DNA of 64,000 nucleotides from Rhodovulum robiginosum (lineage in GTDB: Bacteria > Pseudomonadota > Alphaproteobacteria > Rhodobacterales > Rhodobacteraceae): positions 62,001 through 126,000 of the forward strand of contig NZ_RWGU01000044.1 of assembly GCF_003944755.1 (NCBI RefSeq), given 5' to 3'. The notes under the pieces are model-generated. The model was not told where the DNA came from, did not search any database, and worked only from the letters and a program-made list of their open reading frames with translations. Shown piece by piece: positions 1-64,000 of the stretch. Position 1 is the first letter of the stretch, and each line of letters begins with the position of its first letter. A program made the position numbers and the translations under genes.

Positions 1-224
1 TTGATGAACAGCGGCGCCTGGTTGCGGCGCACCCGCCCGAACGCCTCGTCCAACGGCGCGTCGACGGCCAGCCTGTCCCATACCGGCGCGCCCCTGAGCG
101 CCTTGATCGAGGCGTTGACGAACAACTCGGCCGCCGGGTTGATCTCGACGATCCGGTCGTCGGGACCCACCAAAAGCGCCGGCACGGGCAGCGAGGCCCA
201 GATCGTTTCGTCCTGCTTGGTCAT
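1..224 (-). CDS. ntrB: Nitrogen regulation sensor kinase NtrB, N-terminal part only
   Basis: The reading frame starts at an ATG that overlaps the dusB stop codon (ATGA) and runs off the left edge of the window, so about 74 N-terminal residues are visible. They look like the start of a PAS domain, with hydrophobic strands, a GPDDRIVEINPAAE segment and a buried FVNASIKALRG helix. NtrB is a cytoplasmic histidine kinase that phosphorylates NtrC under nitrogen limitation. The kinase domain is outside the window. Identification rests on the PAS-like start and on its position directly after dusB (nifR3), the classic nifR3-ntrB-ntrC order of Rhodobacter relatives. Confidence 0.8.
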   Translation of the reverse strand, partial: MTKQDETIWASLPVPALLVGPDDRIVEINPAAELFVNASIKALRGAPVWDRLAVDAPLDEAFGRVRRNQAPLFI

Positions 225-1237
225 GCCGCCTGCCTCGATCGCTCGGCCGGCAGCGCCTCGGGCAGCAGGGCAAACACCTGCCCGGGCCGGCGTTCGGTCA
301 GCACGGTGCGGCGCAGTACAGGCGGCGTGCCGGCCGCGTCCATGTACCAGCCCAGATGCTTGCGCGCGACACGGCTGCCCAGGGCGCTGCCGTAAAACGA
401 CAGCATCGCCTCGTAATGGCCCGCCACCATCTCGGCAAAGGCCGCACCCCTCGGCACCCGCGGCGCCGGCGCGCCGAAAACGGCGGCGGCGATCTCGGCG
501 GGACGCCAGGGTGCACCTTGCGCGGCGCGGCCCACCATCACCCCGTCGGCGCCCGAGGCGGCGCGCGCGGCGCGCGCGGTGGCCGCATCCACGATATCGC
601 CGTTGGCGATGACCGGGATCGACACCGCCTCTTTCACCGCGCGGATCGCGGCCCAGTCGGCGCGGCCGTCGTAGAACTGGCAGCGTGTCCGGCCATGGAT
701 GGTGATCATCTGCACGCCGGCGGCCTCGGCCCGGCGCGCCAGATCGGGCGCGTTCAGGCTGGTATCGTCCCAGCCCAGGCGGGTTTTCAGCGTCACCGGC
801 ACGTCCACCGCGGCCACCACCGCCTCGACCAGCCCCAGCGCGTGGTCGAGATCGCGCATCAAGGCCGATCCCGAAAGGCCGCCCACCACCTTGCGTGCCG
901 GGCAGCCCATGTTGATGTCGATGATCCGCGCGCCCTGCCCTTCGACAAAACGCGCGGCCTCGGCCATCCAGCGCGCCTCGCGCCCGGCAAGCTGAACGGC
1001 GGTGTTTTCCACGCCGAATCCCAGCTCGGCCCGCTCGCGCACGCCGGGCTTGGCCTGCACGACCTCCTGGCTGGCCACCATCTCGGACACCACGAGCCCC
1101 ACGCCGAAAGACGCCACAAGCTGGCGGAACGGCAGGTCCGTGATGCCCGCGAGCGGTGCGAGAAACACAGGCGGGTCGAGTGTGAGAGACGCCACAGGGA
1201 CGGCCAAGTGATTAATCCTTGTGCATTCGATCTGCAT
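221..1237 (-). CDS. dusB: tRNA-dihydrouridine synthase DusB
   Basis: FMN- and NADPH-dependent enzyme that reduces uridine to dihydrouridine in tRNA. The protein is a TIM-barrel flavoprotein of 338 residues from the chosen ATG. Visible family signatures are [14 protein letters not shown] at the N-terminus, the catalytic-cysteine region [11 protein letters not shown], the RNA-binding HGRTRCQFY segment and the FMN-phosphate loop VIANGDIV. An in-frame TTG 39 bases further upstream is possible, but the ATG at 1237 gives the family length and the usual short lead into the barrel. The gene is translationally coupled to ntrB downstream by an ATGA overlap, the old nifR3-ntrB arrangement. Confidence 0.95.
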
Positions 1238-1395
1238 GTAGCTCTTGGCCGGCGGGATGGCAATTCGACCACGCAAAAGAAAACGGCGGCAGACGCAATT
1301 TGCCCAACTTTTGGGCGCCGACGCCCGGCAGATTGCCCCATTGCTCCGCCCTGCGCCACCTCCTAGACAGAGCCGGCAGAGGCCTGGGGGACAGG

Positions 1396-2541
1396 ATGAA
1401 GACCACAGCCATCATCGTTGCCGCCGGGCGCGGCACGCGCGCGGGCGGTGCCCGCCCGAAGCAGTATCAAGACCTGGCCGGCCGCGCGGTTCTGGCCCGC
1501 ACGATCGAGGCCTTTGCCGCCCATCCGCGGGTCGACGCGCTGGTCGTGGTGCTGCATCCCGAGGATGGCGACCTCTTCGCCGAGGCCGTGGCCGGGCTCG
1601 ACCTGGAGGTGACCACCGTATCGGGTGGCGCGACCCGCGATGCCTCGGTCCAGGCCGGGCTCGGTGCGGTGGCTCCGGGCACCGAGGCGGTGCTGATCCA
1701 CGACGGCGCGCGGCCGCTGATCAGCGCCGCGGTGATCGACCGGGTTCTGGATGCGCTGTCCGCCCATCCCGGCGCGGCCCCGGCCCTGCCGGTCACCGAT
1801 GCGCTTTGGCAGGGCGGCAACGGGCGGGTTCTGGCGCCGCGCCACCGCGGCGGGCTTTACCGGGCGCAGACGCCGCAGGGCTTTCTTCTCAGGGCGATCC
1901 AGGCCGCCCATGCGGCGCATCCGGGCGGGGCCGTCGACGATGTCGAGGTGGCGTTGGCCGCGGGGCTTGACGTGGGCATCGTCGAGGGGGAAGAGGACAA
2001 CCTGAAAATCACCCACCCCGACGATTTCGTGCGCGCCGAGCGCGTGCTCAGGGAGAGAGAGATGGACATTCGCACCGGCAACGGTTTCGACGTGCACGCC
2101 TTTTGCGCGGGCGACGCGGTGATCCTGTGCGGCATCGCCGTGCCGCATGACAGGGCGCTCAAGGGCCATTCCGATGCCGATGTCGGCATGCACGCGGTGA
2201 CCGACGCGATTTACGGCGCGCTGGCCGACGGCGATATCGGCCAGCATTTCCCGCCCTCCGACCCGCAATGGAAGGGCGCGGCCAGCGACATCTTTCTGAA
2301 ACACGCGGTAGGCCGGGCCACGGACCGCGGCTATCGCATCGCCAATGCCGACCTCACGCTGATCTGCGAGCGGCCCAAGATCGGCCCCCATGCCGCGGCG
2401 ATGCGCGCCGAGATGGCCCGCCTGATGGGCATCGACGAAGGCCGGATGAGCGTGAAGGCCACCACCTCGGAAAAGCTGGGCTTCACCGGCCGGCAGGAGG
2501 GCATCGCGGCGCTGGCCACCGTGACGCTGGTCAAGCCATGA
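1396..2541 (+). CDS. ispDF: Bifunctional MEP cytidylyltransferase / MECDP synthase IspDF
   Basis: Cytoplasmic enzyme of the non-mevalonate isoprenoid pathway joining steps 3 and 5 in one chain of 381 residues. Residues 1 to about 220 are the IspD domain, with the CTP-binding [16 protein letters not shown] loop and a HDGARPL motif. From about residue 224 the IspF domain begins, with [11 protein letters not shown] zinc-ligand residues (D and H), the [11 protein letters not shown] loop and the [11 protein letters not shown] loop near the end. The ATG at 1396 was preferred to an upstream in-frame start because it directly precedes the IspD nucleotide loop. The IspD-IspF fusion is common in alphaproteobacteria. 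The stop overlaps the pgpA start (ATGA). Confidence 0.96.
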
Positions 2542-3026
2542 GCGAGAGGATTGCCACCGTCTTCGGCGTGGGCCGGCTGAAGCCCGCCTCGGGCACCTGG
2601 GGCTCGCTGGCCGCGCTGCCCGCCTTCTGGCTGCTGCATGTGATCGGGGGCTTCGGGTTGGTCGTGCTGGCCACCCTCGCCGTCTGCGGCCTTGGCTGGT
2701 GGGCCATCGACCGCGCCGCGGGGGCAGAGGCCGACCCCGACCGCAGCGAATACGTGATCGACGAGGTCGCGGGCATGTGGATCGCGCTCTGGCCGGTCTC
2801 CTTCGGCGCCGTCTTCGCCGAGGCGAACGTGCTGGCGCTTTACCCGGGCTGGATCGCGGCCTTCCTGGCCTTCCGCCTGTTCGACATCTGGAAACCGGGC
2901 CCCGTGGGCTGGGCCGACCGGCGCAAGACGCCGCTGGGGGTGATGCTGGACGACGTGATCGCGGGGGCTATCGCGGCGGTCGTGGTGGTGGTACTGGCGG
3001 CGATCGCGCATATCTTCCTGATGTGA
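2538..3026 (+). CDS. pgpA: Phosphatidylglycerophosphatase A
   Basis: Inner-membrane phosphatase that converts phosphatidylglycerol phosphate to phosphatidylglycerol. The 162-residue protein opens with the family signature [15 protein letters not shown] and carries the acidic [11 protein letters not shown] motif and a late LDDVIAG motif, both typical of PgpA. Hydrophobic stretches around residues 23-50, 75-105 and 135-160 fit the usual four membrane passes. The start codon overlaps the ispDF stop, and the stop codon TGA shares its last base with the next ATG, so ispDF, pgpA and the CinA-family gene appear translationally coupled. Confidence 0.93.
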
Positions 3027-3499
3027 TGGACACCGCCGAAACCCTTTTGGACCGGGCCCGCGCTGCCGGCGCCACGATCGCCACCGCCGAAAGCTGCACC
3101 GGCGGCATGATCGCCGCCGCGATCACCGATATCGCCGGCTCGTCGGCGGTGTTCGACCGCGGCTTCGTGACCTATTCCAACGCCGCCAAGACGCAGATGC
3201 TGGGCGTCGCGCCAAAGACGCTGGAGGCGCATGGCGCGGTGTCCGAAGCGGTCGCCGCCGAGATGGCGGCGGGCGCGCTGGCGCGCTCGGACGCCACGCT
3301 GGCCGTCGCGGTGACCGGCATCGCCGGGCCGGGCGGGTCGGACCACAAGCCCGAGGGGCGGGTCTGCTTCGCGCTTGCGCGCCGGGGTGCCGCGCCGGTG
3401 GCCGAAACCGTCGAGTTCGGCCCGCGCGGGCGCACGGCGGTGCGCGCGGCCACCGTCGCCCATGCGCTGGACATCCTGATCGGCGCCCTTCCGGGCTGA
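3026..3499 (+). CDS. pncC: CinA-family nicotinamide-nucleotide amidase (PncC type)
   Basis: A stand-alone C-terminal CinA domain of 157 residues. The family deamidates nicotinamide mononucleotide to nicotinic acid mononucleotide in NAD salvage. Diagnostic segments are [16 protein letters not shown] with the catalytic serine, the FVTYSN strand, and the VTGIAGPGG loop. The N-terminal molybdopterin-binding-like CinA domain is absent, as in E. coli PncC (YgaD). The ATG lies within the pgpA stop (TGATG), so expression is coupled to the ispDF-pgpA unit. NMN amidase activity is inferred from the family. Confidence 0.9.
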
Positions 3500-3512
3500 G
3501 GCCGCCCGGCCC

Positions 3513-3980
3513 TCAGCCGGCCGCGGCCTTCCGCGCCCCGTAAAGCGCCTTGGCGCGGTCCTCGAACGCGCGCACGATGCGCTGCATCGCGTCGTTGAAC
3601 ACCGCGCCGATCACGCCTTGCAGCACCCTGTTCTTGAATTCGAAATCCACGAAGAACTCGACATGGCAGCGGCCCTCGCCGATATCGCGGAACTTCCAGT
3701 AGGAACGCATGTGGCGGAACGGCCCGTCGAGATACTCGGTGTCGATGCGGCAATCCTCGGGCCAGAGCGTCACGCGGCTGCCAAAGCGTTCGCGGAAAAC
3801 CTTGAACGAGATCACAAGATCGGCCTCCATCACCTCGTGATCCTGGAACGCGGTGCGCGTGCGGATGCGCGCCGCCGCTGTCCAGGGCAGGAATTTGGGG
3901 TAGGACGCGACATCGGCCACCAGATCGTACATCTGCTGGGCCGAATAAGGCATCTCGCGGTTTTCGGAATGGGTCGGCAT
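3513..3980 (-). CDS. COQ10/RatA-like START-domain protein (ubiquinone-binding)
   Basis: A single START-like (SRPBCC) domain of 155 residues. The opening pattern with YSAQQMYDLVADVASYPKF and the conserved LPW turn is typical of the COQ10/RatA family. In mitochondria the homologue binds coenzyme Q and supports respiration; in E. coli RatA is described as a toxin that affects ribosome association. In alphaproteobacteria a role as a quinone chaperone is more often assumed, and no antitoxin-like partner (RatB) is next to it here. The gene converges on pncC with a 13-base gap and diverges from hpt. Confidence 0.88.
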   Translation of the reverse strand: MPTHSENREMPYSAQQMYDLVADVASYPKFLPWTAAARIRTRTAFQDHEVMEADLVISFKVFRERFGSRVTLWPEDCRIDTEYLDGPFRHMRSYWKFRDIGEGRCHVEFFVDFEFKNRVLQGVIGAVFNDAMQRIVRAFEDRAKALYGARKAAAG

Positions 3981-4048
3981 AGCTGCGCGCGTTTGTTAAC
4001 AGTGGGGCGCCATTTGACCCCACGGGGCCGCAAAATCAAGGGTAGGCC

Positions 4049-4588
4049 ATGCCAGAGAGACCTTATGTCATAGACGAGATGATATCGGCCAAGACAATCG
4101 CGGCCCGGGTCGAGGCGCTGGCCCAGGAGATCGAGACCTGTTTCGCGGGCACCGACAAGCTGGTGGTGGTGGGCCTGCTGCGCGGCTCGTTCGTGTTCAT
4201 CGCCGACCTGGTGCGCGAGCTGGACCTGCCGGTAGAGGTCGATTTCATCGAAACCTCTTCCTACGGCAACGCCATGGAAAGCTCGCGCGAGGTGCGAATC
4301 CTCAAGGATCTGCGCGGCGAGATCGAGGGGCGCGACGTTCTGGTGGTCGAGGATATCGTGGATACCGGCCACACGCTGGCCCACGTTCTGCACCTGCTGG
4401 AGGGGCGCAAGCCGCGGCGGCTGAAGGTCTGCGCGCTGCTCGACAAGCCCGCGCGGCGCGAGGTCGAGGTCGCCGCCGATTGGGTGGGCTTCGAGATCCC
4501 GGACGAATTCGTGGTCGGGTATGGCATCGACTACGCGCAACGCAACCGCAACCTGCCCCATATCGGCAAGGTCAGGGCGGCCGAATGA
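4049..4588 (+). CDS. hpt: Hypoxanthine phosphoribosyltransferase
   Basis: Purine salvage enzyme that joins hypoxanthine or guanine to PRPP, giving IMP or GMP. At 179 residues it has the standard family length. The PRPP-binding motif [12 protein letters not shown] sits near residue 100, preceded by the flexible-loop region with [10 protein letters not shown], and the base-recognition end with [14 protein letters not shown] is present. It overlaps the following small membrane protein gene by an ATGA junction, suggesting one transcript. Confidence 0.93.
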
Positions 4589-4764
4589 ACCTGCGCTGGA
4601 TGTTGCGCGCCAAACGCTGGGCGCAGACCCCGCCGAGTGCCGGGCGGGTGAAATTCGTGCTGGGCGTCATTGCGCTCTGCCTGCTGCTTTACGCCGTCGA
4701 GCGTGTCTTTGGCTGGCCCGACTGGCTGACCCCAAACAGCCCGCGCGGGCGGATCGGGCTCTAG
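4585..4764 (+). CDS. Small membrane protein of unknown function (59 aa)
   Basis: A 59-residue protein whose ATG overlaps the hpt stop codon. It has a basic N-terminus ([14 protein letters not shown]), one clear membrane segment (about residues 27-43, [19 protein letters not shown]) and a short tail ending in PRGRIGL, which predicts an N-in single-pass inner-membrane protein. I do not recognise a family. The translational coupling to hpt and the good reading frame support it as a real gene. Confidence 0.7.
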
Positions 4765-4874
4765 CGCGGGCAAGATCCTGTACTGGGATAATTACAAGAA
4801 ATTTCGAATTTTCCTGCACTTGCGGCACGAGCCTCATGTCGCCCGAACGCGGCGCCGATGGCCCCGGCGCGATC

Positions 4875-4897
4875 GGGTATTTCGGCCAAGAAGAAGC
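4875..4897 (-). repeat. Gene-end repeat, copy 1 (downstream of lipA)
   Basis: Read on the minus strand, 13 bases after the lipA stop, the sequence is GCTTCTTCTTGGCCGAAATA followed by CCC. It closely matches four other short sequences in this window, all at 3' ends of genes. It is the least conserved copy on the A/T side. Function unknown. Confidence 0.6.
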
Positions 4898-4909
4898 AGG
4901 GCGCCGCGA

Positions 4910-5869
4910 TCAGCCCCGCCCGAGGCGGTCTTGCCGAGCCGCGCGCAGGCGGGCGAAATCCTCGCCCGCGTGGTAGGAAGACCGTGTCAGGGGCGTGGCA
5001 GAAACCATCAGGAAGCCCTTGCCATAGGCCGCTTTTTCATAGGCGGCGAACTCGTCGGGCGTGACGAACCGGGCGACGGCGTGGTGTTTCGGGGTGGGTT
5101 GCAGGTATTGCCCTATGGTCAGGAAATCGACATCGGCCGCGCGCAGATCGTCCATCACCTGGTGCACGGCCTGGCGGTCTTCGCCGAGGCCGACCATGAT
5201 GCCCGACTTGGTAAAGCGGCCCGGGTCGATCTCCTTGACCCGCTGCAGCAGGCGCAGCGAGTGGAAATAGCGCGCGCCGGGGCGCACCTGCGGGTAGAGG
5301 CCGGGGACGGTTTCGAGATTGTGGTTGAAGACATCGGGCCGGGCCGCGACCACGGTTTCGAGCGCGCTGTCGGGGCATTTCAGGAAATCGGGCGTCAGCA
5401 CCTCGATCGTGGTGCCGGGGGCGCGGTGGCGCACGGCGCGGATGGTCTGGGCGAAATGCTCGGCCCCGCCATCGTCGAGGTCGTCGCGGTCGACCGAGGT
5501 GATCACCACGTGGTTGAGGCCCAGTTTCTGCACGGCGTCGGCCACGCGGCCCGGTTCGAACGCGTCCAGCGTATCGGGCCGGCCGGTGGCCACGTTGCAG
5601 AAGGTGCAGCCGCGGGTGCAGATCTCGCCCATGATCATCATCGTGGCGTGGCCATGGGCCCAGCATTCGCCCACGTTCGGGCAGCCGGCCTCTTCGCAGA
5701 CGGTCGCCAGCCCGTGTTCGCGGATCACCTTGTGGGTATCGCGGTAGCCCTGCCCGCCCGGCGCGCGGACGCGGATCCAGGCGGGTTTCTTGGGCTGTTG
5801 GGCGGCATCGGGCCGGTGCGCCTTTTCGGGGTGGCGCAGGGCGGGCTGGGTCAGATCGCGCGGGCGCAT
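4910..5869 (-). CDS. lipA: Lipoyl synthase (radical SAM)
   Basis: Inserts two sulfur atoms into the octanoyl group bound to lipoyl domains of 2-oxoacid dehydrogenases and the glycine cleavage H protein. The 319-residue protein shows both iron-sulfur sites: an auxiliary cluster motif [12 protein letters not shown] and the radical-SAM motif CTRGCTFC. The C-terminal RSSYHAG segment supplies the conserved serine ligand. The start at 5869 was chosen because a strong AGGAGG lies four bases upstream; an in-frame ATG 15 bases further upstream would place that site inside the gene. The reading frame could extend to 5962, but those residues are not family-like. Confidence 0.95.
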
Positions 5870-5964
5870 GGGGCCTCCTGTCATTGCACCCGACTTAATG
5901 TCTCTGGCCGGGCTTGTCCAATGCCGCCGGCCCCTGGCGCCTGCTCGCGCGGCAAGGCGCACGC

Positions 5965-6009
5965 AAAGAAAACCCCGCCGGCGGGGCCTGGGAGGCCCGG
6001 CCGGCGGGG
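5965..6009 (-). terminator. Intrinsic terminator after the 99-aa gene
   Basis: A perfect inverted repeat (CCCCGCCGG ... CCGGCGGGG with further pairing inside) at 5973-6009 is followed on the minus strand by TTTTCTTTG. This fits rho-independent termination of the small gene ending at 6056 and insulates it from lipA. Confidence 0.8.
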
Positions 6010-6055
6010 AGGACAGGAGCGGAGCGGGAACGCAAACGGCGTGGAGGGGCGCCGG

Positions 6056-6355
6056 TCAGGTCTCGCGGTGGCCGCCCGCGTGGCGCAGGCGCAATTCGAA
6101 CGCGGTGTCGCTGAAGGCCCGCATCCGCGTTTCGCGCTCAAGCTCGCGGATCAGTTGGCCGCCGCCGGTGTCGACCGCCAGCCGGCGGCTGGTGCGCGAC
6201 ACAACGAGGTAGAGCAACGCCATGCCGCACAGGACCGCCGAGAAGGATTCCGGCGTCATCGAGAGGGCGGAGAGGTTGTTGGAAAAGGCCTGGTACCAAT
6301 CCGGCGCGGCGCCGGGGGCGTATTGATGACCGACAAAATCTTTAAGGGGATTCAT
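6056..6355 (-). CDS. Small single-pass membrane protein of unknown function (99 aa)
   Basis: A 99-residue protein with one hydrophobic segment near residues 38-52 (SAVLCGMALLYLVVS) flanked by basic residues, then a charged tail rich in Arg and Glu. I recognise no family. A good ribosome site (GAGGAA, seven bases before the ATG) and the intrinsic terminator just downstream support it as an independent transcription unit. A perfect 7-bp inverted repeat (6395-6410) lies in its upstream region. Confidence 0.65.
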   Translation of the reverse strand: MNPLKDFVGHQYAPGAAPDWYQAFSNNLSALSMTPESFSAVLCGMALLYLVVSRTSRRLAVDTGGGQLIRELERETRMRAFSDTAFELRLRHAGGHRET

Positions 6356-6394
6356 CTATTTATTCCTCACGCAGATCGTCCTTGCCAGGATAGG

Positions 6395-6410
6395 GCCACA
6401 GAACTGTGGC
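6395..6410. repeat. Perfect inverted repeat upstream of the 99-aa gene
   Basis: GCCACAG-AA-CTGTGGC lies 40-55 bases upstream of the 99-aa gene start and about 200 bases before the divergent VIT gene. It could be a leader hairpin or a dimeric regulator site. The rest of 6356-6603 shows no gene. Confidence 0.35.
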
Positions 6411-6603
6411 GAAAATTCGTCCTATTGTGCAGAAATCGCCGATGGAAGCGGCCAGGGCACGCCATTGGTGGCAAAAGCGCGCCCAGGCCCGGCCCGTGCC
6501 GTTACATCGCCCTCTCGCCGCTGCGAAATGGCTGCGGCGGCACCGCGCTTGTGGCGGCGCGGCCAGCGCGGCTATGGTCGCCGAAGAACGCGGAGCGAGC
6601 GCC

Positions 6604-7323
6604 ATGGTTCCCGACCCAGGCACGGCCCCCCGGTTGGGCCGAACCCAGGAATTCCTGAAGCAGATCGTCTATGGCGGCAATGACGGGATCGTGACCACCT
6701 TTGCCATCGTCGCGGGCTTTGCCGGGGCGCGGGCCGAGGGGGTGGCCGAAATCGGTGCGCTGGCGGTGCTGGTCTTCGGTCTGGCCAACCTCTTTGCCGA
6801 CGCGGTGTCGATGGGGCTGGGCGAATTCCTGTCCGGCCGCGCGCAGCGCGACCTCTACGCCGCGCAACATGCCGGCACGCTGCGCCACGTGCGCCACGAC
6901 ACCGGCCACGCCCGCGGACGGCTGGCCGGGCTGTTGCAGGGCCGCGGGCTGTCGTCGAGCGATGCCGAGGCGGCCAGCGCGATCCTGGCGCGCAACCCGG
7001 CGCTGATGGCGGAGTTGTTGATGCGTTACGACAAAGGGCTCGACCATCCCGACGGCGACAGCCCGGCGATCAACGGGCTGTTTACCTTTTTCTCATTCGT
7101 CGTTTTCGGGGTGGTGCCGCTGGTCCCGTATTTCCTGCGGCCCGCCGATGCCACCACCATGATGCTGTCCGCCGGGGCGACGCTGGCCGCGCTGGTGGCG
7201 CTGGGGTTGTTGCGCTGGAACGCGACGGGGCTGCGGCTGGGCCGGTCTGTGGGCGAGACGGTGCTGGTGGGCAGCGTCTGCGCGGTGGTGGCGTTTGCGG
7301 TGGGCGCGGCGGTGGGGGGCTGA
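6604..7323 (+). CDS. VIT1/CCC1-family metal transporter
   Basis: A 239-residue integral membrane protein of the vacuolar iron transporter family (DUF125). In plants and yeast the family moves Fe2+ or Mn2+ out of the cytosol; in bacteria the role is probably metal export. The N-terminal motif EFLKQIVYGGNDGIVTTFAI, the DAVSMGLGEFLS segment in the second membrane helix, a charged cytoplasmic domain (about residues 75-145) and three C-terminal helices follow family architecture. The ATG at 6604 (GGAG nine bases upstream) was preferred over an in-frame start at 6406, whose extra 66 residues are low-complexity and unlike the family. Confidence 0.88.
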   Translation: MVPDPGTAPRLGRTQEFLKQIVYGGNDGIVTTFAIVAGFAGARAEGVAEIGALAVLVFGLANLFADAVSMGLGEFLSGRAQRDLYAAQHAGTLRHVRHDTGHARGRLAGLLQGRGLSSSDAEAASAILARNPALMAELLMRYDKGLDHPDGDSPAINGLFTFFSFVVFGVVPLVPYFLRPADATTMMLSAGATLAALVALGLLRWNATGLRLGRSVGETVLVGSVCAVVAFAVGAAVGG

Positions 7324-7383
7324 AGGGCGGTGCCCGTGCGCGACCCTCTCTGCCCCGACCGGACGCCCCCGCCAACAGGCCCC

Positions 7384-8499
7384 CTACCCGATCAGATCGG
7401 CGCCGCCGCCCTGCTGCCGCTCGTAATGGCGCTTGAGCCGTTGCAGCGCGATGCGCAGCACGATCTTGCCTGACCGGGCAGACCAGCCCATGCGTTGTTC
7501 GGCCGTCTCCAGCCCTTCGAGGAAGCAGCAGCAGCGCAGCGCCACGTCGCCCAGCCCGGGGCCGAGATCGCGCAGCGCCGCGGCCACACGCTCGCGCGCG
7601 GCGGCGGGGCCGCGGGCTGGGCCGTCGCCCGATCCCATCGCGCCGCGTTCGCCCCCGGTGAGGAACCGGTCCCAGTTCTGGGTGATGCGGGGGCCCATCT
7701 GGGCAACCTCGAAATCCTCGCGCAGCCGCTCGCCCGCGGCGACCAGTTCGGGCGCGAGGAAGGGCCGGCCGTCCTTGTCCTTGCGGCGGGCGAGCGCGGC
7801 CAGCGGCGATTCGGCGAGGTTCATGCGCACCCGCTCGGCCGGCGCATCGCCGGTCGCGCGCAGCTTTTTCAACCCGATCTCGCGGTGCTGGTCGCCGAAG
7901 GGCGCCGCGGCCTCGGCAAAGCCGGGCGCCGCGCCGCGTTGCTCGGCCAGCATGCGCTTCAGCGCGGCGCGCCCGGCCGGGGTGATCTCGTAGGTCAGGA
8001 CCTTGCCGCGCGAGGCGCAGGCGATCCAGTCCTTCAGCGCGAAGGCTTCGGCCACCGCGCGGTCGAGAACGGCGACACGGGCGCTGCCGCCGTCGGCTTG
8101 GCGGCGCAGCACCACCGCGCGCTCCATGTCGCGGGCAATGGCGAGGAACGCGCCGGTTTCGTTCAGCCGGCGCAGCACGCGCCGCGCCTCGGTCTGGATC
8201 GTCGTCTCGTCGGCGGCCCCGGGGGCCTTGCGGAACGCTGCTGTCATCGGGTGGCCTTTCTTCGTAACGGAAGGAGATCGGTGTAGCGCGGCCAGGCGGG
8301 CGAGCGCGGAATCGACAAGCGGGTCGTCGCGGCGGGCCTCGGTGCGGCGCACCTGGCGCAGCACCGTCGAGGCGTGGCACCCCGCGCCCTGGGCGAGCGC
8401 GCGCAGCGAGCGCCCGCCCTCCACATGGCTCAGGTAGCGATGCACCGGCAGCGGCACCCAACTGGGTGCGGGTCCGGTCTTGCACGGTCCGGCAGTCAT
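7384..8499 (-). CDS. DUF6456-type helix-turn-helix protein
   Basis: A 371-residue protein with an N-terminal helix-turn-helix-like segment (about residues 18-50, SHVEGGRSLRALAQGAGCHA then STVLRQVRR), a second winged-helix-like region with EITPAGRAALKRML near residue 150, and a conserved C-terminal region (about 215-371) ending in GKIVLRIALQRLKRHYE. I recognise this as the DUF6456 type found in Rhodobacterales; its function is not established and DNA binding is inferred. The chosen ATG follows a GGGGGA ribosome site. It diverges from a DUF6477 gene, a pairing I believe recurs in this group. Confidence 0.75.
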   Translation of the reverse strand: MTAGPCKTGPAPSWVPLPVHRYLSHVEGGRSLRALAQGAGCHASTVLRQVRRTEARRDDPLVDSALARLAALHRSPSVTKKGHPMTAAFRKAPGAADETTIQTEARRVLRRLNETGAFLAIARDMERAVVLRRQADGGSARVAVLDRAVAEAFALKDWIACASRGKVLTYEITPAGRAALKRMLAEQRGAAPGFAEAAAPFGDQHREIGLKKLRATGDAPAERVRMNLAESPLAALARRKDKDGRPFLAPELVAAGERLREDFEVAQMGPRITQNWDRFLTGGERGAMGSGDGPARGPAAARERVAAALRDLGPGLGDVALRCCCFLEGLETAEQRMGWSARSGKIVLRIALQRLKRHYERQQGGGADLIG

Positions 8500-8724
8500 C
8501 CGTGTCCCCCTGTGCCCGGGCGGGCCGGCGACATGCCGAACCTTGGGCGAACGCACTTCATGGTTGTTTTTCTTACCGTTTCGTTAACGCGTAACACTTC
8601 GGCAATCATTGTTTCTAAAGGATAAACTTCTCTTACGCGCGCGTGCGGCGTTATCCTGAAACACGCAACACCCGCTAAGGTTGTGCCACACAGGGGGCCG
8701 GCACCTCTTGCGGAGACCATCGTC

Positions 8725-9021
8725 ATGACCGATCTGAAAACCACCCTCGGCCAGTTGCGCCGTCCGCGTCTTCTGGTCCGTGCGGCACGGCACGGGCTGG
8801 GCGAGTACCGCCGCGACCGCGACCTTGCGCGCATCCTTCACGGGCGCCGACCGGCCAGCCCCCGTCACGCGCTGGCCGCGCTGGTCGATTGCGAGGCCGA
8901 GATCGAGGCGGCCCGGCAGGCCGGCGCCGCCGGCTACAGCCCGGCGCGCCACGTGGACATGCTGATCGCGATGATGGGCGAGGCGATGCTGATCGCGGAC
9001 CGGCACGGGCCGGCGGGCTGA
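8725..9021 (+). CDS. DUF6477-family small protein
   Basis: A 98-residue, arginine-rich helical protein (TTLGQLRRPRLLVRAARHGL at the N-terminus) with a conserved middle around the DCEAEIEAARQAG segment. I match it to the DUF6477 family from memory; no function is known. The ATG at 8725 was chosen over an in-frame start at 8683 because the family begins at MTDLKTTL. The 225-base gap to the divergent DUF6456 gene contains AT-rich stretches (8565-8625) suitable for promoters. Confidence 0.7.
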   Translation: MTDLKTTLGQLRRPRLLVRAARHGLGEYRRDRDLARILHGRRPASPRHALAALVDCEAEIEAARQAGAAGYSPARHVDMLIAMMGEAMLIADRHGPAG

Positions 9022-9028
9022 TCCGGCC

Positions 9029-10582
9029 TCAGACGAAGGCGTCGGGCAGGGATGCCTTGCGCTCGGCCACGAAGGCGGTCAACGCCTCGGTCAGCGCGGG
9101 GTCCAGCGGCGGCGGCTGGTACTGCGCCAGCAGTTTCGCGGCGCGCTCGCTGGCCAGCATGGCGGTTGAGCGCGCGCCCTCTTCGTCCCACGTCTCGAAG
9201 GGCTTGTAGTCGAACAGGTCGGAGCGCCAGAACGCTTCTTTGAAATGCGCCTGTGTGTGGGCGCAGCCCAGGAAATGGCCCCCCGGTCCGACCTCGCGCA
9301 GCGCGTCCATCGCCTGGGCCTCGGTATCGAGAGCCACGCCCGCGGCCATCTTGTGCAGCGCGCCAAGGTGGTCGGCGTCCATCACGAATTTCTCGATGCT
9401 GGCCACCAGCCCGCCCTCGAGCCAGCCGCAGGCGTGGAGCATGAAGTTCACCCCGCCCAGCAGCGCCGCGTTGAGCGTGTTCGCCGTCTCGTAGGCCGCC
9501 TGCGCATCCGGCAGCTTGGATCCGCAGAGCCCCCCGCCCGAGCGGAACGGCAGATTAAGACGGCGCGCCAACTGCCCGGCCCCGTAGAGGATCTGGCTGG
9601 CCTCCGGCGTGCCGAAGGTGGGCGCGCCCGAATTCATGTCGATCGACATCACGAAGGCGCCGAAGATCACCGGCGCGCCGGGCCGGACAAGCTGGGAATA
9701 GGCCACGCCCGCCATCACCTCGGCCAGCACCTGGGTCAGCGTGCCCACGACCGAGACCGGCGCCATCGCGCCGCCGACGATGAAGGGCGAGACGATGCAG
9801 GCCTGGTTCGCCGCGGCATAGACCTCGAGCGCGCCCATCATCGTGGCGTCGAAGGTCAGCGGAGAGTTGATGTTGATCAGCGAGGTGAGAACCGTGTTTT
9901 CGGCCATGAAGTCGCGGCCGAACAGGATTTCGCACATTTCCACCGAATCGCGGGCGCGGCTGGGCTCGGTCACCGACCCCATGAACGGCTTGTCGCTCAG
10001 CGTCATATGCGCCAGCAGCATGTCGAGATGGCGCTTGTTCACCGGCACGTCGGTGGGCTCGCACACGGTGCCGCCGGAATGGTGCAGCCATTTCGACATG
10101 TAGCCCAAGCGGACGAACTTGCGGAAATCCTCCATCGTGGCGTAGCGCCGCCCGCCCGCAAGGTCGCGCACGAAGGGGGGGCCATAAACCGGGGCCAGCA
10201 CCAGGCTGCGCCCGCCGATCTCGACGTTGCGCGCGGGGTTGCGGGCATGCTGGGTGAACCGGGCGGGGGCCGTTGCGCAAAGCTGACGGGCCAGGCCGCG
10301 GGGCAGCCGCACCCGCTCTCCCTGAACGTCGGCGCCGGCGTCGCGCCAGCGGTCCAGAGCGGCGGGGTTCTCCACGAAATTCACGCCGATCTCTTCGAGC
10401 AAGATCTCGGCGTTGGCCTCGATGATCTCGAGCGCCTCCTCGGTCAGCAGCTCGAAATCGGGGATGCGCCGCTCGATGAAGCGCGCGGTCTCGATGCTGA
10501 CCGCGCTGCGCGCCGCGCGCATGGCCGCGCCGCCGCCGCCGCGACGTCCGCGCCGCGCCACCCCGTCCTGACTCTCGGCCAT
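9029..10582 (-). CDS. Trimethylamine methyltransferase (MttB)-family protein, non-pyrrolysine
   Basis: A 517-residue protein of the MttB superfamily, TIM-barrel corrinoid-dependent methyltransferases acting on quaternary or tertiary amines. Typical segments include LTEEALEIIEANAEILLEEI near the N-terminus, TEPSRARDSVEMC and GGLCGSKLPDAQAAYE. There is no in-frame amber codon, so this is the non-pyrrolysine branch, which includes glycine-betaine methyltransferases (MtgB); the actual substrate is unknown. No corrinoid protein or reductive activator is adjacent. It converges on the DUF6477 gene. Confidence 0.82.
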   Translation of the reverse strand: MAESQDGVARRGRRGGGGAAMRAARSAVSIETARFIERRIPDFELLTEEALEIIEANAEILLEEIGVNFVENPAALDRWRDAGADVQGERVRLPRGLARQLCATAPARFTQHARNPARNVEIGGRSLVLAPVYGPPFVRDLAGGRRYATMEDFRKFVRLGYMSKWLHHSGGTVCEPTDVPVNKRHLDMLLAHMTLSDKPFMGSVTEPSRARDSVEMCEILFGRDFMAENTVLTSLININSPLTFDATMMGALEVYAAANQACIVSPFIVGGAMAPVSVVGTLTQVLAEVMAGVAYSQLVRPGAPVIFGAFVMSIDMNSGAPTFGTPEASQILYGAGQLARRLNLPFRSGGGLCGSKLPDAQAAYETANTLNAALLGGVNFMLHACGWLEGGLVASIEKFVMDADHLGALHKMAAGVALDTEAQAMDALREVGPGGHFLGCAHTQAHFKEAFWRSDLFDYKPFETWDEEGARSTAMLASERAAKLLAQYQPPPLDPALTEALTAFVAERKASLPDAFV

Positions 10583-11309
10583 CGCTTTACCTCCCGCGAA
10601 ATGCCCCGGCGCCGTCTTTCACATGTTCTAGGCACGAACCCTCGCGGGCACGCCACAAATTGCGGCCCTTCCGGGCCCGTCAGCGACATCGGGACCGGCG
10701 GGGATAACCGAAAGACATCCGAATGTCTGGTTTCGTCGTTGGCTTTAACGCACCGGCGCCCGAAACACGCGGCAGAGGCTCGCCCATACCCCCGCGACGC
10801 GCCCTGACCTGACCTTCACGGCCGAGTATCAGCGGCCTTTCTAAAGCGACGTCAAAGCGGTTGGAAACACGCACGACGATATCACCGCCGCTTCTGCACC
10901 GATGACGATCCGGGCTTCGGCTGGAACGACATGGATGTGGTGCGGGTCGGCGCGATCTGGCGGGCCGACAAGAAGTGGGCTCTGCCTGGCGGGCTCAGCT
11001 ACGCGACCGGGTTCATCGACGGCGACCAGACGCTCGTCGACGTGCTGGCCCCGGCGCCGCCGCAATGGCACGGCCTCCTTGGCGGCCAGTTACTGGCCGA
11101 ACGACAAGTGTTTCTTTACAGTCTTCTAACCCCGCGCCTTCGAGTCAGGCGTGACCGTCGCCAGCCCCTCGCATACGTCCAGCCAGCCGGTCAAACTGCG
11201 GATGAAGCAGCATGAAATCGTCATCGGCATGACCCATCGCTGGCAGGCGATGCCGGCCCGCGCCTGCGCGCCCCTTGCGCGGGGGCGGGACCGGCCCTAT
11301 CAGGTGGCC
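10583..11309. other. Long intergenic region with a gene remnant
   Basis: About 730 bases without an intact gene. The first 280 bases hold the mttB upstream region. Around 10868-11100 there is a recognisable protein fragment, annotated separately. From 11110 to 11309 only the guaA leader is seen, with a ribosome site AGGTGG just before the guaA ATG. No tRNA, riboswitch or convincing promoter was recognised. Confidence 0.6.
10868..11100 (+). pseudogene. Remnant of a FadL/OmpP1-type outer-membrane porin
   Basis: One forward frame reads FGWNDMDVVRVGAIWRADKK then WALPGGLSYATGFIDGDQTL and VDVLAPAPPQWH. This matches the pattern near the C-terminus of FadL-family porins: beta-strands with a 'DV-VRVGA-WRADKKW-LRGG' rhythm and a conserved '-LAP---Q-H' turn. 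There is no start codon with a family N-terminus, and the frame drifts into unrelated sequence after the histidine. It is therefore read as a decayed gene. An intact FadL-type gene lies about 3 kb downstream, so a past rearrangement or duplication is plausible. Confidence 0.5.
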
Positions 11310-12875
11310 ATGACACGCACCCATGACCGCCTTTTGATCGTCGACTTCGGCAGCCAGGTGACCCAGCTCATCGCCCGTCGCCTGCGCGAGTTGAACGTCT
11401 ATTGCGAAATCCACCCGTTCCAGAGTGTGACCGACGCGTTTCTCGACACGTACCGGCCCAAGGCGGTGATCCTGTCGGGCGGCCCGGCCTCGGTGCTGGA
11501 CGACGCCAGCCCCCGCCCGCCGGAAAAGGTGTTCGCCCTTGGCGTGCCGGTTCTGGGCATCTGCTATGGCCAGCAGGTGATGATGCAGATGCTCGGCGGC
11601 CGGGTCGAAAGCGGCCACGGCACGGCCGAGTTCGGCCGCGCCTACGTCACCCCCGCCGACCAGCGCATCGACCTGTTGAACGGCTGGTTCCTGGACGGAA
11701 CGGGCCGCGAACAGGTCTGGATGAGCCACGGCGACCATGTGGCTGAAATCGCGCCGGGTTTTGAGGTTTTCGGCACATCCCCCAATGCGCCGTTCGCCAT
11801 CGTGGGCGACCTTGACCGCCAGTTCTACGCGGTGCAGTTCCATCCCGAGGTGCACCACACCCCGAACGGCAAGACGCTTTACGAGAATTTCGTAAAGCTC
11901 GCGGGGTTTTCCGGCGACTGGACGATGGGCGCCTACCGCGACGAGGCGATCCAGAAGATCCGCGACCAGGTCGGCGATGCCAGGGTCATCTGCGGCCTGT
12001 CGGGCGGCGTCGACAGCTCGGTCGCAGCGGTGCTGATCCACGAGGCAATCGGCGAGCAGCTGACCTGCGTCTTCGTCGATCACGGCCTGCTCCGGCTGAA
12101 CGAGGCCGAGGAAGTGGTCACGATGTTCCGCGACCACTACAACATCCCGCTGATCCATGCCGATGAAACCGATCTGTTCCTCGGCGCGCTCGAGGGCGTG
12201 TCCGACCCGGAGGTCAAGCGCAAGACCATCGGCAAGCTGTTCATCGACGTGTTCCAGAAATACGCCGACCAGATCGAGGGGGCCGCGTTCCTGGCCCAGG
12301 GCACGCTTTACCCAGATGTCATTGAATCGGTGTCGTTTTCCGGCGGCCCCTCGGTCACGATCAAAAGCCACCACAACGTCGGCGGCCTGCCCGAGAAGAT
12401 GGGGCTGAAGCTGGTCGAACCGCTGCGCGAGCTTTTCAAGGACGAGGTGCGCGCGCTTGGCCGCGAGCTGGGGCTGCCCGACAGCTTCATCGGCCGCCAC
12501 CCCTTCCCCGGCCCGGGCCTGGCGATCCGCTGCCCCGGCGAGATCACCCGCGAAAAGCTGGAGATCCTGCGCAAGGCGGATGCCGTCTATATCGACCAGA
12601 TCCGCAAGCATGGGCTCTATGACGAGATCTGGCAGGCCTTTGTCGCCATCCTGCCGGTGCGCACCGTCGGCGTGATGGGCGACGGGCGCACCTACGATTA
12701 CGCCTGCGCGCTGCGTGCCGTCACCTCGGTCGACGGGATGACCGCCGATTACTACCCGTTTACCCATGATTTCCTTGGCGAGACCGCCACGCGGATCATC
12801 AACGAGGTCAAGGGGATCAACCGGGTAACCTACGACATCACATCGAAACCCCCCGGCACCATCGAATGGGAGTGA
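11310..12875 (+). CDS. guaA: GMP synthase (glutamine-hydrolysing)
   Basis: Converts XMP to GMP using ATP and glutamine. The 521-residue chain has the N-terminal class I amidotransferase domain (catalytic Cys in GICYGQQV, His/Glu in QFHPEVHH), the ATP pyrophosphatase domain with [10 protein letters not shown] near residue 228, and the C-terminal dimerisation domain ending in the near-universal KPPGTIEWE. The ATG at 11310 follows AGGTGG and gives the family length; the frame is open upstream but without family residues. Just after the stop a GC-rich nested inverted repeat (12877-12914) could act as a weak terminator. Confidence 0.97.
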
Positions 12876-13257
12876 TCCGCCGCGCCGTGCTGGCACGGGT
12901 ACGCATCGCGGCGGTGCCGCCCATGGGCGCGACGGCGCCCCCTGCCCGAGGATGGAGCGGCCGGCATGGGGCTGCCCGCGGCGTTGACGGCTGTCGGGCG
13001 GCCTGACCGGCAGACCGCGGCACTTGTGGTGCGGCATGGCCGGGGGCATGGGCGCGCCGCGCCAGCGTAACGAGCTGTTTCCGTGCTTGGGGGTGCTTGA
13101 CGCGCGCGGCGGGCTCGGGTCCTCTGGGCCGGCGCGCCACGGGAAAAAACGCCTTGCCCCATACCCTTGCCTGCCTCTGCATTGCGGTTGCCACGCTGCC
13201 GGCCAAAGCCGCGGGCCGTTTCGGCCGGCTCGGCGGCCGCTGCACCGGGGCGGCGCG
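12876..13257 (+). other. Gap between guaA and the EamA gene
   Basis: About 380 bases with no supported gene. It begins with a nested inverted repeat at 12877-12914 (CCGCCGCG and CGCGGCGG enclosing CCGTGC and GCACGG) directly after the guaA stop. There is no T-run, so termination there would be weak or factor-dependent. The remainder is GC-rich and shows no clear motif. Confidence 0.4.
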
Positions 13258-14142
13258 GTGAGCCCGCCCGCCACGCTGCGTGCCACGGCCTGGATGACCG
13301 GGGCCATCGCGTCGTTTTCCTCGATGGCCGTCGCGGGGCGCGCGGTGCAGATCGAGCTCGATACGTTCGAGCTTTTGTTCTACCGCTCGCTGATCGGCAT
13401 CGTTCTGGTCGTGGCCGTGGGCCGCGCCGCGGGCACGCTGAACCAGGTGCCGACCCGCCGGCCGGGCCTGCACATCTTGCGCAACATCAGCCATTTCGCC
13501 GGACAGAACCTGTGGTTTTACGCGCTCACCGCGATCCCGCTGGCGCAGGTTTTCGCACTGGAATTCACCTCGCCGCTCTGGGTGGCGGTGCTGGCGCCGC
13601 TGATCCTGGGCGAGCGGCTGACCCGCAGCCGTGCGCTGGCGGCAATGGTCGGGTTCGTGGGCATCCTGATCGTCGCCCGGCCCGACCCCGCGGCGCTGGA
13701 ACCCGGCGCGCTGGCCGCGCTCGGCGCGGCGCTGGGCTTTGCCGGGTCGGCGGTCTTTACCAAGCGGCTGACCCGGACCGAAAGCGTGACCTGCATCCTG
13801 TTCTGGCTGACCGTGATGCAGGCCGCGATGGGTCTGGCCTGCGCCGGGGCCGATTTCGACATCGCCTGGCCCAGCGTCACGGCCTGGCCGTGGCTGGCGG
13901 TCATCGGCTGCGCGGGGCTGTTCGCGCATTTCTGCCTGACACGGGCTTTGGCGCTTGCCCCGGCGATCATCGTGATGCCGATGGATTTCCTGCGCCTTCC
14001 GGTCATCGCGCTGGTCGGCATGGCATTTTACCGCGAACCCCTGGAGGCGGCGGTGTTCCTGGGCGCCGCCGTCATCTTCTCTGCGAACCTGATGAACCTG
14101 CGCACCGAGACAAGGAGGACGAAACAACGCAGCGTCGGTTGA
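13258..14142 (+). CDS. EamA/DMT-superfamily transporter
   Basis: A 294-residue integral membrane protein with ten predicted hydrophobic segments arranged as two EamA repeats (about residues 10-135 and 150-285), typical of drug/metabolite exporters. Signature parts include the ISHFAGQNLWFYALTAIPLA segment and the repeat-end EFTSPLWVAVLAPLILGERL. Substrate unknown; relatives export amino acids, nucleotides or metabolites. The GTG at 13258 is the best start: upstream in-frame codons encode unlikely low-complexity sequence. Confidence 0.87.
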   Translation: MSPPATLRATAWMTGAIASFSSMAVAGRAVQIELDTFELLFYRSLIGIVLVVAVGRAAGTLNQVPTRRPGLHILRNISHFAGQNLWFYALTAIPLAQVFALEFTSPLWVAVLAPLILGERLTRSRALAAMVGFVGILIVARPDPAALEPGALAALGAALGFAGSAVFTKRLTRTESVTCILFWLTVMQAAMGLACAGADFDIAWPSVTAWPWLAVIGCAGLFAHFCLTRALALAPAIIVMPMDFLRLPVIALVGMAFYREPLEAAVFLGAAVIFSANLMNLRTETRRTKQRSVG

Positions 14143-14152
14143 CGTAGCGTTA

Positions 14153-14181
14153 TTGATTGACCGACAAAATCCCGGCTAGGT
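14153..14181 (+). promoter_or_regulatory. Candidate promoter of the FadL-type porin gene
   Basis: TTGATT (14153-14158) and CTAGGT (14176-14181) are separated by 17 bases, about 40 bases before the porin start. Another TTGAC-like hexamer overlaps, so the exact register is uncertain. Confidence 0.3.
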
Positions 14182-14220
14182 AGCGTTGGGGCCCGAACAA
14201 ATACAACTCTGGGGGGACAG

Positions 14221-15372
14221 ATGCACAGATATGTCGGGGCAGCCGGGCTGGCGCTGCTGGGAGCGGGAGCCGCCTTTGCCGGCGGGGTGGAGCGAACGAC
14301 GCAATCGACCGGGATCCTGTTTCAGGATGGCAATTACGTCGAGTTCACCTTTGGGCATCTCTTCGCCGATATCAGCGGCACGCAGGCCTTCGCGGTTGGC
14401 CCGACCAGCCCCGCCGGCGCCAGTTCCGGCGACATGACGGGTGATTTCACGGCCGCCAGCCTCGGGTTCAAGACCCGCCTCAACGACCGGATGGATGCAG
14501 CGCTGGTGCTGGACAGCCCGTTCGGCGCGGCGGTCGATTACGGCCCCGACACCGGCTATCTCTATGGCGGCTCGTCGCTTGCCTTCGGCGGATCGACCGC
14601 CAACCTGGAAAGCCAGGCGGCCACCGCGATGCTGCGCTACAGGCTCGACGGCGGGATAAGCGTCTTCGGCGGTCTCAGGATGCTCAAGGTCAGCGGCGAT
14701 GTCGGCCTGTTCAACGGCTACACGCTGGACACCTCGACCGAGACCGATCTGGGATATCTGCTGGGCGTTGCCTATGAGCGGCCGGAGATCGCCCTGCGCG
14801 TCGCGCTGACCTACAACTCGGCGATCACGACCGATTTCGGGGCGACCGAGGCCGCGCCCGTCGACGGCGTTCCCGCGACCATGACCGACTTCACCACCGA
14901 GTTCCCGCAATCGGTGAACCTGGAATTCCAGACCGGCATCGCCCGCGACACGCTGGTTTTCGGTTCGGTGCGCTGGGTCGACTGGTCGGAGTTCCAGATC
15001 GCGCCGACGATCTACGTCGCCGGCGTGGGCGAGCCGCTGGTCAGTTTCGACGAGGACCGCATCACCTACCAGATCGGCGTCGGGCGGCGGTTTTCCGACC
15101 ACTGGTCGGGCGCCATCACCGCCTCGCACGAGCCCCAGAATGGCGGGTTCGCCGGCAACCTCGGGCCGCGCGACGGTCTGACCAGCCTCGGGCTGGCGGC
15201 CACCTACACCACCGGCAAGGTCGAGATCACCGGCGCGGTGCGCTATTTCTGGATCGGCGACGCCAAGACCAAGCCGCCCCCGGCACTGGGCGCCCCCGCC
15301 GGCACGACCTTCGGCCAGTTCGAGGATAACGAGGGGCTGGGTGTGGGTGTAAAGGTGGCCTACCGGTTCTGA
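14221..15372 (+). CDS. FadL/OmpP1/TodX-family outer-membrane transporter
   Basis: A 383-residue outer-membrane beta-barrel protein. It begins with a signal peptide (LALLGAGAAFAGG, cleavage near residue 20) and is followed by alternating hydrophobic strands ending in VGVKVAYRF with a terminal phenylalanine, the BAM recognition feature. The family takes up long-chain fatty acids or other hydrophobic compounds. The ribosome site GGGGGG precedes the ATG by four bases. A fragment of a similar protein lies at 10868-11100. Confidence 0.87.
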   Translation: MHRYVGAAGLALLGAGAAFAGGVERTTQSTGILFQDGNYVEFTFGHLFADISGTQAFAVGPTSPAGASSGDMTGDFTAASLGFKTRLNDRMDAALVLDSPFGAAVDYGPDTGYLYGGSSLAFGGSTANLESQAATAMLRYRLDGGISVFGGLRMLKVSGDVGLFNGYTLDTSTETDLGYLLGVAYERPEIALRVALTYNSAITTDFGATEAAPVDGVPATMTDFTTEFPQSVNLEFQTGIARDTLVFGSVRWVDWSEFQIAPTIYVAGVGEPLVSFDEDRITYQIGVGRRFSDHWSGAITASHEPQNGGFAGNLGPRDGLTSLGLAATYTTGKVEITGAVRYFWIGDAKTKPPPALGAPAGTTFGQFEDNEGLGVGVKVAYRF

Positions 15373-15440
15373 TCGGCGCATAGGATTTGACCGCCCCGCC
15401 CCCTCTGGCTAGGAGAGGCCCGAGACAGAGAGGGCGGGCG

Positions 15441-16301
15441 ATGATCTATCAATGCGCGGACGACTGGCGTGACTGCGCCCACAAGCGGGTGTTGCTGTTC
15501 GGCATGTCGGGCCTGGGCAAGACCCATGTCTCGGCCATGCTGCGGGGCGGCGGCGAATGGTTCCACTACTCGATCGACTACCGCATCGGCACGCGCTACA
15601 TGGGCGAACACATCGCCGACAATTTCAAGCGCGAGGCGATGAAGGTGCCGCTGCTGCGCGAGCTGCTGCTGACCGACAGCGTGTATATCGCCTCCAACAT
15701 CACGTTCCACAATCTCGCGCCGCTCTCCACCTACCTGGGCAAGCCCGGCGCGCCGGACAGGGGCGGGTTGCCCTTCGCCGAATACATGCGCCGGCAGGAA
15801 CAGCACCGCGAGGCCGAGATCGCCGCGCTGATGGATACGCCGCGGTTTATCGACAAGGCCGGGTCGCTTTACGGCTACGCCCATTTCGTGTGCGACTCGG
15901 GCGGGTCGATCTGCGAGGTCGTCGCCCCCGAAAACCCCGAAGACCCGGTGCTCAAAACGCTTTCGGACAACCTGCTGCTGGTCTGGATCAAGGGCTCGGA
16001 CGCGCATACCGAAGAGTTGGTCCGCCGCTTCGACCGCGCGCCCAAGCCGATGTATTACCAGCCCGAGTTCCTGCGCGCCGCGTGGGAGGACTACCTCAAG
16101 ACCCACAGGCTCGGCGAAACGCAGGTCGACCCCGACGCCTTCGTGCGCTGGACCTATGCCCGCGCCCTGGCCCATCGCCAGCCGCGCTATGCCGCCATGG
16201 CCGAAAACTGGGGCGTCACGGTCCTGGCCGAGGACGTGGCCGCGGTGAAGACCCCGGCCGATTTCGAGGCGCTGATTGCCGAGGCCCTTGAGTCCCGCTG
16301 A
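15441..16301 (+). CDS. P-loop ATPase of unknown function upstream of metA
   Basis: A 286-residue protein with a Walker A loop at the start (LLFGMSGLGKTHVSAML, near residue 20) and a nucleotide-kinase-like fold. Later segments such as FVCDSGGSICEVVAPEN and LLLVWIKGSDAHTEELVRRF are probably Walker B and strand regions. I recall similar 'ATPase' genes next to metA in alphaproteobacteria, but no reaction is known to me. It is 44 bases upstream of metA on the same strand, so co-transcription is likely. Confidence 0.65.
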   Translation: MIYQCADDWRDCAHKRVLLFGMSGLGKTHVSAMLRGGGEWFHYSIDYRIGTRYMGEHIADNFKREAMKVPLLRELLLTDSVYIASNITFHNLAPLSTYLGKPGAPDRGGLPFAEYMRRQEQHREAEIAALMDTPRFIDKAGSLYGYAHFVCDSGGSICEVVAPENPEDPVLKTLSDNLLLVWIKGSDAHTEELVRRFDRAPKPMYYQPEFLRAAWEDYLKTHRLGETQVDPDAFVRWTYARALAHRQPRYAAMAENWGVTVLAEDVAAVKTPADFEALIAEALESR

Positions 16302-16345
16302 CGACACCCCTATTTCCAGCGTCCTGAAACGGAGCCCCCTGCCCC

Positions 16346-17278
16346 ATGCCCATCAAGCTGCCCTCGGACCTGCCCGCCTTCGACGTGCTGACGCGCGAGG
16401 GCGTGATGGTCATGGGCGAGGCGGCGGCGGCGCGGCAGGATATCCGGCCCCTGCGCATCGGTCTGTTGAACCTGATGCCAAAGAAGATCCAGACCGAGAT
16501 CCAGTTCGCGCGGCTGATCGGCGCCACGCCGCTGCAGATCGAGCTGAGCCTCGTGCGCATGACCGAGCACCGCACCAGGAACACCGCGACCGAACATATG
16601 GAGGCGTTCTATCGCCCCTTCGAAGATATCGCGGCCAGCGGCGAAAAGTTCGACGGCCTCATCATCACCGGCGCGCCGATCGAGCATCTGCCCTTCCCCG
16701 ATGTCACCTATTGGGATGAGCTGACCCGCGTCTTCGACTGGACCCAGACCCATGTGCATTCGACCTTCGGCGTCTGCTGGGGCGGCATGGCGATGATCAA
16801 CTACTTCCACGGTGTGGAAAAGCACATGCTCGAGGCCAAGGCCTTCGGGTGTTTCCGGCATGCCAACCTCGCGCCCGCCTCGCCCTATCTGCGCGGTTTT
16901 TCGGACGATTTCGTCATCCCCGTCAGCCGTTGGACCGAGATGCGCCAGCACGAAATCGACGCCGCGCCGGGGCTGACCACGCTTCTGGGCAGCGACGAGG
17001 TCGGCCCTTGCCTGGTCGAGGACGAGGGCCACCAGGCGCTCTATATCTTCAACCATTTCGAATATGACAGCGACACGCTGAAACAGGAATACGACCGCGA
17101 TGCCGCGGCGGGTGCGGCCATTGATGTGCCGGTCAACTACTACCCCGGCGACGACCCGACGCGCCGGCCGCTTAACCGCTGGCGCAGCCACGCGCATCTC
17201 CTATATGGCAACTGGATAAACCAGATCTACCAGACCACCCCCTACGAGATCGCGCGCATCGGCACCGCCCCCGGCTGA
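16346..17278 (+). CDS. metA: Homoserine O-acetyltransferase, MetA type
   Basis: First committed step of methionine synthesis, acylating homoserine. The 310-residue protein has the MetA glutamine-amidotransferase-like fold with catalytic Cys144 in FGVCWGG and the His237/Glu239 pair in FNHFEYD. Position 113, in [10 protein letters not shown], is glutamate. In the literature a glutamate here gives acetyl-CoA specificity and a glycine (as in E. coli) gives succinyl-CoA specificity, so an acetyltransferase is predicted despite the usual 'succinyltransferase' label. The gap to the upstream ATPase is too short for a SAM riboswitch, and none is seen. Confidence 0.92.
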
Positions 17279-17311
17279 GCCGCCCGCGCGGCCCAACCGA
17301 AAGGCCCGATC

Positions 17312-18196
17312 ATGCTGCGCCGCGCCGACCCGCCCGACCCGTCCGGCCGTCTGCTGTCGATCCGCGGCGGGCAGGTCCATGCCCATGTTCAGGGCACGGG
17401 GCCCGATCTGGTGCTGATCCATGGCGCGGGCGGCAACCTGCGCGATTTCACCTTTCACCTGGTCGGGCGCCTGGCACCGCGCTACCGCGTCATCGCCTTC
17501 GACCGGCCCGGTCTTGGCCACAGCACGCCGCTGCACGAAAACGGCGAATCCCCCATCGAACAGGCCGCCGTGCTGGCCGAGGCGGCCGAGTTGCTGGAGG
17601 TGAAGGATGCGATCCTCGTTGGCCATTCCTATGGCGGCGCCGTCGCCATGGCCTGGGCGCTGAACCACCCCGCCAACGTGGCCGGCCTGGTGTCGCTGGC
17701 CGGCGCGCTGATGCCGTGGAAGGGCGGGCTGGGCGCGTGGTACCAGATCGCCGCGTCGGGCATCGGCGGCGCGGTGGTGGTGCCGCTGGTCGCGGCTTTG
17801 GTGCCCCGTCGGCTGGCGGCCCCGGTGCTCGACAAGATCTTCGCGCCCCAGCACCCGCCCGCGGGCTATGCCGCGCATCTGGGGATCGAGCTGTCGCTGC
17901 GTCCGCAGGCCCTCAGGGCCAATGTCCGGCAGGTAAACGGGCTGAAGCCCCATCTCGCCGCCATGGCGCCGCGCTATCCCGGCCTGTCGGTGCCGATCGA
18001 GATCGTGCACGGCACCGCCGACGAGATCGTGCCGATCGAGGTGCATTCGCGCCCCTTCGCCGCGCGCGTACCCTCGGCCCGCCTGACCGAGTTGCCCGGT
18101 GTCGGCCACATGCCCCACCATGCCCGCCCCGAAGAGGCCATCGCGGCCATCGACCGCGCCGCGAACCGCGCCGGGCGGCTGCAGCCCGGCCGCTGA
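17312..18196 (+). CDS. Alpha/beta hydrolase, cytoplasmic paralogue
   Basis: A 294-residue alpha/beta-hydrolase fold protein. The oxyanion-hole motif LIHGAGGN, the nucleophile elbow GHSYGG (Ser at about residue 112), an acid region in HGTADEIVP and a late catalytic histidine in GVGHMPHH are all visible. No signal peptide. Substrate unknown; likely an esterase, haloperoxidase-like enzyme or related hydrolase. The next gene is a close paralogue with the same cap region, so the two arose by tandem duplication. Confidence 0.85.
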   Translation: MLRRADPPDPSGRLLSIRGGQVHAHVQGTGPDLVLIHGAGGNLRDFTFHLVGRLAPRYRVIAFDRPGLGHSTPLHENGESPIEQAAVLAEAAELLEVKDAILVGHSYGGAVAMAWALNHPANVAGLVSLAGALMPWKGGLGAWYQIAASGIGGAVVVPLVAALVPRRLAAPVLDKIFAPQHPPAGYAAHLGIELSLRPQALRANVRQVNGLKPHLAAMAPRYPGLSVPIEIVHGTADEIVPIEVHSRPFAARVPSARLTELPGVGHMPHHARPEEAIAAIDRAANRAGRLQPGR

Positions 18197-18236
18197 GGTC
18201 TGGCCCGCACCCGCCGGGCCGCTATATGCTGGGGCA

Positions 18237-19202
18237 ATGGCATTGCACGGGTCCCGATACACGCGCCGCACCGTCCTCGGCATGACCGGGGCCGCCTGCC
18301 TGTCCGCGTGCGGCCCGGCGCCGACGCCCGAAACGCCCTCGGCGACGCCGCCCAGCGGCCGGTTTCTGACGGTGCGCGGGCGGCGGGTGCATTACCAGAC
18401 CGAGGGGCGCGGGCCCGACGTGATATTGATCCACGGCGCGTCGGGCAACCTGCGCGATTTCACCTTCGATCTGACGGGCCGGCTGGCGCCGGCCTATCGC
18501 GTCACGGCCTTCGACCGCCCGGGGCTGGGCTATTCCGAGGCGCTGAGCGACCGCGGCGACAGCCCCGCCGCGCAGGCGGCCCAGCTAGACGCCGCCGCCG
18601 GCAGGCTGGGCATCCGCCGCGCGGTCGTGCTGGGCCATTCCTACGGCGCCGCCGTGGCGATGGCCTGGGCGCTGAACCACCCCGCGCGGGTGGCCGGCGT
18701 CGTGACATTGGCGGGGGTGACCATGCCCTGGCCGGGCCAGCTGGCACCTTGGTATTCGATGGCCTCGACCGGGCTCGGCAGCGCGCTGGTCTCGGCCGTT
18801 GCCACCGAGGCGCGGGCGCGCGGCGCGCTGGCGCGGTTCTTCGCGCCCCAGCCGGTGCCCGCCGGCTATGCCGATTTCGTCGGCATCGACCTCGCGCTGC
18901 GCCCCGCCACCCTGCGCGCCAGCGCCCGGCAGGTGGACAGCCTGCGCCCGAGCCTCGTCGAGATGTCGGCGCGCTACCCCGGCCTCGACCTGCCGGTCGA
19001 GGTGGTGCACGGCACCGCCGACCGGACCGTCGGCATCGACATCCATTCCCGCCCGCTGGCCGCGCGTCTGCCCCGGGCGCGGCTGACCGCGCTGGACGGG
19101 GTCGGCCACATGGTCCACCACGCCGCGCCGCGCGCCACCCGCGCGGCGATCGACCGCGCCGCCGCGCGGGCCGGATTGCGCCGGGGCGCCCAATCGGGCT
19201 AG
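18237..19202 (+). CDS. Alpha/beta hydrolase, predicted Tat-exported lipoprotein paralogue
   Basis: A 321-residue paralogue of the preceding hydrolase. It adds an N-terminal signal YTRRTVLGMTGAACLSACG: a twin-arginine motif plus a lipobox-like LSAC, so export by Tat and lipid anchoring in the envelope are predicted. The catalytic residues (GHSYGA nucleophile elbow, HGTADRTVG acid region, GVGHMVHH histidine) are kept. Shared stretches such as NLRDFTF and MAWALNHPA show the duplication directly. The ATG at 18237 begins just before the signal; the frame is open further upstream but overlaps the first hydrolase. Confidence 0.82.
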   Translation: MALHGSRYTRRTVLGMTGAACLSACGPAPTPETPSATPPSGRFLTVRGRRVHYQTEGRGPDVILIHGASGNLRDFTFDLTGRLAPAYRVTAFDRPGLGYSEALSDRGDSPAAQAAQLDAAAGRLGIRRAVVLGHSYGAAVAMAWALNHPARVAGVVTLAGVTMPWPGQLAPWYSMASTGLGSALVSAVATEARARGALARFFAPQPVPAGYADFVGIDLALRPATLRASARQVDSLRPSLVEMSARYPGLDLPVEVVHGTADRTVGIDIHSRPLAARLPRARLTALDGVGHMVHHAAPRATRAAIDRAAARAGLRRGAQSG

Positions 19203-19211
19203 GTCAATGGC

Positions 19212-20093
19212 ATGAACAAGACCGACACGCTGCCCTTCGACGGGGCCATCACCCGCTTTTACGAAGAAGAGGCGCCCGAGGCCGTGCGCGAGGCCATCGC
19301 CGAGGGCAGCAAGAAGGATATCCTGGCCGAGAGCTACCCCTACGACAAACGGCTCGACGGCGACATCTACGACAGCGAGCTTGAGGCGCTGCAGATCGAG
19401 CTGGTCAAGCTTCTGGCCCATGTAAAGGCTGAAGGTGTGCGCGTTGCGGTGCTGTTCGAAGGACGCGACGCCGCCGGCAAGGGCGGCACGATCAAGCGGT
19501 TTCGGGAAAACCTCAACCCGCGGGTGGCGCGCGTCGTGGCGCTGTCGGCCCCCTCGGACCGGGAAAAGCGCGAGTGGTATTTCCAGCGCTATGTCGAGCA
19601 TCTTCCGGCTGGCGGCGAGATCGTCTTTTTCGACCGCTCGTGGTACAACCGCGCCGTGGTCGAGCATGTGTTCGGCTTTTGCACCGCGGCCGAGCGCGAG
19701 CATTTCTTCCACCAGGTGCCGCGCTTCGAGGAGATGCTGGTCGACGAGGGCATCCACCTGATCAAGCTGTGGCTCAACGTGGGCCGGGCCGAACAGCTGC
19801 GCCGGTTTCTCAAGCGCGAGAGCGACCCGCTGAAACAATGGAAACTCAGCTGGATCGACGTCGAGGGGCTGAAACGCTGGGACGCCTATTCCGGCGCCAT
19901 CGCAGAGACGTTTTCGCGCAGCCATTCCACCGACGCGCCATGGACGGTGATCCGCACCGACGACAAGCGCCGCGCGCGGCTGGCCGCCATCCGCCGCGTG
20001 CTTTCGGGGCTCGATTATGCCGGCAAGGAGCCCGATATCGTGGGCACGCCCGACCCCAAGATTTGCGGCGGCCCCGAGATCTGGAATGTCTAA
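19212..20093 (+). CDS. ppk2: Polyphosphate kinase 2
   Basis: A 293-residue PPK2-family kinase that transfers phosphate between polyphosphate and nucleoside diphosphates. The Walker A loop [16 protein letters not shown], the Walker B strand with [15 protein letters not shown], and the lid-region [13 protein letters not shown] are diagnostic of single-domain (class I) PPK2. Cytoplasmic. It starts nine bases after the second hydrolase and overlaps the TetR gene at its 3' end, indicating an operon. Confidence 0.93.
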
Positions 20094-20703
20094 GCGCGGC
20101 TATCACCACGGCAATCTGAAACAGGCCCTCGTCGATGCCGCGCTGTCGCTGATCGAGGCCAAAAGCCCGCAGGGATTTACCCTCAGCGAGGCGGCCAAGG
20201 CCGCCGGGGTGACGCCCGCCGCCGTCTACCGCCATTTCCAGGGGCGCGAAGACCTGATCGCCGAGGCCGCGCGCCAGGGCTATGTCATCTTTGCCGACCT
20301 CATGGAATACGCCTACCAGACCGGCCAGCCCTCGGCGCTGTCCAGCCTCGAGGCGGTGGGCCGGGCCTATCTGGCCTTCGCCCGGAAATATCCCGGCCAT
20401 TACATGGCGATGTTCGAATCGGGCCTGTCGATCAACGCCAATCCCGATCTCAGCGTGGTGGCGGGCCGCGCCAGCGCCGTGCTGGAGCGCGCCGCGCGCG
20501 ACCTCTCCGACCACATTCCCGAGTCCAAGCGCCCGCCGGTGGCGATGGTCACGGCGCATATCTGGGCGATGTCCCACGGGGTGGTCGAGCTATATACCCG
20601 CGGCACGCCGGGCGCCCGCGCGCCCTTCCCGGCCGAAGAGCTGCTGGAAAGCGGCATCGGCATCTACCTGCGCGGGCTGGGGCTGATCTCGGCGGATACC
20701 TGA
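20086..20703 (+). CDS. TetR/AcrR-family transcriptional regulator
   Basis: A 205-residue regulator with an N-terminal helix-turn-helix (about residues 10-55: [20 protein letters not shown] then HFQGREDL) and an all-helical C-terminal ligand-binding domain. Its ATG lies inside the last codons of ppk2 (ATGTCTAA overlap), so it is translated from the same message. Target and ligand unknown; control of its own ppk2/hydrolase unit is a reasonable guess. It converges on the MBL-fold gene. Confidence 0.88.
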
Positions 20704-20717
20704 TCGCGCCGGGGCGG

Positions 20718-21632
20718 CTATTCCCACTCCATCTGTTCAAACGCGGTCTGGGCGTTGCGGCCGGCCAGGCTGTCGAACTGTTCGAGATGGGCAAAGGCCG
20801 ACTGGTCGACCTGCGGCGCCTCCATGATGCCGCCGCCCTCCTCGATCAGCGCGGCGATCTGGCTGCGCAGGTTGACCAGGTAGTCGTAGGTTTCGGCCCG
20901 CGTCCGGTCCAGTGTCGTGGCCGGGCCGTGGCCGGGGACGACATGCGCCGGGTCGAGCGCCGCAATCGCCTCGAACGCCGCCGGCCAGTCCTTGATCGAG
21001 CTTTGCGGCCCGACCCCCAGCAAGCGCCCGACATAGACGATGTCGCCGGTAAACACGGTCGCCTTGTCCGGCACCCAGACAAAGCTGTCGCCGGGCGTGT
21101 GGGCCGGGCCGGGATGGACGATCCGAAAGCTCAGCCCGCCGAATTCCAGCGTGTAGCTGTCCTGAAAGACGATGTCGGCCTGCGCGGGCTCGGTGCCCTC
21201 CAGCCCGTCGCCCAGCAGCGTGGCCAGCGCCGTCATCTGCATCGAGGCGCGGTCGGCCTGGTCGGCCAGTGCGGGCGCCGAGGCGATGACGGTTGCGCCC
21301 CGGGCCTGCCAATAGCCGTTGCCGAGCCAGCGGTGGTCCTGCCCGCCGGTGTCGATCACGTAGGCCACGGGCCGGTCGGTCACCGTGCGGATCGCGCCAT
21401 GCAGTGCCTCGGCCCCCTTCCACGACCCGCCGGGGTCGACCAGCACCGCGCCGGCCCCGGTGACGACCAGGCCGAAGGTGGCGTTGTTGCCCAGGTTTTC
21501 GGGGCTGCGCTGGGCCATTTCCCCGACGATGGCCCAGACGCCGTCTGTCACGGGTTGAATGTCGAGTTCGCCGGCCGCGGCGAGGCCGGGGGTCAGCGAC
21601 AGGCAGACGAGCGCGGCGCGGGCAAGCGTCAT
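20718..21632 (-). CDS. Exported metallo-beta-lactamase-fold protein with altered metal site
   Basis: A 304-residue MBL-fold protein with a Sec signal peptide (ARAALVCLSLTPGLAAAGE, cleavage near residue 20), so periplasmic. The usual HxHxDH metal motif is replaced by VIDTGGQDHRWLGN, keeping only the final Asp-His. The later ligands are intact: His in HPGPAHTPGD, Asp in VFTGDIVYVG and His in VPGHGP. Relatives of this kind occur next to sulfur or quinoprotein genes, but no activity is established. It is last in a coupled unit: its ATG overlaps the stop of the mini-thioredoxin gene. Confidence 0.8.
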   Translation of the reverse strand: MTLARAALVCLSLTPGLAAAGELDIQPVTDGVWAIVGEMAQRSPENLGNNATFGLVVTGAGAVLVDPGGSWKGAEALHGAIRTVTDRPVAYVIDTGGQDHRWLGNGYWQARGATVIASAPALADQADRASMQMTALATLLGDGLEGTEPAQADIVFQDSYTLEFGGLSFRIVHPGPAHTPGDSFVWVPDKATVFTGDIVYVGRLLGVGPQSSIKDWPAAFEAIAALDPAHVVPGHGPATTLDRTRAETYDYLVNLRSQIAALIEEGGGIMEAPQVDQSAFAHLEQFDSLAGRNAQTAFEQMEWE

Positions 21633-21865
21633 GCCGAAAGCCAGCCTTCAAGCCTTGCCGCGTCGGGCAGCCCGCCCGCGTGCACCAGCTTGCCGTCGAT
21701 GCTGATCCCCGGGGTCGACATCACGCCGGCCATGGCGATGGATTTCGCGTCGCTCACCTTTTCGACCTCGACCACGACGCCCAGCTTTTCGGCCGCCTGC
21801 CTGACCATCTCGGCCGTGCTCTCGCAGCGCGCGCAGCCGGGGCCGTAGACCTTGACGTTCTTCAT
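21629..21865 (-). CDS. Mini-thioredoxin (redox-active disulfide protein 2 family)
   Basis: A 78-residue thioredoxin-fold protein with an early redox motif GPGCARCES (CxxC at about residues 11-14) and the cis-proline segment MSTPGISIDGK. These small proteins commonly sit beside ArsP-type permeases in metal or arsenic clusters and may pass electrons to, or deliver thiol-bound substrates to, the permease. Here it is 11 bases downstream of the permease gene and overlaps the MBL gene (ATGA), so the three genes form one operon. Confidence 0.85.
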   Translation of the reverse strand: MKNVKVYGPGCARCESTAEMVRQAAEKLGVVVEVEKVSDAKSIAMAGVMSTPGISIDGKLVHAGGLPDAARLEGWLSA

Positions 21866-21876
21866 GTCCTTCTCCC

Positions 21877-22932
21877 TCAGAAAATCGCGTTGAACAGAAA
21901 GCCGACGGTCAGGATACCGCTGGCCACGACGCCGACGAACACCGCGATCAGGCGCAGCGTCAGCACCTGCCGCAGGATGATCATCTCGGGCAGGCTGAGC
22001 GCGATCACGCTCATCATGAAGGCCAGCACGGTGCCCAGCGCCGCCCCCTTGCCCAACAGCGCCTCGACGATCGGGATGACGCCCGCGGCGTTGGTGTACA
22101 TGGGGATGCCGATCAGCACCGCCGCGGGCACCGACCACCACGCATCGGCGCCCATGATACGGGCCATCAGCGCCTCGGGCACATAGCCGTGGATCAGGGC
22201 GCCGATGCCGATGCCCAGCAGGATCCAGACCCAGACCTTGGCGACGATCTCGCGCACCGCCCGGATGCCCAGCTTGTAGCGGCCGACCAGGGTCGGGGCG
22301 TCGTCTTCGGGCGGCGCGGCGGTGCCGGCGTTGATCTCGCGCACCCAGTCCTGCAGCCAGCCTTCCAGCCGCAGCTTGCCGATGACGAAGCCCGCCACGA
22401 TGGCGATGCCGAGGCCGAAGGCCAGGTAGGTCAGTGCGACGGTCCAGCCAACCAGGCCGAACAGCAGCACCAGCGCCACCTCGTTGACCATCGGCGCCGC
22501 GATCAGGAACGAGAAAGTCACCCCCAGCGGCACGCCCGCCGAGACGAACCCGATGAAAAGCGGCACCGCCGAGCACGAGCAGAAGGGCGTGAGGATGCCC
22601 AGACCGGCCGACATCACGTTGCCGACCCCCTCGCGCCGGCCCGACAGCAGCGCGCGGGTCTTTTCCGGGCTGAACCAGCTCCGCACCACCCCCATGACGA
22701 AAACGATCAGGGTGAGCAGCATCATCACCTTGGGCACGTCGTAGAGGAAAAACGCGATGGCCTCGCCGGCATGGCTGTCGCGCGCCACCGGCAAGAGCGC
22801 GGTCATCGCCTCGGCAAGCGGCGAAAGCTGGCGATAGACAAGCACCCAGGCCGCGACAGCGGCGACCAGCGCCAGGTGCCAGGCCCAGCCCGGCAGGCGG
22901 TACGGCGGAAATGTTCGTGTCTCGGCTGTCAC
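21877..22932 (-). CDS. ArsP-like permease (SO_0444/ArsP family)
   Basis: A 351-residue inner-membrane permease with eight to ten hydrophobic segments in two halves. The diagnostic cysteine motif TPFCSCSAVPLFIG is near residue 117; in characterised members it binds trivalent organoarsenicals or other thiophilic substrates. A second half carries the matching IGIPMYTNAAGVIPI segment. The start is a GTG at 22932 with AGGAGG five bases upstream. Location next to the ars genes suggests efflux of an arsenic or sulfur compound, which is inference. Confidence 0.8.
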   Translation of the reverse strand: MTAETRTFPPYRLPGWAWHLALVAAVAAWVLVYRQLSPLAEAMTALLPVARDSHAGEAIAFFLYDVPKVMMLLTLIVFVMGVVRSWFSPEKTRALLSGRREGVGNVMSAGLGILTPFCSCSAVPLFIGFVSAGVPLGVTFSFLIAAPMVNEVALVLLFGLVGWTVALTYLAFGLGIAIVAGFVIGKLRLEGWLQDWVREINAGTAAPPEDDAPTLVGRYKLGIRAVREIVAKVWVWILLGIGIGALIHGYVPEALMARIMGADAWWSVPAAVLIGIPMYTNAAGVIPIVEALLGKGAALGTVLAFMMSVIALSLPEMIILRQVLTLRLIAVFVGVVASGILTVGFLFNAIF

Positions 22933-22980
22933 GATGCCTCCTGGTCCACTGGATGTGCCAAAGAGACGGGGCCGCGCGCC

Positions 22981-22994
22981 TTGATCTGGATCAC
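22981..22994 (-). promoter_or_regulatory. FNR-like box upstream of the permease operon
   Basis: On the minus strand the sequence is GTGATCCAGATCAA, one base off the perfect TTGAT-N4-ATCAA consensus, about 48 bases before the permease start. The position suits activation of the permease-thioredoxin-MBL unit. No clear -10 hexamer was found. Confidence 0.35.
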
Positions 22995-23004
22995 GGCGGC
23001 ACGC

Positions 23005-24012
23005 TCAGGCAAAGCGCGCGCGTGTCCGGTTGGCGAACGCGACGAGCGACAGCATGACCGGCACCTCCACCAGCACGCCCACCACCGTCGCCAGCGCCGC
23101 GCCGGAATTGAGCCCGAACAGGCTGATCGCCACGGCCACCGCCAGCTCGAAGAAATTCGACGTGCCGATCAGCGCGCAGGGTGCGGCGATGCGGTGGGGC
23201 ACCTTCAACGCATAGGCCGCCGCATAGGCCAGCGCGAAGATGCCGTAGGACTGGATCAGGATCGGCACCGCGATCAGCCCGATCACCAGCGGCCGGTCGA
23301 GGATCACGCTGCCCTGCAACCCGAAGAGGATCACCACCGTGGCGATCAGCCCGACGACCGACCAGGGCTTGATCCGGTCTCGAAAGGCCCCGATCCGCGC
23401 CTCGGAGCCCAGCCTGTAGCGCGTCGCGATCCCAGCCGCGAAGGGCAGCGCGACGAACAGCACGACCGACAGCAGCAGCGTCTGCCACGGCACGGCGATG
23501 TCGGTGACCCCCAGCAGGAATGCCACGATCGGCGCGAAGGCAAAGACCATGACCACGTCGTTCACCGACACCTGCAACAGCGTGTAACCCTCGTCGCCCC
23601 GCGTCAGCTGCGACCAGACGAACACCATCGCGGTGCAAGGCGCGGCGCCCAGCAGGATCAGGCCCGCGATGTATTGCCGGGCGTCCTCGGGCGCGATGAG
23701 ATCGGCGAAGACATGCTCGAAAAACAGCACCGCGAGGGCGGCCATGGTGAAGGGCTTGACCAGCCAGTTGACCGCCAGCGTGATCGCCAGCCCGCGGGGC
23801 TGGCGGACGACGTTTTTCAGCGCGCCGGGATCGACGCCGACCATCATCGGGTAGACCATGGCCCAGATCAGGACCGCGACCACGAGGTTGACGCGCGCAA
23901 CCTCGGCCGCGGCGACCGCGGCGAAGAGCCCCGGCAGCAGGTGGCCCAGCGCGATGCCCGCCACCATGGCGAGCGCGACCCAAAGGGTCAGGAAGCGTTC
24001 GAAGATGCTCAT
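23005..24012 (-). CDS. acr3: ACR3-family arsenite efflux permease
   Basis: A 335-residue, ten-helix inner-membrane transporter that extrudes arsenite. The conserved [19 protein letters not shown] segment with the essential cysteine (helix 4) and the [15 protein letters not shown] segment are clear ACR3 marks. The ATG overlaps the arsJ stop (ATGA), so it is translated as part of the ars message. Some annotation schemes name this gene arsB, but it belongs to the ACR3 rather than the ArsB family. Confidence 0.94.
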
Positions 24013-25277
24013 GCCGAGGCCTCCAGCGGTGGCGGCGCGCGCAGCCGCCCCGCGGCCAGCGCCGACAGCGCCACCATGGCCGCCGCCGTCCCGAGCGTCA
24101 GCGCAAGCCCACCGATCTGGAAGGTCAGCCCCGACAACACCGTCCCGATCAGCCGTCCGGCGGCGTTGGCCATGTAGTAGAACCCGACATCCATGGTCAC
24201 GCGCTCGGCCTTGGTGAAGGCAAGGATCAGGTAGGAATGCAGCGACGAGTTGATGGCGAAGATCGCGCCGAAGACCAGCAGCCCCCCGACCAGCGTCACC
24301 GTCAGCCAGGGCTGCGGCTGTGGCGAGATCAGCGCGGCCACGCTCAGCCCCGCCGGCACCAAGAAGAGCAGAGCCGCCCAGCCCCGCGCCGCGCCGACCA
24401 GTTCGCCCTCGGGTCGCGTCGCGGCGCGCAACAGCCGCGGTGCGGCGGCCTGCACCGCCCCGTAGAGGATGATCCAGACCGCCATGAAGCTGCCGATCAT
24501 GAAAAAGGCGGCGCGGTTGCCCGCCTCGGTTCCGTCCGAGAGCACCGCGTAGAAATAGATCGGGATGCCGACGACGAACCACACGTCGCGCGCGCCGAAG
24601 AGGAACACCCGCGCCGCCGACAGCCAGTTGACATTGGCCGATTTCGAGAAGACCTCGGAAAACTTGGTGCCTTTTCGGCCCTTGGGCAGACCCGGCGGCA
24701 TCGCGATCAGCACGGCCACCAGGATTGCCGCCAGAACCGCCGCCATCGCCAGCACCGACCAGACAAAGCCCAGGCTCGCCAAGAGCGCCGCCCCCAGCAG
24801 GAAGCCGACCCCCTTGACCGCGTTCTTCGACCCCGTCAGCACAGCGACCCAGCGGAAAAGCCCCGCCCCGTCGGCCGGCGCCAGCAGCTTGACCGCCGAT
24901 TTCGAGGACATCTTGGCAAGGTCCTTGGCCACGCCGCTGGCACCTTGCACCGCCATCACATAGGCGACCGAAACGCCGAGCGCCCAGCCCGGATCGAGCT
25001 GCGCCAGCGCGATCAAGGCCAGCACCTGCAACCCGAGCCCGGCATAAAGCGTCGAGGTGAGCCCGAAGCGCGCCGCGATCCAGCCCGCCGAGAGGTTGGT
25101 GAGCATCCCGGCAATCTCGTAAAGCACGAAGAGGTAGGCCAGCTGGACCGGCGTGAAGCCCAGCGTGTGAAAGTGCAAGAGCACCAGCATTCGCAGCGCG
25201 CCGTCGGTCAGCATGAAGGCCCAATAGGCCGCGGTCACGGCGATATAGGCAGAAAGGCCGTCGGGGCGCCCGGTCAC
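24009..25277 (-). CDS. arsJ: ArsJ organoarsenical efflux MFS transporter
   Basis: A 422-residue major-facilitator protein that, with its partner GAPDH, gives arsenate resistance. GAPDH forms 1-arseno-3-phosphoglycerate, which ArsJ exports and which then breaks down outside. Twelve hydrophobic segments are visible. The conserved ArsJ stretch with [20 protein letters not shown] and the [11 protein letters not shown] segment identify it. The start is a GTG at 25277 overlapping the GAPDH stop (GTGA). The adjacency to gapdh is the hallmark of this pathway. Confidence 0.93.
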
Positions 25278-26272
25278 AGCGCGCGCCCCACCATCAGCGC
25301 CACGTCGACCAGCCGGTGGGCATAGCCCATCTCGTTGTCGTACCAGGCATAAACCTTGAGCTGCGTGCCGTTCACCACCATGGTGGACGGCCCGTCGACG
25401 ATGCCCGACCGGGTGTCGTTGACGTAATCGGCCGACACCAGCGGCCGCTCCTCGTAGCCAAGGATGCCCTTCAGCGGGCCCTCGGCCGCAGCCTGGAACA
25501 GCGCGTTGACCTCTTCGGCCGTCACCGCGCGCTCCATCTCGAAGACGCAATCGGTCAACGAGGCGTTCAGCAGCGGCACCCGCACCGCGTGGCCGTTCAG
25601 CCGGCCCGTAAGCTCGGGATAGATCAGCGTGATCGCCGTCGCGCTGCCCGTGGTCGTCGGGATCAGCGAATTCAGCGCCGAGCGGGCGCGGCGCAGATCC
25701 TTGGCCGGGCGGTCGACGATGGTCTGGGTGTTGGTCACGTCGTGGATCGTGGTGATGACCCCGTGACGGATGCCGACCTGTTCATGCACGACCTTAACAA
25801 CCGGGGCCAGGCAGTTGGTCGTGCAGGAGGCCGCGGTGACGATGCGGTGGCGCGCGGGGTCGTAGATGTCGTGATTGACCCCGTAGACGATATTGGCCGC
25901 GCCGCCATCCTTGACCGGGGCCGAGACGACCGCCTTTTTCACACCCGCCTCGAAATACGGGGCGAGCTTGGCCTCGGATTTGAAAACACCGGTGCAGTCG
26001 ATCACCACGTCGACCCCGTCGAGCGGCAAATCGTCGATGCGGGGCGAGCCTATGAAGGGCAGGCGCGTGCCGTCGACCGTGACGCTGCCGCGGTCATGGG
26101 AAAAGGCGGCGCCCCACCGCCCGTGGACGGTGTCGAATTCCAGCAGATGCGCGTGCATCTCGGGGTCGCCCACCGCGTCGTTGATCCAGGCGATCTCGGC
26201 GCCGCGTTCCAGCAGCGGACGCAGGGCGAGCTTGCCGATGCGCCCAAGGCCGTTCAGCGCATAGACCGTCAA
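25274..26272 (-). CDS. gapdh: ArsJ-associated glyceraldehyde-3-phosphate dehydrogenase
   Basis: A 332-residue GAPDH with the catalytic cysteine in [15 protein letters not shown], the NAD loop [12 protein letters not shown] at the N-terminus, and [14 protein letters not shown] at the C-terminus. In ars operons this paralogue uses arsenate in place of phosphate to make 1-arseno-3-phosphoglycerate for ArsJ. The start appears to be TTG at 26272, overlapping the preceding stop (TTGA); no ATG in the frame precedes the conserved [12 protein letters not shown] segment. A rare start plus overlap would tie its level to the upstream gene. Confidence 0.92.
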
Positions 26273-27114
26273 GACTCCACCTCGGACGCTTGGCGGCCGA
26301 TATCGTCCACGGCCCTTTGCAGCGCGATGCGGTCGAGCGTGTCGAGCCGCAGCGCGGTAAAGGCGTGGATGCGATTGCGCAGCGCACCGTAGGCGTGCTG
26401 GAAGGCCAGGCTTTTCTCGGCGTCGGTGCCCTCGGTCTTGACCGGGTCGGGCATGCCCCAATGGGCGGTCACCGGCTGGCCCTCCCAGGCGGGGCATTCC
26501 TCGTTGGCGGCCTGGTCGCAAACGGTAAAGACGAAATCCAGGTGCGGTGCGTCGGGCCCGCTGAATTCCGAGACGTTCTTGGCGCGCAGAACCGAGACAT
26601 CGTAGCCCTTGTCCTTGAGCACCCGAACCGCGAACGGGTTCAGCTCCGAATAGGGCTTGGTGCCGGCGGAATAGGCGTTGAAACGCTCGCCCGCCTCGGC
26701 ACGCAGGATCGACTCGGCAAAAATCGACCGCGCCGAGTTGCCGGTGCAGATGAAGAGGACGTTGTATTTTCGATCGGACATGGGATCGGGTCCTGTCTGA
26801 GAAGGAAAGGACACGGGCGAACAGATTTCCGGGCGCCCGCGGCAGCATTCGAAGAACAGATAATCAAAGGTACGTCGCACCTCTGTGACATCGACGGAAT
26901 ATCGAAGCGATGTGCCCTCTCGCGTCTGGCTGACCAGCCGCGTGCGCATCAGCGCCGCGAGGTAGGCCGACAGCGTCGACGGCTTGAGCCCCAGCGCCGC
27001 GCCGATCTCGCCCGCCGGCACCCGGTCGGGGTAGCGCCGCATCAACAGGCGAAAGATCGCCAGGCGGTGCGGGTGGCCGAGGGTTCCGAGTTGCGAGGGA
27101 ATCTCTTCTTCCAT
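26269..27114 (-). CDS. ArsR-ArsC fusion: arsenic repressor joined to arsenate reductase
   Basis: One 281-residue frame carries two complete domains. Residues 1-100 form an ArsR winged helix ([20 protein letters not shown] recognition region) with Cys90, Cys91 and Cys98 in [12 protein letters not shown], a pattern like the As(III) site of the Acidithiobacillus ferrooxidans type. From residue 112 a low-molecular-weight-phosphatase-type ArsC follows, with the P-loop CTGNSARS (Cys123, Arg129) and further cysteines at 198 and 206. An internal ATG at the domain junction has only a weak ribosome site, so a separate ArsC could also be made. It leads the GAPDH-ArsJ-ACR3 operon and probably represses it. 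Confidence 0.9.
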
Positions 27115-27135
27115 ATTTCCAGAATATCGGAATTA
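27115..27135 (-). promoter_or_regulatory. Candidate ArsR operator
   Basis: Immediately before the arsR-arsC ATG the minus strand has AATTCCGATATTCTGGAAAT, an imperfect palindrome with ATTCC and GGAAAT arms. It is AT-rich against the GC-rich surroundings. Its place at the start codon fits autorepression by the ArsR domain. No separate ribosome site is visible. Confidence 0.45.
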
Positions 27136-27254
27136 CAGGCCGAGGCAAGTCGTGTCAGGGTGGAAACGCCCCATTTTCGCCTGCGCCGAAACCCAGTGGC
27201 CCCGGCGGTGCCAAAACCGCCCCGGCGCTGCGCCGCGGTGATCTCAGCCCGCGC

Positions 27255-28364
27255 TCACGCGAAAAGCACCAGCGAACGCGCATCCCAGGCCACCCGCGTC
27301 TCCGTGCCGCGGGCCAGCACCGGACGGCCCACCAGATTCTTCATCGAGATGGTCAGCGGCGCATCGACGCCCCTCATCCGCACGGTGTAGTAGGTCATGT
27401 CGCCGTAATAGGCCAAATCCTCGACCGTCGCCTGGGCCACGCGCCGCTCGGTCTCTTCGCCGGCGAACAGGATCGACATCGTCTCGGGGCGGATGCCGAC
27501 GCTGGCCGCCTGCCCCGGATGCAGGCCGCCGGGCACCTGCTCGGCGTCGATCTCGGCGCGGCCAAGCCCGGGGATCGTCACCGCCACCTGCCGGCCCTCC
27601 TGCGCCTCGGCCTGGGCGGGCAGGAAGTTCATCACCCCGATGAAATCGGCCACCTGCCGGCTGACCGGGCGGCGGTAGAGCGTCTGCGGGTCGTCCAGTT
27701 GCGCGATCTGCCCATCGAACATCACCGCGATCCGGTCGGACATGATCAGAGCCTCTTCCTGGTCGTGGGTGACCAGAACGAAGGTGATGCCGACCTGCCG
27801 CTGAAGCTTGCGCAGCTCCATCTGCATGGTCTCGCGCAGCTTGCGGTCGAGCGCCGACAGCGGCTCGTCCAGCAGCAGCACCTTGGGCTTGAGGATCAGC
27901 GCGCGGGCCAGCGCGACGCGCTGCCGCTGCCCGCCCGACAGGGCGTGCGCGGCACGGCTGCCGTAGCCGCCCAGCCCGACCATCTCCAGCGCCTCGCCCA
28001 CCCGGCGGCTGTTTTCCTCCTTCGACAGCGCCGAACGGCGCAGGCCGAACCCCACGTTCTCGGCCACGCTGAGATGGGGAAAGATCGCGTAGGACTGAAA
28101 CACCATGTTGGTGGGCCGCCGGTTGGCCGGCACCCGCGACATGTCGCGCCCGTCGATGCTCAGCCGCCCGGCGCTGGGCGCCTCGAACCCGGCGATGGTA
28201 CGCAATAGCGTGGTCTTGCCGCAGCCCGAAGGGCCCAGCAGCGAAAAGAACTCGCCCGCGCCGATATCGGCAGTGATGCCCCTCAGGGCCTGGTAGTCGC
28301 CGTAATATTTCTCGACGCCCTGCAGCGCGATGATCGGCCGGTCGATTCCGGTGGTGTCCTTCAC
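27255..28364 (-). CDS. PotA-type ABC transporter ATP-binding protein
   Basis: A 369-residue ATPase of the polyamine/putrescine (PotA) importer group. Walker A GPSGCGKTTLL, Q-loop VFQSYAIF, signature LSGGQRQRVALARAL and Walker B VLLLDEPLSALD are all intact, followed by a C-terminal TOBE regulatory domain (about residues 290-365). The start is a GTG overlapping the upstream permease stop (GTGA), with GGGAGG before it. It energises the two permeases encoded just upstream. The transported substrate cannot be told from sequence. Confidence 0.9.
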   Translation of the reverse strand: MKDTTGIDRPIIALQGVEKYYGDYQALRGITADIGAGEFFSLLGPSGCGKTTLLRTIAGFEAPSAGRLSIDGRDMSRVPANRRPTNMVFQSYAIFPHLSVAENVGFGLRRSALSKEENSRRVGEALEMVGLGGYGSRAAHALSGGQRQRVALARALILKPKVLLLDEPLSALDRKLRETMQMELRKLQRQVGITFVLVTHDQEEALIMSDRIAVMFDGQIAQLDDPQTLYRRPVSRQVADFIGVMNFLPAQAEAQEGRQVAVTIPGLGRAEIDAEQVPGGLHPGQAASVGIRPETMSILFAGEETERRVAQATVEDLAYYGDMTYYTVRMRGVDAPLTISMKNLVGRPVLARGTETRVAWDARSLVLFA

Positions 28365-29158
28365 ATCAATCCTCCCGTATCGCGCTGTCCGGTGCGCGCG
28401 GCGCCCCGGCGGCGGACATATTCTGCCACGGCAAGCAAGATCACCGAGGCCAGCACCAAAAGCGTGCCGAGTGCCATAACCACCGGGATTTTCTGCGGAA
28501 ACCGCAACTGGCCCCACAGGTAGACCGGCAGCGTCGGGTCGGTCCCGGTCAGGAAAAACGCGATGATGAACTCGTCGAGCGAAATGGTGAACGAGATCAG
28601 CAGCGACGAGATGATCCCCGGCATCACCAGCGGCAGGGTGATCAGGCGAAAGCTCGACCAGCGCGTCTCGCCCAGGTCGATGGCGGCCTCTTCCAGCGAC
28701 ACGTCGAGGCTCTGGAAGGCCGAGTTCAGGATCGCCACGGAAAACGGCACGCAGATCAGCACATGGCCCAGCACCACCGTCCAGGCCCCCAGCGGCAGCC
28801 CCAGTTGCAAGAGCACCACCAGCAGCGACACCGCGACGATGATCTCGGGCAGCACCAGCGGCAGCATGATCAGCCCCATGATGCCCTTCTTGCCCGGAAA
28901 GACGAAGCGCGTGGCCGCCCGCGCGGCGCAGATCCCCAGAAGCGTGGCAATCACCGCCGAGGACACCGCGATGATCAGGCTGTTCAGCACAGCGCCGTGC
29001 AGCGCCGGAATTTCGGTGAGTTGCCGGAACCACTCGGTGGTAAAGCCTCGCAGGGGGAAGGCGATGATCGTGCCGTCGTTGAAGGCGAAAATCGGCAGCA
29101 GCGCGATCGGCGCGTAAAGAAAGATCAGGTAAAGAACGGCGTAGATGCGCAGCCCCAT
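28361..29158 (-). CDS. PotC-type ABC transporter permease
   Basis: A 265-residue inner-membrane permease with six hydrophobic segments. The EAA loop reads EEAAIDLGETRWSSFRLITL, the coupling site to the ATPase. The pattern and length match PotC/PotI subunits of spermidine/putrescine importers. It overlaps the ATPase gene and abuts the first permease gene (shared base at 29158), giving a tightly coupled three-gene operon. Confidence 0.9.
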   Translation of the reverse strand: MGLRIYAVLYLIFLYAPIALLPIFAFNDGTIIAFPLRGFTTEWFRQLTEIPALHGAVLNSLIIAVSSAVIATLLGICAARAATRFVFPGKKGIMGLIMLPLVLPEIIVAVSLLVVLLQLGLPLGAWTVVLGHVLICVPFSVAILNSAFQSLDVSLEEAAIDLGETRWSSFRLITLPLVMPGIISSLLISFTISLDEFIIAFFLTGTDPTLPVYLWGQLRFPQKIPVVMALGTLLVLASVILLAVAEYVRRRGAARTGQRDTGGLM

Positions 29159-30045
29159 CAGCCCCGCCCCCTCAGATAGCGCCGCGTGAGCGCGAGAAAG
29201 ACCAGCGAGACCGCGCCGACCATCGCCATCGCCAGAACCGCCAGCGCCGCGCCCATCGGCGCGTTGTTGAGCTTCAGGAACTGGGTCTGGATCATGTTGG
29301 CGATCATCAGCCCGTTGGGCCCGCCCACCAGCCGCGGCGTGACGTAATCGCCGATGGTGGGGATAAAGACGATCAGCACCGCCGCCACGACGCCCGGCAT
29401 GGCCAGGGGCAGGGTGACCCTGAGAAAGGTGGTGACATGGGTCTCGCCCAAGTCGCGGCTGGCCTCCAGGAGCGAGCGGTCGATCTTTTCCAGCGCCACG
29501 AAGATCGGCAGGATGGCGAAGGGCGCGAAGGCATGCGCCAGCGTGATCACCACCGCGTTCGCGTTGTAAAGGATAAAACGCAAGGGTTCATCAATTATCC
29601 CAATGCCTTGCAGCGTGGTGTTGATAACCCCGTTGAAGCCCAGGATCACCTTCCACAAAAACACCCGGATCAGGTAAGAGGTCCAGAACGGGATGGTGAT
29701 CAGGAAGATCCACATCGCCTTGCGCTCGGGCCGGACATGGAACGAGACGTAATAGGCCACCGGAAAGGCCAGCAGAACGGTCGCCACCGTGACCGCCCCC
29801 GAGATCATGAGCGAGCGCAGCAAAAGCTGCATGTAAAGCGGTTCGGTAAACGCCTCGCGATAGTTCTTCAGCGTCAGGGTGGTGTCGAGTGTCAGGTAAT
29901 CCTGCGTCCAGAAGCTGAAAAGCCCGATGGCGCCCAGCGGCACCGCCAGCAGCAGCAGCGCATAGAGAAACGGCGGGCCGACCAGCAGGGCCCCCCGCGC
30001 CGCCTCGCCCCGTCCTGCACGGGGCCTCGATCCGGTGTCGCTCAT
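29158..30045 (-). CDS. PotB-type ABC transporter permease
   Basis: A 295-residue permease with six membrane segments and the EAA loop LEASRDLGETHVTTFLRVTL. It resembles PotB/PotH. The ATG at 30045 was chosen because upstream in-frame sequence (to 30234) is not permease-like. No periplasmic substrate-binding protein gene is present on either side of the operon, which is unusual for this importer class; the binding protein may be encoded elsewhere. Confidence 0.88.
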   Translation of the reverse strand: MSDTGSRPRAGRGEAARGALLVGPPFLYALLLLAVPLGAIGLFSFWTQDYLTLDTTLTLKNYREAFTEPLYMQLLLRSLMISGAVTVATVLLAFPVAYYVSFHVRPERKAMWIFLITIPFWTSYLIRVFLWKVILGFNGVINTTLQGIGIIDEPLRFILYNANAVVITLAHAFAPFAILPIFVALEKIDRSLLEASRDLGETHVTTFLRVTLPLAMPGVVAAVLIVFIPTIGDYVTPRLVGGPNGLMIANMIQTQFLKLNNAPMGAALAVLAMAMVGAVSLVFLALTRRYLRGRG

Positions 30046-30221
30046 GCCCTGCGGTGGCCTCCCCCATCTGCGGGAGGGATCATGGGAACACAGAGCGCCC
30101 CGCGCAAGGGGGCGTGCATCCACCGGGCCGGGATTTCCGCCCGCTGCCGCGCAAACGGGCAGGCCGGGCGCAGAATTCCTTGAAGGAACCCGGCAAAGGG
30201 CGTTTCCAAAGCCCGCGGGGC

Positions 30222-30258
30222 CGCGAAAACGCAAAGGGCCGCGCCCATGGCGCGGCCC
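30222..30258 (-). terminator. Intrinsic terminator of rplM-rpsI
   Basis: GGGCCGCGCC and GGCGCGGCCC form a near-perfect stem (30236-30258). On the minus strand it is followed by CTTTGCGTTTTC. It sits 25 bases after the rpsI stop codon. Confidence 0.75.
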
Positions 30259-30282
30259 CGTCGAGAAAGCCGGACCAGCGTC

Positions 30283-30777
30283 TTAACGCTTGGAGAACTG
30301 GAAGCTCCGGCGGGCCTTGCGGCGGCCGAACTTCTTGCGTTCCACCACACGGCTGTCGCGAGTCAGGAAGCCCGCGGCCTTGAGCGGGGCGCGCAAGCCC
30401 GGGTCGTAAAGCTGCAGCGCCTTCGAGATGCCGTGCTTGACCGCACCGGCCTGCCCCGACAGCCCGCCGCCTTTGACGGTGGCCTGCACGTCGAACTCGT
30501 CGACCACGCCGGCGACCTGGAACGGCTGGCGCAGGATCATCTGCAGCACCGGGCGCGCGAAATAGGCGCTCATGTCCTTGCCGTTGACCATGACCTTGCC
30601 CGAGCCGGGCTTGATCCAGACACGGGCGACCGCGTCCTTCCGCTTGCCGGTGGCGTAAGAGCGGCCAAGCGAGTCGCGCTCGGGCTCGCGCGGGACTTCG
30701 GGTTCGGCAACGACGGCGTCCTCGGACCCCGAGACGACGGCGTTCAGCTCGTCGAGGGATTTGATTTCTTCAGCCAT
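30283..30777 (-). CDS. rpsI: 30S ribosomal protein S9
   Basis: Ribosomal protein uS9 with its basic C-terminal tail [18 protein letters not shown] that reaches the decoding centre. Core marks are [20 protein letters not shown] and [17 protein letters not shown]. An acidic N-terminal extension of about 38 residues is typical of alphaproteobacterial S9. Two ATG codons stand in tandem at 30780 and 30777; the second has the better spacing from GGAG. It is co-transcribed with rplM. Confidence 0.96.
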
Positions 30778-31241
30778 CATGCGCTCCGCGTGTTCTTGGA
30801 ATTCATCGACTTGACGTCCAGCACCTCGGGCTGCTGCGCCTCGTGCGGATGCTCGGTTCCGGCATAGACGCGCAGGTTGGTCATCTGCTTGCGCGACAGC
30901 CGGTTGGCCGGCAGCATGCGCTTGACCGCCTGGGTCACGACGCGCTCGGGATGGGCGCCGTCGAGGATCTGCTCCGCGGTGCGGTGCTTGATCCCGCCGG
31001 GATGGCCGGTGTGCCAGTAGTATTTCTTGTCGGTGCGCTTCGAGCCGGTCATCTGCACCTTGTCGGCATTGATGACGATGACGTTGTCGCCCATGTCCAT
31101 ATGAGGCGTGAACGACGGCTTGTGCTTGCCGCGCAGGCGCATGGCGACGATCGAGGCGAGACGGCCCAGCACGACGCCCTCGGCGTCGATGATGATCCAC
31201 TTCTTCTCGATATCCGCCGGGGTAGCGGTGTAGGTTTTCAT
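30777..31241 (-). CDS. rplM: 50S ribosomal protein L13
   Basis: Ribosomal protein uL13, 154 residues. Conserved stretches [34 protein letters not shown] and [19 protein letters not shown] are standard. It is first in the rplM-rpsI operon, with a clear promoter about 70-95 bases upstream of its ATG. Confidence 0.97.
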
Positions 31242-31687
31242 TACTCTGCCCTATCGGATGAGAGGTCCAGGGCGGCACGCGGGCGCCGCCGAGCTCGGGA
31301 TGGCGCAGTTCTAAGCATTTGCCGCGTCCAGTCAAGGGGCATCATCGGCAAATTATCATTCCAAACCAATGGCCTAGAATTACGGTATCATTTTACCCCA
31401 TGTCTTGGGCGCGTTTTCCGCCCCGCCGCGCACCGCGCAGGGCCTGCATCGCCGCACGACCGGCCCCCGACCGCAACCGAACGGGCCCGCGCCCCGGGCC
31501 CGGCGCGCGGCGGGCGGTTTTTGCAACACCGGCGTCCGGCGCGAAGATTTCGCATATTCCCTATTGATCGAATCCCGCTTGTTCCTTACGTCCCACTCAC
31601 GATCGGAACCGATCCCAACTTCGGGCCATACCGGGGGGGCGCTAAGGAACCGACTGGATTCAATCTACTGGTCAGAAGGGGCGCGCC
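31242..31687. other. Divergent regulatory region between rplM and speD
   Basis: About 450 bases. The left part holds the rplM promoter. The middle (31360-31400) is AT-rich. The right part, the speD leader, has a perfect 14-base palindrome GATCGGAACCGATC at 31601-31614 and little else that I can name. I searched by eye for known SAM-sensing riboswitch patterns and found none that convinced me. No ORF here is protein-like. Confidence 0.5.
31308..31335 (-). promoter_or_regulatory. Promoter of rplM-rpsI
   Basis: On the minus strand TTGACT (31335-31330) and TAGAAC (31313-31308) are 16 bases apart, giving a leader of roughly 60 nt before the rplM ATG. The similar TTGACT box upstream of rplU supports it. 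Confidence 0.65.
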
Positions 31688-32194
31688 ATGACAGACGCCA
31701 ACCTCTTCCAACTGGGGATCGGTCTGGAGACAGGCGCCCATGCGGAAGACACCCGCAGCCCTTCGGCTGCACCCACGACCCGCGACGTGTTCGACGACAC
31801 CCGCGACGATCACTTCATCCGCCGCGACGGCCGGGTGTTTGCCGGCACGCATCTCATCATCGAGGTGGTGAACGGCCACGGCCTGGACGACGAGGCCCGC
31901 ATCCAGCAGGCGTTCCGCGACTGCGTCGACGAATGCGGCGCGACGCTTCTGCACATCCACACGCACAAGTTTTCGCCCCAGGGCGTCTCTGGCGTGGCGG
32001 TGCTGGCCGAGTCGCACATCTCGGTGCACACCTGGCCCGAGATCGGCTATGGCGCCTTCGACGTGTTCATGTGCGGCGATGCCCTGCCGTGGCGCGCGGT
32101 CGATGTTCTGGCCCGCGCCTTCGGCACCGCCGATGTCCGCGTGAAAGAGTTGTTGCGCGGCGACGGCCTGGTCACCGAAGAACAGGCCGCCTGA
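31688..32194 (+). CDS. speD: S-adenosylmethionine decarboxylase proenzyme
   Basis: Makes decarboxylated SAM, the aminopropyl donor for spermidine. The 168-residue proenzyme is a SpeD of the short prokaryotic class. The self-cleavage site is in LAESHISVHTWPE, where Glu108-Ser109 would be cut to leave a pyruvoyl group on the alpha chain. The conserved His in SVHTWPE and Cys in FDVFMCGD are present. An N-terminal extension of about 40 residues precedes the core domain. It is followed by speE, but a strong terminator lies between them. Confidence 0.93.
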   Translation: MTDANLFQLGIGLETGAHAEDTRSPSAAPTTRDVFDDTRDDHFIRRDGRVFAGTHLIIEVVNGHGLDDEARIQQAFRDCVDECGATLLHIHTHKFSPQGVSGVAVLAESHISVHTWPEIGYGAFDVFMCGDALPWRAVDVLARAFGTADVRVKELLRGDGLVTEEQAA

Positions 32195-32213
32195 GCCGCC
32201 CTGCCCGCGATCC

Positions 32214-32245
32214 GCGCGCCGTCCCCGCTGGACGGCGCGCATTTT
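32214..32245 (+). terminator. Intrinsic terminator or attenuator between speD and speE
   Basis: A perfect 11-bp stem GCGCGCCGTCC / GGACGGCGCGC with loop CCGCT (32214-32240) is followed by ATTTTCCGTTT. It lies 20 bases after the speD stop and about 75 bases before speE, so it should limit read-through into speE. Confidence 0.82.
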
Positions 32246-32318
32246 CCGTTTCGCGCCGCGGCCTTGCCGCGCCTCGGCCGGGCGGGCAAGGTCGGCCCCA
32301 GAAATCGGGAGCGAAGAC

Positions 32319-33179
32319 ATGAGCGACACGCGGATACCGGGCTGGTCGGTCGAGACCCTGCATGACGGCTACGCCCAGGCCCTCCAGGAGACAGAGCTTC
32401 TCTACGACAGCGAGACCGACCACCAGCGCCTGCGGGTCTTCACCAACCCGCGCTTCGGCCGGGTGCTTACGCTCGACGGCGTGGTCCAGACCACCGAGGG
32501 CGACAACTTCATCTACCACGAGATGCTGACCCACCTGCCGATCCTCGCCCATGGCGCGGCGAAACGGGTGCTGATCGTCGGCGGCGGCGATGGCGGCATG
32601 GCGCGCGAGACGCTGCGCCACACGTCGGTCGAGCATGTCACGATGGTCGAAATCGATGCGGGCGTGGTCGAATTCTCGAAAACCTACCTTCCGATGCTCA
32701 GCCAGGGCGCCTTCGACGACCCGCGCCTGACCCTCGTCATCGACGACGGCGCCGCCTTCATGAAGACGACGCAGGAAAAATTCGACGTCATCATCGTCGA
32801 TTCCACCGACCCAATCGGCCCCGGCGAGGTGCTCTTCACCGACACGTTCTATGGCCACGCCAAGCGCGCGCTCACCCCGGGCGGCATCCTGGTCACCCAG
32901 AACGGCGTGCCGTTCATGCAGGGCGACGAGCTGACCGACACGCTTCGCGCGTTCAAGGCGCTCTTCGCCGACTGGGGCTGCTACCTCGCCACCGTGCCCA
33001 CCTATGCCGGCGGCCCGATGGCCTTTGGCTGGGGCACCGACGGCGGCGCGCGCGCGGTGCCGCTCGACACGCTCGAGGCGCGCTTTGCCGCCGCCGCCAT
33101 CGAGACCGGCTATTACACGCCCGCGGTGCACAAGGCCGCCTTCGCGCTGCCGGGCTACGTGCAGGACCTCCTGCCATAG
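32319..33179 (+). CDS. speE: Spermidine synthase
   Basis: Transfers the aminopropyl group of decarboxylated SAM to putrescine. The 286-residue protein has the SpeE N-terminal beta domain and a methyltransferase-like core: GGVVQ-type substrate strand LDGVVQTTEGDNFIYHEM, nucleotide loop LIVGGGDGGMARE, and catalytic Asp region VDSTDPIGPGEVLFT. Cytoplasmic. Works with SpeD encoded just upstream, though the terminator between them suggests uneven expression. Confidence 0.95.
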   Translation: MSDTRIPGWSVETLHDGYAQALQETELLYDSETDHQRLRVFTNPRFGRVLTLDGVVQTTEGDNFIYHEMLTHLPILAHGAAKRVLIVGGGDGGMARETLRHTSVEHVTMVEIDAGVVEFSKTYLPMLSQGAFDDPRLTLVIDDGAAFMKTTQEKFDVIIVDSTDPIGPGEVLFTDTFYGHAKRALTPGGILVTQNGVPFMQGDELTDTLRAFKALFADWGCYLATVPTYAGGPMAFGWGTDGGARAVPLDTLEARFAAAAIETGYYTPAVHKAAFALPGYVQDLLP

Positions 33180-33190
33180 CCACCGCCCCC

Positions 33191-33214
33191 GCTTCTTCTG
33201 GCGAAAAATATCCT
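33191..33214 (+). repeat. Gene-end repeat, copy 2 (downstream of speE)
   Basis: Twelve bases after the speE stop the plus strand reads GCTTCTTCTGGCGAAAAATA then TCC. This is the same sense orientation relative to its gene as copies near lipA and the MoxR gene. Confidence 0.7.
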
Positions 33215-33222
33215 CGGGGGGA

Positions 33223-33263
33223 GTCCCGGATGCACATCCGGGACGGGGGGCGGACAGCCCCCC
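33223..33263. terminator. Tandem hairpins between convergent speE and thioesterase genes
   Basis: GTCCCGGATG and CATCCGGGAC form a perfect 10-bp stem at 33223-33244, followed by GGGGGG...CCCCCC at 33245-33263. Neither has a T-run, but the position between two convergent genes suggests a shared end-of-transcript structure. Confidence 0.4.
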
Positions 33264-33276
33264 TGCCCGGCCGCCC

Positions 33277-33696
33277 CTAGCGCGGCGGGATCGAATAGGT
33301 CAGCCCGGCGCGCGCCACCGCCCCGTCCATCCCGTCGGAATGGATCAGCGCGTCGCCCACCGCCAGCACGCGGCCCAGCTTCAGCAGCCGCGCCGCGCAG
33401 ACCAGGTCGCGCCCCGCCGCGGGCTTGCGCATGAAGTCGATCGAACAATTCGTCGTTACCGCCAGCGCCTTGGGCCCGATCATCGCCAGCACGGCGAGGT
33501 AGATGCCCACATCGGCCAGCGCGAACATAGACGGGCCCGACACCGTGCCGCCGGGGCGCAAATGCCGCTCGGCCACCGGCATGCGCACCCGCACCTCCAT
33601 CGGCGCCACCGCCTCGACCACGAAATCGTCCGCCGCCTGGGGAAACTCGCGTGCGAGAAACGCCTCCAGCGCCGCCGCGTCCATCACCGGTTCCAT
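33277..33696 (-). CDS. PaaI-family hotdog thioesterase
   Basis: A 139-residue hotdog-fold protein of the PaaI/YdiI acyl-CoA thioesterase group. The central helix motif with GGTVSGPSMFALADVGIYLA carries the catalytic acid, and the strand LAVTTNCSIDFMRKPAAGRD is typical. It probably hydrolyses a CoA thioester, but the substrate is unknown. It is divergent from the enoyl-CoA hydratase gene, a common pairing in acyl-CoA metabolism. Confidence 0.85.
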   Translation of the reverse strand: MEPVMDAAALEAFLAREFPQAADDFVVEAVAPMEVRVRMPVAERHLRPGGTVSGPSMFALADVGIYLAVLAMIGPKALAVTTNCSIDFMRKPAAGRDLVCAARLLKLGRVLAVGDALIHSDGMDGAVARAGLTYSIPPR

Positions 33697-33755
33697 GCTC
33701 TTTTCCCTTCCCGTTTTGACGCGTAGTGTCTGCAGGAACCGGGAGGAATGACAAG

Positions 33756-34544
33756 ATGACCGATTTGCTTTTGCGGCAGGATGCCGGCGGGATCGCCACG
33801 CTGACGATGAACGCGCCGGAACGGCTGAACGCGCTGTCGGACGCGATGCTGGCCGCGCTTCAGGCCCAGATCGACGCCTTGAACGACGACCGCGATACCC
33901 GCGTCGTCGTGCTCAAGGGCGCGGGCAAGGCATTCTGCGCCGGCCACGATCTGAAAGAGATGCAGGCCGGCCGCCAGGCCGAGGATGGCGGACGCGCCTA
34001 TTTCGCCGATCTCTTCTCGCGCTGCGGCCGGGTGATGACCGGGCTCATGCGCCTGCCGCAGCCGGTGATCGCCGCGCCCCACGGCATCGCCACCGCGGCC
34101 GGGTGCCAGCTGGTCGCCTCGTGCGACCTCGCCGTGGCGGCCGAGGGTACGCGGTTCGGCGTGAACGGGGTGAATATCGGGCTGTTCTGCTCAACGCCGA
34201 TGGTGGCGCTCTCGCGCAACGTGCCGCGCAAGCAGGCCTTCGAGATGCTGACGACCGGCGCCTTCGTCGATTGCGCCAAGGCCGAGGCGATCGGGCTGAT
34301 CAATCGCGCCGTCCCGCACCAAGAGCAGGACGGCGCGGTGGCCGATCTGGCCGAAACGATCGCGTCGAAACTCAACGCCGCCGTCAAGATCGGCAAGCGT
34401 GCCTTCTACGATCAGATCGAGATGGATGTCGACGGCGCCTACGCGCACACGTCGGAGGTGATGGTCGAGAACATGATGTGGCGCGATACCGACGAAGGAA
34501 TCAACGCCTTCATCCAAAAGCGTCCGCCCGACTGGGCGCGGTAG
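33756..34544 (+). CDS. Enoyl-CoA hydratase/isomerase-family protein
   Basis: A 262-residue crotonase-fold protein. The oxyanion-hole segments KAFCAGHDLKEM and IATAAGCQLVASCDLAVA are clear. The usual first catalytic glutamate region is less obvious, so whether it is a hydratase, isomerase or hydrolase is open. The ATG at 33756 follows GGGAGG at good spacing; an upstream in-frame GTG at 33726 would place that ribosome site inside the gene. Confidence 0.85.
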   Translation: MTDLLLRQDAGGIATLTMNAPERLNALSDAMLAALQAQIDALNDDRDTRVVVLKGAGKAFCAGHDLKEMQAGRQAEDGGRAYFADLFSRCGRVMTGLMRLPQPVIAAPHGIATAAGCQLVASCDLAVAAEGTRFGVNGVNIGLFCSTPMVALSRNVPRKQAFEMLTTGAFVDCAKAEAIGLINRAVPHQEQDGAVADLAETIASKLNAAVKIGKRAFYDQIEMDVDGAYAHTSEVMVENMMWRDTDEGINAFIQKRPPDWAR

Positions 34545-34595
34545 GGGCAGGCAGGGGCGCGCTCCCTGCCCGGTAGAGAGGAGAAGAGCGCGGCC

Positions 34596-34745
34596 TTATT
34601 CGGCCGCGATAGGCTTTGCGCTGGGGGTGCCGGCCTTGCGCTTGCGCGTCTCGGCCAGTTGGTCTTCGGTCTGGCGCATGTTGATGTAGGCAAACACGAC
34701 GACGAAGCCGATGGTGCCGAGCGCGAGGGGTCCGATGAGGTCCAT
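34596..34745 (-). CDS. Small membrane protein of unknown function (49 aa)
   Basis: A 49-residue protein with an N-terminal membrane segment (LIGPLALGTIGFVVVFAYIN) followed by a charged, lysine/arginine-rich tail. AGGGA lies eight bases before the ATG. The stop codon sits in the loop of a 7-bp hairpin (CGCGGCC / GGCCGCG, 34589-34608) that may serve as a weak terminator. No family recognised, but compact signals and membrane topology support a genuine gene. Confidence 0.6.
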   Translation of the reverse strand: MDLIGPLALGTIGFVVVFAYINMRQTEDQLAETRKRKAGTPSAKPIAAE

Positions 34746-34882
34746 TTTAGTTCCCTTTCCTGTTTTGTGTTGTGAAAGGGATACGCGCCCCTTTCCCGAG
34801 CGGATCACCGGAGGTGGGAAAAAATGTGGGATTTCAACTGCATGCATCCGTATACCAAACTATAAGCCGCTGACACACAGAC

Positions 34883-34905
34883 AAAAAAGCCCGCCGTTGG
34901 CGGGC
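34883..34905 (-). terminator. Intrinsic terminator after the 85-aa gene
   Basis: GCCCGCC-AAC-GGCGGGC followed by TTTTTT on the minus strand, 23 bases after the stop of the 85-residue gene. A textbook rho-independent terminator. Confidence 0.92.
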
Positions 34906-34927
34906 AGATCAAACGAATGTGAGCGGT

Positions 34928-35185
34928 CTATTTCACCAACAGGATGATCAGCAGGAAAAACACCAGCAGGCCGATCACGCCCGCCTGGGCAAACAGCATG
35001 CTGGTCGAAAACAGTCCCAGCAGCACGGCGGCCACGATCAGCGCCTGGACGCGGGGCGGCTGCTCTGTCAGGCGGGCCTGGATGTCTTCAGCCCGGCGCC
35101 GCCGCATGAAGCCCGCCAGGATCATCACCGCCACATGTCGGGCCCGCCGCGCAAGCATGCGAAGCACGGTGTCAATCTCCTCCAT
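34928..35185 (-). CDS. Small membrane protein of unknown function (85 aa)
   Basis: An 85-residue protein with an amphipathic basic N-terminal half (RRARHVAVMILAGFMRRRRA) and two strongly hydrophobic C-terminal stretches (about 47-66 and 67-85, ending GLLVFFLLIILLVK). It looks like a two-pass inner-membrane protein. I recognise no family. The strong intrinsic terminator just downstream supports real transcription. Confidence 0.6.
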   Translation of the reverse strand: MEEIDTVLRMLARRARHVAVMILAGFMRRRRAEDIQARLTEQPPRVQALIVAAVLLGLFSTSMLFAQAGVIGLLVFFLLIILLVK

Positions 35186-35239
35186 GACATGGCCGTGTAA
35201 CAGAAACCGGACAGCTAGAAAAGCCCCCGACGCGGCCGA

Positions 35240-36718
35240 TCACAGCCCGTAGACCGCCCCGAACTTGGTGTCGAGATAGTCCAGCAGCGGCCCTTCGTGG
35301 GGGGCAAATCCGCAGGCCCTCTCGATCACCTCGGCCGGGGCATAGAGCCCGCCGGGGCGCTGGACATGCGCGCGCAGCCAATCGGTGGCGGGCTCGGCAT
35401 GGCCGCGGGCGAGACCGGCGTCGAGGTCGGGCACCGCGGCGCGCAGCGCCTGGTACAGACAGCCGGCATAGACATTGCCCAGCGTGTAGGTCGGGAAATA
35501 GCCGAAAAGGCCCACCGACCAGTGCACATCCTGCAAGACGCCGTTCGCGGGCCTGTCGACCGCCACGCCGAAATCGGCGGCAAAGCGCGTGTTCCACGCC
35601 TCCTCCAGGTCGGCCGCTTCCAGCCGCCCGGCGATCAGGTCGCGCTCCAGGTCGAAGCGCAGCATGATGTGCAGGTTGTAATGCACCTCGTCGGCCTCGG
35701 TGCGGATATAGCCCGAATGCACCCGGTTGACGGCAGCGTAAAAGGCCTGCGCGTCAGCCGCGCCCGCCTGGCCGAAAACCTCGCCGAAGCGGGCGTAGAG
35801 CCAGCCGCAAAACGCCGCGCTGCGGCCAAGCTGGTTCTCGTAGATCCGGCTTTGGCTTTCATGGACGCCCATCGACACGCCATGGCCCACCGGCGTGAGG
35901 TGAAAGGCGGGGTCGATCCCCTGCTCGTAGGCACCGTGGCCGACCTCGTGCAGCGTGGAATAAAGGCATCCCAGCGGTTCGGCCTCGTCCACCCGTGTGG
36001 TGATGCGCACATCGGTGCCCGAGCCGGACGTGAACGGGTGCACCGAACTGTCGAGCCGCCCGTGGCGCCAGTCATAGCCGAAATGGGTGGCGATCTCGCG
36101 GGCCAGCGTCAACTGGGCCTCGGCGCCGTAACGGCCGCTCAGCGCCGGGTGGTCGCGCCCCGACCCCATGATCCGCTCGCGCAGGGAGACCAGCCGCGGG
36201 CGCATCCGGTCGAACATCTCGGCGATGCCCTGCCCCGTCGCGCCGGGTTCGTAATCGTCCAGCAGCGCGTCGTACAGGTCGCCGCCCTCGGCCAGCGCCG
36301 CGGCCTCTTCGCGCTTGAGCCGGATCACCTCGGTCAGCGTGGGCAGGAAATGGGCCACGTCGTCGGCCGCGCGCGCCTCGGCCCAGATGCCCTGGGCGCG
36401 GCTGGTCACCCGGGCCAGCTCGGCCGACAGTGTCTCGGGCAAACGCATGGCGCGCGAATAAGAGCGGCGGATATGGCGCAGTTGCGCGCGCTCGGCCGCG
36501 CCGAGGCCGCCCTCGTCGATCGACGCCAGCCACGCGCCGATGCGCGGGTCGGTGCGGCGGCGGTGCAGCACGCCCTCCAGCGCGCCCATTTCCTCGGCCC
36601 GCTGCTGGGCGCCGCCGCGCGGCATCACGGTTTCCTGGTCCCAGCCCAGCCGGCCCATCACCTCGGCCAGCGCCTCGGTCTCGCGATGGTGGTCCAGCAG
36701 ATCGTCATAGGCGCTCAT
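35240..36718 (-). CDS. M32-family carboxypeptidase
   Basis: A 492-residue zinc metallocarboxypeptidase of family M32 (Thermus carboxypeptidase Taq type). The zinc motif HEVGHG lies near residue 260 (STLHEVGHGAYEQG), with downstream conserved segments GVSMGVHESQSRIYENQLGR and RTEADEVHYNLHIMLRF that complete the active site. It removes C-terminal residues from peptides in the cytoplasm. The length is usual. It sits three bases downstream of ctaA's stop region on the same strand. Confidence 0.93.
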   Translation of the reverse strand: MSAYDDLLDHHRETEALAEVMGRLGWDQETVMPRGGAQQRAEEMGALEGVLHRRRTDPRIGAWLASIDEGGLGAAERAQLRHIRRSYSRAMRLPETLSAELARVTSRAQGIWAEARAADDVAHFLPTLTEVIRLKREEAAALAEGGDLYDALLDDYEPGATGQGIAEMFDRMRPRLVSLRERIMGSGRDHPALSGRYGAEAQLTLAREIATHFGYDWRHGRLDSSVHPFTSGSGTDVRITTRVDEAEPLGCLYSTLHEVGHGAYEQGIDPAFHLTPVGHGVSMGVHESQSRIYENQLGRSAAFCGWLYARFGEVFGQAGAADAQAFYAAVNRVHSGYIRTEADEVHYNLHIMLRFDLERDLIAGRLEAADLEEAWNTRFAADFGVAVDRPANGVLQDVHWSVGLFGYFPTYTLGNVYAGCLYQALRAAVPDLDAGLARGHAEPATDWLRAHVQRPGGLYAPAEVIERACGFAPHEGPLLDYLDTKFGAVYGL

Positions 36719-36721
36719 CGC

Positions 36722-37867
36722 TCACCCCCGGACGGATTGGGCGCGCGGGTATTGCGCCAGGAACCGCGCCCGCAGGATCAGCACCCAAAGCGCCACCGCG
36801 CCGAGCTGATGGGTCAGCGCGATATGCATCTGGGCCGCGTAGAGCACGGTGCCGACCCCCAGAACGAGTTGGCCGAACAGCAGCACCGCCATCCAGTCAA
36901 AGCCCCGGCGCACCGATTTCAGCGCGCTTTTCCGCCCCCGCCGCCAGGCCAGAAGCCCCACGATGAACAACAGATACCCGCTGATCCGGTGGGTGAATTG
37001 CACAGTGCCCGCGTTTTCGAAGAAATTCCGCCAGGCGGGCTCCAGCCGCAGCGGCTCGGGCGGCAAGAGGCCGCCGGCCATCAGCGGCCAGTCGGTAAAG
37101 TTGCGGCCCGCGTCGATACCGGCCACCAGCGCGCCCAGCACGATCTGCAAGAAGGCCAGCACCATCAGCGCCGTGCCCCAGCCATAGGCGCCCCCGTCGC
37201 GCAGCCGCCGCGCCTGCAACAGTTCGGCCTCCGGGCGCGCCAGCTTGAACACGTACCATGCGATCAGCCCCAGGATCAGGAACGCCAGCCCCAGATGGGT
37301 GGCCAGACGGTAGGAGGCCACGTCCAGCATCCCCGGCGCGAGGCCGGAGGACACCATCCACCACCCGATGGCCCCCTGCACGCCGCCCAAGAACCCGATG
37401 CCGAACAGCCGCAGCGTCCAGCCCTTGGGCATCTTCCTCAGCAGCAGGAAGGCCAGAAACCCCAGCCCCCAGACAAGGCCGACAATCCGGCCAAGCTGCC
37501 GGTGGCCCCATTCCCACCAGTAGATGGATTTGAACTCGGCCAGGGTCATGCCCTGGTTCTGGATCTGGTATTCCGGCGTCGCCTGGTATTTTTCAAAGGC
37601 GGTGGTCCAGCCCGCGTCGCCTAGCGGCGGCACCGCGCCCATCACCGGCTGCCACTCGGTGATCGAAAGGCCGCTATCGGTCAGGCGGGTCAGCCCGCCC
37701 ACCACGATCATCGCCACCACCAAGAGAAACAGCGCGACCAGCCACAGCCGCACGCCGCCCCGCGCGCCGCGACGCGCCGCGCGGTCGATGGCGCCCGGGG
37801 CGACCACGGGTTTTTCCACCGGCGCCTCGGTGCCGACCTCTTCGAAGATACTGCGGGGTTTGCTCAT
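36722..37867 (-). CDS. ctaA: Heme A synthase (COX15/CtaA)
   Basis: Oxidises the methyl group of heme O to make heme A for cytochrome aa3 oxidase. The 381-residue membrane protein has eight helices with paired histidine motifs: WWEWGHRQLGRIVGLVWG, LATHLGLAFLIL, QFTHRISGYLLF and ALTHQLGAVALW. The LTRLTDSGLSITEWQP loop after the first helix is a COX15 signature. The ATG at 37867 (MSKPRSIFEEVG) was chosen over an open frame further upstream. Confidence 0.95.
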   Translation of the reverse strand: MSKPRSIFEEVGTEAPVEKPVVAPGAIDRAARRGARGGVRLWLVALFLLVVAMIVVGGLTRLTDSGLSITEWQPVMGAVPPLGDAGWTTAFEKYQATPEYQIQNQGMTLAEFKSIYWWEWGHRQLGRIVGLVWGLGFLAFLLLRKMPKGWTLRLFGIGFLGGVQGAIGWWMVSSGLAPGMLDVASYRLATHLGLAFLILGLIAWYVFKLARPEAELLQARRLRDGGAYGWGTALMVLAFLQIVLGALVAGIDAGRNFTDWPLMAGGLLPPEPLRLEPAWRNFFENAGTVQFTHRISGYLLFIVGLLAWRRGRKSALKSVRRGFDWMAVLLFGQLVLGVGTVLYAAQMHIALTHQLGAVALWVLILRARFLAQYPRAQSVRG

Positions 37868-37923
37868 CGGCCGTCCTCCCGTTTTCGGGCGCGAGACTAG
37901 GGCCGGTGCCAGCGCCCCGCAAG

Positions 37924-38664
37924 TCACTCCGCCCCGTTATCGCGCCGGGTCAATTGCCGCAGAGCGCCGTGAAAGATCTGCACATCGGCGCGGGTCAGGG
38001 GCATCCGGCTCCAGAGGTTTCGCAGCGCCAGCTTCATCCCCGGCGCCTTGGTCTCGGGAAAGAAGAAGCCCGCCGCGTCGAGCCGTTGCTCGTAATGCTC
38101 GGCCAGCTTTTCCACCTCCAGCACGGAGGCGGGGCTCGCGCCGGCCATCTCGATGCGCTCGGCCGCGACGTCGGCAGTGCCCCGGCGCCACTCATAGGCG
38201 GTCAGCAGCACGCATTGCGCGAGGTTGAGCGAGGCAAAGGCGGGGTTGACCGGGACCGAGATGATCGCGTTGGCGCGGGCGATGTCGTCGTTTTCCAGCC
38301 CGGCCCGTTCGGGCCCGAACAGCACCGCCACGCGCCGCCCCTCGGCACTCAGCGCGCGCGCCTCCTGCATCGCGCGCTCGGGCGTGACCACGCGCTTGGT
38401 CAGCCCGCGGGCGCGCGCCGTGGTGGCATAGACGGTATCGCAATCGGCCACCGCCTCGGCCGTGCTGTCGAAAAGCCCCGCCTCGTCCAGCAGCCGCCCG
38501 GCGCCCGAGGCAGTCGCCACCGCGCGCGGGTTGGGCCAGCCGTCGCGGGGCGCGACCAGCCGCATCCGGTCGAGCCCGAAATTCCACATCGCCCGCGCCG
38601 CCGCGCCGACATTCTCGCCCATCTGCGGGCGGACCAGAACAAAGGCGGGGGTCGGGGCGGTCAT
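37924..38664 (-). CDS. SPOUT-type tRNA/rRNA methyltransferase (TrmJ-like)
   Basis: A 246-residue SpoU/TrmH-superfamily 2'-O-methyltransferase. The N-terminal VLVRPQMGENVGAAARAM segment, the cofactor knot with VLFGPERAGLENDDI and the C-terminal knot segment FASLNLAQCVLL resemble TrmJ (tRNA Cm32/Um32 methylation). Specificity for position 32 is inference. The start at 38664 has AGGA eleven bases upstream. It diverges from a ThiE-like gene with a 120-base gap. Confidence 0.88.
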   Translation of the reverse strand: MTAPTPAFVLVRPQMGENVGAAARAMWNFGLDRMRLVAPRDGWPNPRAVATASGAGRLLDEAGLFDSTAEAVADCDTVYATTARARGLTKRVVTPERAMQEARALSAEGRRVAVLFGPERAGLENDDIARANAIISVPVNPAFASLNLAQCVLLTAYEWRRGTADVAAERIEMAGASPASVLEVEKLAEHYEQRLDAAGFFFPETKAPGMKLALRNLWSRMPLTRADVQIFHGALRQLTRRDNGAE

Positions 38665-38784
38665 CGGTTTTTCCTGAGGCGTCGGGCGGATGCGGTCATA
38701 CGCGCCCACGCGCGCCCCTGCAACCCGTGGCCAAGTGTGGCAAACCTCGCTATAGGGGCGCGAGCCGTTTGCCGGAGCTTGCCC

Positions 38785-39405
38785 ATGCCCGATACCGACC
38801 GCCCGCAGATCTACCTGATCACGCCGCCTGTCTACGATGCCGATGGCTTTCCCGACCGTCTGTCCGCGGTTCTGGACGCCCACCCGGTGGCCTGCCTGCG
38901 GCTGGCCCTCGCCACCCGCGACGAAGACGCGGTGGCGCGCGCCGCCGACGCGTTGCGCGAAATCGCCCATGCCCGCGACGTGCCGCTGGTGATCGAGGCG
39001 CATGTGGGGCTGGTCGAACGGCTGGGCCTCGACGGGGTGCACCTGACCGACGGGCCGCGCAGCGTGCGCAAGACCCGCAAGGCGCTGGGCGCCGACGCGA
39101 TCCTGGGCGCCTTTTGCGGCGCCTCGCGGCATGACGGGATGAACGCCGGCGAGGCGGGCGCCGATTACGTCGGCTTCGGCCCGGTCGGGCAAAGCGCGCT
39201 GGGCGACGGAACGCGCGCCGAGTACGAGTTGTTCGACTGGTGGTCGCAGATGATCGAGCTGCCCGTGGTGGCCGAAGGCGCGCTGACCGAGGCGCTTGTG
39301 GCCCAATTCGCGCCCGCCACCGATTTCTTCGCCATCGGCGAGGAAATCTGGCGCGACGACGACGCCCCGGCCGCGCTGGGCCGGCTGATCGCGGCGATGG
39401 GCTGA
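38785..39405 (+). CDS. Thiamine-phosphate synthase-like (ThiE family)
   Basis: A 206-residue TIM-barrel protein of the ThiE/TenI family. Segments DGVHLTDGPRSVRKTRKALG and EAGADYVGFGPVGQSAL match the phosphate-binding regions of thiamine phosphate synthase. Some ThiE motifs are diverged, so a TenI-like or specialised role is possible. No TPP riboswitch precedes it. A TATAGG hexamer about 30 bases upstream could be a -10 element. Confidence 0.78.
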   Translation: MPDTDRPQIYLITPPVYDADGFPDRLSAVLDAHPVACLRLALATRDEDAVARAADALREIAHARDVPLVIEAHVGLVERLGLDGVHLTDGPRSVRKTRKALGADAILGAFCGASRHDGMNAGEAGADYVGFGPVGQSALGDGTRAEYELFDWWSQMIELPVVAEGALTEALVAQFAPATDFFAIGEEIWRDDDAPAALGRLIAAMG

Positions 39406-39415
39406 GACCGGGCGC

Positions 39416-40120
39416 TCACGCCCCGGCGCCCGCCCGCGCGCCCCTCCGCAGCGTCCGGACGGCCAGATAGAGCGCCACGACCACCAGCACCACGTCGATA
39501 TAGGCGCCGAGAAAGACGATTCCGAAAATCCCGAAATAGAGCGTCACGAACGCCGCGGTCAGGGTCAGCATCGCCGAGCGCGGCGGCGTCGAAAGGCAAA
39601 GAAACCCGCAGATCGCCAACAATGTCGGGCAGTTCAGTACCCCCAGGGGCGAGGCCAGCAGCGCGTTCCACCAGACCGGCGCCGCGACCCAGTGCAGGTA
39701 CCAAAAGCCGAACAAGAGCGCGAGGCCGCCCACGGCCCTGTCCGCCGCGCCGGTCCGGCCCAGGTCGAAGGCCAGCTCGCCGCGCAGATAGGCGCGGCAC
39801 ACCAGGACGAAGATCGCCGAAAAGGCGATGATGTTGGGCACCAGCAGGTAGATGACCGAAACGGTGGCCGCCGACAGCGCCAGAAACGCCATGGCCCCGG
39901 CAAAGAGCACCGTCCGCAGATGCGGCAGCACGAGCCCCAGGACGAGCACGACCGGAAAGACAACGTGCAACGCGCCCGCGTAACCGACCAGCGCGCGGGC
40001 GATTTCGGCCAGCGAGGCGGAAATCTCCGCCGGCGGCTTCGTCAGCGAAACCGCGATCATCGCGGCCATGAGGGCGCCGATCACGCCCGGACCTATGGGG
40101 ACTCTGCGCTTTGCGGCCAT
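39416..40120 (-). CDS. Multi-pass membrane protein of unknown function (234 aa)
   Basis: About seven hydrophobic segments fill most of the 234 residues, beginning after a short basic N-terminus (MAAKRRVPIGPG) and ending in an arginine/alanine tail. I recognise no conserved motif. The ATG at 40120 with GAGGGA upstream is a better start than the one 30 bases earlier. It converges on the ThiE-like gene with only 10 bases between. Confidence 0.65.
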   Translation of the reverse strand: MAAKRRVPIGPGVIGALMAAMIAVSLTKPPAEISASLAEIARALVGYAGALHVVFPVVLVLGLVLPHLRTVLFAGAMAFLALSAATVSVIYLLVPNIIAFSAIFVLVCRAYLRGELAFDLGRTGAADRAVGGLALLFGFWYLHWVAAPVWWNALLASPLGVLNCPTLLAICGFLCLSTPPRSAMLTLTAAFVTLYFGIFGIVFLGAYIDVVLVVVALYLAVRTLRRGARAGAGA

Positions 40121-40230
40121 GATGACATCATCCCTCGCGCCATGGGCCACGCGGGCCGTTGGGAACCAAGCCTAACATGATTCGCCCCCGGGCAGCACGG
40201 CAGGCGGACAATCCGAAAGTCACCCGCGCC

Positions 40231-41067
40231 TCAGCCGGCGGCCGCCGTCCGGGCCGCTTGCATACCCGAGCGCACCGCCTCTTCGCAGGCCCGCGCCAGC
40301 GCCTTGCGGTCGGTGAAATCGCTCACCTTAAGCGGCGCGTGGTAGATCACCTCGACCGCGCCTTGCGGCTTTTGCGCCAGAAGCTTCACCAGATGGGGCG
40401 CAAAGCCCATGTCGCCCCACCAGCCGTAAAAGCGCGCGTCCTGCCCTTCGGGCGCGGTGTAGATCACCGTCACCGGCTGTACGAACAAGAGATCGCGCAA
40501 CCCCTCGCTCAGGAAGGCTGCGAAAAGCGTGGTCTTGAACGGCAGCACCCGCATGCCGTCGGTCGAGGTGCCCTCGGGAAAGAACAAAAGCTTGTGCCCG
40601 GCCTTCAGCCGCGCCTCGAAAACTTCGGTCTGCCGCTTCGCCTCGCGCCGGTCGCGGTTGATGAAAACGGTGCCCGTGGCCCGCGCCAGCCAGCCGATCC
40701 CGGCCCAGCCCGCGACCTCGGATTTCGCCACGAAATAGACCCGCTTGCGCGCGTTCAGCGTGAAAATGTCCAGCCACGAGGCATGGTTGCACACCACCGC
40801 GCCGCGCTCTGTCATCCGCTGGCCCTGCACCCGGTAGCCGATGCCGAGGATGACAAAGGCCATCCGGCAGACGAACTGGGTGATGAAGGGCGTCACCGGC
40901 CGGTGCCAGCCGAAGATCGGCCGCTCGACCAGCCGCACCAGCAACAGCACCCCCAGACAGCCGAAGGTCACCCCCCCCAGCGCCGCGCCGCGCCAGGCCA
41001 CCCGCGCCCAGCCCGCCGCGCCGATCGGCGCCGCCGCCGGCGGCGGCGCACCATCCCATGTGGCCAT
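40231..41067 (-). CDS. olsA: Lyso-ornithine lipid O-acyltransferase OlsA (PlsC family)
   Basis: A 278-residue membrane-bound acyltransferase. The PlsC-domain motifs are present: VVCNHASWLDIF (H-x4-D catalytic pair), INRDRREAKRQ, and LFFPEGTSTDG. Two N-terminal hydrophobic segments anchor it. Because its ATG overlaps the stop of an OlsB-type gene, the most likely reaction is the second acylation that turns lyso-ornithine lipid into ornithine lipid, a phosphate-free membrane lipid. A phosphatidic-acid role cannot be excluded. Confidence 0.85.
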   Translation of the reverse strand: MATWDGAPPPAAAPIGAAGWARVAWRGAALGGVTFGCLGVLLLVRLVERPIFGWHRPVTPFITQFVCRMAFVILGIGYRVQGQRMTERGAVVCNHASWLDIFTLNARKRVYFVAKSEVAGWAGIGWLARATGTVFINRDRREAKRQTEVFEARLKAGHKLLFFPEGTSTDGMRVLPFKTTLFAAFLSEGLRDLLFVQPVTVIYTAPEGQDARFYGWWGDMGFAPHLVKLLAQKPQGAVEVIYHAPLKVSDFTDRKALARACEEAVRSGMQAARTAAAG

Positions 41068-41843
41068 CAGGCCCGCCCCCGCGAATAAAGCGCCTTGGAG
41101 CGGGCGTTCATCGCCTGGGTGTCCATCAGCAGGCAGATATCAATGGTGTTGAAGGCCCGGTCGACAAAGGCCCCCTCGCCCACGAACCCGCCAAGCCTGA
41201 GATACGCCTTGATCAGCGCGGGCATCGCCAGCATCGCCCGGCGTCGGTCGATCTGGTCGGCCGGCATCAGGTCCATGCTCTGGAAATGCTGCGGCTGGAC
41301 GCGCACCCTCAGCGCCGCGGGCGCAAGATGGGTGTGGTGCAGATAGGCCAGCGGCTCGGCCAGCGCCGCCACGTCGGTGCCGTGGAAACTGGCCACGCCG
41401 AACAGGATCTCCACCCCGTGCTCCAGCACGTAATCGCCCAGACCGTTCCACAGGTGATAAAGCGCCGGCCCCCCGCGATAGTCACGATGCACGCAGGACC
41501 GCCCCAGCTCCAGCAGGCTGCGGCCGCCGGCCTTCAAGACGCTGAGATCGTATTCGTCCTCGCTGTAGAACCGGCCGAACTCGGCCGCTTTCTCGTCGCG
41601 CAACAGGCGGTAGACCCCCACAACGTGGTCCAGCGCGTCGGCGTCGCGGCGCGTGTCGATCAGGATCAGGTGGTCGTAATAGGGGTCGTACTCGTCGGCC
41701 TCGAGCCGCGCGTCGTGGTCGACCAGCGGCCCGTCGCCGCCCAGCTCGGCCACGAACACCTCGTAGCGCAGCCGCTGCGCGGCGCGCAGCTCTTGCTGCG
41801 TGTCGGCCAGTTTCAGCCTGAAATGCGGGTCGAGCGGAAGCAT
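41067..41843 (-). CDS. olsB: L-ornithine N-alpha-acyltransferase OlsB
   Basis: A 258-residue GNAT-like acyltransferase that attaches a 3-hydroxyacyl group from acyl carrier protein to ornithine. Typical segments are AQRLRYEVFVAELGG near the start, SLLELGRSCVHRDYRGG, and MPALIKAYLRLGGFVGEGAF near the end. It is the first gene of an olsBA pair (ATGA overlap). A perfect CtrA-type box lies 91 bases upstream. In other bacteria olsB responds to phosphate limitation; no Pho box was recognised here. Confidence 0.9.
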   Translation of the reverse strand: MLPLDPHFRLKLADTQQELRAAQRLRYEVFVAELGGDGPLVDHDARLEADEYDPYYDHLILIDTRRDADALDHVVGVYRLLRDEKAAEFGRFYSEDEYDLSVLKAGGRSLLELGRSCVHRDYRGGPALYHLWNGLGDYVLEHGVEILFGVASFHGTDVAALAEPLAYLHHTHLAPAALRVRVQPQHFQSMDLMPADQIDRRRAMLAMPALIKAYLRLGGFVGEGAFVDRAFNTIDICLLMDTQAMNARSKALYSRGRA

Positions 41844-41933
41844 CGGCGGGGCGGCGGCCTCGTCTATGACGGTTGGGCGGTTCTAGGCACAGATCGCCGC
41901 CATTGCAACCGCGCGCCCTGACGCGCCCAGCCG

Positions 41934-41948
41934 TTAAGTCCCCGTTAA
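41934..41948. promoter_or_regulatory. Perfect CtrA-type box upstream of olsB
   Basis: TTAAGTCCCCGTTAA matches the CtrA consensus TTAA-N7-TTAA exactly. It is 91-105 bases upstream of olsB and 36 bases past the end of the DUF3553 gene. In a genome of this GC content two TTAA words at exactly this spacing are unlikely by chance, and chpT, whose product phosphorylates CtrA, is 250 bases away. Confidence 0.55.
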
Positions 41949-41983
41949 CGTTCGCAGGTCAGTCTGGGCGCGCACCACAGCTT

Positions 41984-42166
41984 TCAGTCTTCGTATACCG
42001 GCATGAGTTCCACCCGCGCCCCGTCGATCACCACCTTGCCCGCATCGGGAAAATTCACCGTGATCCGCGTGCCGATCACCGATTGCACCTGCCCGATCCC
42101 CCAGTCGGGCTGGCCCGGGTGGCGTACCCGCATGCCGGGCTCGAGAATCGCGTTCAGCGCCAGCAT
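41984..42166 (-). CDS. DUF3553-family small protein
   Basis: A 60-residue protein with segments MRVRHPGQPDWGIGQVQSV and VNFPDAGKVVID, which fold as a small SH3-like/CarD-like barrel and match the DUF3553 family as I recall it. A related segment occurs in UvrD-type helicases, where it may contact RNA polymerase, but no function is proven here. A strong AAGGAG precedes the ATG at 42166. It diverges from chpT with 36 bases between. Confidence 0.75.
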   Translation of the reverse strand: MLALNAILEPGMRVRHPGQPDWGIGQVQSVIGTRITVNFPDAGKVVIDGARVELMPVYED

Positions 42167-42202
42167 GGCCGGTCTCCTTGCGTGCATGGGCTCGGTGGCA
42201 GC

Positions 42203-42802
42203 ATGACCGATCTCAGCGCGCTGGTCAGTTCACGGATCTGTCACGACATGATGAACCCGCTCGGCGCGATCGGCAACGGGCTCGAACTTCTGGCCATGGC
42301 CGGCGGCCCCGGGGCCGCGACAGGACCGGAACTGGCGCTGATCGCCGAAAGCGTGGCGCGCGCCACCGCGCGGCTCCGCCTCTTCCGGCTCGCCTTCGGG
42401 GCCCCCGCGCCGGGCCAGAGCCTGGGCCGCGACGCGTTGCGGTCGATCCTGGAGGAAAACTTCGAAACGCCCAGGCTGAGCCTCGCCGCCGATCTGCCCG
42501 AGGCCACCCTGCCCCGCAGCATGGCGCAGCTCGGCCTCCTGGCGCTGCTCTGCGCCGAGGCCGCCCTGCCCCGCGGCGGGCAGCTCGCGCTCACCCTCGC
42601 GCCGGCCGGGGGGCGGGTGCGGGCCGAGGCCGACACGCTCCGGCCGGACCCCGCGCACTGGGCGCCGCTGACCGGCGCGGGCCCGGCCACGCCGCCCGGC
42701 GCCGCGCAGGTGCAATTCGCCCTGCTGCCCGCCGCGGCCCGGGCCGCCGGGCGCGCGCTTGATGTCAATCACGAGGGCTGCGCGCTGACGCTCCGCTTCT
42801 GA
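42203..42802 (+). CDS. chpT: Histidine phosphotransferase ChpT
   Basis: Relays phosphate from the hybrid kinase CckA to CtrA (and CpdR) in alphaproteobacterial cell-cycle and motility control. The 199-residue protein has the DHp-like helix SSRICHDMMNPLGAIGNGLE with phospho-accepting His14, and a degenerate ATPase-like C-terminal domain without nucleotide-binding motifs. In Rhodobacterales the CckA-ChpT-CtrA path mainly governs motility, gene transfer agents and quorum responses rather than being essential. Confidence 0.9.
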   Translation: MTDLSALVSSRICHDMMNPLGAIGNGLELLAMAGGPGAATGPELALIAESVARATARLRLFRLAFGAPAPGQSLGRDALRSILEENFETPRLSLAADLPEATLPRSMAQLGLLALLCAEAALPRGGQLALTLAPAGGRVRAEADTLRPDPAHWAPLTGAGPATPPGAAQVQFALLPAAARAAGRALDVNHEGCALTLRF

Positions 42803-42862
42803 AGGCGCCGCGCAGGCAGGCGGCCGGTCTCGGGGAGGCGCCTTGCGGCGCCTGCCTCCGGC

Positions 42863-42888
42863 GGGGATATTTAAGGCCAGAAGAAGCC
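42863..42888 (-). repeat. Gene-end repeat, copy 3
   Basis: Plus strand reads GGGGATATTTAAGGCCAGAA then GAAGCC. It is in sense orientation for proA, which ends at 42948, and in antisense for chpT. It faces copy 4 across 22 bases, so the pair can fold on itself. Confidence 0.7.
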
Positions 42889-42910
42889 GAGGGCAGCGCG
42901 CCGCGCCGCT

Positions 42911-42934
42911 CCTTCTTCTTGGCAAAAATACCCG
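42911..42934 (+). repeat. Gene-end repeat, copy 4
   Basis: Plus strand reads CCTTCTTCTTGGCAAAAATA then CCCG, in sense orientation for chpT. With copy 3 it forms an inverted pair between the convergent chpT and proA genes. A further GC stem (AGGCGCC-TTGC-GGCGCCT, 42836-42853) lies upstream of the pair. Confidence 0.7.
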
Positions 42935-42947
42935 AAAAACCGGCCCG

Positions 42948-44219
42948 TCAGGGCCGGACCGTTCCCGCGCCCTCGACGAGGTACTTGAAGCTCGTCAGTT
43001 GCTCGGCCCCGACCGGGCCGCGGGCGTGCAGCTTGCCGGTGGCGATGCCGATCTCGGCGCCCATGCCGAACTCGCCCCCGTCGGCGAACTGGGTCGAGGC
43101 GTTGCGCATCAGGATGGCGCTGTCGAGCCGGGCAAAGAAGCGGTCGGCCGCCGCGTCGTCCTCGGTCAGGATCGCGTCGGTATGCTGCGAGCCATGGTCG
43201 CGGATATGGGCGATGGCCGCGTCGATGTCATCGACCACCTTGGCGGCGATATCCATGTCGAGATATTCGCGCCCCCAATCGGCCTCGGTGGCGGCCACGG
43301 TGCCCGGCAGGTGGGCCAGCCCGGGCCCGGCATGAACCTGCACCCCGGCGGCCGAAAGCGCGGCCACCAGATCGGCGCCCAGCCCTTCGGCCACGTCGCG
43401 GTGCACCAGCAGGCATTCGGCCGCGCCGCAGATCCCGGTGCGCCGTGTCTTGGCGTTCAGCACCACGTCGCGCGCTTTTTGCGGGTCGGCGGCCTTGTCG
43501 ACATAGATATGCACGATGCCTTCGAGATGCGCGAAGACCGGCACCCGCGCCTCGCGCTGCACCAGTTCGACCAGCCCCTTTCCGCCGCGCGGCACGATCA
43601 CGTCGATCGCGCCGGTCATGGTCAGCATCTCGCGCACCGCCTCGCGGTCGCGGGTGGGCACCAGTTGGACGGCGTGTTCGGGCAGGCCGGCCTGCTTCAG
43701 CCCGGCGGTCAGGCAGCCGGCCAGCGCCTCGGAGGAATGCAGGCTTTCCGACCCGCCGCGCAGGATCACCGCGTTGCCGGCCTTCAGGCAGAGCGCCCCG
43801 GCATCGGTGGTCACGTTGGGGCGCGATTCGTAGATCACGCCGACCACGCCCAGGGGCGTGCGCACCCGGCGGATATGCAGGCCAGAGGGCATGTCCCATT
43901 CCGCCATCACCGCGCCCACCGGGTCGGGCTGGGCGGCCACGGCCTCTAGCCCCAGAGCGATGCCGTCGATGCGCGCCGCGTCGAGATGCAGCCGGTCGAG
44001 CATGGCCGCGCTCAACTCCTTGGCGTGGGCAAAGGCCATGTCGCGGGCGTTGGCCTCCTGGATCTCGGCCTGGCGCTCGCGCACCATCTGCGCGGCGGCG
44101 GCCAGCGCCTCGGCCTTGGCGCCCGGCGCGGCGAAGGCCAGATCGGCAGCGGCGGCCCGGGCGCGGCGGCCCATTTCAGCCATCAGGGCGGGAATGTCGT
44201 CTTTGGGCAGGTCTTTCAT
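42948..44219 (-). CDS. proA: Gamma-glutamyl phosphate reductase
   Basis: Second step of proline synthesis, reducing glutamyl phosphate with NADPH. The 423-residue aldehyde-dehydrogenase-fold enzyme carries the catalytic cysteine in [14 protein letters not shown], the early [16 protein letters not shown] segment and [12 protein letters not shown]. The ATG at 44219 was selected because AAGGA lies ten bases upstream; the in-frame GTG at 44246 would place that site inside the gene. About 180 bases separate it from proB, more than in many relatives. Confidence 0.96.
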
Positions 44220-44400
44220 CTTTTCGGTTCCTTGTCTGGCCGTCACAATACAAGAACGGCCAGGGCCTTTCCAGCCCGGCGCGGGAATACGCCATTTTCA
44301 ACAATACCGCTTTGAAGCTCGGGATAGTTTCGCAGCCGGCCAGGACACGGCAAAAGGAAACGCGCCCAAGAAATCTCCAAAACACCGCTTTTACAGAGTT

Positions 44401-47067
<2,667 letters not shown>

Positions 47068-47071
47068 CGCG

Positions 47072-47611
47072 TCAGCCGAGTTTCTTCAGATAGGTCCAGG
47101 TCGCGACCTTGGCGTTGCGCGACACCGAATACGCCTCGGCGTCGCCGATATATTCGAACCCCGCATTGGTCAGCACGCGGGCCGAGCCGGGGTTGTCCTG
47201 AAACACCTCGGCAAAGACCGTCTTGTCGCCGTGCGGGTTGGCCTCCAGGATCGCGGTCACCGCCTCCGAGGCGATGCCGGTGTTCCAAAAGGCCGGCGCC
47301 ACCCAATAGCCGATCTCGGACTGGGCGCGTTCCATGCGGTCCAGGGCAACCACGCCCAGCACTTCCGACAGACCCTGCGCGGCCCCGTCCATGACCCAGA
47401 CATCCTCGCTGCGCTTGGCGTCGAGGGCGCGGTCGATGAACGCCTCGATCGCGCCGGGCGGCATCGGGTGCGGGATCGACCGGGTAAAGCGCGCCACCCG
47501 CAGATCGCCCGCGTAAAGCGCCAGCAGCCCGGCATCCGAGCTGCGCAACGGGCGCAGCGTGAACCGTTCGGCCTCGATCACGGGCTGGGTGACGATCGAT
47601 TGCAGGGTCAT
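47072..47611 (-). CDS. GNAT N-acetyltransferase (RimJ/RimL-like), second copy
   Basis: A 179-residue paralogue-type acetyltransferase. It shows the N-terminal substrate region FTLRPLRSSDAGLLALYAGD, the acetyl-CoA loop in IGYWVAPAFWNTGIASEA, and the VFQDNPGSARVLTNAGFEYI segment. GGAGGAAAGG directly precedes its ATG. Substrate unknown. It is four bases upstream of the first GNAT gene and preceded by a 420-base gap, so transcription of the GNAT-obgE-proB unit probably starts in that gap. Confidence 0.85.
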   Translation of the reverse strand: MTLQSIVTQPVIEAERFTLRPLRSSDAGLLALYAGDLRVARFTRSIPHPMPPGAIEAFIDRALDAKRSEDVWVMDGAAQGLSEVLGVVALDRMERAQSEIGYWVAPAFWNTGIASEAVTAILEANPHGDKTVFAEVFQDNPGSARVLTNAGFEYIGDAEAYSVSRNAKVATWTYLKKLG

Positions 47612-48032
47612 GCCTTTCCTCCTCCGAAAAGCGCGCGGGCGATGCTGGCGGGCATTCAGCCGGCCAGGGCCCCCATCAATTCTTTGTCAAACGGCCGGCG
47701 CGCGGCCGTCTTTGCTATCTGCTTTCCCCCGCCGGTCCCGGCCGCGCGCACCGACGACCGAAGGACCGATAAAAAGATGGCCATCGTCACCTTGGCCTGC
47801 AAGGACGGCGCACAAGGTGCGACAAAACCGGCCAACCCGGGCGCCGCGCCCCGCAACCGCCCCGACACCGCAGCTCCGGCGGTGTCGGGGCCGCGGCCCG
47901 GGCCGGCGGAGACCCATGTGAAAGAACCTGTCTCGACGCCCATCCCGGGGGCCTTTCAATGCTTGAAACGAAAATGGGGGACCGGCGCCTTGCCGATCCC
48001 CCACCTGAAATGCCGTGTCCTGAGGTTTCGGC
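47612..48032. other. Gap between rpmA and the GNAT-obgE unit, with a perfect hairpin
   Basis: The region has the rpmA terminator at one end and, in the middle, a perfect 12-bp inverted repeat CCCCGACACCGC / GCGGTGTCGGGG (47860-47890, loop AGCTCCG). No T-run flanks it on either strand. The rest, presumably including the promoter for the GNAT-obgE-proB genes, shows no motif I can name, and the short ORFs there are not protein-like. Confidence 0.5.
47971..48003 (-). terminator. Intrinsic terminator of rplU-rpmA
   Basis: GGGGGATCGGC / GCCGGTCCCCC stem with loop AAGGC, followed on the minus strand by ATTTTCGTTTC, about 30 bases after the rpmA stop. Confidence 0.85.
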
Positions 48033-48302
48033 TTACTCGGCGGCCTCCGCTACCGGGAGGACCGAAATAAAGGTGCGGCCCTTGAGGCCCTTGTGAAAGG
48101 TCACGGCGCCTTCGCAGGTCGCAAAGATCGTGTGATCCTTGCCCATGCCCACGCCTTCGCCCGGCCAGAACTTGGTGCCGCGCTGACGCACGATGATGTT
48201 GCCGGCGATCGCGGCCTGCCCGCCGTAGAGCTTCACGCCCAGACGGCGGCCGGCAGAGTCGCGGCCGTTGCGGGAGGAACCGCCTGCTTTCTTGTGTGCC
48301 AT
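48033..48302 (-). CDS. rpmA: 50S ribosomal protein L27
   Basis: Ribosomal protein bL27, 89 residues, starting [20 protein letters not shown], whose flexible N-terminus reaches the peptidyl-transferase centre. [20 protein letters not shown] is the standard core. It follows rplU by 21 bases and ends the operon at a strong terminator. Confidence 0.98.
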
Positions 48303-48323
48303 AGCTCGTTACTCCTCTGTCGC

Positions 48324-48689
48324 TCAGGCGTCCGCCGGGGCCGTGGCGGCCCCCAGGGCGGGCTTGACGCCGGACTTGTCGGCGCCCTTTTCCAGAATGT
48401 CGGTCACCCGCACGAGGGTGAGTTGCTGACGGTGGCCGCGCGTGCGCTGCGAGCCGTGCTTGCGGCGGCGCTTGACGAAGTTGATGACCTTGTCGCCCTT
48501 GATCTGGTCGACCACCTCGGCCTGGACCGCGGCACCGGCGACGGTCGGCGTGCCGATCTTGCTGCCGACCATCAGGATTTCGTTGAACTGCACGGTTTCA
48601 CCGGCATCGGCCGCAAGCTTTTCCACGCGCAGCATGTCGCCGGCCTGGACCTTGTATTGCTTGCCACCGGTCTTGAGGACCGCAAACAT
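48324..48689 (-). CDS. rplU: 50S ribosomal protein L21
   Basis: Ribosomal protein bL21, 121 residues, with MFAVLKTGGKQYKVQAGD at the start and the KRRRKHGSQRTRGHRQQLT RNA-binding stretch. The C-terminus carries an alanine-rich extension (GVKPALGAATAPADA) beyond the minimal family length, common in alphaproteobacteria. The ATG at 48689 is the conserved start; the open frame continues upstream without homology. Confidence 0.97.
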   Translation of the reverse strand: MFAVLKTGGKQYKVQAGDMLRVEKLAADAGETVQFNEILMVGSKIGTPTVAGAAVQAEVVDQIKGDKVINFVKRRRKHGSQRTRGHRQQLTLVRVTDILEKGADKSGVKPALGAATAPADA

Positions 48690-48828
48690 GGCCTGTTTCC
48701 CTTCGCTTCCGCGTCCTGTGGCCCCGCCTCGCGGCGGCGTTTCTGCCGGATGGCGCCCTCGGACAGCGCGCCCCTGAAAAGGCGTCAATGTCAGATACCC
48801 ACGCGGGCCTCGGCCCGATGGAGCCGCG

Positions 48829-48857
48829 CTTATCCCGGATCGGCCGCGTCAAGTCAA
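48829..48857 (-). promoter_or_regulatory. Promoter of rplU-rpmA
   Basis: On the minus strand TTGACT (48857-48852) and GATAAG (48834-48829) are 17 bases apart, leaving a leader of about 130 nt before rplU. The -35 box abuts the end of the DUF2059 gene. Confidence 0.6.
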
Positions 48858-48861
48858 GGGG

Positions 48862-49695
48862 TCAGATATCCTGCCCGCCGGTGAACCGCGCCGCGGCCAG
48901 CCCCAGCGCGCGCGAGATGTCGCGGAACATCACGTCGAAGCCGGCAAACAGCGCCGCGTTCAGCTCTTGCCCCGCCTCGCTGCGGGAAAAATCGATATAG
49001 GCGCGCAGCTCGTCGTCGCTGAGCGGCGCGTAGGCCATGGCGAGAAACGCGAACAGCCATTCGCGCGTTTCGGCCCTGATCTGCGGCTCCTGCGACCAGG
49101 TCTCGCGCAGCATCTGGTCTTCCGTCACCTCCATCGACAGCCCGCCGCCATCGGCGAGCCCGGTGAAAAAGGCGTAGTTGGAGTTCAGCGCCCCGGCCAC
49201 GTTCTGCTCGATCAGGTCGTTGGCCTCGACGAATTCCTCGATCAGCGCGAGGCGCGGATCGTCGTCGGCGATCATCTCTTCCAGCCGCGCGACGCTTTCG
49301 GCCTCGACCTCGGGGTCGAGCTGCGCCCGCCGGGCCGAGGTTTCCAGCGCGATCAGGCGCGCGCCCAGCGGGCCGGTAAAGAACTCGACCATCGGCGTCA
49401 GGTCTTCGCCCTCCAGCGCATTTTCCATCGCGCCGGTCAGCGTGTCCAGCATCCGCCCGCCGTCATAGATCTCGGCCACCTGCGCCGACCAGCGCGCGCC
49501 ACCGCGGCCGGAAAACATCTCGTCCTCGATATCGGTGCCGTAGGCGCGCCCCTCCTCTTGCATGATCTCCACGAGATCCGGCAGCGCCAGCGCCTCGACC
49601 AGGCGCGCCAACTCGGCGGAGGGCGCGGCGCGCAGCGGCCCCGCCAGCACAATGGCAAGGGGGAGCAGCAGGACGGGCAGGTAACGGCGCAGCAT
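48862..49695 (-). CDS. Exported DUF2059-domain protein
   Basis: A 277-residue protein with a clear Sec signal peptide (YLPVLLLPLAIVLAGPLRAA, cleavage near residue 23). The remainder is helical and acidic, with a C-terminal DUF2059-like segment (about 210-270, FLAMAYAPLSDDELRAYIDF then SRSEAGQELNAALF). An internal repeat-like helical region precedes it. Function unknown; periplasmic location is predicted. The gene ends just before the rplU promoter. Confidence 0.8.
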   Translation of the reverse strand: MLRRYLPVLLLPLAIVLAGPLRAAPSAELARLVEALALPDLVEIMQEEGRAYGTDIEDEMFSGRGGARWSAQVAEIYDGGRMLDTLTGAMENALEGEDLTPMVEFFTGPLGARLIALETSARRAQLDPEVEAESVARLEEMIADDDPRLALIEEFVEANDLIEQNVAGALNSNYAFFTGLADGGGLSMEVTEDQMLRETWSQEPQIRAETREWLFAFLAMAYAPLSDDELRAYIDFSRSEAGQELNAALFAGFDVMFRDISRALGLAAARFTGGQDI

Positions 49696-49850
49696 GGGCG
49701 AGCTCTCAGGCTAGAGGGGTTTAGTGAAAATCTAGTGGTTCGCGGCACCATTTCCAACCGCCGCACGCCGCACGGGCCACAGGCGAGAAAACCGCTTGCG
49801 CCGCACCGCGCTTGCCATTAGATCGACCTCCCACAAGGCCATGGCCCCGC

Positions 49851-49940
49851 GGAGAGGTGCCGGAGTGGTCGAACGGGGCGGTCTCGAAAACCGTTGAGCC
49901 TTCACGGGCTCCCAGGGTTCGAATCCCTGTCTCTCCGCCA
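49851..49940 (+). tRNA. tRNA-Ser (anticodon CGA)
   Basis: A 90-nt class II tRNA with a 7-bp acceptor stem (GGAGAGG / TCTCTCC, one G-T pair), an anticodon loop CTCGAAA giving CGA at 49885-49887, a variable arm of serine type, a T arm CAGGG-TTCGAAT-CCCTG and an encoded 3' CCA. It reads UCG codons. The segment just downstream (50.0-52.8 kb) looks foreign, and tRNA-Ser genes are common integration sites, but no duplicated 3' end of this tRNA was found. Confidence 0.96.
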
Positions 49941-50045
49941 ACGCGACTGGGATCCAACCCTCGGTGAACGGAGCGCGGTTCGTTTCCCACGCATTAACCA
50001 ATCCGCCGTAGGGTTCTCGCCACGCATTCAGTTATCGGTGGCATC

Positions 50046-51629
50046 ATGCAGAGCAGCTTCAGCCAGTTCCTTCGAACTGGAGGAAATGGCGAGTTTGTTC
50101 TGTCGCGCACGGCACGTGGCTGGGTCGGACGCCGTGTCGGCCTGTCGCTCAAGTCGGAGTTCCCCGGTTACGAGACCCTGCGAAGCGCGTTCGAGGGGCG
50201 GCTCGTCCGCGCGGTCGAGGACAACGCCACGACGATCCTCCGGGCGATCGGCAGTTCCTTCTCTCCACCGCTGACGGGCGCCGATCTAACCGACATGTCA
50301 AGTGCTCGCAGCGCAACGCTGGCGGAGTGGGACAGGCGGATGGAAACGATCTGGGCCGAGTGGCACTCGCATCCACAGCGCCTGCGCCCCATCCGTCAGT
50401 CTATGGAAGACGGTCTTCTGACCGGGTTTCGGGGTCTGGTCAACGAGCTGCGCCAACGCGCACTCGGGATCGAGCAGTATGTCTGGCGGTCTCGGGATGA
50501 TGCGCGCGTTCGCGACAGCCACGCCGATTTCGACGACAGGATCTTCGACTGGGACACGCCGCCCGAGGGAGGCCATCCGGGCCAAGAGTACAATTGCCGC
50601 TGCCATGCCGAACCGTTCCTGCCGGATGAGCCCGATTACGTTCCGGACACTGGCATCGCCTACACGGCCGCGCGCTTCGGTGCGGAGGTTGAAGGGACCG
50701 CAGAGGCCGGACGAGATTTCGGCGTCGGTCTCCTCGAAGCAATCTCCGACCTGCCCGGCCAGGTAAGGACGGCAGCCCGCTTCGCATGGCTCGTGGCGCG
50801 CGACGCGGCGGGCAACTTGTCCGTGGAGCAACGTGCCGAACTTGCAGAATTGCGACGGTCGCTCGATGATCACGTCCAGGAGATCGTCGAGTTCTGGCGC
50901 GACAGCCCGGGAATCGCGGCGGCGTTTCTGGAGTATGTCGCCGCCGTAAGGACACGCCCCGAACTGGCCGACGAGGCCTATCGCGCCGGGCTCGCGACGC
51001 GCGCACAGGTCGAGGCGGCGCATCGCGAACGCGCGTATCTCGAGACGGTGATCCTTCTCAACGTCGCACCGGGGGTCATGGCCGCGCGGCTGCTGCGGCG
51101 GCGCGGGCGCCGGGGCGACGGCGACCGGACGGACGATCTCGCCGACGCGTTGCTGGCCGAAGCCGCGCGCGCCCGACGCCACCCGGCGGATGTGGACTGG
51201 GACGCGATCGACAATCCCGGCATCGCATGGTCGGGCCCGATCACATCGCAAGGCGAGCCATGGGAGGACCTTCTGGAGGCCGGAGGTGACCATGGCCTGC
51301 GTTCGCCGCCGACGTTCCCAACGTTCGATTTCTTTGACTTCGATAGCCGTCTCGCGACGAGCGCCAAGACCCTCGACACCCGAGCGCCCACCTATGCAGA
51401 TCGCCCGAGCCGCATCTTTGGCAGGCTGCGGGACTACATCGACCGGATCGAGCGGTTCGAACAGGGCAGCAGCGGCGTCTTCCGGATACGGCCGGGCCAG
51501 ATCGAACGGCGCCGGCTGGAACTGGCGGTGCCATTCGACACGACACCTGAACAGGCAATACAAATTCAACGCGCCATCGACTATGCTATCGATCGCGGGA
51601 TCGAGGTGAACGTGAGGTTCGTGCAATGA
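50046..51629 (+). CDS. MuF-domain polymorphic toxin with CdiA-CT-like endonuclease C-terminus
   Basis: A 527-residue two-part protein. Residues about 90-195 are a phage Mu gpF/SPP1 gp7 minor-head domain: QYVWRSRDDARVRDSHADFD followed by the HPGQEYNCRCHAEPF end, with the conserved Trp147, Arg156, His159 and CRC184-186. A helical linker (200-385) leads to a C-terminal region with GEPWEDLLEAGG, TFDFFDFDSRLATSAKTLDT and AVPFDTTPEQAIQIQRAIDY. This resembles CdiA-type Zn-dependent DNase toxins of PD-(D/E)xK type, with Glu407, the FDFFDFD aspartates and Lys441 as candidate catalytic residues. The stop overlaps the next start (ATGA). No other phage head genes are nearby. Activity is inferred. Confidence 0.8.
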   Translation: MQSSFSQFLRTGGNGEFVLSRTARGWVGRRVGLSLKSEFPGYETLRSAFEGRLVRAVEDNATTILRAIGSSFSPPLTGADLTDMSSARSATLAEWDRRMETIWAEWHSHPQRLRPIRQSMEDGLLTGFRGLVNELRQRALGIEQYVWRSRDDARVRDSHADFDDRIFDWDTPPEGGHPGQEYNCRCHAEPFLPDEPDYVPDTGIAYTAARFGAEVEGTAEAGRDFGVGLLEAISDLPGQVRTAARFAWLVARDAAGNLSVEQRAELAELRRSLDDHVQEIVEFWRDSPGIAAAFLEYVAAVRTRPELADEAYRAGLATRAQVEAAHRERAYLETVILLNVAPGVMAARLLRRRGRRGDGDRTDDLADALLAEAARARRHPADVDWDAIDNPGIAWSGPITSQGEPWEDLLEAGGDHGLRSPPTFPTFDFFDFDSRLATSAKTLDTRAPTYADRPSRIFGRLRDYIDRIERFEQGSSGVFRIRPGQIERRRLELAVPFDTTPEQAIQIQRAIDYAIDRGIEVNVRFVQ

Positions 51630-52189
51630 GCTTTGAAAAAGCGCTGGCTCAGATGAAAGCTCAGAATGCGCGGAAGCCGAAGCCGCCCCCCCCGCCGCCG
51701 CCCGCTGAAAGCAGAGAGGCGACCGTCGAGGCCTATCGACAGTTCACGCATGTGTTCTCGCAGGCTGTTTACAGTGCGGCGGTTGGCGACCCCAAGGGCT
51801 ATGCGGCGTTTCTCGATGCAGAACCTGCGCGCGAGGATCTCGGTAGGGCGTTGCATGATGCGCTTGCCGCGAGCCGCTTCATCACCCCCGACCATCCCGA
51901 ATGGGACACCGTTATGCGCCCGCCGACCGCAGACGAGATCAAGGCGCGGGAAGACGACCTGAAACGCCGCGCCGGTGTGAAAACCAACAAGGCTCTCTAC
52001 AAAGGTGTGGGAAGTGTTGCAGTCACCCTACAGGATGGACAGATCGAACTGAGTCCTTTGCGCCACCGCGGCCGCGGAGCTTGGGAAGGGATCAGGGGAC
52101 ACGAGCCAAGACGGTTGCCGGCCTCTGTCTCAGACGCCGAGCTCGGCGACGCCGTAACTGCGGCCATCGAGATCAGCAGAAATTCGTAA
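51626..52189 (+). CDS. Candidate immunity protein for the MuF toxin (CdiI-like)
   Basis: A 187-residue protein translationally coupled to the toxin gene. The N-terminus has a proline run (KPKPPPPPPPAE) and a helical region. The C-terminal part (about 125-187: ALYKGVGSVAVTLQDGQIEL and then SVSDAELGDAVTAAIEIS) resembles immunity proteins of contact-dependent inhibition systems, where a strand pair and an 'ELG-AV--A' helix are conserved. By position and similarity it is proposed to bind and neutralise the upstream nuclease domain. The upstream half is unlike any family I know and may be lineage-specific. Confidence 0.7.
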   Translation: MSFEKALAQMKAQNARKPKPPPPPPPAESREATVEAYRQFTHVFSQAVYSAAVGDPKGYAAFLDAEPAREDLGRALHDALAASRFITPDHPEWDTVMRPPTADEIKAREDDLKRRAGVKTNKALYKGVGSVAVTLQDGQIELSPLRHRGRGAWEGIRGHEPRRLPASVSDAELGDAVTAAIEISRNS

Positions 52190-52297
52190 GACATTGATAA
52201 GAATATATATTGGTCCGCGGCGTTGATTGTCGGAAAGGTGGAGAACGTCCGATCCCGGTCCCGTCCTGTCCGCCATTTTCCACCTCTGCTTCCTGCA

Positions 52298-52738
52298 ATG
52301 AGTGGGCAGATGCACCCCCAACCTCCTACTTGCGATCAATACCTCGCTCGTGCGGAAGATTTCGTTCGGAATGCTGCGGTTGTTTGCAGCCAGCCACGTA
52401 GTGGGTGGTTGCCGTCCGCCTGTCTTCTCCTCGGCTTCGCTTGCGAACTGCTTGCCAAGCGTCGCCTTTTAAGAAGGGCATCACGAAGGAGCGACTTAGA
52501 ACTTCGCCGTAGGATCATGACATCTGGCAGATGTGGCGGTCGGAAACGACGCTGTTCGACGAAGCCCAGGACCTCGCCCGAGCCTATCTGCAACGCCCGA
52601 ACCCGAACCGCGCCGATACCGGCTTTGACTGGCCGCTTCGTCTTGAACATTGGCGAACGTCACTTTGCCGACCCGAAAGCGATGACGGTAATCCTTGGCG
52701 CGATCATCAAGCGAGACCGCAGCGCACCGAGTGGATGA
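52298..52738 (+). pseudogene. Frameshifted HEPN-like gene
   Basis: The frame from the ATG at 52298 reads a helical start, YLARAEDFVRNAAVV, then SACLLLGFACELLAKRRLL, which is like the opening of HEPN-domain proteins. Around 52475 continuity passes to the next frame (ITKERLRTSP, an amber codon, [19 protein letters not shown], then [10 protein letters not shown]), and after about 52645 it returns to the first frame ([20 protein letters not shown], stop at 52736). At least two frameshifts and one stop make it a broken gene. HEPN proteins are often RNases in defence or toxin systems. Its base composition is less GC-rich than that of flanking genes. Confidence 0.55.
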
Positions 52739-52812
52739 AAGCGCTTTGCGCTTGTGAGTCGATTTTCCAGCCACTACCCCAAAGGGACCCATCGCCTTTC
52801 AGGGAGGACGCG

Positions 52813-54174
52813 ATGACCCAGCAGGATCGGCCCGGCGGCCTGACCCGTGCCGCCAGCCCCGGCGGGCCGCACCGGGGCTACATGCCCGGCTTCGGCAACG
52901 ATTTCGAGACAGAGGCCCTGCCCGGCGCCCTGCCCCAGGGCATGAACAGCCCGCAGAAATGCGCCTACGGGCTTTACGGCGAACAGCTTTCGGGCACCGC
53001 CTTCACCGCGCCCAGCCACCAGAACGAGCGCACCTGGTGCTATCGCATCCGCCCCTCGGTCAAGCATTCGCGCCGCTATGCCGAGCTTGACCTTCCCTAC
53101 TGGCGCAGCGCCCCCGACATCAGGCCCGGCATCGTCAGCCTCGGCCAGTTCCGCTGGGACCCGGTGCCGATGGAGGACGCGCCGCTGACCTGGCTGACGG
53201 GCATGCGCACCATGACCACGGCAGGCGACGTCAACACCCAGACCGGCATGGCCGCGCATATCTACCTCGTCACCCGCTCGATGGAGGATGCCTATTTCTA
53301 CTCCGCCGACAGCGAGCTTCTGGTCGTGCCCCAAGAGGGGCGGCTGCGGTTTTGCACCGAGTTGGGGGTGATCGATGCGGGGCCGCAGGACATCGCCCTG
53401 ATCCCCCGCGGCATGGTCTACCGCGTCGAGGTGCTGGAGGGCCCCGCCCGCGGCTTTGTCTGCGAGAATTACGGGCAGAAGTTCGACCTGCCCGGGCGCG
53501 GGCCGATCGGCGCCAATTGCATGGCCAACCGCCGCGATTTCAAGACGCCCGTCGCGGCGTTCGAGGACCGCGAGGTGCCCTCGACCGTCACGGTCAAATG
53601 GGGCGGGCGGTTCTTCGTCACCGAGATCGGGCAAAGCCCGCTCGACGTGGTGGCGTGGCACGGCAATTACGCGCCCTGCAAGTATGATTTGTCGACCTAT
53701 TGCCCGGTCGGCGCGGTGCTGTTCGACCACCCCGACCCGTCGATCTTTACCGTGCTGACGGCACCCTCGGGCGTACCGGGCACCGCCAATATCGACTTCG
53801 TGCTGTTCCGCGAACGCTGGCTGGTGGCCGAAGGCACCTTTCGCCCGCCCTGGTACCACCGCAACGTCATGTCGGAGCTGATGGGCAACATCTACGGCCA
53901 GTACGATGCCAAGCCGCAGGGATTCGTCCCCGGCGGGATGAGCCTGCACAACATGATGCTGCCGCACGGCCCCGACCGCGAGGCGTTCGAGGGCGCGTCC
54001 AATGCCGAGCTGAACCCGCAAAAGCTCGACAACACGATGTCGTTCATGTTCGAGACGCGCTTTCCCCAGCATCTGACTGAATTCGCAGCGAAAGAGGCGC
54101 CCTTGCAGGATGACTACATCGACTGCTGGGATAGCCTGGAAAAGAAGTTCGACGGCACGCCGGGGGTGAAATGA
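52813..54174 (+). CDS. hmgA: Homogentisate 1,2-dioxygenase
   Basis: Iron enzyme that opens the ring of homogentisate in tyrosine and phenylalanine breakdown. The 453-residue protein has [20 protein letters not shown] at the start, [14 protein letters not shown], and the iron-ligand region [20 protein letters not shown] followed by [17 protein letters not shown] lies five bases before the ATG at 52813; the open frame further upstream belongs to the broken HEPN-like gene. It leads a three-gene catabolic operon. Confidence 0.96.
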
Positions 54175-54193
54175 CCGGGCCGGGTCCGATGCG

Positions 54194-55153
54194 ATGAAGG
54201 TCGCCACGCTGAACGACGGCACGCCCGACGGGCGGCTGGTGGCGGTCTCGGACGACCTGACGACCCAGCGCGCCTGCACCGAGCCGACGCTGCAGGCCGC
54301 GCTCGACAGCGACCGCCTCGTCCCGGCCTACGAGGAACGCCCCTTCGCGCCCGCGCTCTGCGCCGCGCCGCTGCCGCGGGCCTACCAGTTCCTCGACGGG
54401 TCGGCCTATGTCAACCACGTCGCCCTTGTCCGGCAGGCGCGCGGCGCCGCGATGCCAGGCCGGTTCTGGACCGACCCGCTGATGTACCAGGGCGCCTCTG
54501 ACGGGTGCCTCGGGCCGACCGAGGACATCGTGGCCGACCCCGCATGGGGCCCAGACTTCGAGGCCGAGATCGCGGTGATCACCGGGTATGTGCCCCAAGG
54601 CGCCAACCGGGATCAGGCTGCCGCTTCAATTCGTTACGTGATGCTCTGCAACGACATCTCGCTCAGGGCGCTCATCCCCGACGAGCTGGCCAAGGGCTTC
54701 GGCTTCGTCCAGTCGAAACCCGCCAGCGCGTTTTCCCCGGTCGCCGTCGCGGTCGATGCCTGCCCCGGCTGGCGCGACGGCAGGCTGCACGGCACGCTGT
54801 CGGTCGATCTGAACGGCGCCCCCTTCGGCCGGGTCGAGGCGGGCGAAGACATGACTTTCGGCTTTCCCGCGCTGATCGCCCATGCCGCCCGCACCCGCAG
54901 CCTGGCCCCCGGCACCATCGTCGGCTCGGGCACGGTGTCGAACCGGGGCGCGGATGGCGGGCCGGGCGCGCCCGTGGCCGATGGCGGGCGCGGCTATGCC
55001 TGCATCGCCGAACAGCGCATGGTAGAGACGATTCTGACCGGCGCGCCGCGCACGCCCTTCCTGTCGCCCGGCGACCGGGTGCGGATCTGGATGGACGACG
55101 CAGAGGGCCGCTCGATTTTCGGCACCCTGGACCAGGAGGTGAGAGCCCCATGA
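54194..55153 (+). CDS. Fumarylacetoacetate hydrolase-family protein
   Basis: A 319-residue FAH-fold hydrolase, by position the enzyme that splits fumarylacetoacetate into fumarate and acetoacetate at the end of the homogentisate pathway. The metal-binding core is visible: DFEAEIAVITG (acidic ligands), NDISLRALIPDELAKGFGF and the QSKPASAFSPV catalytic region. It is shorter than classical eukaryotic FAH (about 420) and of the bacterial short type. It overlaps the MBL gene (ATGA). Confidence 0.9.
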   Translation: MKVATLNDGTPDGRLVAVSDDLTTQRACTEPTLQAALDSDRLVPAYEERPFAPALCAAPLPRAYQFLDGSAYVNHVALVRQARGAAMPGRFWTDPLMYQGASDGCLGPTEDIVADPAWGPDFEAEIAVITGYVPQGANRDQAAASIRYVMLCNDISLRALIPDELAKGFGFVQSKPASAFSPVAVAVDACPGWRDGRLHGTLSVDLNGAPFGRVEAGEDMTFGFPALIAHAARTRSLAPGTIVGSGTVSNRGADGGPGAPVADGGRGYACIAEQRMVETILTGAPRTPFLSPGDRVRIWMDDAEGRSIFGTLDQEVRAP

Positions 55154-56100
55154 GCAAGACATTCGCCTCGGCCGGCGACCTGACGCCCAAGACGATATCC
55201 TTCACCGAGGTCGGCGAGGGGCTCTGGGCCTTTACCGCCGAGGGCGACCCCAACAGCGGCGTCATCATCGGCGAGGACAGCGTCATGGTGATCGACGCCC
55301 AGGCCACGCCGCGACTGGCGGGCATGGTGGTCGACAAGATCCGCACCGTCACCGACAAGCCGATCAGCCACGTCGTGCTGACCCATTACCACGCGGTGCG
55401 GGTGTTGGGCGCCTCGGCCTATGACGCGCAGGACATCGTGATGGGCGCCGCCGCACGGGCGATGGTGGCCGAGCGCGGACAAGAGGATTGGGAAAGCGAG
55501 TTCGCCCGCTTCCCCCGCCTTTTCGAGGGGCACGAAAGCATCCCGGGCCTGACCTGGCCCACGCTGACCTTCACCGACCGGATGACCGTCTACCTTGGCC
55601 GGCGCCGGGTCGACCTGATGCATCTGGGCCGCGCCCACACGGCGGGCGATATCGTGGCGCACGTCCCCGACGCGGGCGTGATGTTCACCGGCGATATCGT
55701 CGAATACCATTCCGCCTGCTATTGCGGCGACGCTCATCTGCAGGACTGGCCCGCCACGCTGGACGCGATCCGGGCCTTCGATCTCGACGCGATCGCGCCG
55801 GGGCGCGGCGATGCGCTTGTCGGGCGCGAGATGGTCGACGCCGCGCTGGACAACACCGCCGATTTCGTCACCTCCACCTACCGCGCGGTGGCGCGTGTCG
55901 CGCAGGGCGGCGGCACGCTGGCCGAGGCGATGGCGGCGGCCCGCGCCGCCTGCGACCCGAAATTCGGCGATTACGCGATTTACGAGCATTGCCTGCCCTT
56001 CAACGTCGCGCGCGCCTATGACGAGGCGCTGGGGATCGACACGCCCCGCATCTGGACGGCCGAGCGCGACCGGCAGATGTGGGCGGCCCTGCAGGGCTGA
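55150..56100 (+). CDS. MBL-fold protein of the homogentisate operon
   Basis: A 316-residue metallo-beta-lactamase-fold protein without a signal peptide. The first metal motif reads LTHYHAVRVLGASAY: the HxH pair is kept but the usual Asp-His that follows is replaced by Val-Arg. Later ligands appear as HLGRAHTAGD and MFTGDIVEYH, while the last histidine is replaced (APGRGDAL). Single-metal chemistry or a changed substrate is likely. It overlaps the FAH gene, and placement suggests a role in aromatic-acid breakdown, perhaps as maleylacetoacetate-related or detoxifying hydrolase. Confidence 0.8.
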   Translation: MSKTFASAGDLTPKTISFTEVGEGLWAFTAEGDPNSGVIIGEDSVMVIDAQATPRLAGMVVDKIRTVTDKPISHVVLTHYHAVRVLGASAYDAQDIVMGAAARAMVAERGQEDWESEFARFPRLFEGHESIPGLTWPTLTFTDRMTVYLGRRRVDLMHLGRAHTAGDIVAHVPDAGVMFTGDIVEYHSACYCGDAHLQDWPATLDAIRAFDLDAIAPGRGDALVGREMVDAALDNTADFVTSTYRAVARVAQGGGTLAEAMAAARAACDPKFGDYAIYEHCLPFNVARAYDEALGIDTPRIWTAERDRQMWAALQG

Positions 56101-56104
56101 GCGG

Positions 56105-57475
56105 CTAGAGCCGCCGGGTAGGCACGTCGTAGACGGCCAGGTTATGCGCCAGCGACAGCTTGCGGCGCAGGTCTTCGCCGGCGCGCACGGCGTCGTCGCG
56201 GTGCCAGCGCCGCACCAGCCCCGCGCCCGCCCGCCCACGATAAAGCGCGGCATTGGTGGGCGTGCTCTGCAACAGTTCGGGGGCCGGCCGCAGCATGGCC
56301 GGCGGCGGCGGCGCGGCGCGGCCCGACAGCCGCGCCGACGCCGCAGCGGCCAGGTGTTCCCCGAAGGCGTCGATGCGCGCCCGCACCCGCGCCATGCCCT
56401 CGGCCACCTCGGCCCGCGCCGCACCGGGCGCGGCGAGGATGGCATCGGCGCGCGCGGCCAGCGCCTCGGGCCGGTCATGTTCCAGCACGGGGATGTCGCA
56501 GCCCATCAGGGCCGACAGCCCCTCGGCCTTGTGCGAATTGCCCGCGGTCGGGATCACCGGCGTGCCCTGCGACAGCGCCGAGACCGAACTGTGATAGCGC
56601 CCGCCCACCACCAGCGCGGCCCCCTTCAGCACGGGCAGCAGGGCGCGAAAATCGGGCGCGTCGCGGGACGAGATCGCGCGGCAGGCCGCCGGCCCCCAGG
56701 CCGCCACGGCACTGTCGTAAAGCGCCCGGTCAAGCGGGCGGGAATAGAGGAAAACCGGCATCAGACCGTGGGCGTCGGCGATGCGTTTGAGCCCGTCGAG
56801 ATAGGCGGCCACGTCATAGCCCGCCAGCGCCGCCGATCCGGTGACGCAGAAATACCCGCCCGACGGCAGCCCGGCCGGTGGGCGGGTTGCGTCCTGCGGC
56901 GCCACGAACGCCATGTCGGGGCACAAGAGCGCGCCCTCCAGCCCCAGCCCCCGGACCAGCGAATAGGACCGGAACTCGCGCAATGCGACCATGTCGAACC
57001 CGCCGAAGATCGCCCGCGCGCGCGCCGCATCCGCCGCGCTTTCGGTCACGAAGGACTGGTTGAGGCTGAACACCGGCTTGCCGTAGAGATGGCGCGCCAG
57101 CACCGGCAGGGTGAAAAACGCCACCCGCCGGTAAAGCGCGGGCGCGCCCATCGTCCCCTCGCCCTGGAAGACCACCAGATCGGCCCCGCGCACCCGGTCG
57201 AGCAGCGGGCCGAAGCGCCGCGCGGCCAGCCCTTCGAGAAAGCGAAGGTCGTCGGCTGCGGGCGCCGGGTCGCCCTGGATCGCCGCGATCCGCGCCCCGT
57301 GGCGGCGCTCGATCGCGCGGTCGATCCGGTGGCGCGGCAGGAACGGCACGACCGACAGCTCGCGCAGGCCCACGGGCGCCAGCCGGCGCGCCAGAAACGC
57401 GTGCAGGCCCCAGCTTGTGGCCTGGCAGCCCCAGTTCTCGCGCCCGCCGGTAAAGTTCAGAATGACCGCTTTCAT
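56105..57475 (-). CDS. Polysaccharide pyruvyl transferase-family protein
   Basis: A 456-residue protein of the WcaK/AmsJ/CsaB superfamily with two Rossmann-like halves. ILNFTGGRENWGCQATSWGL at the start, LVVFQGEGTMGAPAL in the first half and VVGGRYHSSVSALSQGTPVI in the second are characteristic. The family transfers pyruvyl groups to sugars of envelope or exopolysaccharides. No polysaccharide genes surround it, so its substrate is uncertain. It converges on the homogentisate operon with four bases between. Confidence 0.82.
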   Translation of the reverse strand: MKAVILNFTGGRENWGCQATSWGLHAFLARRLAPVGLRELSVVPFLPRHRIDRAIERRHGARIAAIQGDPAPAADDLRFLEGLAARRFGPLLDRVRGADLVVFQGEGTMGAPALYRRVAFFTLPVLARHLYGKPVFSLNQSFVTESAADAARARAIFGGFDMVALREFRSYSLVRGLGLEGALLCPDMAFVAPQDATRPPAGLPSGGYFCVTGSAALAGYDVAAYLDGLKRIADAHGLMPVFLYSRPLDRALYDSAVAAWGPAACRAISSRDAPDFRALLPVLKGAALVVGGRYHSSVSALSQGTPVIPTAGNSHKAEGLSALMGCDIPVLEHDRPEALAARADAILAAPGAARAEVAEGMARVRARIDAFGEHLAAAASARLSGRAAPPPPAMLRPAPELLQSTPTNAALYRGRAGAGLVRRWHRDDAVRAGEDLRRKLSLAHNLAVYDVPTRRL

Positions 57476-57578
57476 CGCCGCGCCCTTCTAGGCCAGCGCC
57501 GGCCCCGCGTCCACGGCTTGCACGGATTACGGCCATCACGGACAGGGCGCCGCCCGCGGCCCGGCGCGCCCGAGGCCA

Positions 57579-58576
57579 CTACCCTTCGCGCGGCTGCGGG
57601 CGCGAGGGGATTTCCTTGAGAAGGCCACCCACCCCCATCGCCGCGACCGCGTCGTCGCCGACCGTCAGCCCGCAGGCCACCCGCTCCAGCACCCAGTCGG
57701 CGCCGTTCAGCGCGGGGCTGCGCGCGCAGCCCGGCAGGCCGATCACCGGCCGCCCCGCAAGATCGCCCAGGAACAACAGGTTGCCGGGGTCCACCGGCAT
57801 GCCAAAGCGCATCACCCGCCCGCCCGCGGCGCGCAGCGCCTCGGGGCCGGTGTCATGCGCGTCGGAGGTGGCCGAGCCGGTCAGGATCAGCGCCATGTCG
57901 CCGGGCAGCGCCGCCAGCGCCGCGGCCATGGGGCCGACCGCGTGGGGCACCGTCTCGACCGCGCCGAGCGCGATGCCGAGCGCATCGAGCCGGGCCGCCA
58001 CCGCCGCCCGGCCCTTCTCGGCCAGGCCGGGCTTTTGCCCCGGCACCTCCGACAGGATCAGCCCCGCCGTTTTCAGCCGCACCCTGTGCACCCTCAGCGC
58101 CCCCGGCGCCGCGTCGCAGGCCGTGGCCAGCGCGGCGCCGGGCACCGCGTAGGGGATGATCTTGACCGTCCCGGCCAACAGCCCCGGCGTGACCCGCGTC
58201 AGCGGCGCGAGGGTGGCCAGCGTAATGCCCGGATCGACCCGGTTCAGCGCATGAATGGCAGCGGTATCGAGCCCGATCACGCCCGCCGCGTCGGCGTGCA
58301 GGTTGACCCGCCCCCGCGCCGCCGGCCCGACCCGCAGCCCGGCGGCCGCCGGGTCCGGCACCAGAGCGCGGGCCAGCTGCGCGGCCGCGGCATCCTCGGC
58401 CAGGTCGCCGGGGTCGAGACGGGCCACCGTCACCTCGGACACCCCGGCCGCGCGCAAGGCGGCAAGCTCGTCCTCGCCCAGCACCAGGCCCTTTTTCAGC
58501 ACGCGCCCCTCCAGCCGCTGGGAATGCGCCAGAACCGCCCCCGCGGCCTCGTCCAACGGTACCGGACCGAACCGCA

Positions 58577-58577
<1 letters not shown>
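57579..58577 (-). CDS. Molybdopterin-binding protein (MoeA-like domain)
   Basis: A 332-residue protein with an N-terminal domain reminiscent of MoeA (FGPVPLDEAAGAVLAHSQRL) and a MoCF/MogA-type molybdopterin-binding domain (about 165-310, ALILTGSATSDAHDTGPEAL and GRPVIGLPGCARSP). Such proteins occur with XdhC/CoxI genes in clusters that mature molybdenum hydroxylases. The start overlaps the xdhC stop (ATGA). It probably presents or binds the cofactor before insertion; this is inference. Confidence 0.82.
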
Positions 58578-59563
<986 letters not shown>

Positions 59564-59617
59564 GTGTCGTCCTCCCTGCCCCGATCATGGCGCGCCCCGC
59601 GGTTCGGGACCAGACGC

Positions 59618-59651
59618 AAAAAAACGCCGCGGGCGCCCGGCCCGCGGCGTT
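59618..59651 (-). terminator. Intrinsic terminator of the YeeE/YedE operon
   Basis: AACGCCGCGGGC / GCCCGCGGCGTT (12 bp, 59623-59651) followed by TTTTTTT on the minus strand. A second stem CCGCGGGCC / GGCCCGCGG lies at 59660-59680, between the gene and this terminator. Confidence 0.92.
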
Positions 59652-59697
59652 ACAGGGTCCCGCGGGCCGATGGCCCGCGGCGCGGCACGAGGCCGGT

Positions 59698-60294
59698 TTA
59701 CTCGGCCGGCGTCTCGGCGCCGCCAAGCGGCGCGCGGCGGCCCTTGATTCGCTTGGGCAGGATGAACGCGATCACGATGAAGGCCGCGCCGACGGCGATG
59801 CCCGCCAGATCGCCCTGCAGCGTCGGAATCGCCGCCGGGTAGTCCGCGCCGGGCACGGCCCCCAGCGTCCATTTCTCGCCCTCCAGCATCCCGAGGTCGG
59901 CCCAGAACGGATAGCTCAGCATATAGGCTGCCGCGCCCAGAAGGCCCCCGGCCACGAAGAACAGCGCGTCGATCCGGCCCGAGGCCAGCGCGCAGACGCC
60001 GGTGCCCGGGCAATAGCCCGCCAGCGCCCAGCCCAGGCCCAGCATGATACCGCCGATGAAGACGCCGACATAGGCGGTCTTGACCGACATGTGGGCGACC
60101 TCGACGAGGCCCAGCATCTGCCCGCCGAAAAGCAGCACGGAGGCCACGCCGATGGCCAGCAGGATGGTCTTCATCAGGTGCAGGTTGGTCAGGTTCAGCA
60201 TCCGGCCGATCCAGTTGGGGTTGGTCGCCCCGATCCGGTCGAGAACCGTGCCGAAGGCGGCGCCGATGACGATGGCAAGTGCGATCTGCAACAT
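59698..60294 (-). CDS. YeeE/YedE-family sulfur transporter half (PmpB-like)
   Basis: A 198-residue membrane protein with four to five hydrophobic segments and the motif LGWALAGYCPGTGVCALASG, whose cysteine-glycine pattern is characteristic of the YeeE/YedE (TsuA-related) family that carries thiosulfate or sulfur equivalents. A basic C-terminal tail ends the chain. It pairs with the next half-protein, three bases upstream on the message. The operon ends at a strong terminator. Confidence 0.88.
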   Translation of the reverse strand: MLQIALAIVIGAAFGTVLDRIGATNPNWIGRMLNLTNLHLMKTILLAIGVASVLLFGGQMLGLVEVAHMSVKTAYVGVFIGGIMLGLGWALAGYCPGTGVCALASGRIDALFFVAGGLLGAAAYMLSYPFWADLGMLEGEKWTLGAVPGADYPAAIPTLQGDLAGIAVGAAFIVIAFILPKRIKGRRAPLGGAETPAE

Positions 60295-60297
60295 GGC

Positions 60298-60849
60298 TCA
60301 GGCCTCCCTGTTGAAGAGGTAGATCGCGGCCGGAAACGCCGCCATGAAGGCGCCGAGCGCGAAGATGTAGCCCGAGACCGAGGTCTGCATCATCCCCGAC
60401 ATCATGTGCCCCGAGGTGCAGCCGCCCGCCAGCCGCGCGCCGTAAAGCACGATGAAACCGCCGACGAAGGCCGCGATCCAGCGTTTCAGCACGTTGCCGC
60501 CGAAATTCGCGCGCCAGAGCGCGGGCACCATGTATTCGCCCTTCGGCACGCCGCCGCGCAGCACCGAGGACAGCCCCGCCCCCAGCATCATCGCGCCGAC
60601 GAAGACGAAGGAATAGTTCAGCGGGTTGGCGACGGATGCCGCGTATTTCCCGTCGGACTTGGCGAGATAGGCATTGGTCGAGGTATACCCATCCTCGGTC
60701 TGGGTGACGACATCGGGTGACTGGATATCCCAGCCGATCCCGTCGAGGATGACGAATTGCGTCGAGACGCCGATCGGTTTGACCAGCAGCACGGCGATGA
60801 AAAAGACGAGCCCTAGAAGCAGCCCGCCCCATTTCCAGTTGAGCACCAT
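60298..60849 (-). CDS. YeeE/YedE-family sulfur transporter half (PmpA-like)
   Basis: A 183-residue membrane protein with the family motif GARLAGGCTSGHMMSGMMQT and about four hydrophobic segments. Together with the following half it makes the equivalent of one full-length YeeE. The ATG at 60849 follows GGGAGG; the upstream in-frame extension is promoter sequence. Just upstream are an ATTC-N8-GAAT palindrome and a perfect FNR box, so control by persulfide and oxygen is suggested. Confidence 0.88.
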   Translation of the reverse strand: MVLNWKWGGLLLGLVFFIAVLLVKPIGVSTQFVILDGIGWDIQSPDVVTQTEDGYTSTNAYLAKSDGKYAASVANPLNYSFVFVGAMMLGAGLSSVLRGGVPKGEYMVPALWRANFGGNVLKRWIAAFVGGFIVLYGARLAGGCTSGHMMSGMMQTSVSGYIFALGAFMAAFPAAIYLFNREA

Positions 60850-60895
60850 GGGGACCTCCCACCCTTCTTTTAGCGGTAGCCAAGTGACGCGAATT

Positions 60896-60911
60896 ATTCG
60901 CGTAATCGAAT
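60896..60911 (-). promoter_or_regulatory. SqrR/BigR-like operator upstream of the YeeE operon
   Basis: ATTCGCGTAATCGAAT fits ATTC-N8-GAAT, which I recall as the consensus of the persulfide-sensing repressor SqrR in Rhodobacter. A second, overlapping palindrome GCGAATTATTCGC spans 60889-60901. The site overlaps the start point predicted from the FNR box, as expected for a repressor. Confidence 0.5.
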
Positions 60912-60941
60912 TTGATCTCGGCAAGAGGTTGACCACGGGCC

Positions 60942-60955
60942 TTGATCTGGATCAA
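60942..60955 (-). promoter_or_regulatory. Perfect FNR box of the YeeE operon
   Basis: TTGATCCAGATCAA on the minus strand matches TTGAT-N4-ATCAA exactly and lies about 93 bases before the PmpA-like start. A class II arrangement would put the transcript start near 60908. It is 18 bases beyond the terminator of the candidate small RNA. Confidence 0.7.
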
Positions 60956-60972
60956 CGGGGCATTTTGCCACG

Positions 60973-61005
60973 AAAAAACGCCGTGGGAGGGAGGCCCACG
61001 GCGTT
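60973..61005 (-). terminator. Intrinsic terminator of the candidate small RNA
   Basis: AACGCCGTGGG-CCTCCCT-CCCACGGCGTT followed by TTTTTTCG on the minus strand. It would also terminate read-through from the MoxR-CoxE operon. Confidence 0.9.
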
Positions 61006-61157
61006 CTGTTTGCGACGCTTCGGGAGGGAGGCCCTCGGCGTCAACTGCGGCGGACAGGGAGGGAGGGCCCTGAACACCAACCCCCCATGTTGGGAAACGA
61101 CAGGGGGCCGCCTGCACGGCGGGAATGCGTCGGGAAAAACGCACCGTGCAAACTATG
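60973..61157 (-). ncRNA. Candidate FNR-controlled small RNA with three CCTCCC-loop hairpins
   Basis: No protein-like frame fills this stretch. On the minus strand three stems expose C-rich loops: CAGGG-loop-CCCTG at 61072-61055, a GACGC-based stem at 61042-61014, and a final 11-bp stem AACGCCGTGGG / CCCACGGCGTT at 61005-60977 followed by TTTTTT. Each contains CCTCCCTCCC or close to it, complementary to ribosome-binding sites. A perfect FNR box and a TACATT -10-like hexamer (61170-61165) precede the predicted start near 61157. This gives an RNA of about 185 nt. It resembles alphaproteobacterial 'cuckoo' RNAs, whose loops carry CCUCCUCCC, but the spacing differs. No expression data are available. 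Confidence 0.55.
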
Positions 61158-61190
61158 TTTTTCAAATGTAGCTTTGCCGGCCGGGCGACT

Positions 61191-61204
61191 TTGATTTAGA
61201 TCAA
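61191..61204 (-). promoter_or_regulatory. Perfect FNR box of the candidate small RNA
   Basis: TTGATCTAAATCAA on the minus strand is an exact TTGAT-N4-ATCAA site. It overlaps the coxE stop codon, so it serves something downstream of coxE. The distance to the TACATT hexamer (20 bases) fits a class II FNR promoter. Confidence 0.7.
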
Positions 61205-62472
61205 ACCGGTTCATCCTGCCGCAGCAGGGCGCGCATCCGGTCGCGCTCTCCGGCGTCGCCGGCGCTGGAAATCGCCGCGGCCAGATCCTCCAGCGCGGCG
61301 ATCGAATGGCCCGCGCGAAAACAGTCGACATGGGGCAGCATCGCCTTGATTCCCTGGGCTTTCGGCGCGAATCCATCCCAACGCAGCAACGGGTTTATCC
61401 AGATCAGCCGGCGCGCGGAGAGGTGCAGGCGCTCGATCTCGCGCGACAGAATGTCCACCGCGCCGCGATCGAGCCCGTCGGTGATCAGGAGCACCACCGC
61501 ACCGCTGCCCAGCACCCGGCGCGACCAGTCGCGGTTGAAGGCGTGCAGCGCATCGCCGATTCGGGTGCCGCCCTCCCAGTCCTGCGCCTCCGATCCCGCG
61601 GCGGCCAGCGCGGCGTCGACGTCGCGGGTGGCCAGTTGCCGGGTGATGTTGGTCAGCCGCGTGCCGAAGGTGAAGGCGTGCACCTTGGCCCAGCCCGCGC
61701 CCTTTTCATTGGCCACCGCGTGCAGGAAATGCAGCACCATGCGCGAGTATTGCGACATCGAGCCGGAGATGTCGCAAAGCACCACCAGGTTGGGCCAGCG
61801 GGTGCGCCGGTCACGATAGGCAAGCGCGCCGATCTCGCCGCCACGGCGCTGCGCCGCGCGCATCGTGCCGCGCCAATCGGGCAGCCGCCCGAGGGTCGCG
61901 GGCCGGGTGCGGCGCGAGACCAGGGGTTTCACGGGCAAACGCAGACGGGCCAGCATCCGCTTGGCCTCGGCGATCTCGGCCAGGCTCATCTGTTCGAAAT
62001 CCAGGGTCTTGAGCCGTTCGCGCCCCGAGGCGGTCTGGCTCGCGTCGATCTCGATCTCCTCGCCCGCGGGCTCGCCGGGGTCGATCTCGGGCATCTCGCG
62101 CTCGGCCCCGTCGAGCAGCGCCTCGGCCGCGCGCCGCTCGGCCGCCCTGGCCTTGCGCTCTTCGGCCACGCCCCTGAGCGAGGGCAGCATCAGCCCCATC
62201 ATGTGCTCGAGAAACCGCGGGTCGCGCCAGTAGAGCCGGAAGACCTGGTCGAAGACCTGGCGGTGTTCGGGCCGCGACAGGAAACAGGCCGCCAGCGTGT
62301 GGTAGAAATCGCCGCGTTCGGAGAACCCCGCCGCCTCGACCGCGCGCACCGCGTCGATCACCCGGCCCGGCCCCACCGGCAGGCCCGCGGCGCGCAGCGC
62401 GCGGGCGAAATGGGTGATGTTGTGGCTCAGCTTTCCGTGGTCGGGGATGTCGAGCGGGGGCAGCTCTGTCAT
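61201..62472 (-). CDS. coxE: CoxE-type von Willebrand factor A protein
   Basis: A 423-residue protein with a C-terminal VWA domain (MIDAS motif LCDISGSMSQYSRMVLHF near residue 225, TDGLDRG later) and an N-terminal helical region with GLPVGPGRVIDAVRAVEAAG. In the CO dehydrogenase system CoxE works with the AAA ATPase CoxD to build the copper-molybdenum centre. Other VWA-MoxR pairs serve different enzymes, so the target here is uncertain. The ATG at 62472 was chosen on homology. Separated by about 80 bases from the MoxR gene upstream. Confidence 0.88.
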   Translation of the reverse strand: MTELPPLDIPDHGKLSHNITHFARALRAAGLPVGPGRVIDAVRAVEAAGFSERGDFYHTLAACFLSRPEHRQVFDQVFRLYWRDPRFLEHMMGLMLPSLRGVAEERKARAAERRAAEALLDGAEREMPEIDPGEPAGEEIEIDASQTASGRERLKTLDFEQMSLAEIAEAKRMLARLRLPVKPLVSRRTRPATLGRLPDWRGTMRAAQRRGGEIGALAYRDRRTRWPNLVVLCDISGSMSQYSRMVLHFLHAVANEKGAGWAKVHAFTFGTRLTNITRQLATRDVDAALAAAGSEAQDWEGGTRIGDALHAFNRDWSRRVLGSGAVVLLITDGLDRGAVDILSREIERLHLSARRLIWINPLLRWDGFAPKAQGIKAMLPHVDCFRAGHSIAALEDLAAAISSAGDAGERDRMRALLRQDEPV

Positions 62473-62532
62473 GGCGGACCTCGGGGTCGGGCGGAGAGGC
62501 CGGGGGGTTTTCCACCCCCCGGACCCCCCGGA

Positions 62533-62555
62533 GGATATTTTAGGCCAGAAGAAGC
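62533..62555 (-). repeat. Gene-end repeat, copy 5 (directly after the MoxR stop)
   Basis: On the minus strand GCTTCTTCTGGCCTAAAATA then TCC begins immediately after the stop codon of the MoxR gene. It is followed by C- and G-runs (TCCGGGGGGTCCGGGGGG). Confidence 0.75.
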
Positions 62556-63479
62556 TCAGGCCGGGGCGAGCTCGGCGCGGATCTCGTCGAGCAGGCGCTT
62601 GGCCTCGGAGCCCTCGATCTTCTGGATATCGTCCTGGTATTTCAAAAGCGCGCCGATCGTGTCGGCGATCACCTGCGGCGAGAGGTCGATCACGTCGAGC
62701 GCCAGCAGGCATTTGGCCCAGTCGATGGTTTCGGCGACGCCGGGTTTCTTGAACAGATCCTCGGTGCGGAGTTTCTGCACGAAGGCGACGATCTCGCGGG
62801 AAAGGGTTTCGGCGGCCTCCGGCGCGCGGGCGTGGAGGATTTCGATCTCGCGCTCGAAATCGGGATAGTCGACCCAGTGGTAGAGGCAGCGGCGCTTGAG
62901 CGCGTCATGCACCTCGCGGGTGCGGTTCGAGGTGAGGATGACGATGGGCGGATGCGCGGCCTGGACCGTGCCCAGTTCGGGGATCGTGACCTGGTAATCG
63001 GACAGCGCCTCGAGCAGGAAGGCCTCGAAGGGTTCGTCGGTGCGGTCGATCTCGTCGATCAGGAGCACCGGCGGCCCCTCGACATGGGGGCGCAGCGCCT
63101 GCAGCAGCGGGCGTTCGATCAGGTAGTGCTGCGAGAAGAGCTCGTCCTTGAGCGCCTCGCGGTCGGCGCCGGCGCCGTCGAAACCCATCGCCTCGGCGGT
63201 GCGGATGGCGATCATCTGCTCGGCGAAATTCCATTCGTAGACGGCTGAGGAGGCATCGAGCCCCTCGTAGCATTGCAGGCGGATCAGCCGGCGGCCGAGC
63301 GCGGCGGCGATCGCCTTGGCGATCTCGGTCTTGCCGGTGCCGGCCTCACCCTCGAGAAACAGCGGCCGGCCGAGGCGCAGCGCGAGGAAGGCCACGGTGG
63401 CCAGCGCCCGCCCGCAGACGTAGTTCTGCCCGTCCAGCAGCGTTTGCACCTGGTCGATCGACGCGATTTCTTCGGCCAT
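62556..63479 (-). CDS. MoxR-family AAA+ ATPase (CoxD-like)
   Basis: A 307-residue AAA+ protein. Walker A LEGEAGTGKTEIAKAIA, Walker B VLLIDEIDRTDEPFEAFLLE, sensor I TSNRTREVHDALKRRC and a C-terminal lid are clear. MoxR ATPases act with VWA partners as chaperones for cofactor insertion. The downstream coxE gene is its partner. As in other cox clusters it is expected to remodel a molybdenum hydroxylase, but no such enzyme gene is in the window. Confidence 0.92.
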   Translation of the reverse strand: MAEEIASIDQVQTLLDGQNYVCGRALATVAFLALRLGRPLFLEGEAGTGKTEIAKAIAAALGRRLIRLQCYEGLDASSAVYEWNFAEQMIAIRTAEAMGFDGAGADREALKDELFSQHYLIERPLLQALRPHVEGPPVLLIDEIDRTDEPFEAFLLEALSDYQVTIPELGTVQAAHPPIVILTSNRTREVHDALKRRCLYHWVDYPDFEREIEILHARAPEAAETLSREIVAFVQKLRTEDLFKKPGVAETIDWAKCLLALDVIDLSPQVIADTIGALLKYQDDIQKIEGSEAKRLLDEIRAELAPA

Positions 63480-63545
63480 GTCCGTCCTCCCCTTGCGTCA
63501 GACTGCACGCGGTGCGGCGGCGGTCAAGGGCGCAGCCGCGCGGCC

Positions 63546-64000
63546 TCAGCCGGGCCGCGGCAGGGCTTGGGCGAAAAGCCGCCCCGGCGCGACGCCCCCG
63601 GGCCCCGCGCCCGAGAGTCGCGCCATGTGCCAGGCCAACGCCTGGTTGCTGGCGATCACCGGCAGACCCAACTGCGCCTCGAGATCGTCGATGATGTCGA
63701 GCGTGCGCAGGTTGGTGCAGGAGAGGAACACCGCCTCGACCCCCGGCGCGCGCCCGGCGGCGAGCGCCGCGTCGCGGATCGAGGCCGGGTCGATGCGCGC
63801 GACCCGCGCCTCGACCCGCTCTCCGAAAGAGACGGTGACCGGCACCGCGATACCCGACGTCTCGAAGGCTGCGCGCAGCGGGCCGGCCACCGCGTCGATA
63901 TAGGGGGAGACCAGCGCGACCGAGCGCGCGCCAACGGCGCCGAACGCGGCGCGCGCCGCGCTCAGCGGCTCGGTCACCGCGCGGGTGGCGGCCGCCTGCC
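63546..64000 (-). CDS. Asp/Glu racemase-superfamily protein, C-terminal part
   Basis: The frame is open through the right edge, so only the last 150 or so residues are visible. Segments ALVSPYIDAVAGPLRAAFE, VEAVFLSCTNLRTLDIIDDL with a catalytic-type cysteine, and LGLPVIASNQALAWHMARL match the maleate isomerase/arylmalonate decarboxylase/EutA-like branch of the Asp/Glu racemase superfamily. A GTG at 63977 is an internal possibility, but upstream codons continue the family pattern (ATRAVTEPLSAARAAFGA). Substrate unknown. Confidence 0.82.
   Translation of the reverse strand, partial: QAAATRAVTEPLSAARAAFGAVGARSVALVSPYIDAVAGPLRAAFETSGIAVPVTVSFGERVEARVARIDPASIRDAALAAGRAPGVEAVFLSCTNLRTLDIIDDLEAQLGLPVIASNQALAWHMARLSGAGPGGVAPGRLFAQALPRPG

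Follow-up and report, generated by a model that had tools for sequence, protein, structure and literature searches.

A probable FNR-led small RNA gene with predicted anti-Shine-Dalgarno loops in Rhodovulum and related Rhodobacteraceae

What does a perfect FNR box control when it lies across the stop codon of a CO dehydrogenase accessory gene? The question is raised by a 64-kb stretch of Rhodovulum robiginosum DNA (64,000 nt, hereafter the window), for which a preliminary description had proposed an oxygen-controlled small RNA (sRNA). It appears, from the comparisons set out below, that the box very probably leads a real regulator, one without a name in the sources searched.

Anatomy of the locus

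By direct reading, the predicted sRNA locus occupies 61204-60973 on the minus strand and comprises an FNR box, a TACATT hexamer, a row of hairpins and a U-tailed terminator. The FNR/FnrL box, TTGATCTAAATCAA (61204-61191), is a perfect match and, as first described, overlaps the stop codon (TGA, 61203-61201) of the preceding gene. This gene (61201-62472, minus strand), a neighbour lying outside the RNA, we take to be coxE, a CO dehydrogenase accessory gene, following the preliminary description and our own recognition of it. The -10-like TACATT (61170-61165, minus strand) does stand at class II spacing, beginning 27 nt past the box centre. The 5' end of the predicted sRNA, placed from this -10 element, falls at 61157, and the RNA runs for about 185 nt to 60973, where a hairpin and a T run end it at the distance originally given.

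Five hairpin regions follow one another on the minus strand. The first (61149-61114) exposes UUUUUCCC and has a covarying counterpart in relatives. A second hairpin with a UUUCCC loop (61107-61082) is seen both in the fold and in the alignment of relatives. Next come an extra CCCUCCCUCCC hairpin (61078-61049), missing in the 14 aligned Rhodovulum relatives, and a genus-conserved CCUCCCUCCC hairpin (61042-61014), helix 4 of the consensus fold. The terminator hairpin (61005-60973) carries a CCUCCCUCCC loop, invariant in all 14 aligned relatives, and a U run. The original proposal had centred on three hairpins with CCTCCC-type loops. All three CCTCCCTCCC loops of R. robiginosum are present (61066-61057, 61031-61022 and 60994-60985, minus strand), but the triplicate is specific to this species and two more hairpin regions lie 5' of the three. 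The triple CCTCCCTCCC is best read as a local detail, not as the defining feature.

The observed arrangement of elements is not due to chance. Two copies of TTGATNNNNATCAA are seen in the window where 0.04 would be expected, and the FNR-box count lies above that of all 100 shuffles, none of which reaches two. CCTCCCTCCC occurs three times, always at the sRNA locus, where 0.19 would be expected; none of the 100 shuffles reaches three. The fold of 61157-60966 has an energy of -89.4 kcal/mol (z = -5.0, 200 shuffles). Simple scans found no sigma-70 promoter at the locus and did not list the sRNA terminator, the former perhaps because promoters of the class II FNR type dispense with a -35 element, the latter perhaps because the strong stem extends into the T run. 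The promoter and terminator calls made here come from direct reading and conservation instead.

A second perfect FNR box (60955-60942, minus strand) lies between the sRNA terminator and yeeE1, and probably serves yeeE1, not the sRNA. The same upstream region of yeeE1 also holds an ATTC-N8-GAAT palindrome (60911-60896, minus strand), presumably a SqrR/BigR-type operator. Other Rhodovulum loci show comparable ATTC/GAAT sequences before yeeE.

Conservation and covariation

A DNA search of 61 genomes (the R. robiginosum genome and 60 relatives) matched all 15 other Rhodovulum genomes; short matches of 21-37 nt in three genomes of other genera are unlike the sRNA. The 12 records matched by a pattern scan belong to ten named Rhodovulum species, one Rhodobacteraceae MAG and Actibacterium sp. 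MT2.3-13A. At all 16 Rhodovulum loci an FNR box (TTGAT-N5-TCAA) stands upstream of the RNA and its terminator, and the offset of the hexamer, T[AG]CAT[TC], is fixed at exactly 27 nt past the box centre. Two CTCCCTCCC loops with UUCCC loops 5' of them are found in 14 of the 15 Rhodovulum relatives; one Rhodovulum copy (L023) is more divergent.

Fourteen RNAs (L009-L022) were aligned over 165 columns, the window RNA and L023 being left out for their insertions. Five helices make up the consensus fold, namely a long stem at the 5' end that contains an inner stem, the UUUCCC-loop hairpin, the CCUCCCUCCC hairpin and the terminator. Pairing holds in 88.7% of the alignment cells overall and in merely 75.4% for helix 4, the CCUCCCUCCC hairpin. 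Compensatory stem changes, the lack of which the preliminary description had named as one way to refute it, are evident: 18 of the 47 pairs are changed on both sides (4-10 in slid controls), and 51 cells are doubly changed against 18.4 +/- 4.1 in shuffles, none of 500 reaching 51. One of five covariation measures in these 14 RNAs, the number of further pair types, is not above shuffles (89/500), and the terminator pairs say little on covariation because 11 of the 13 never vary. None of the 14 aligned RNAs departs from the loop cores TTCCC, TCCC, CTCCCTCCC and CCTCCCTCCC. Over 16 RNAs, [UC]UCCC motifs are predicted to be unpaired with a mean of 0.76, against 0.26 for other Cs. A protein-coding reading was rejected: no ORF is common to the genus, and 11 of 16 RNAs lack a closed ORF of at least 10 codons. 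The RNAs of L020 and L022 have a TTG-start reading frame in common.

The covariance search of related genomes that had been proposed was run with two models, each leaving out the promoter. Model R1, built from the 14 aligned Rhodovulum RNAs with the window excluded, scores 61.8 bits on the window (E 7e-16) and 51.6 bits on L023. Among 394 family genomes (E <= 0.1) it matches 40, of which 38 are not Rhodovulum; an FNR box stands upstream of a C-rich-loop RNA in 17 of these 38, the other 21 showing no such arrangement. Model R2, made from six non-Rhodovulum FNR-led RNAs, gives 28 matches in 26 of the same 394 genomes (E <= 0.01). An FNR box lies within 150 nt upstream in 18 of the 28 (12 of 22 without the six training genomes) and within 150 nt downstream in three, all before yeeE. 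For the ten best R2 matches, six of which are training sequences, the box begins 48-49 nt before the model start. FNR-led C-rich-loop RNAs thereby extend to 23 genera besides Rhodovulum and are found in 25 of the 394 genomes; within the limited sensitivity of R1 and R2, the other 369 family genomes have no FNR-led match.

Not every match is a relative. Those that lacked an FNR box or a row of C-rich loops, among them L095, L096, L097, L098, L116, L161, L163, L165, L166, L168 and L171, were discounted as plain terminators or chance matches, and L084, L101 and L169 as cuckoo-type arrays. A class-wide draw of 289 genomes, which included a few family members, gave five weak R1 matches besides the R. 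robiginosum genome itself; these were set aside, since none shows C-rich loops in a row or is preceded by an FNR box within 250 nt.

The predicted promoter of most non-Rhodovulum copies is likewise of class II FNR geometry. A TANNNY hexamer lies 29 nt past the box centre at 15 of 23 non-Rhodovulum loci and at 28 or 30 nt in two more; it is missing near this offset in six of the 23 (eight lack it at exactly 29). In an alignment fitted to the model, a second group of ten RNAs (group 2, L144-L153) shows double changes in 15 of 32 pairs, 94.1% pairing and 30 double-change cells against 10.4 +/- 2.5 in shuffles. An FNR-led copy straight after coxE (L089, genome G364) was identified by eye. Taken together, the anatomy and its conservation make it very probable, in our judgement, that the locus is a genuine sRNA gene, conserved and led by a predicted FNR promoter.

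Two side observations concern these loci. At an Actibacterium locus (L036, about 7277-6697, minus strand), coxE and xdhC are separated by two tandem C-rich-loop RNAs; three CTCCCTCCC motifs and four TTCCC motifs stand in the first of them, and the whole looks like array expansion and duplication. In addition, all ten group-2 loci have TGTCGC 25 nt upstream of the FNR box (24 nt in L144), a sequence that to us recalls a RegA/PrrA half-site. Its reverse complement, GCGACA, occurs at -17/-18 in 11 of 16 Rhodovulum loci, in or beside the 3' end of coxE.

Mode of action and candidate targets

The RNA is best explained as the product of a stand-alone gene for a trans-acting sRNA. When oxygen drops, FnrL would bind the box at about -40 and activate the TACATT promoter in class II fashion. 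The transcript would fold into a row of hairpins, all with C-rich loops (UUCCC or CCUCCCUCCC), the last of which would end it. By pairing with GGGAG or GGGAGGG Shine-Dalgarno (SD) sequences, the loops would keep ribosomes off a set of mRNAs, and translation would be shifted away from aerobic functions. We hold the anti-SD action itself to be quite probable. The reading as a whole, an FnrL-activated trans-acting sRNA that blocks GGGAGG-type ribosome sites in the manner of cuckoo RNAs, from another promoter and locus and in another loop register, seems to us nearly as probable.

Could the RNA instead be distantly descended from the alphaproteobacterial cuckoo/ar14/CcsR lineage, its gene having come under FNR control and its loop motif having drifted? 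We regard this as less likely than not. The Rfam evidence cuts both ways. No family reaches its gathering score in 12 loci; below threshold, the window matches ar14 with 29.3 bits (E 0.014) and ar7 with 26.2 bits (E 0.036), widely missing the gathering scores of 58.8 and 60. Such sub-threshold ar14/ar7 matches recur in the loci of 5 of 14 relatives, at 26.3-32.3 bits among those listed. A long GGTCCTCCCTCCC array in genome G357 (L043, from about 1500) also favours a common lineage. It follows a gene that we take to be DUF1127-like, as at a CIN1-type locus, and is in the CCUCCCUCCC register, so this register is not exclusive to FNR-led RNAs. Conversely, CCTCCTCCC arrays sit at other loci in 14 of the 16 Rhodovulum genomes (by exact pattern, the R. 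robiginosum genome and G009 are without them). No FNR box lies within 600 nt upstream of such arrays at any of 16 loci read. A DUF1127-like protein is seen beside two of the arrays (L175, L180).

The published RNAs allow a closer comparison. According to the available text of PMC10746234, NfeR1 (ar14) silences ntrB through redundant anti-SD motifs in its loops, LsrB activating and NtrC repressing it. Cuckoo RNAs, in the available text of PMC3927594, have several hairpins with fixed anti-SD loops, variable stems and a variable number of hairpins, and this modular logic is common to the RNA described here, which speaks for kinship. As far as those texts go, several hairpins, C-rich anti-SD loops and varying stems, the features of ar14/NfeR1 (RF02344), cuckoo and SmelA075/SmelA099, are all found here. 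The differences lie in the loops and in the setting. Loops of ar14 and cuckoo RNAs are identical and read CCUCCUCCC, whereas here two or three are identical, reading CCUCCCUCCC, and the others are UUCCC; CCUCCUCCC is absent from the RNA, so that the unlikeness to the cuckoo/CcsR motif noted at the outset is real. NfeR1 is described as being under LsrB/NtrC control at another locus; here an FNR box stands beside coxE and yeeE/xdhC. The CcsR1-4/CIN1 RNAs of R. sphaeroides are alike in being C-rich anti-SD hairpins of Rhodobacteraceae. However, the available text of PMC10253847 has CcsRs cut from the ccaF1 (DUF1127) transcript of an RpoHI/RpoHII promoter, whereas the gene predicted here stands alone and follows an FNR box at fixed spacing; its flanking genes, coxE and yeeE1, speak against co-transcription with a DUF1127 gene. 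By analogy, the RNA would work like a cuckoo RNA; on the features tested it does not appear to belong among them.

What would an FnrL-activated anti-SD RNA act upon? Its CUCCC loops are the complement of GGGAG. The R. robiginosum genome has 60 sites with GGGAGGG 3-10 nt before ATG, against 4 for the reversed pattern, a ratio that marks the complement of the loops as a genuine SD type of this organism. Thirty GGGAGGG-ATG sites were given loci, four of which open short frames alone (3-62 codons). The genes led by GGGAGGG presumably include, by eye, ctaB, coxG, the formate dehydrogenase alpha subunit gene, that of a sulfide:quinone reductase-like protein and rpsK.

Among candidate targets, coxG is the one best conserved; it was picked since its R. 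robiginosum copy stood on the GGGAGGG list. The search located it in 14 of the 16 Rhodovulum genomes, and pairing of CCUCCCUCCC with its starts ranges from -12.3 to -19.6 kcal/mol, 14/14 being at -12 or better; for control starts, which were crudely called, the median is -9.0 and 16 of 67 are at -12 or better. The cuckoo motif CCUCCUCCC pairs with the same starts at -12.0 to -16.5, more weakly than CCUCCCUCCC in 13 of 14. Three of the coxG copies are merely 58-61% identical. Given the common descent of these copies and the crudeness of the control, coxG is to be taken as a lead. CO dehydrogenase of the coxE/coxG type serves aerobic growth, so the silencing of coxG at low oxygen by an RNA adjacent to coxE would make physiological sense.

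Two other candidates were rejected as conserved targets. The adjacent yeeE1 pairs best in R. robiginosum (-17.8) and weakly elsewhere, ten relatives ranging from -9.5 to -13.2. The other, ctaB (C2:53823-54761 of the R. robiginosum genome, G000), presumably encodes heme O synthase and, being GGGAGGG-led, was a tempting aerobic target; at E <= 1e-60 it was found in this genome and in no other of the 16 from Rhodovulum.

Targets for the full loop, GGGAGGGAGG-N0-14-ATG, number zero in the R. robiginosum genome. The 16 Rhodovulum genomes hold 25 such sites, seven of them antisense of the sRNA itself; two of the other strings are common to two close genomes and none is spread more widely. The dearth of a conserved target with full-loop pairing, together with the conservation of the loops alone, would suit loops whose partner is not a ribosome site but a protein or a second RNA, the sRNA acting for instance as a sponge. 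This is improbable in view of the enrichment of GGGAGGG directly before ATG and of the precedent, within the texts available, of anti-SD sRNAs of the same architecture.

Oxygen control, gene neighbours and biological meaning

The box TTGATCTAAATCAA fits published FnrL sites of R. capsulatus and R. sphaeroides, which include TTGATTCAGGTCAA (PMC4634722, available text). The main text of that paper, as available, contains neither 'sRNA' nor 'small RNA', and no such RNA was seen in the available portions of the two FnrL regulon papers (PMC4263372, PMC4634722); a search of open-licence PMC articles found no literature on this RNA. In R. sphaeroides, ChIP-seq gave 13 FnrL sites that do not lie upstream of annotated genes; known sRNAs account for no more than two of the 13, and the available text suggests that unidentified elements lie at such sites (PMC4263372). 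The same text describes FnrS of E. coli as a directly FNR-regulated sRNA that represses its targets without oxygen. Predicted FNR control is the point of likeness here, and the multi-hairpin anti-SD design is the difference; no FnrS match appears in Rfam up to E 10 at 58000-64000 of the window.

PcrZ, a 136-nt sRNA of R. sphaeroides, deserves mention as a known RNA of which this one might be the counterpart. According to the available text of PMC8139620 and PMC6238624, it is induced at low oxygen in a PrrA- and FnrL-dependent manner from its own promoter, and it is likewise an sRNA of a Rhodobacteraceae phototroph. However, its promoter has a PrrA site and its control by FnrL may be indirect, and the sRNA sites reported from FnrL ChIP-seq are RSs0019 and RSs2461, not PcrZ (PMC4263372, available text). 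That the RNA is the counterpart of PcrZ, and hence already known, is in our view quite improbable.

The genes around the RNA vary. Downstream of it in Rhodovulum lies mostly yeeE1; at L012, coxE was not found upstream, and other loci have xdhC directly downstream or none of six query genes. According to a neighbour-protein search of 22 non-Rhodovulum loci, 11 adjoin coxE and/or xdhC, three yeeE only and eight none of these in the stretch examined. In genome G015 (L020), CoxE of L022 aligns in three pieces and two frames (40-71% identity) and YeeE1 homology is in two pieces and two frames, while in L021 the L022 proteins align in one piece at 89-90% identity. A search for coxG in G015 did not find it. 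From FNR box to terminator, G015 is nonetheless 92.5% identical to L022 without gaps, and 89.6% to L021 and L018; L021 and L022 are 91.0% identical over this stretch. The coxE stretch of G015 is 80.5% identical to that of L022, with five of six gaps not multiples of three, compared with 86.1% between L021 and L022. These data suggest that CO oxidation was lost in G015 and the sRNA kept, seemingly for its own sake. Since the RNA is intact where its neighbours are broken, targets beyond the CO-oxidation genes would be expected. It is thus very improbable that the RNA is a cis element without a trans role, a coxE 3' UTR or terminator region or a yeeE leader, as its same-strand position beside coxE/yeeE and the mostly constant yeeE1 downstream in Rhodovulum might suggest, when it has promoter-like elements of its own in fixed geometry, closes with a terminator, outlasts its broken neighbours in G015 and occurs at loci without coxE, xdhC or yeeE.

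Rhodovulum and its relatives alternate between aerobic and anaerobic life, and FnrL is a master oxygen regulator in the Rhodobacter species studied. One may speculate that the FnrL-led array is a family-wide anaerobic translational switch that reads GGGAGGG SDs, cuckoo-type RNAs reading GGGAGGAGG; we put this forward as a tentative idea, and not a probable one. The calculated loop-SD energies fit such a split of registers: CCUCCCUCCC pairs at -21.4 with GGGAGGGAGG and at -14.3 with GGGAGGAGG, whereas CCUCCUCCC pairs at -14.3 and -18.1, respectively; at coxG both loops are predicted to pair well. If the switch exists, the spelling of a gene's SD would decide which environmental signal silences it. 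An FnrL-led anti-SD sRNA, predicted in 24 genera, would add a post-transcriptional arm to oxygen control, an analogue of FnrS, and would allow a test of whether SD spelling encodes the repressing signal.
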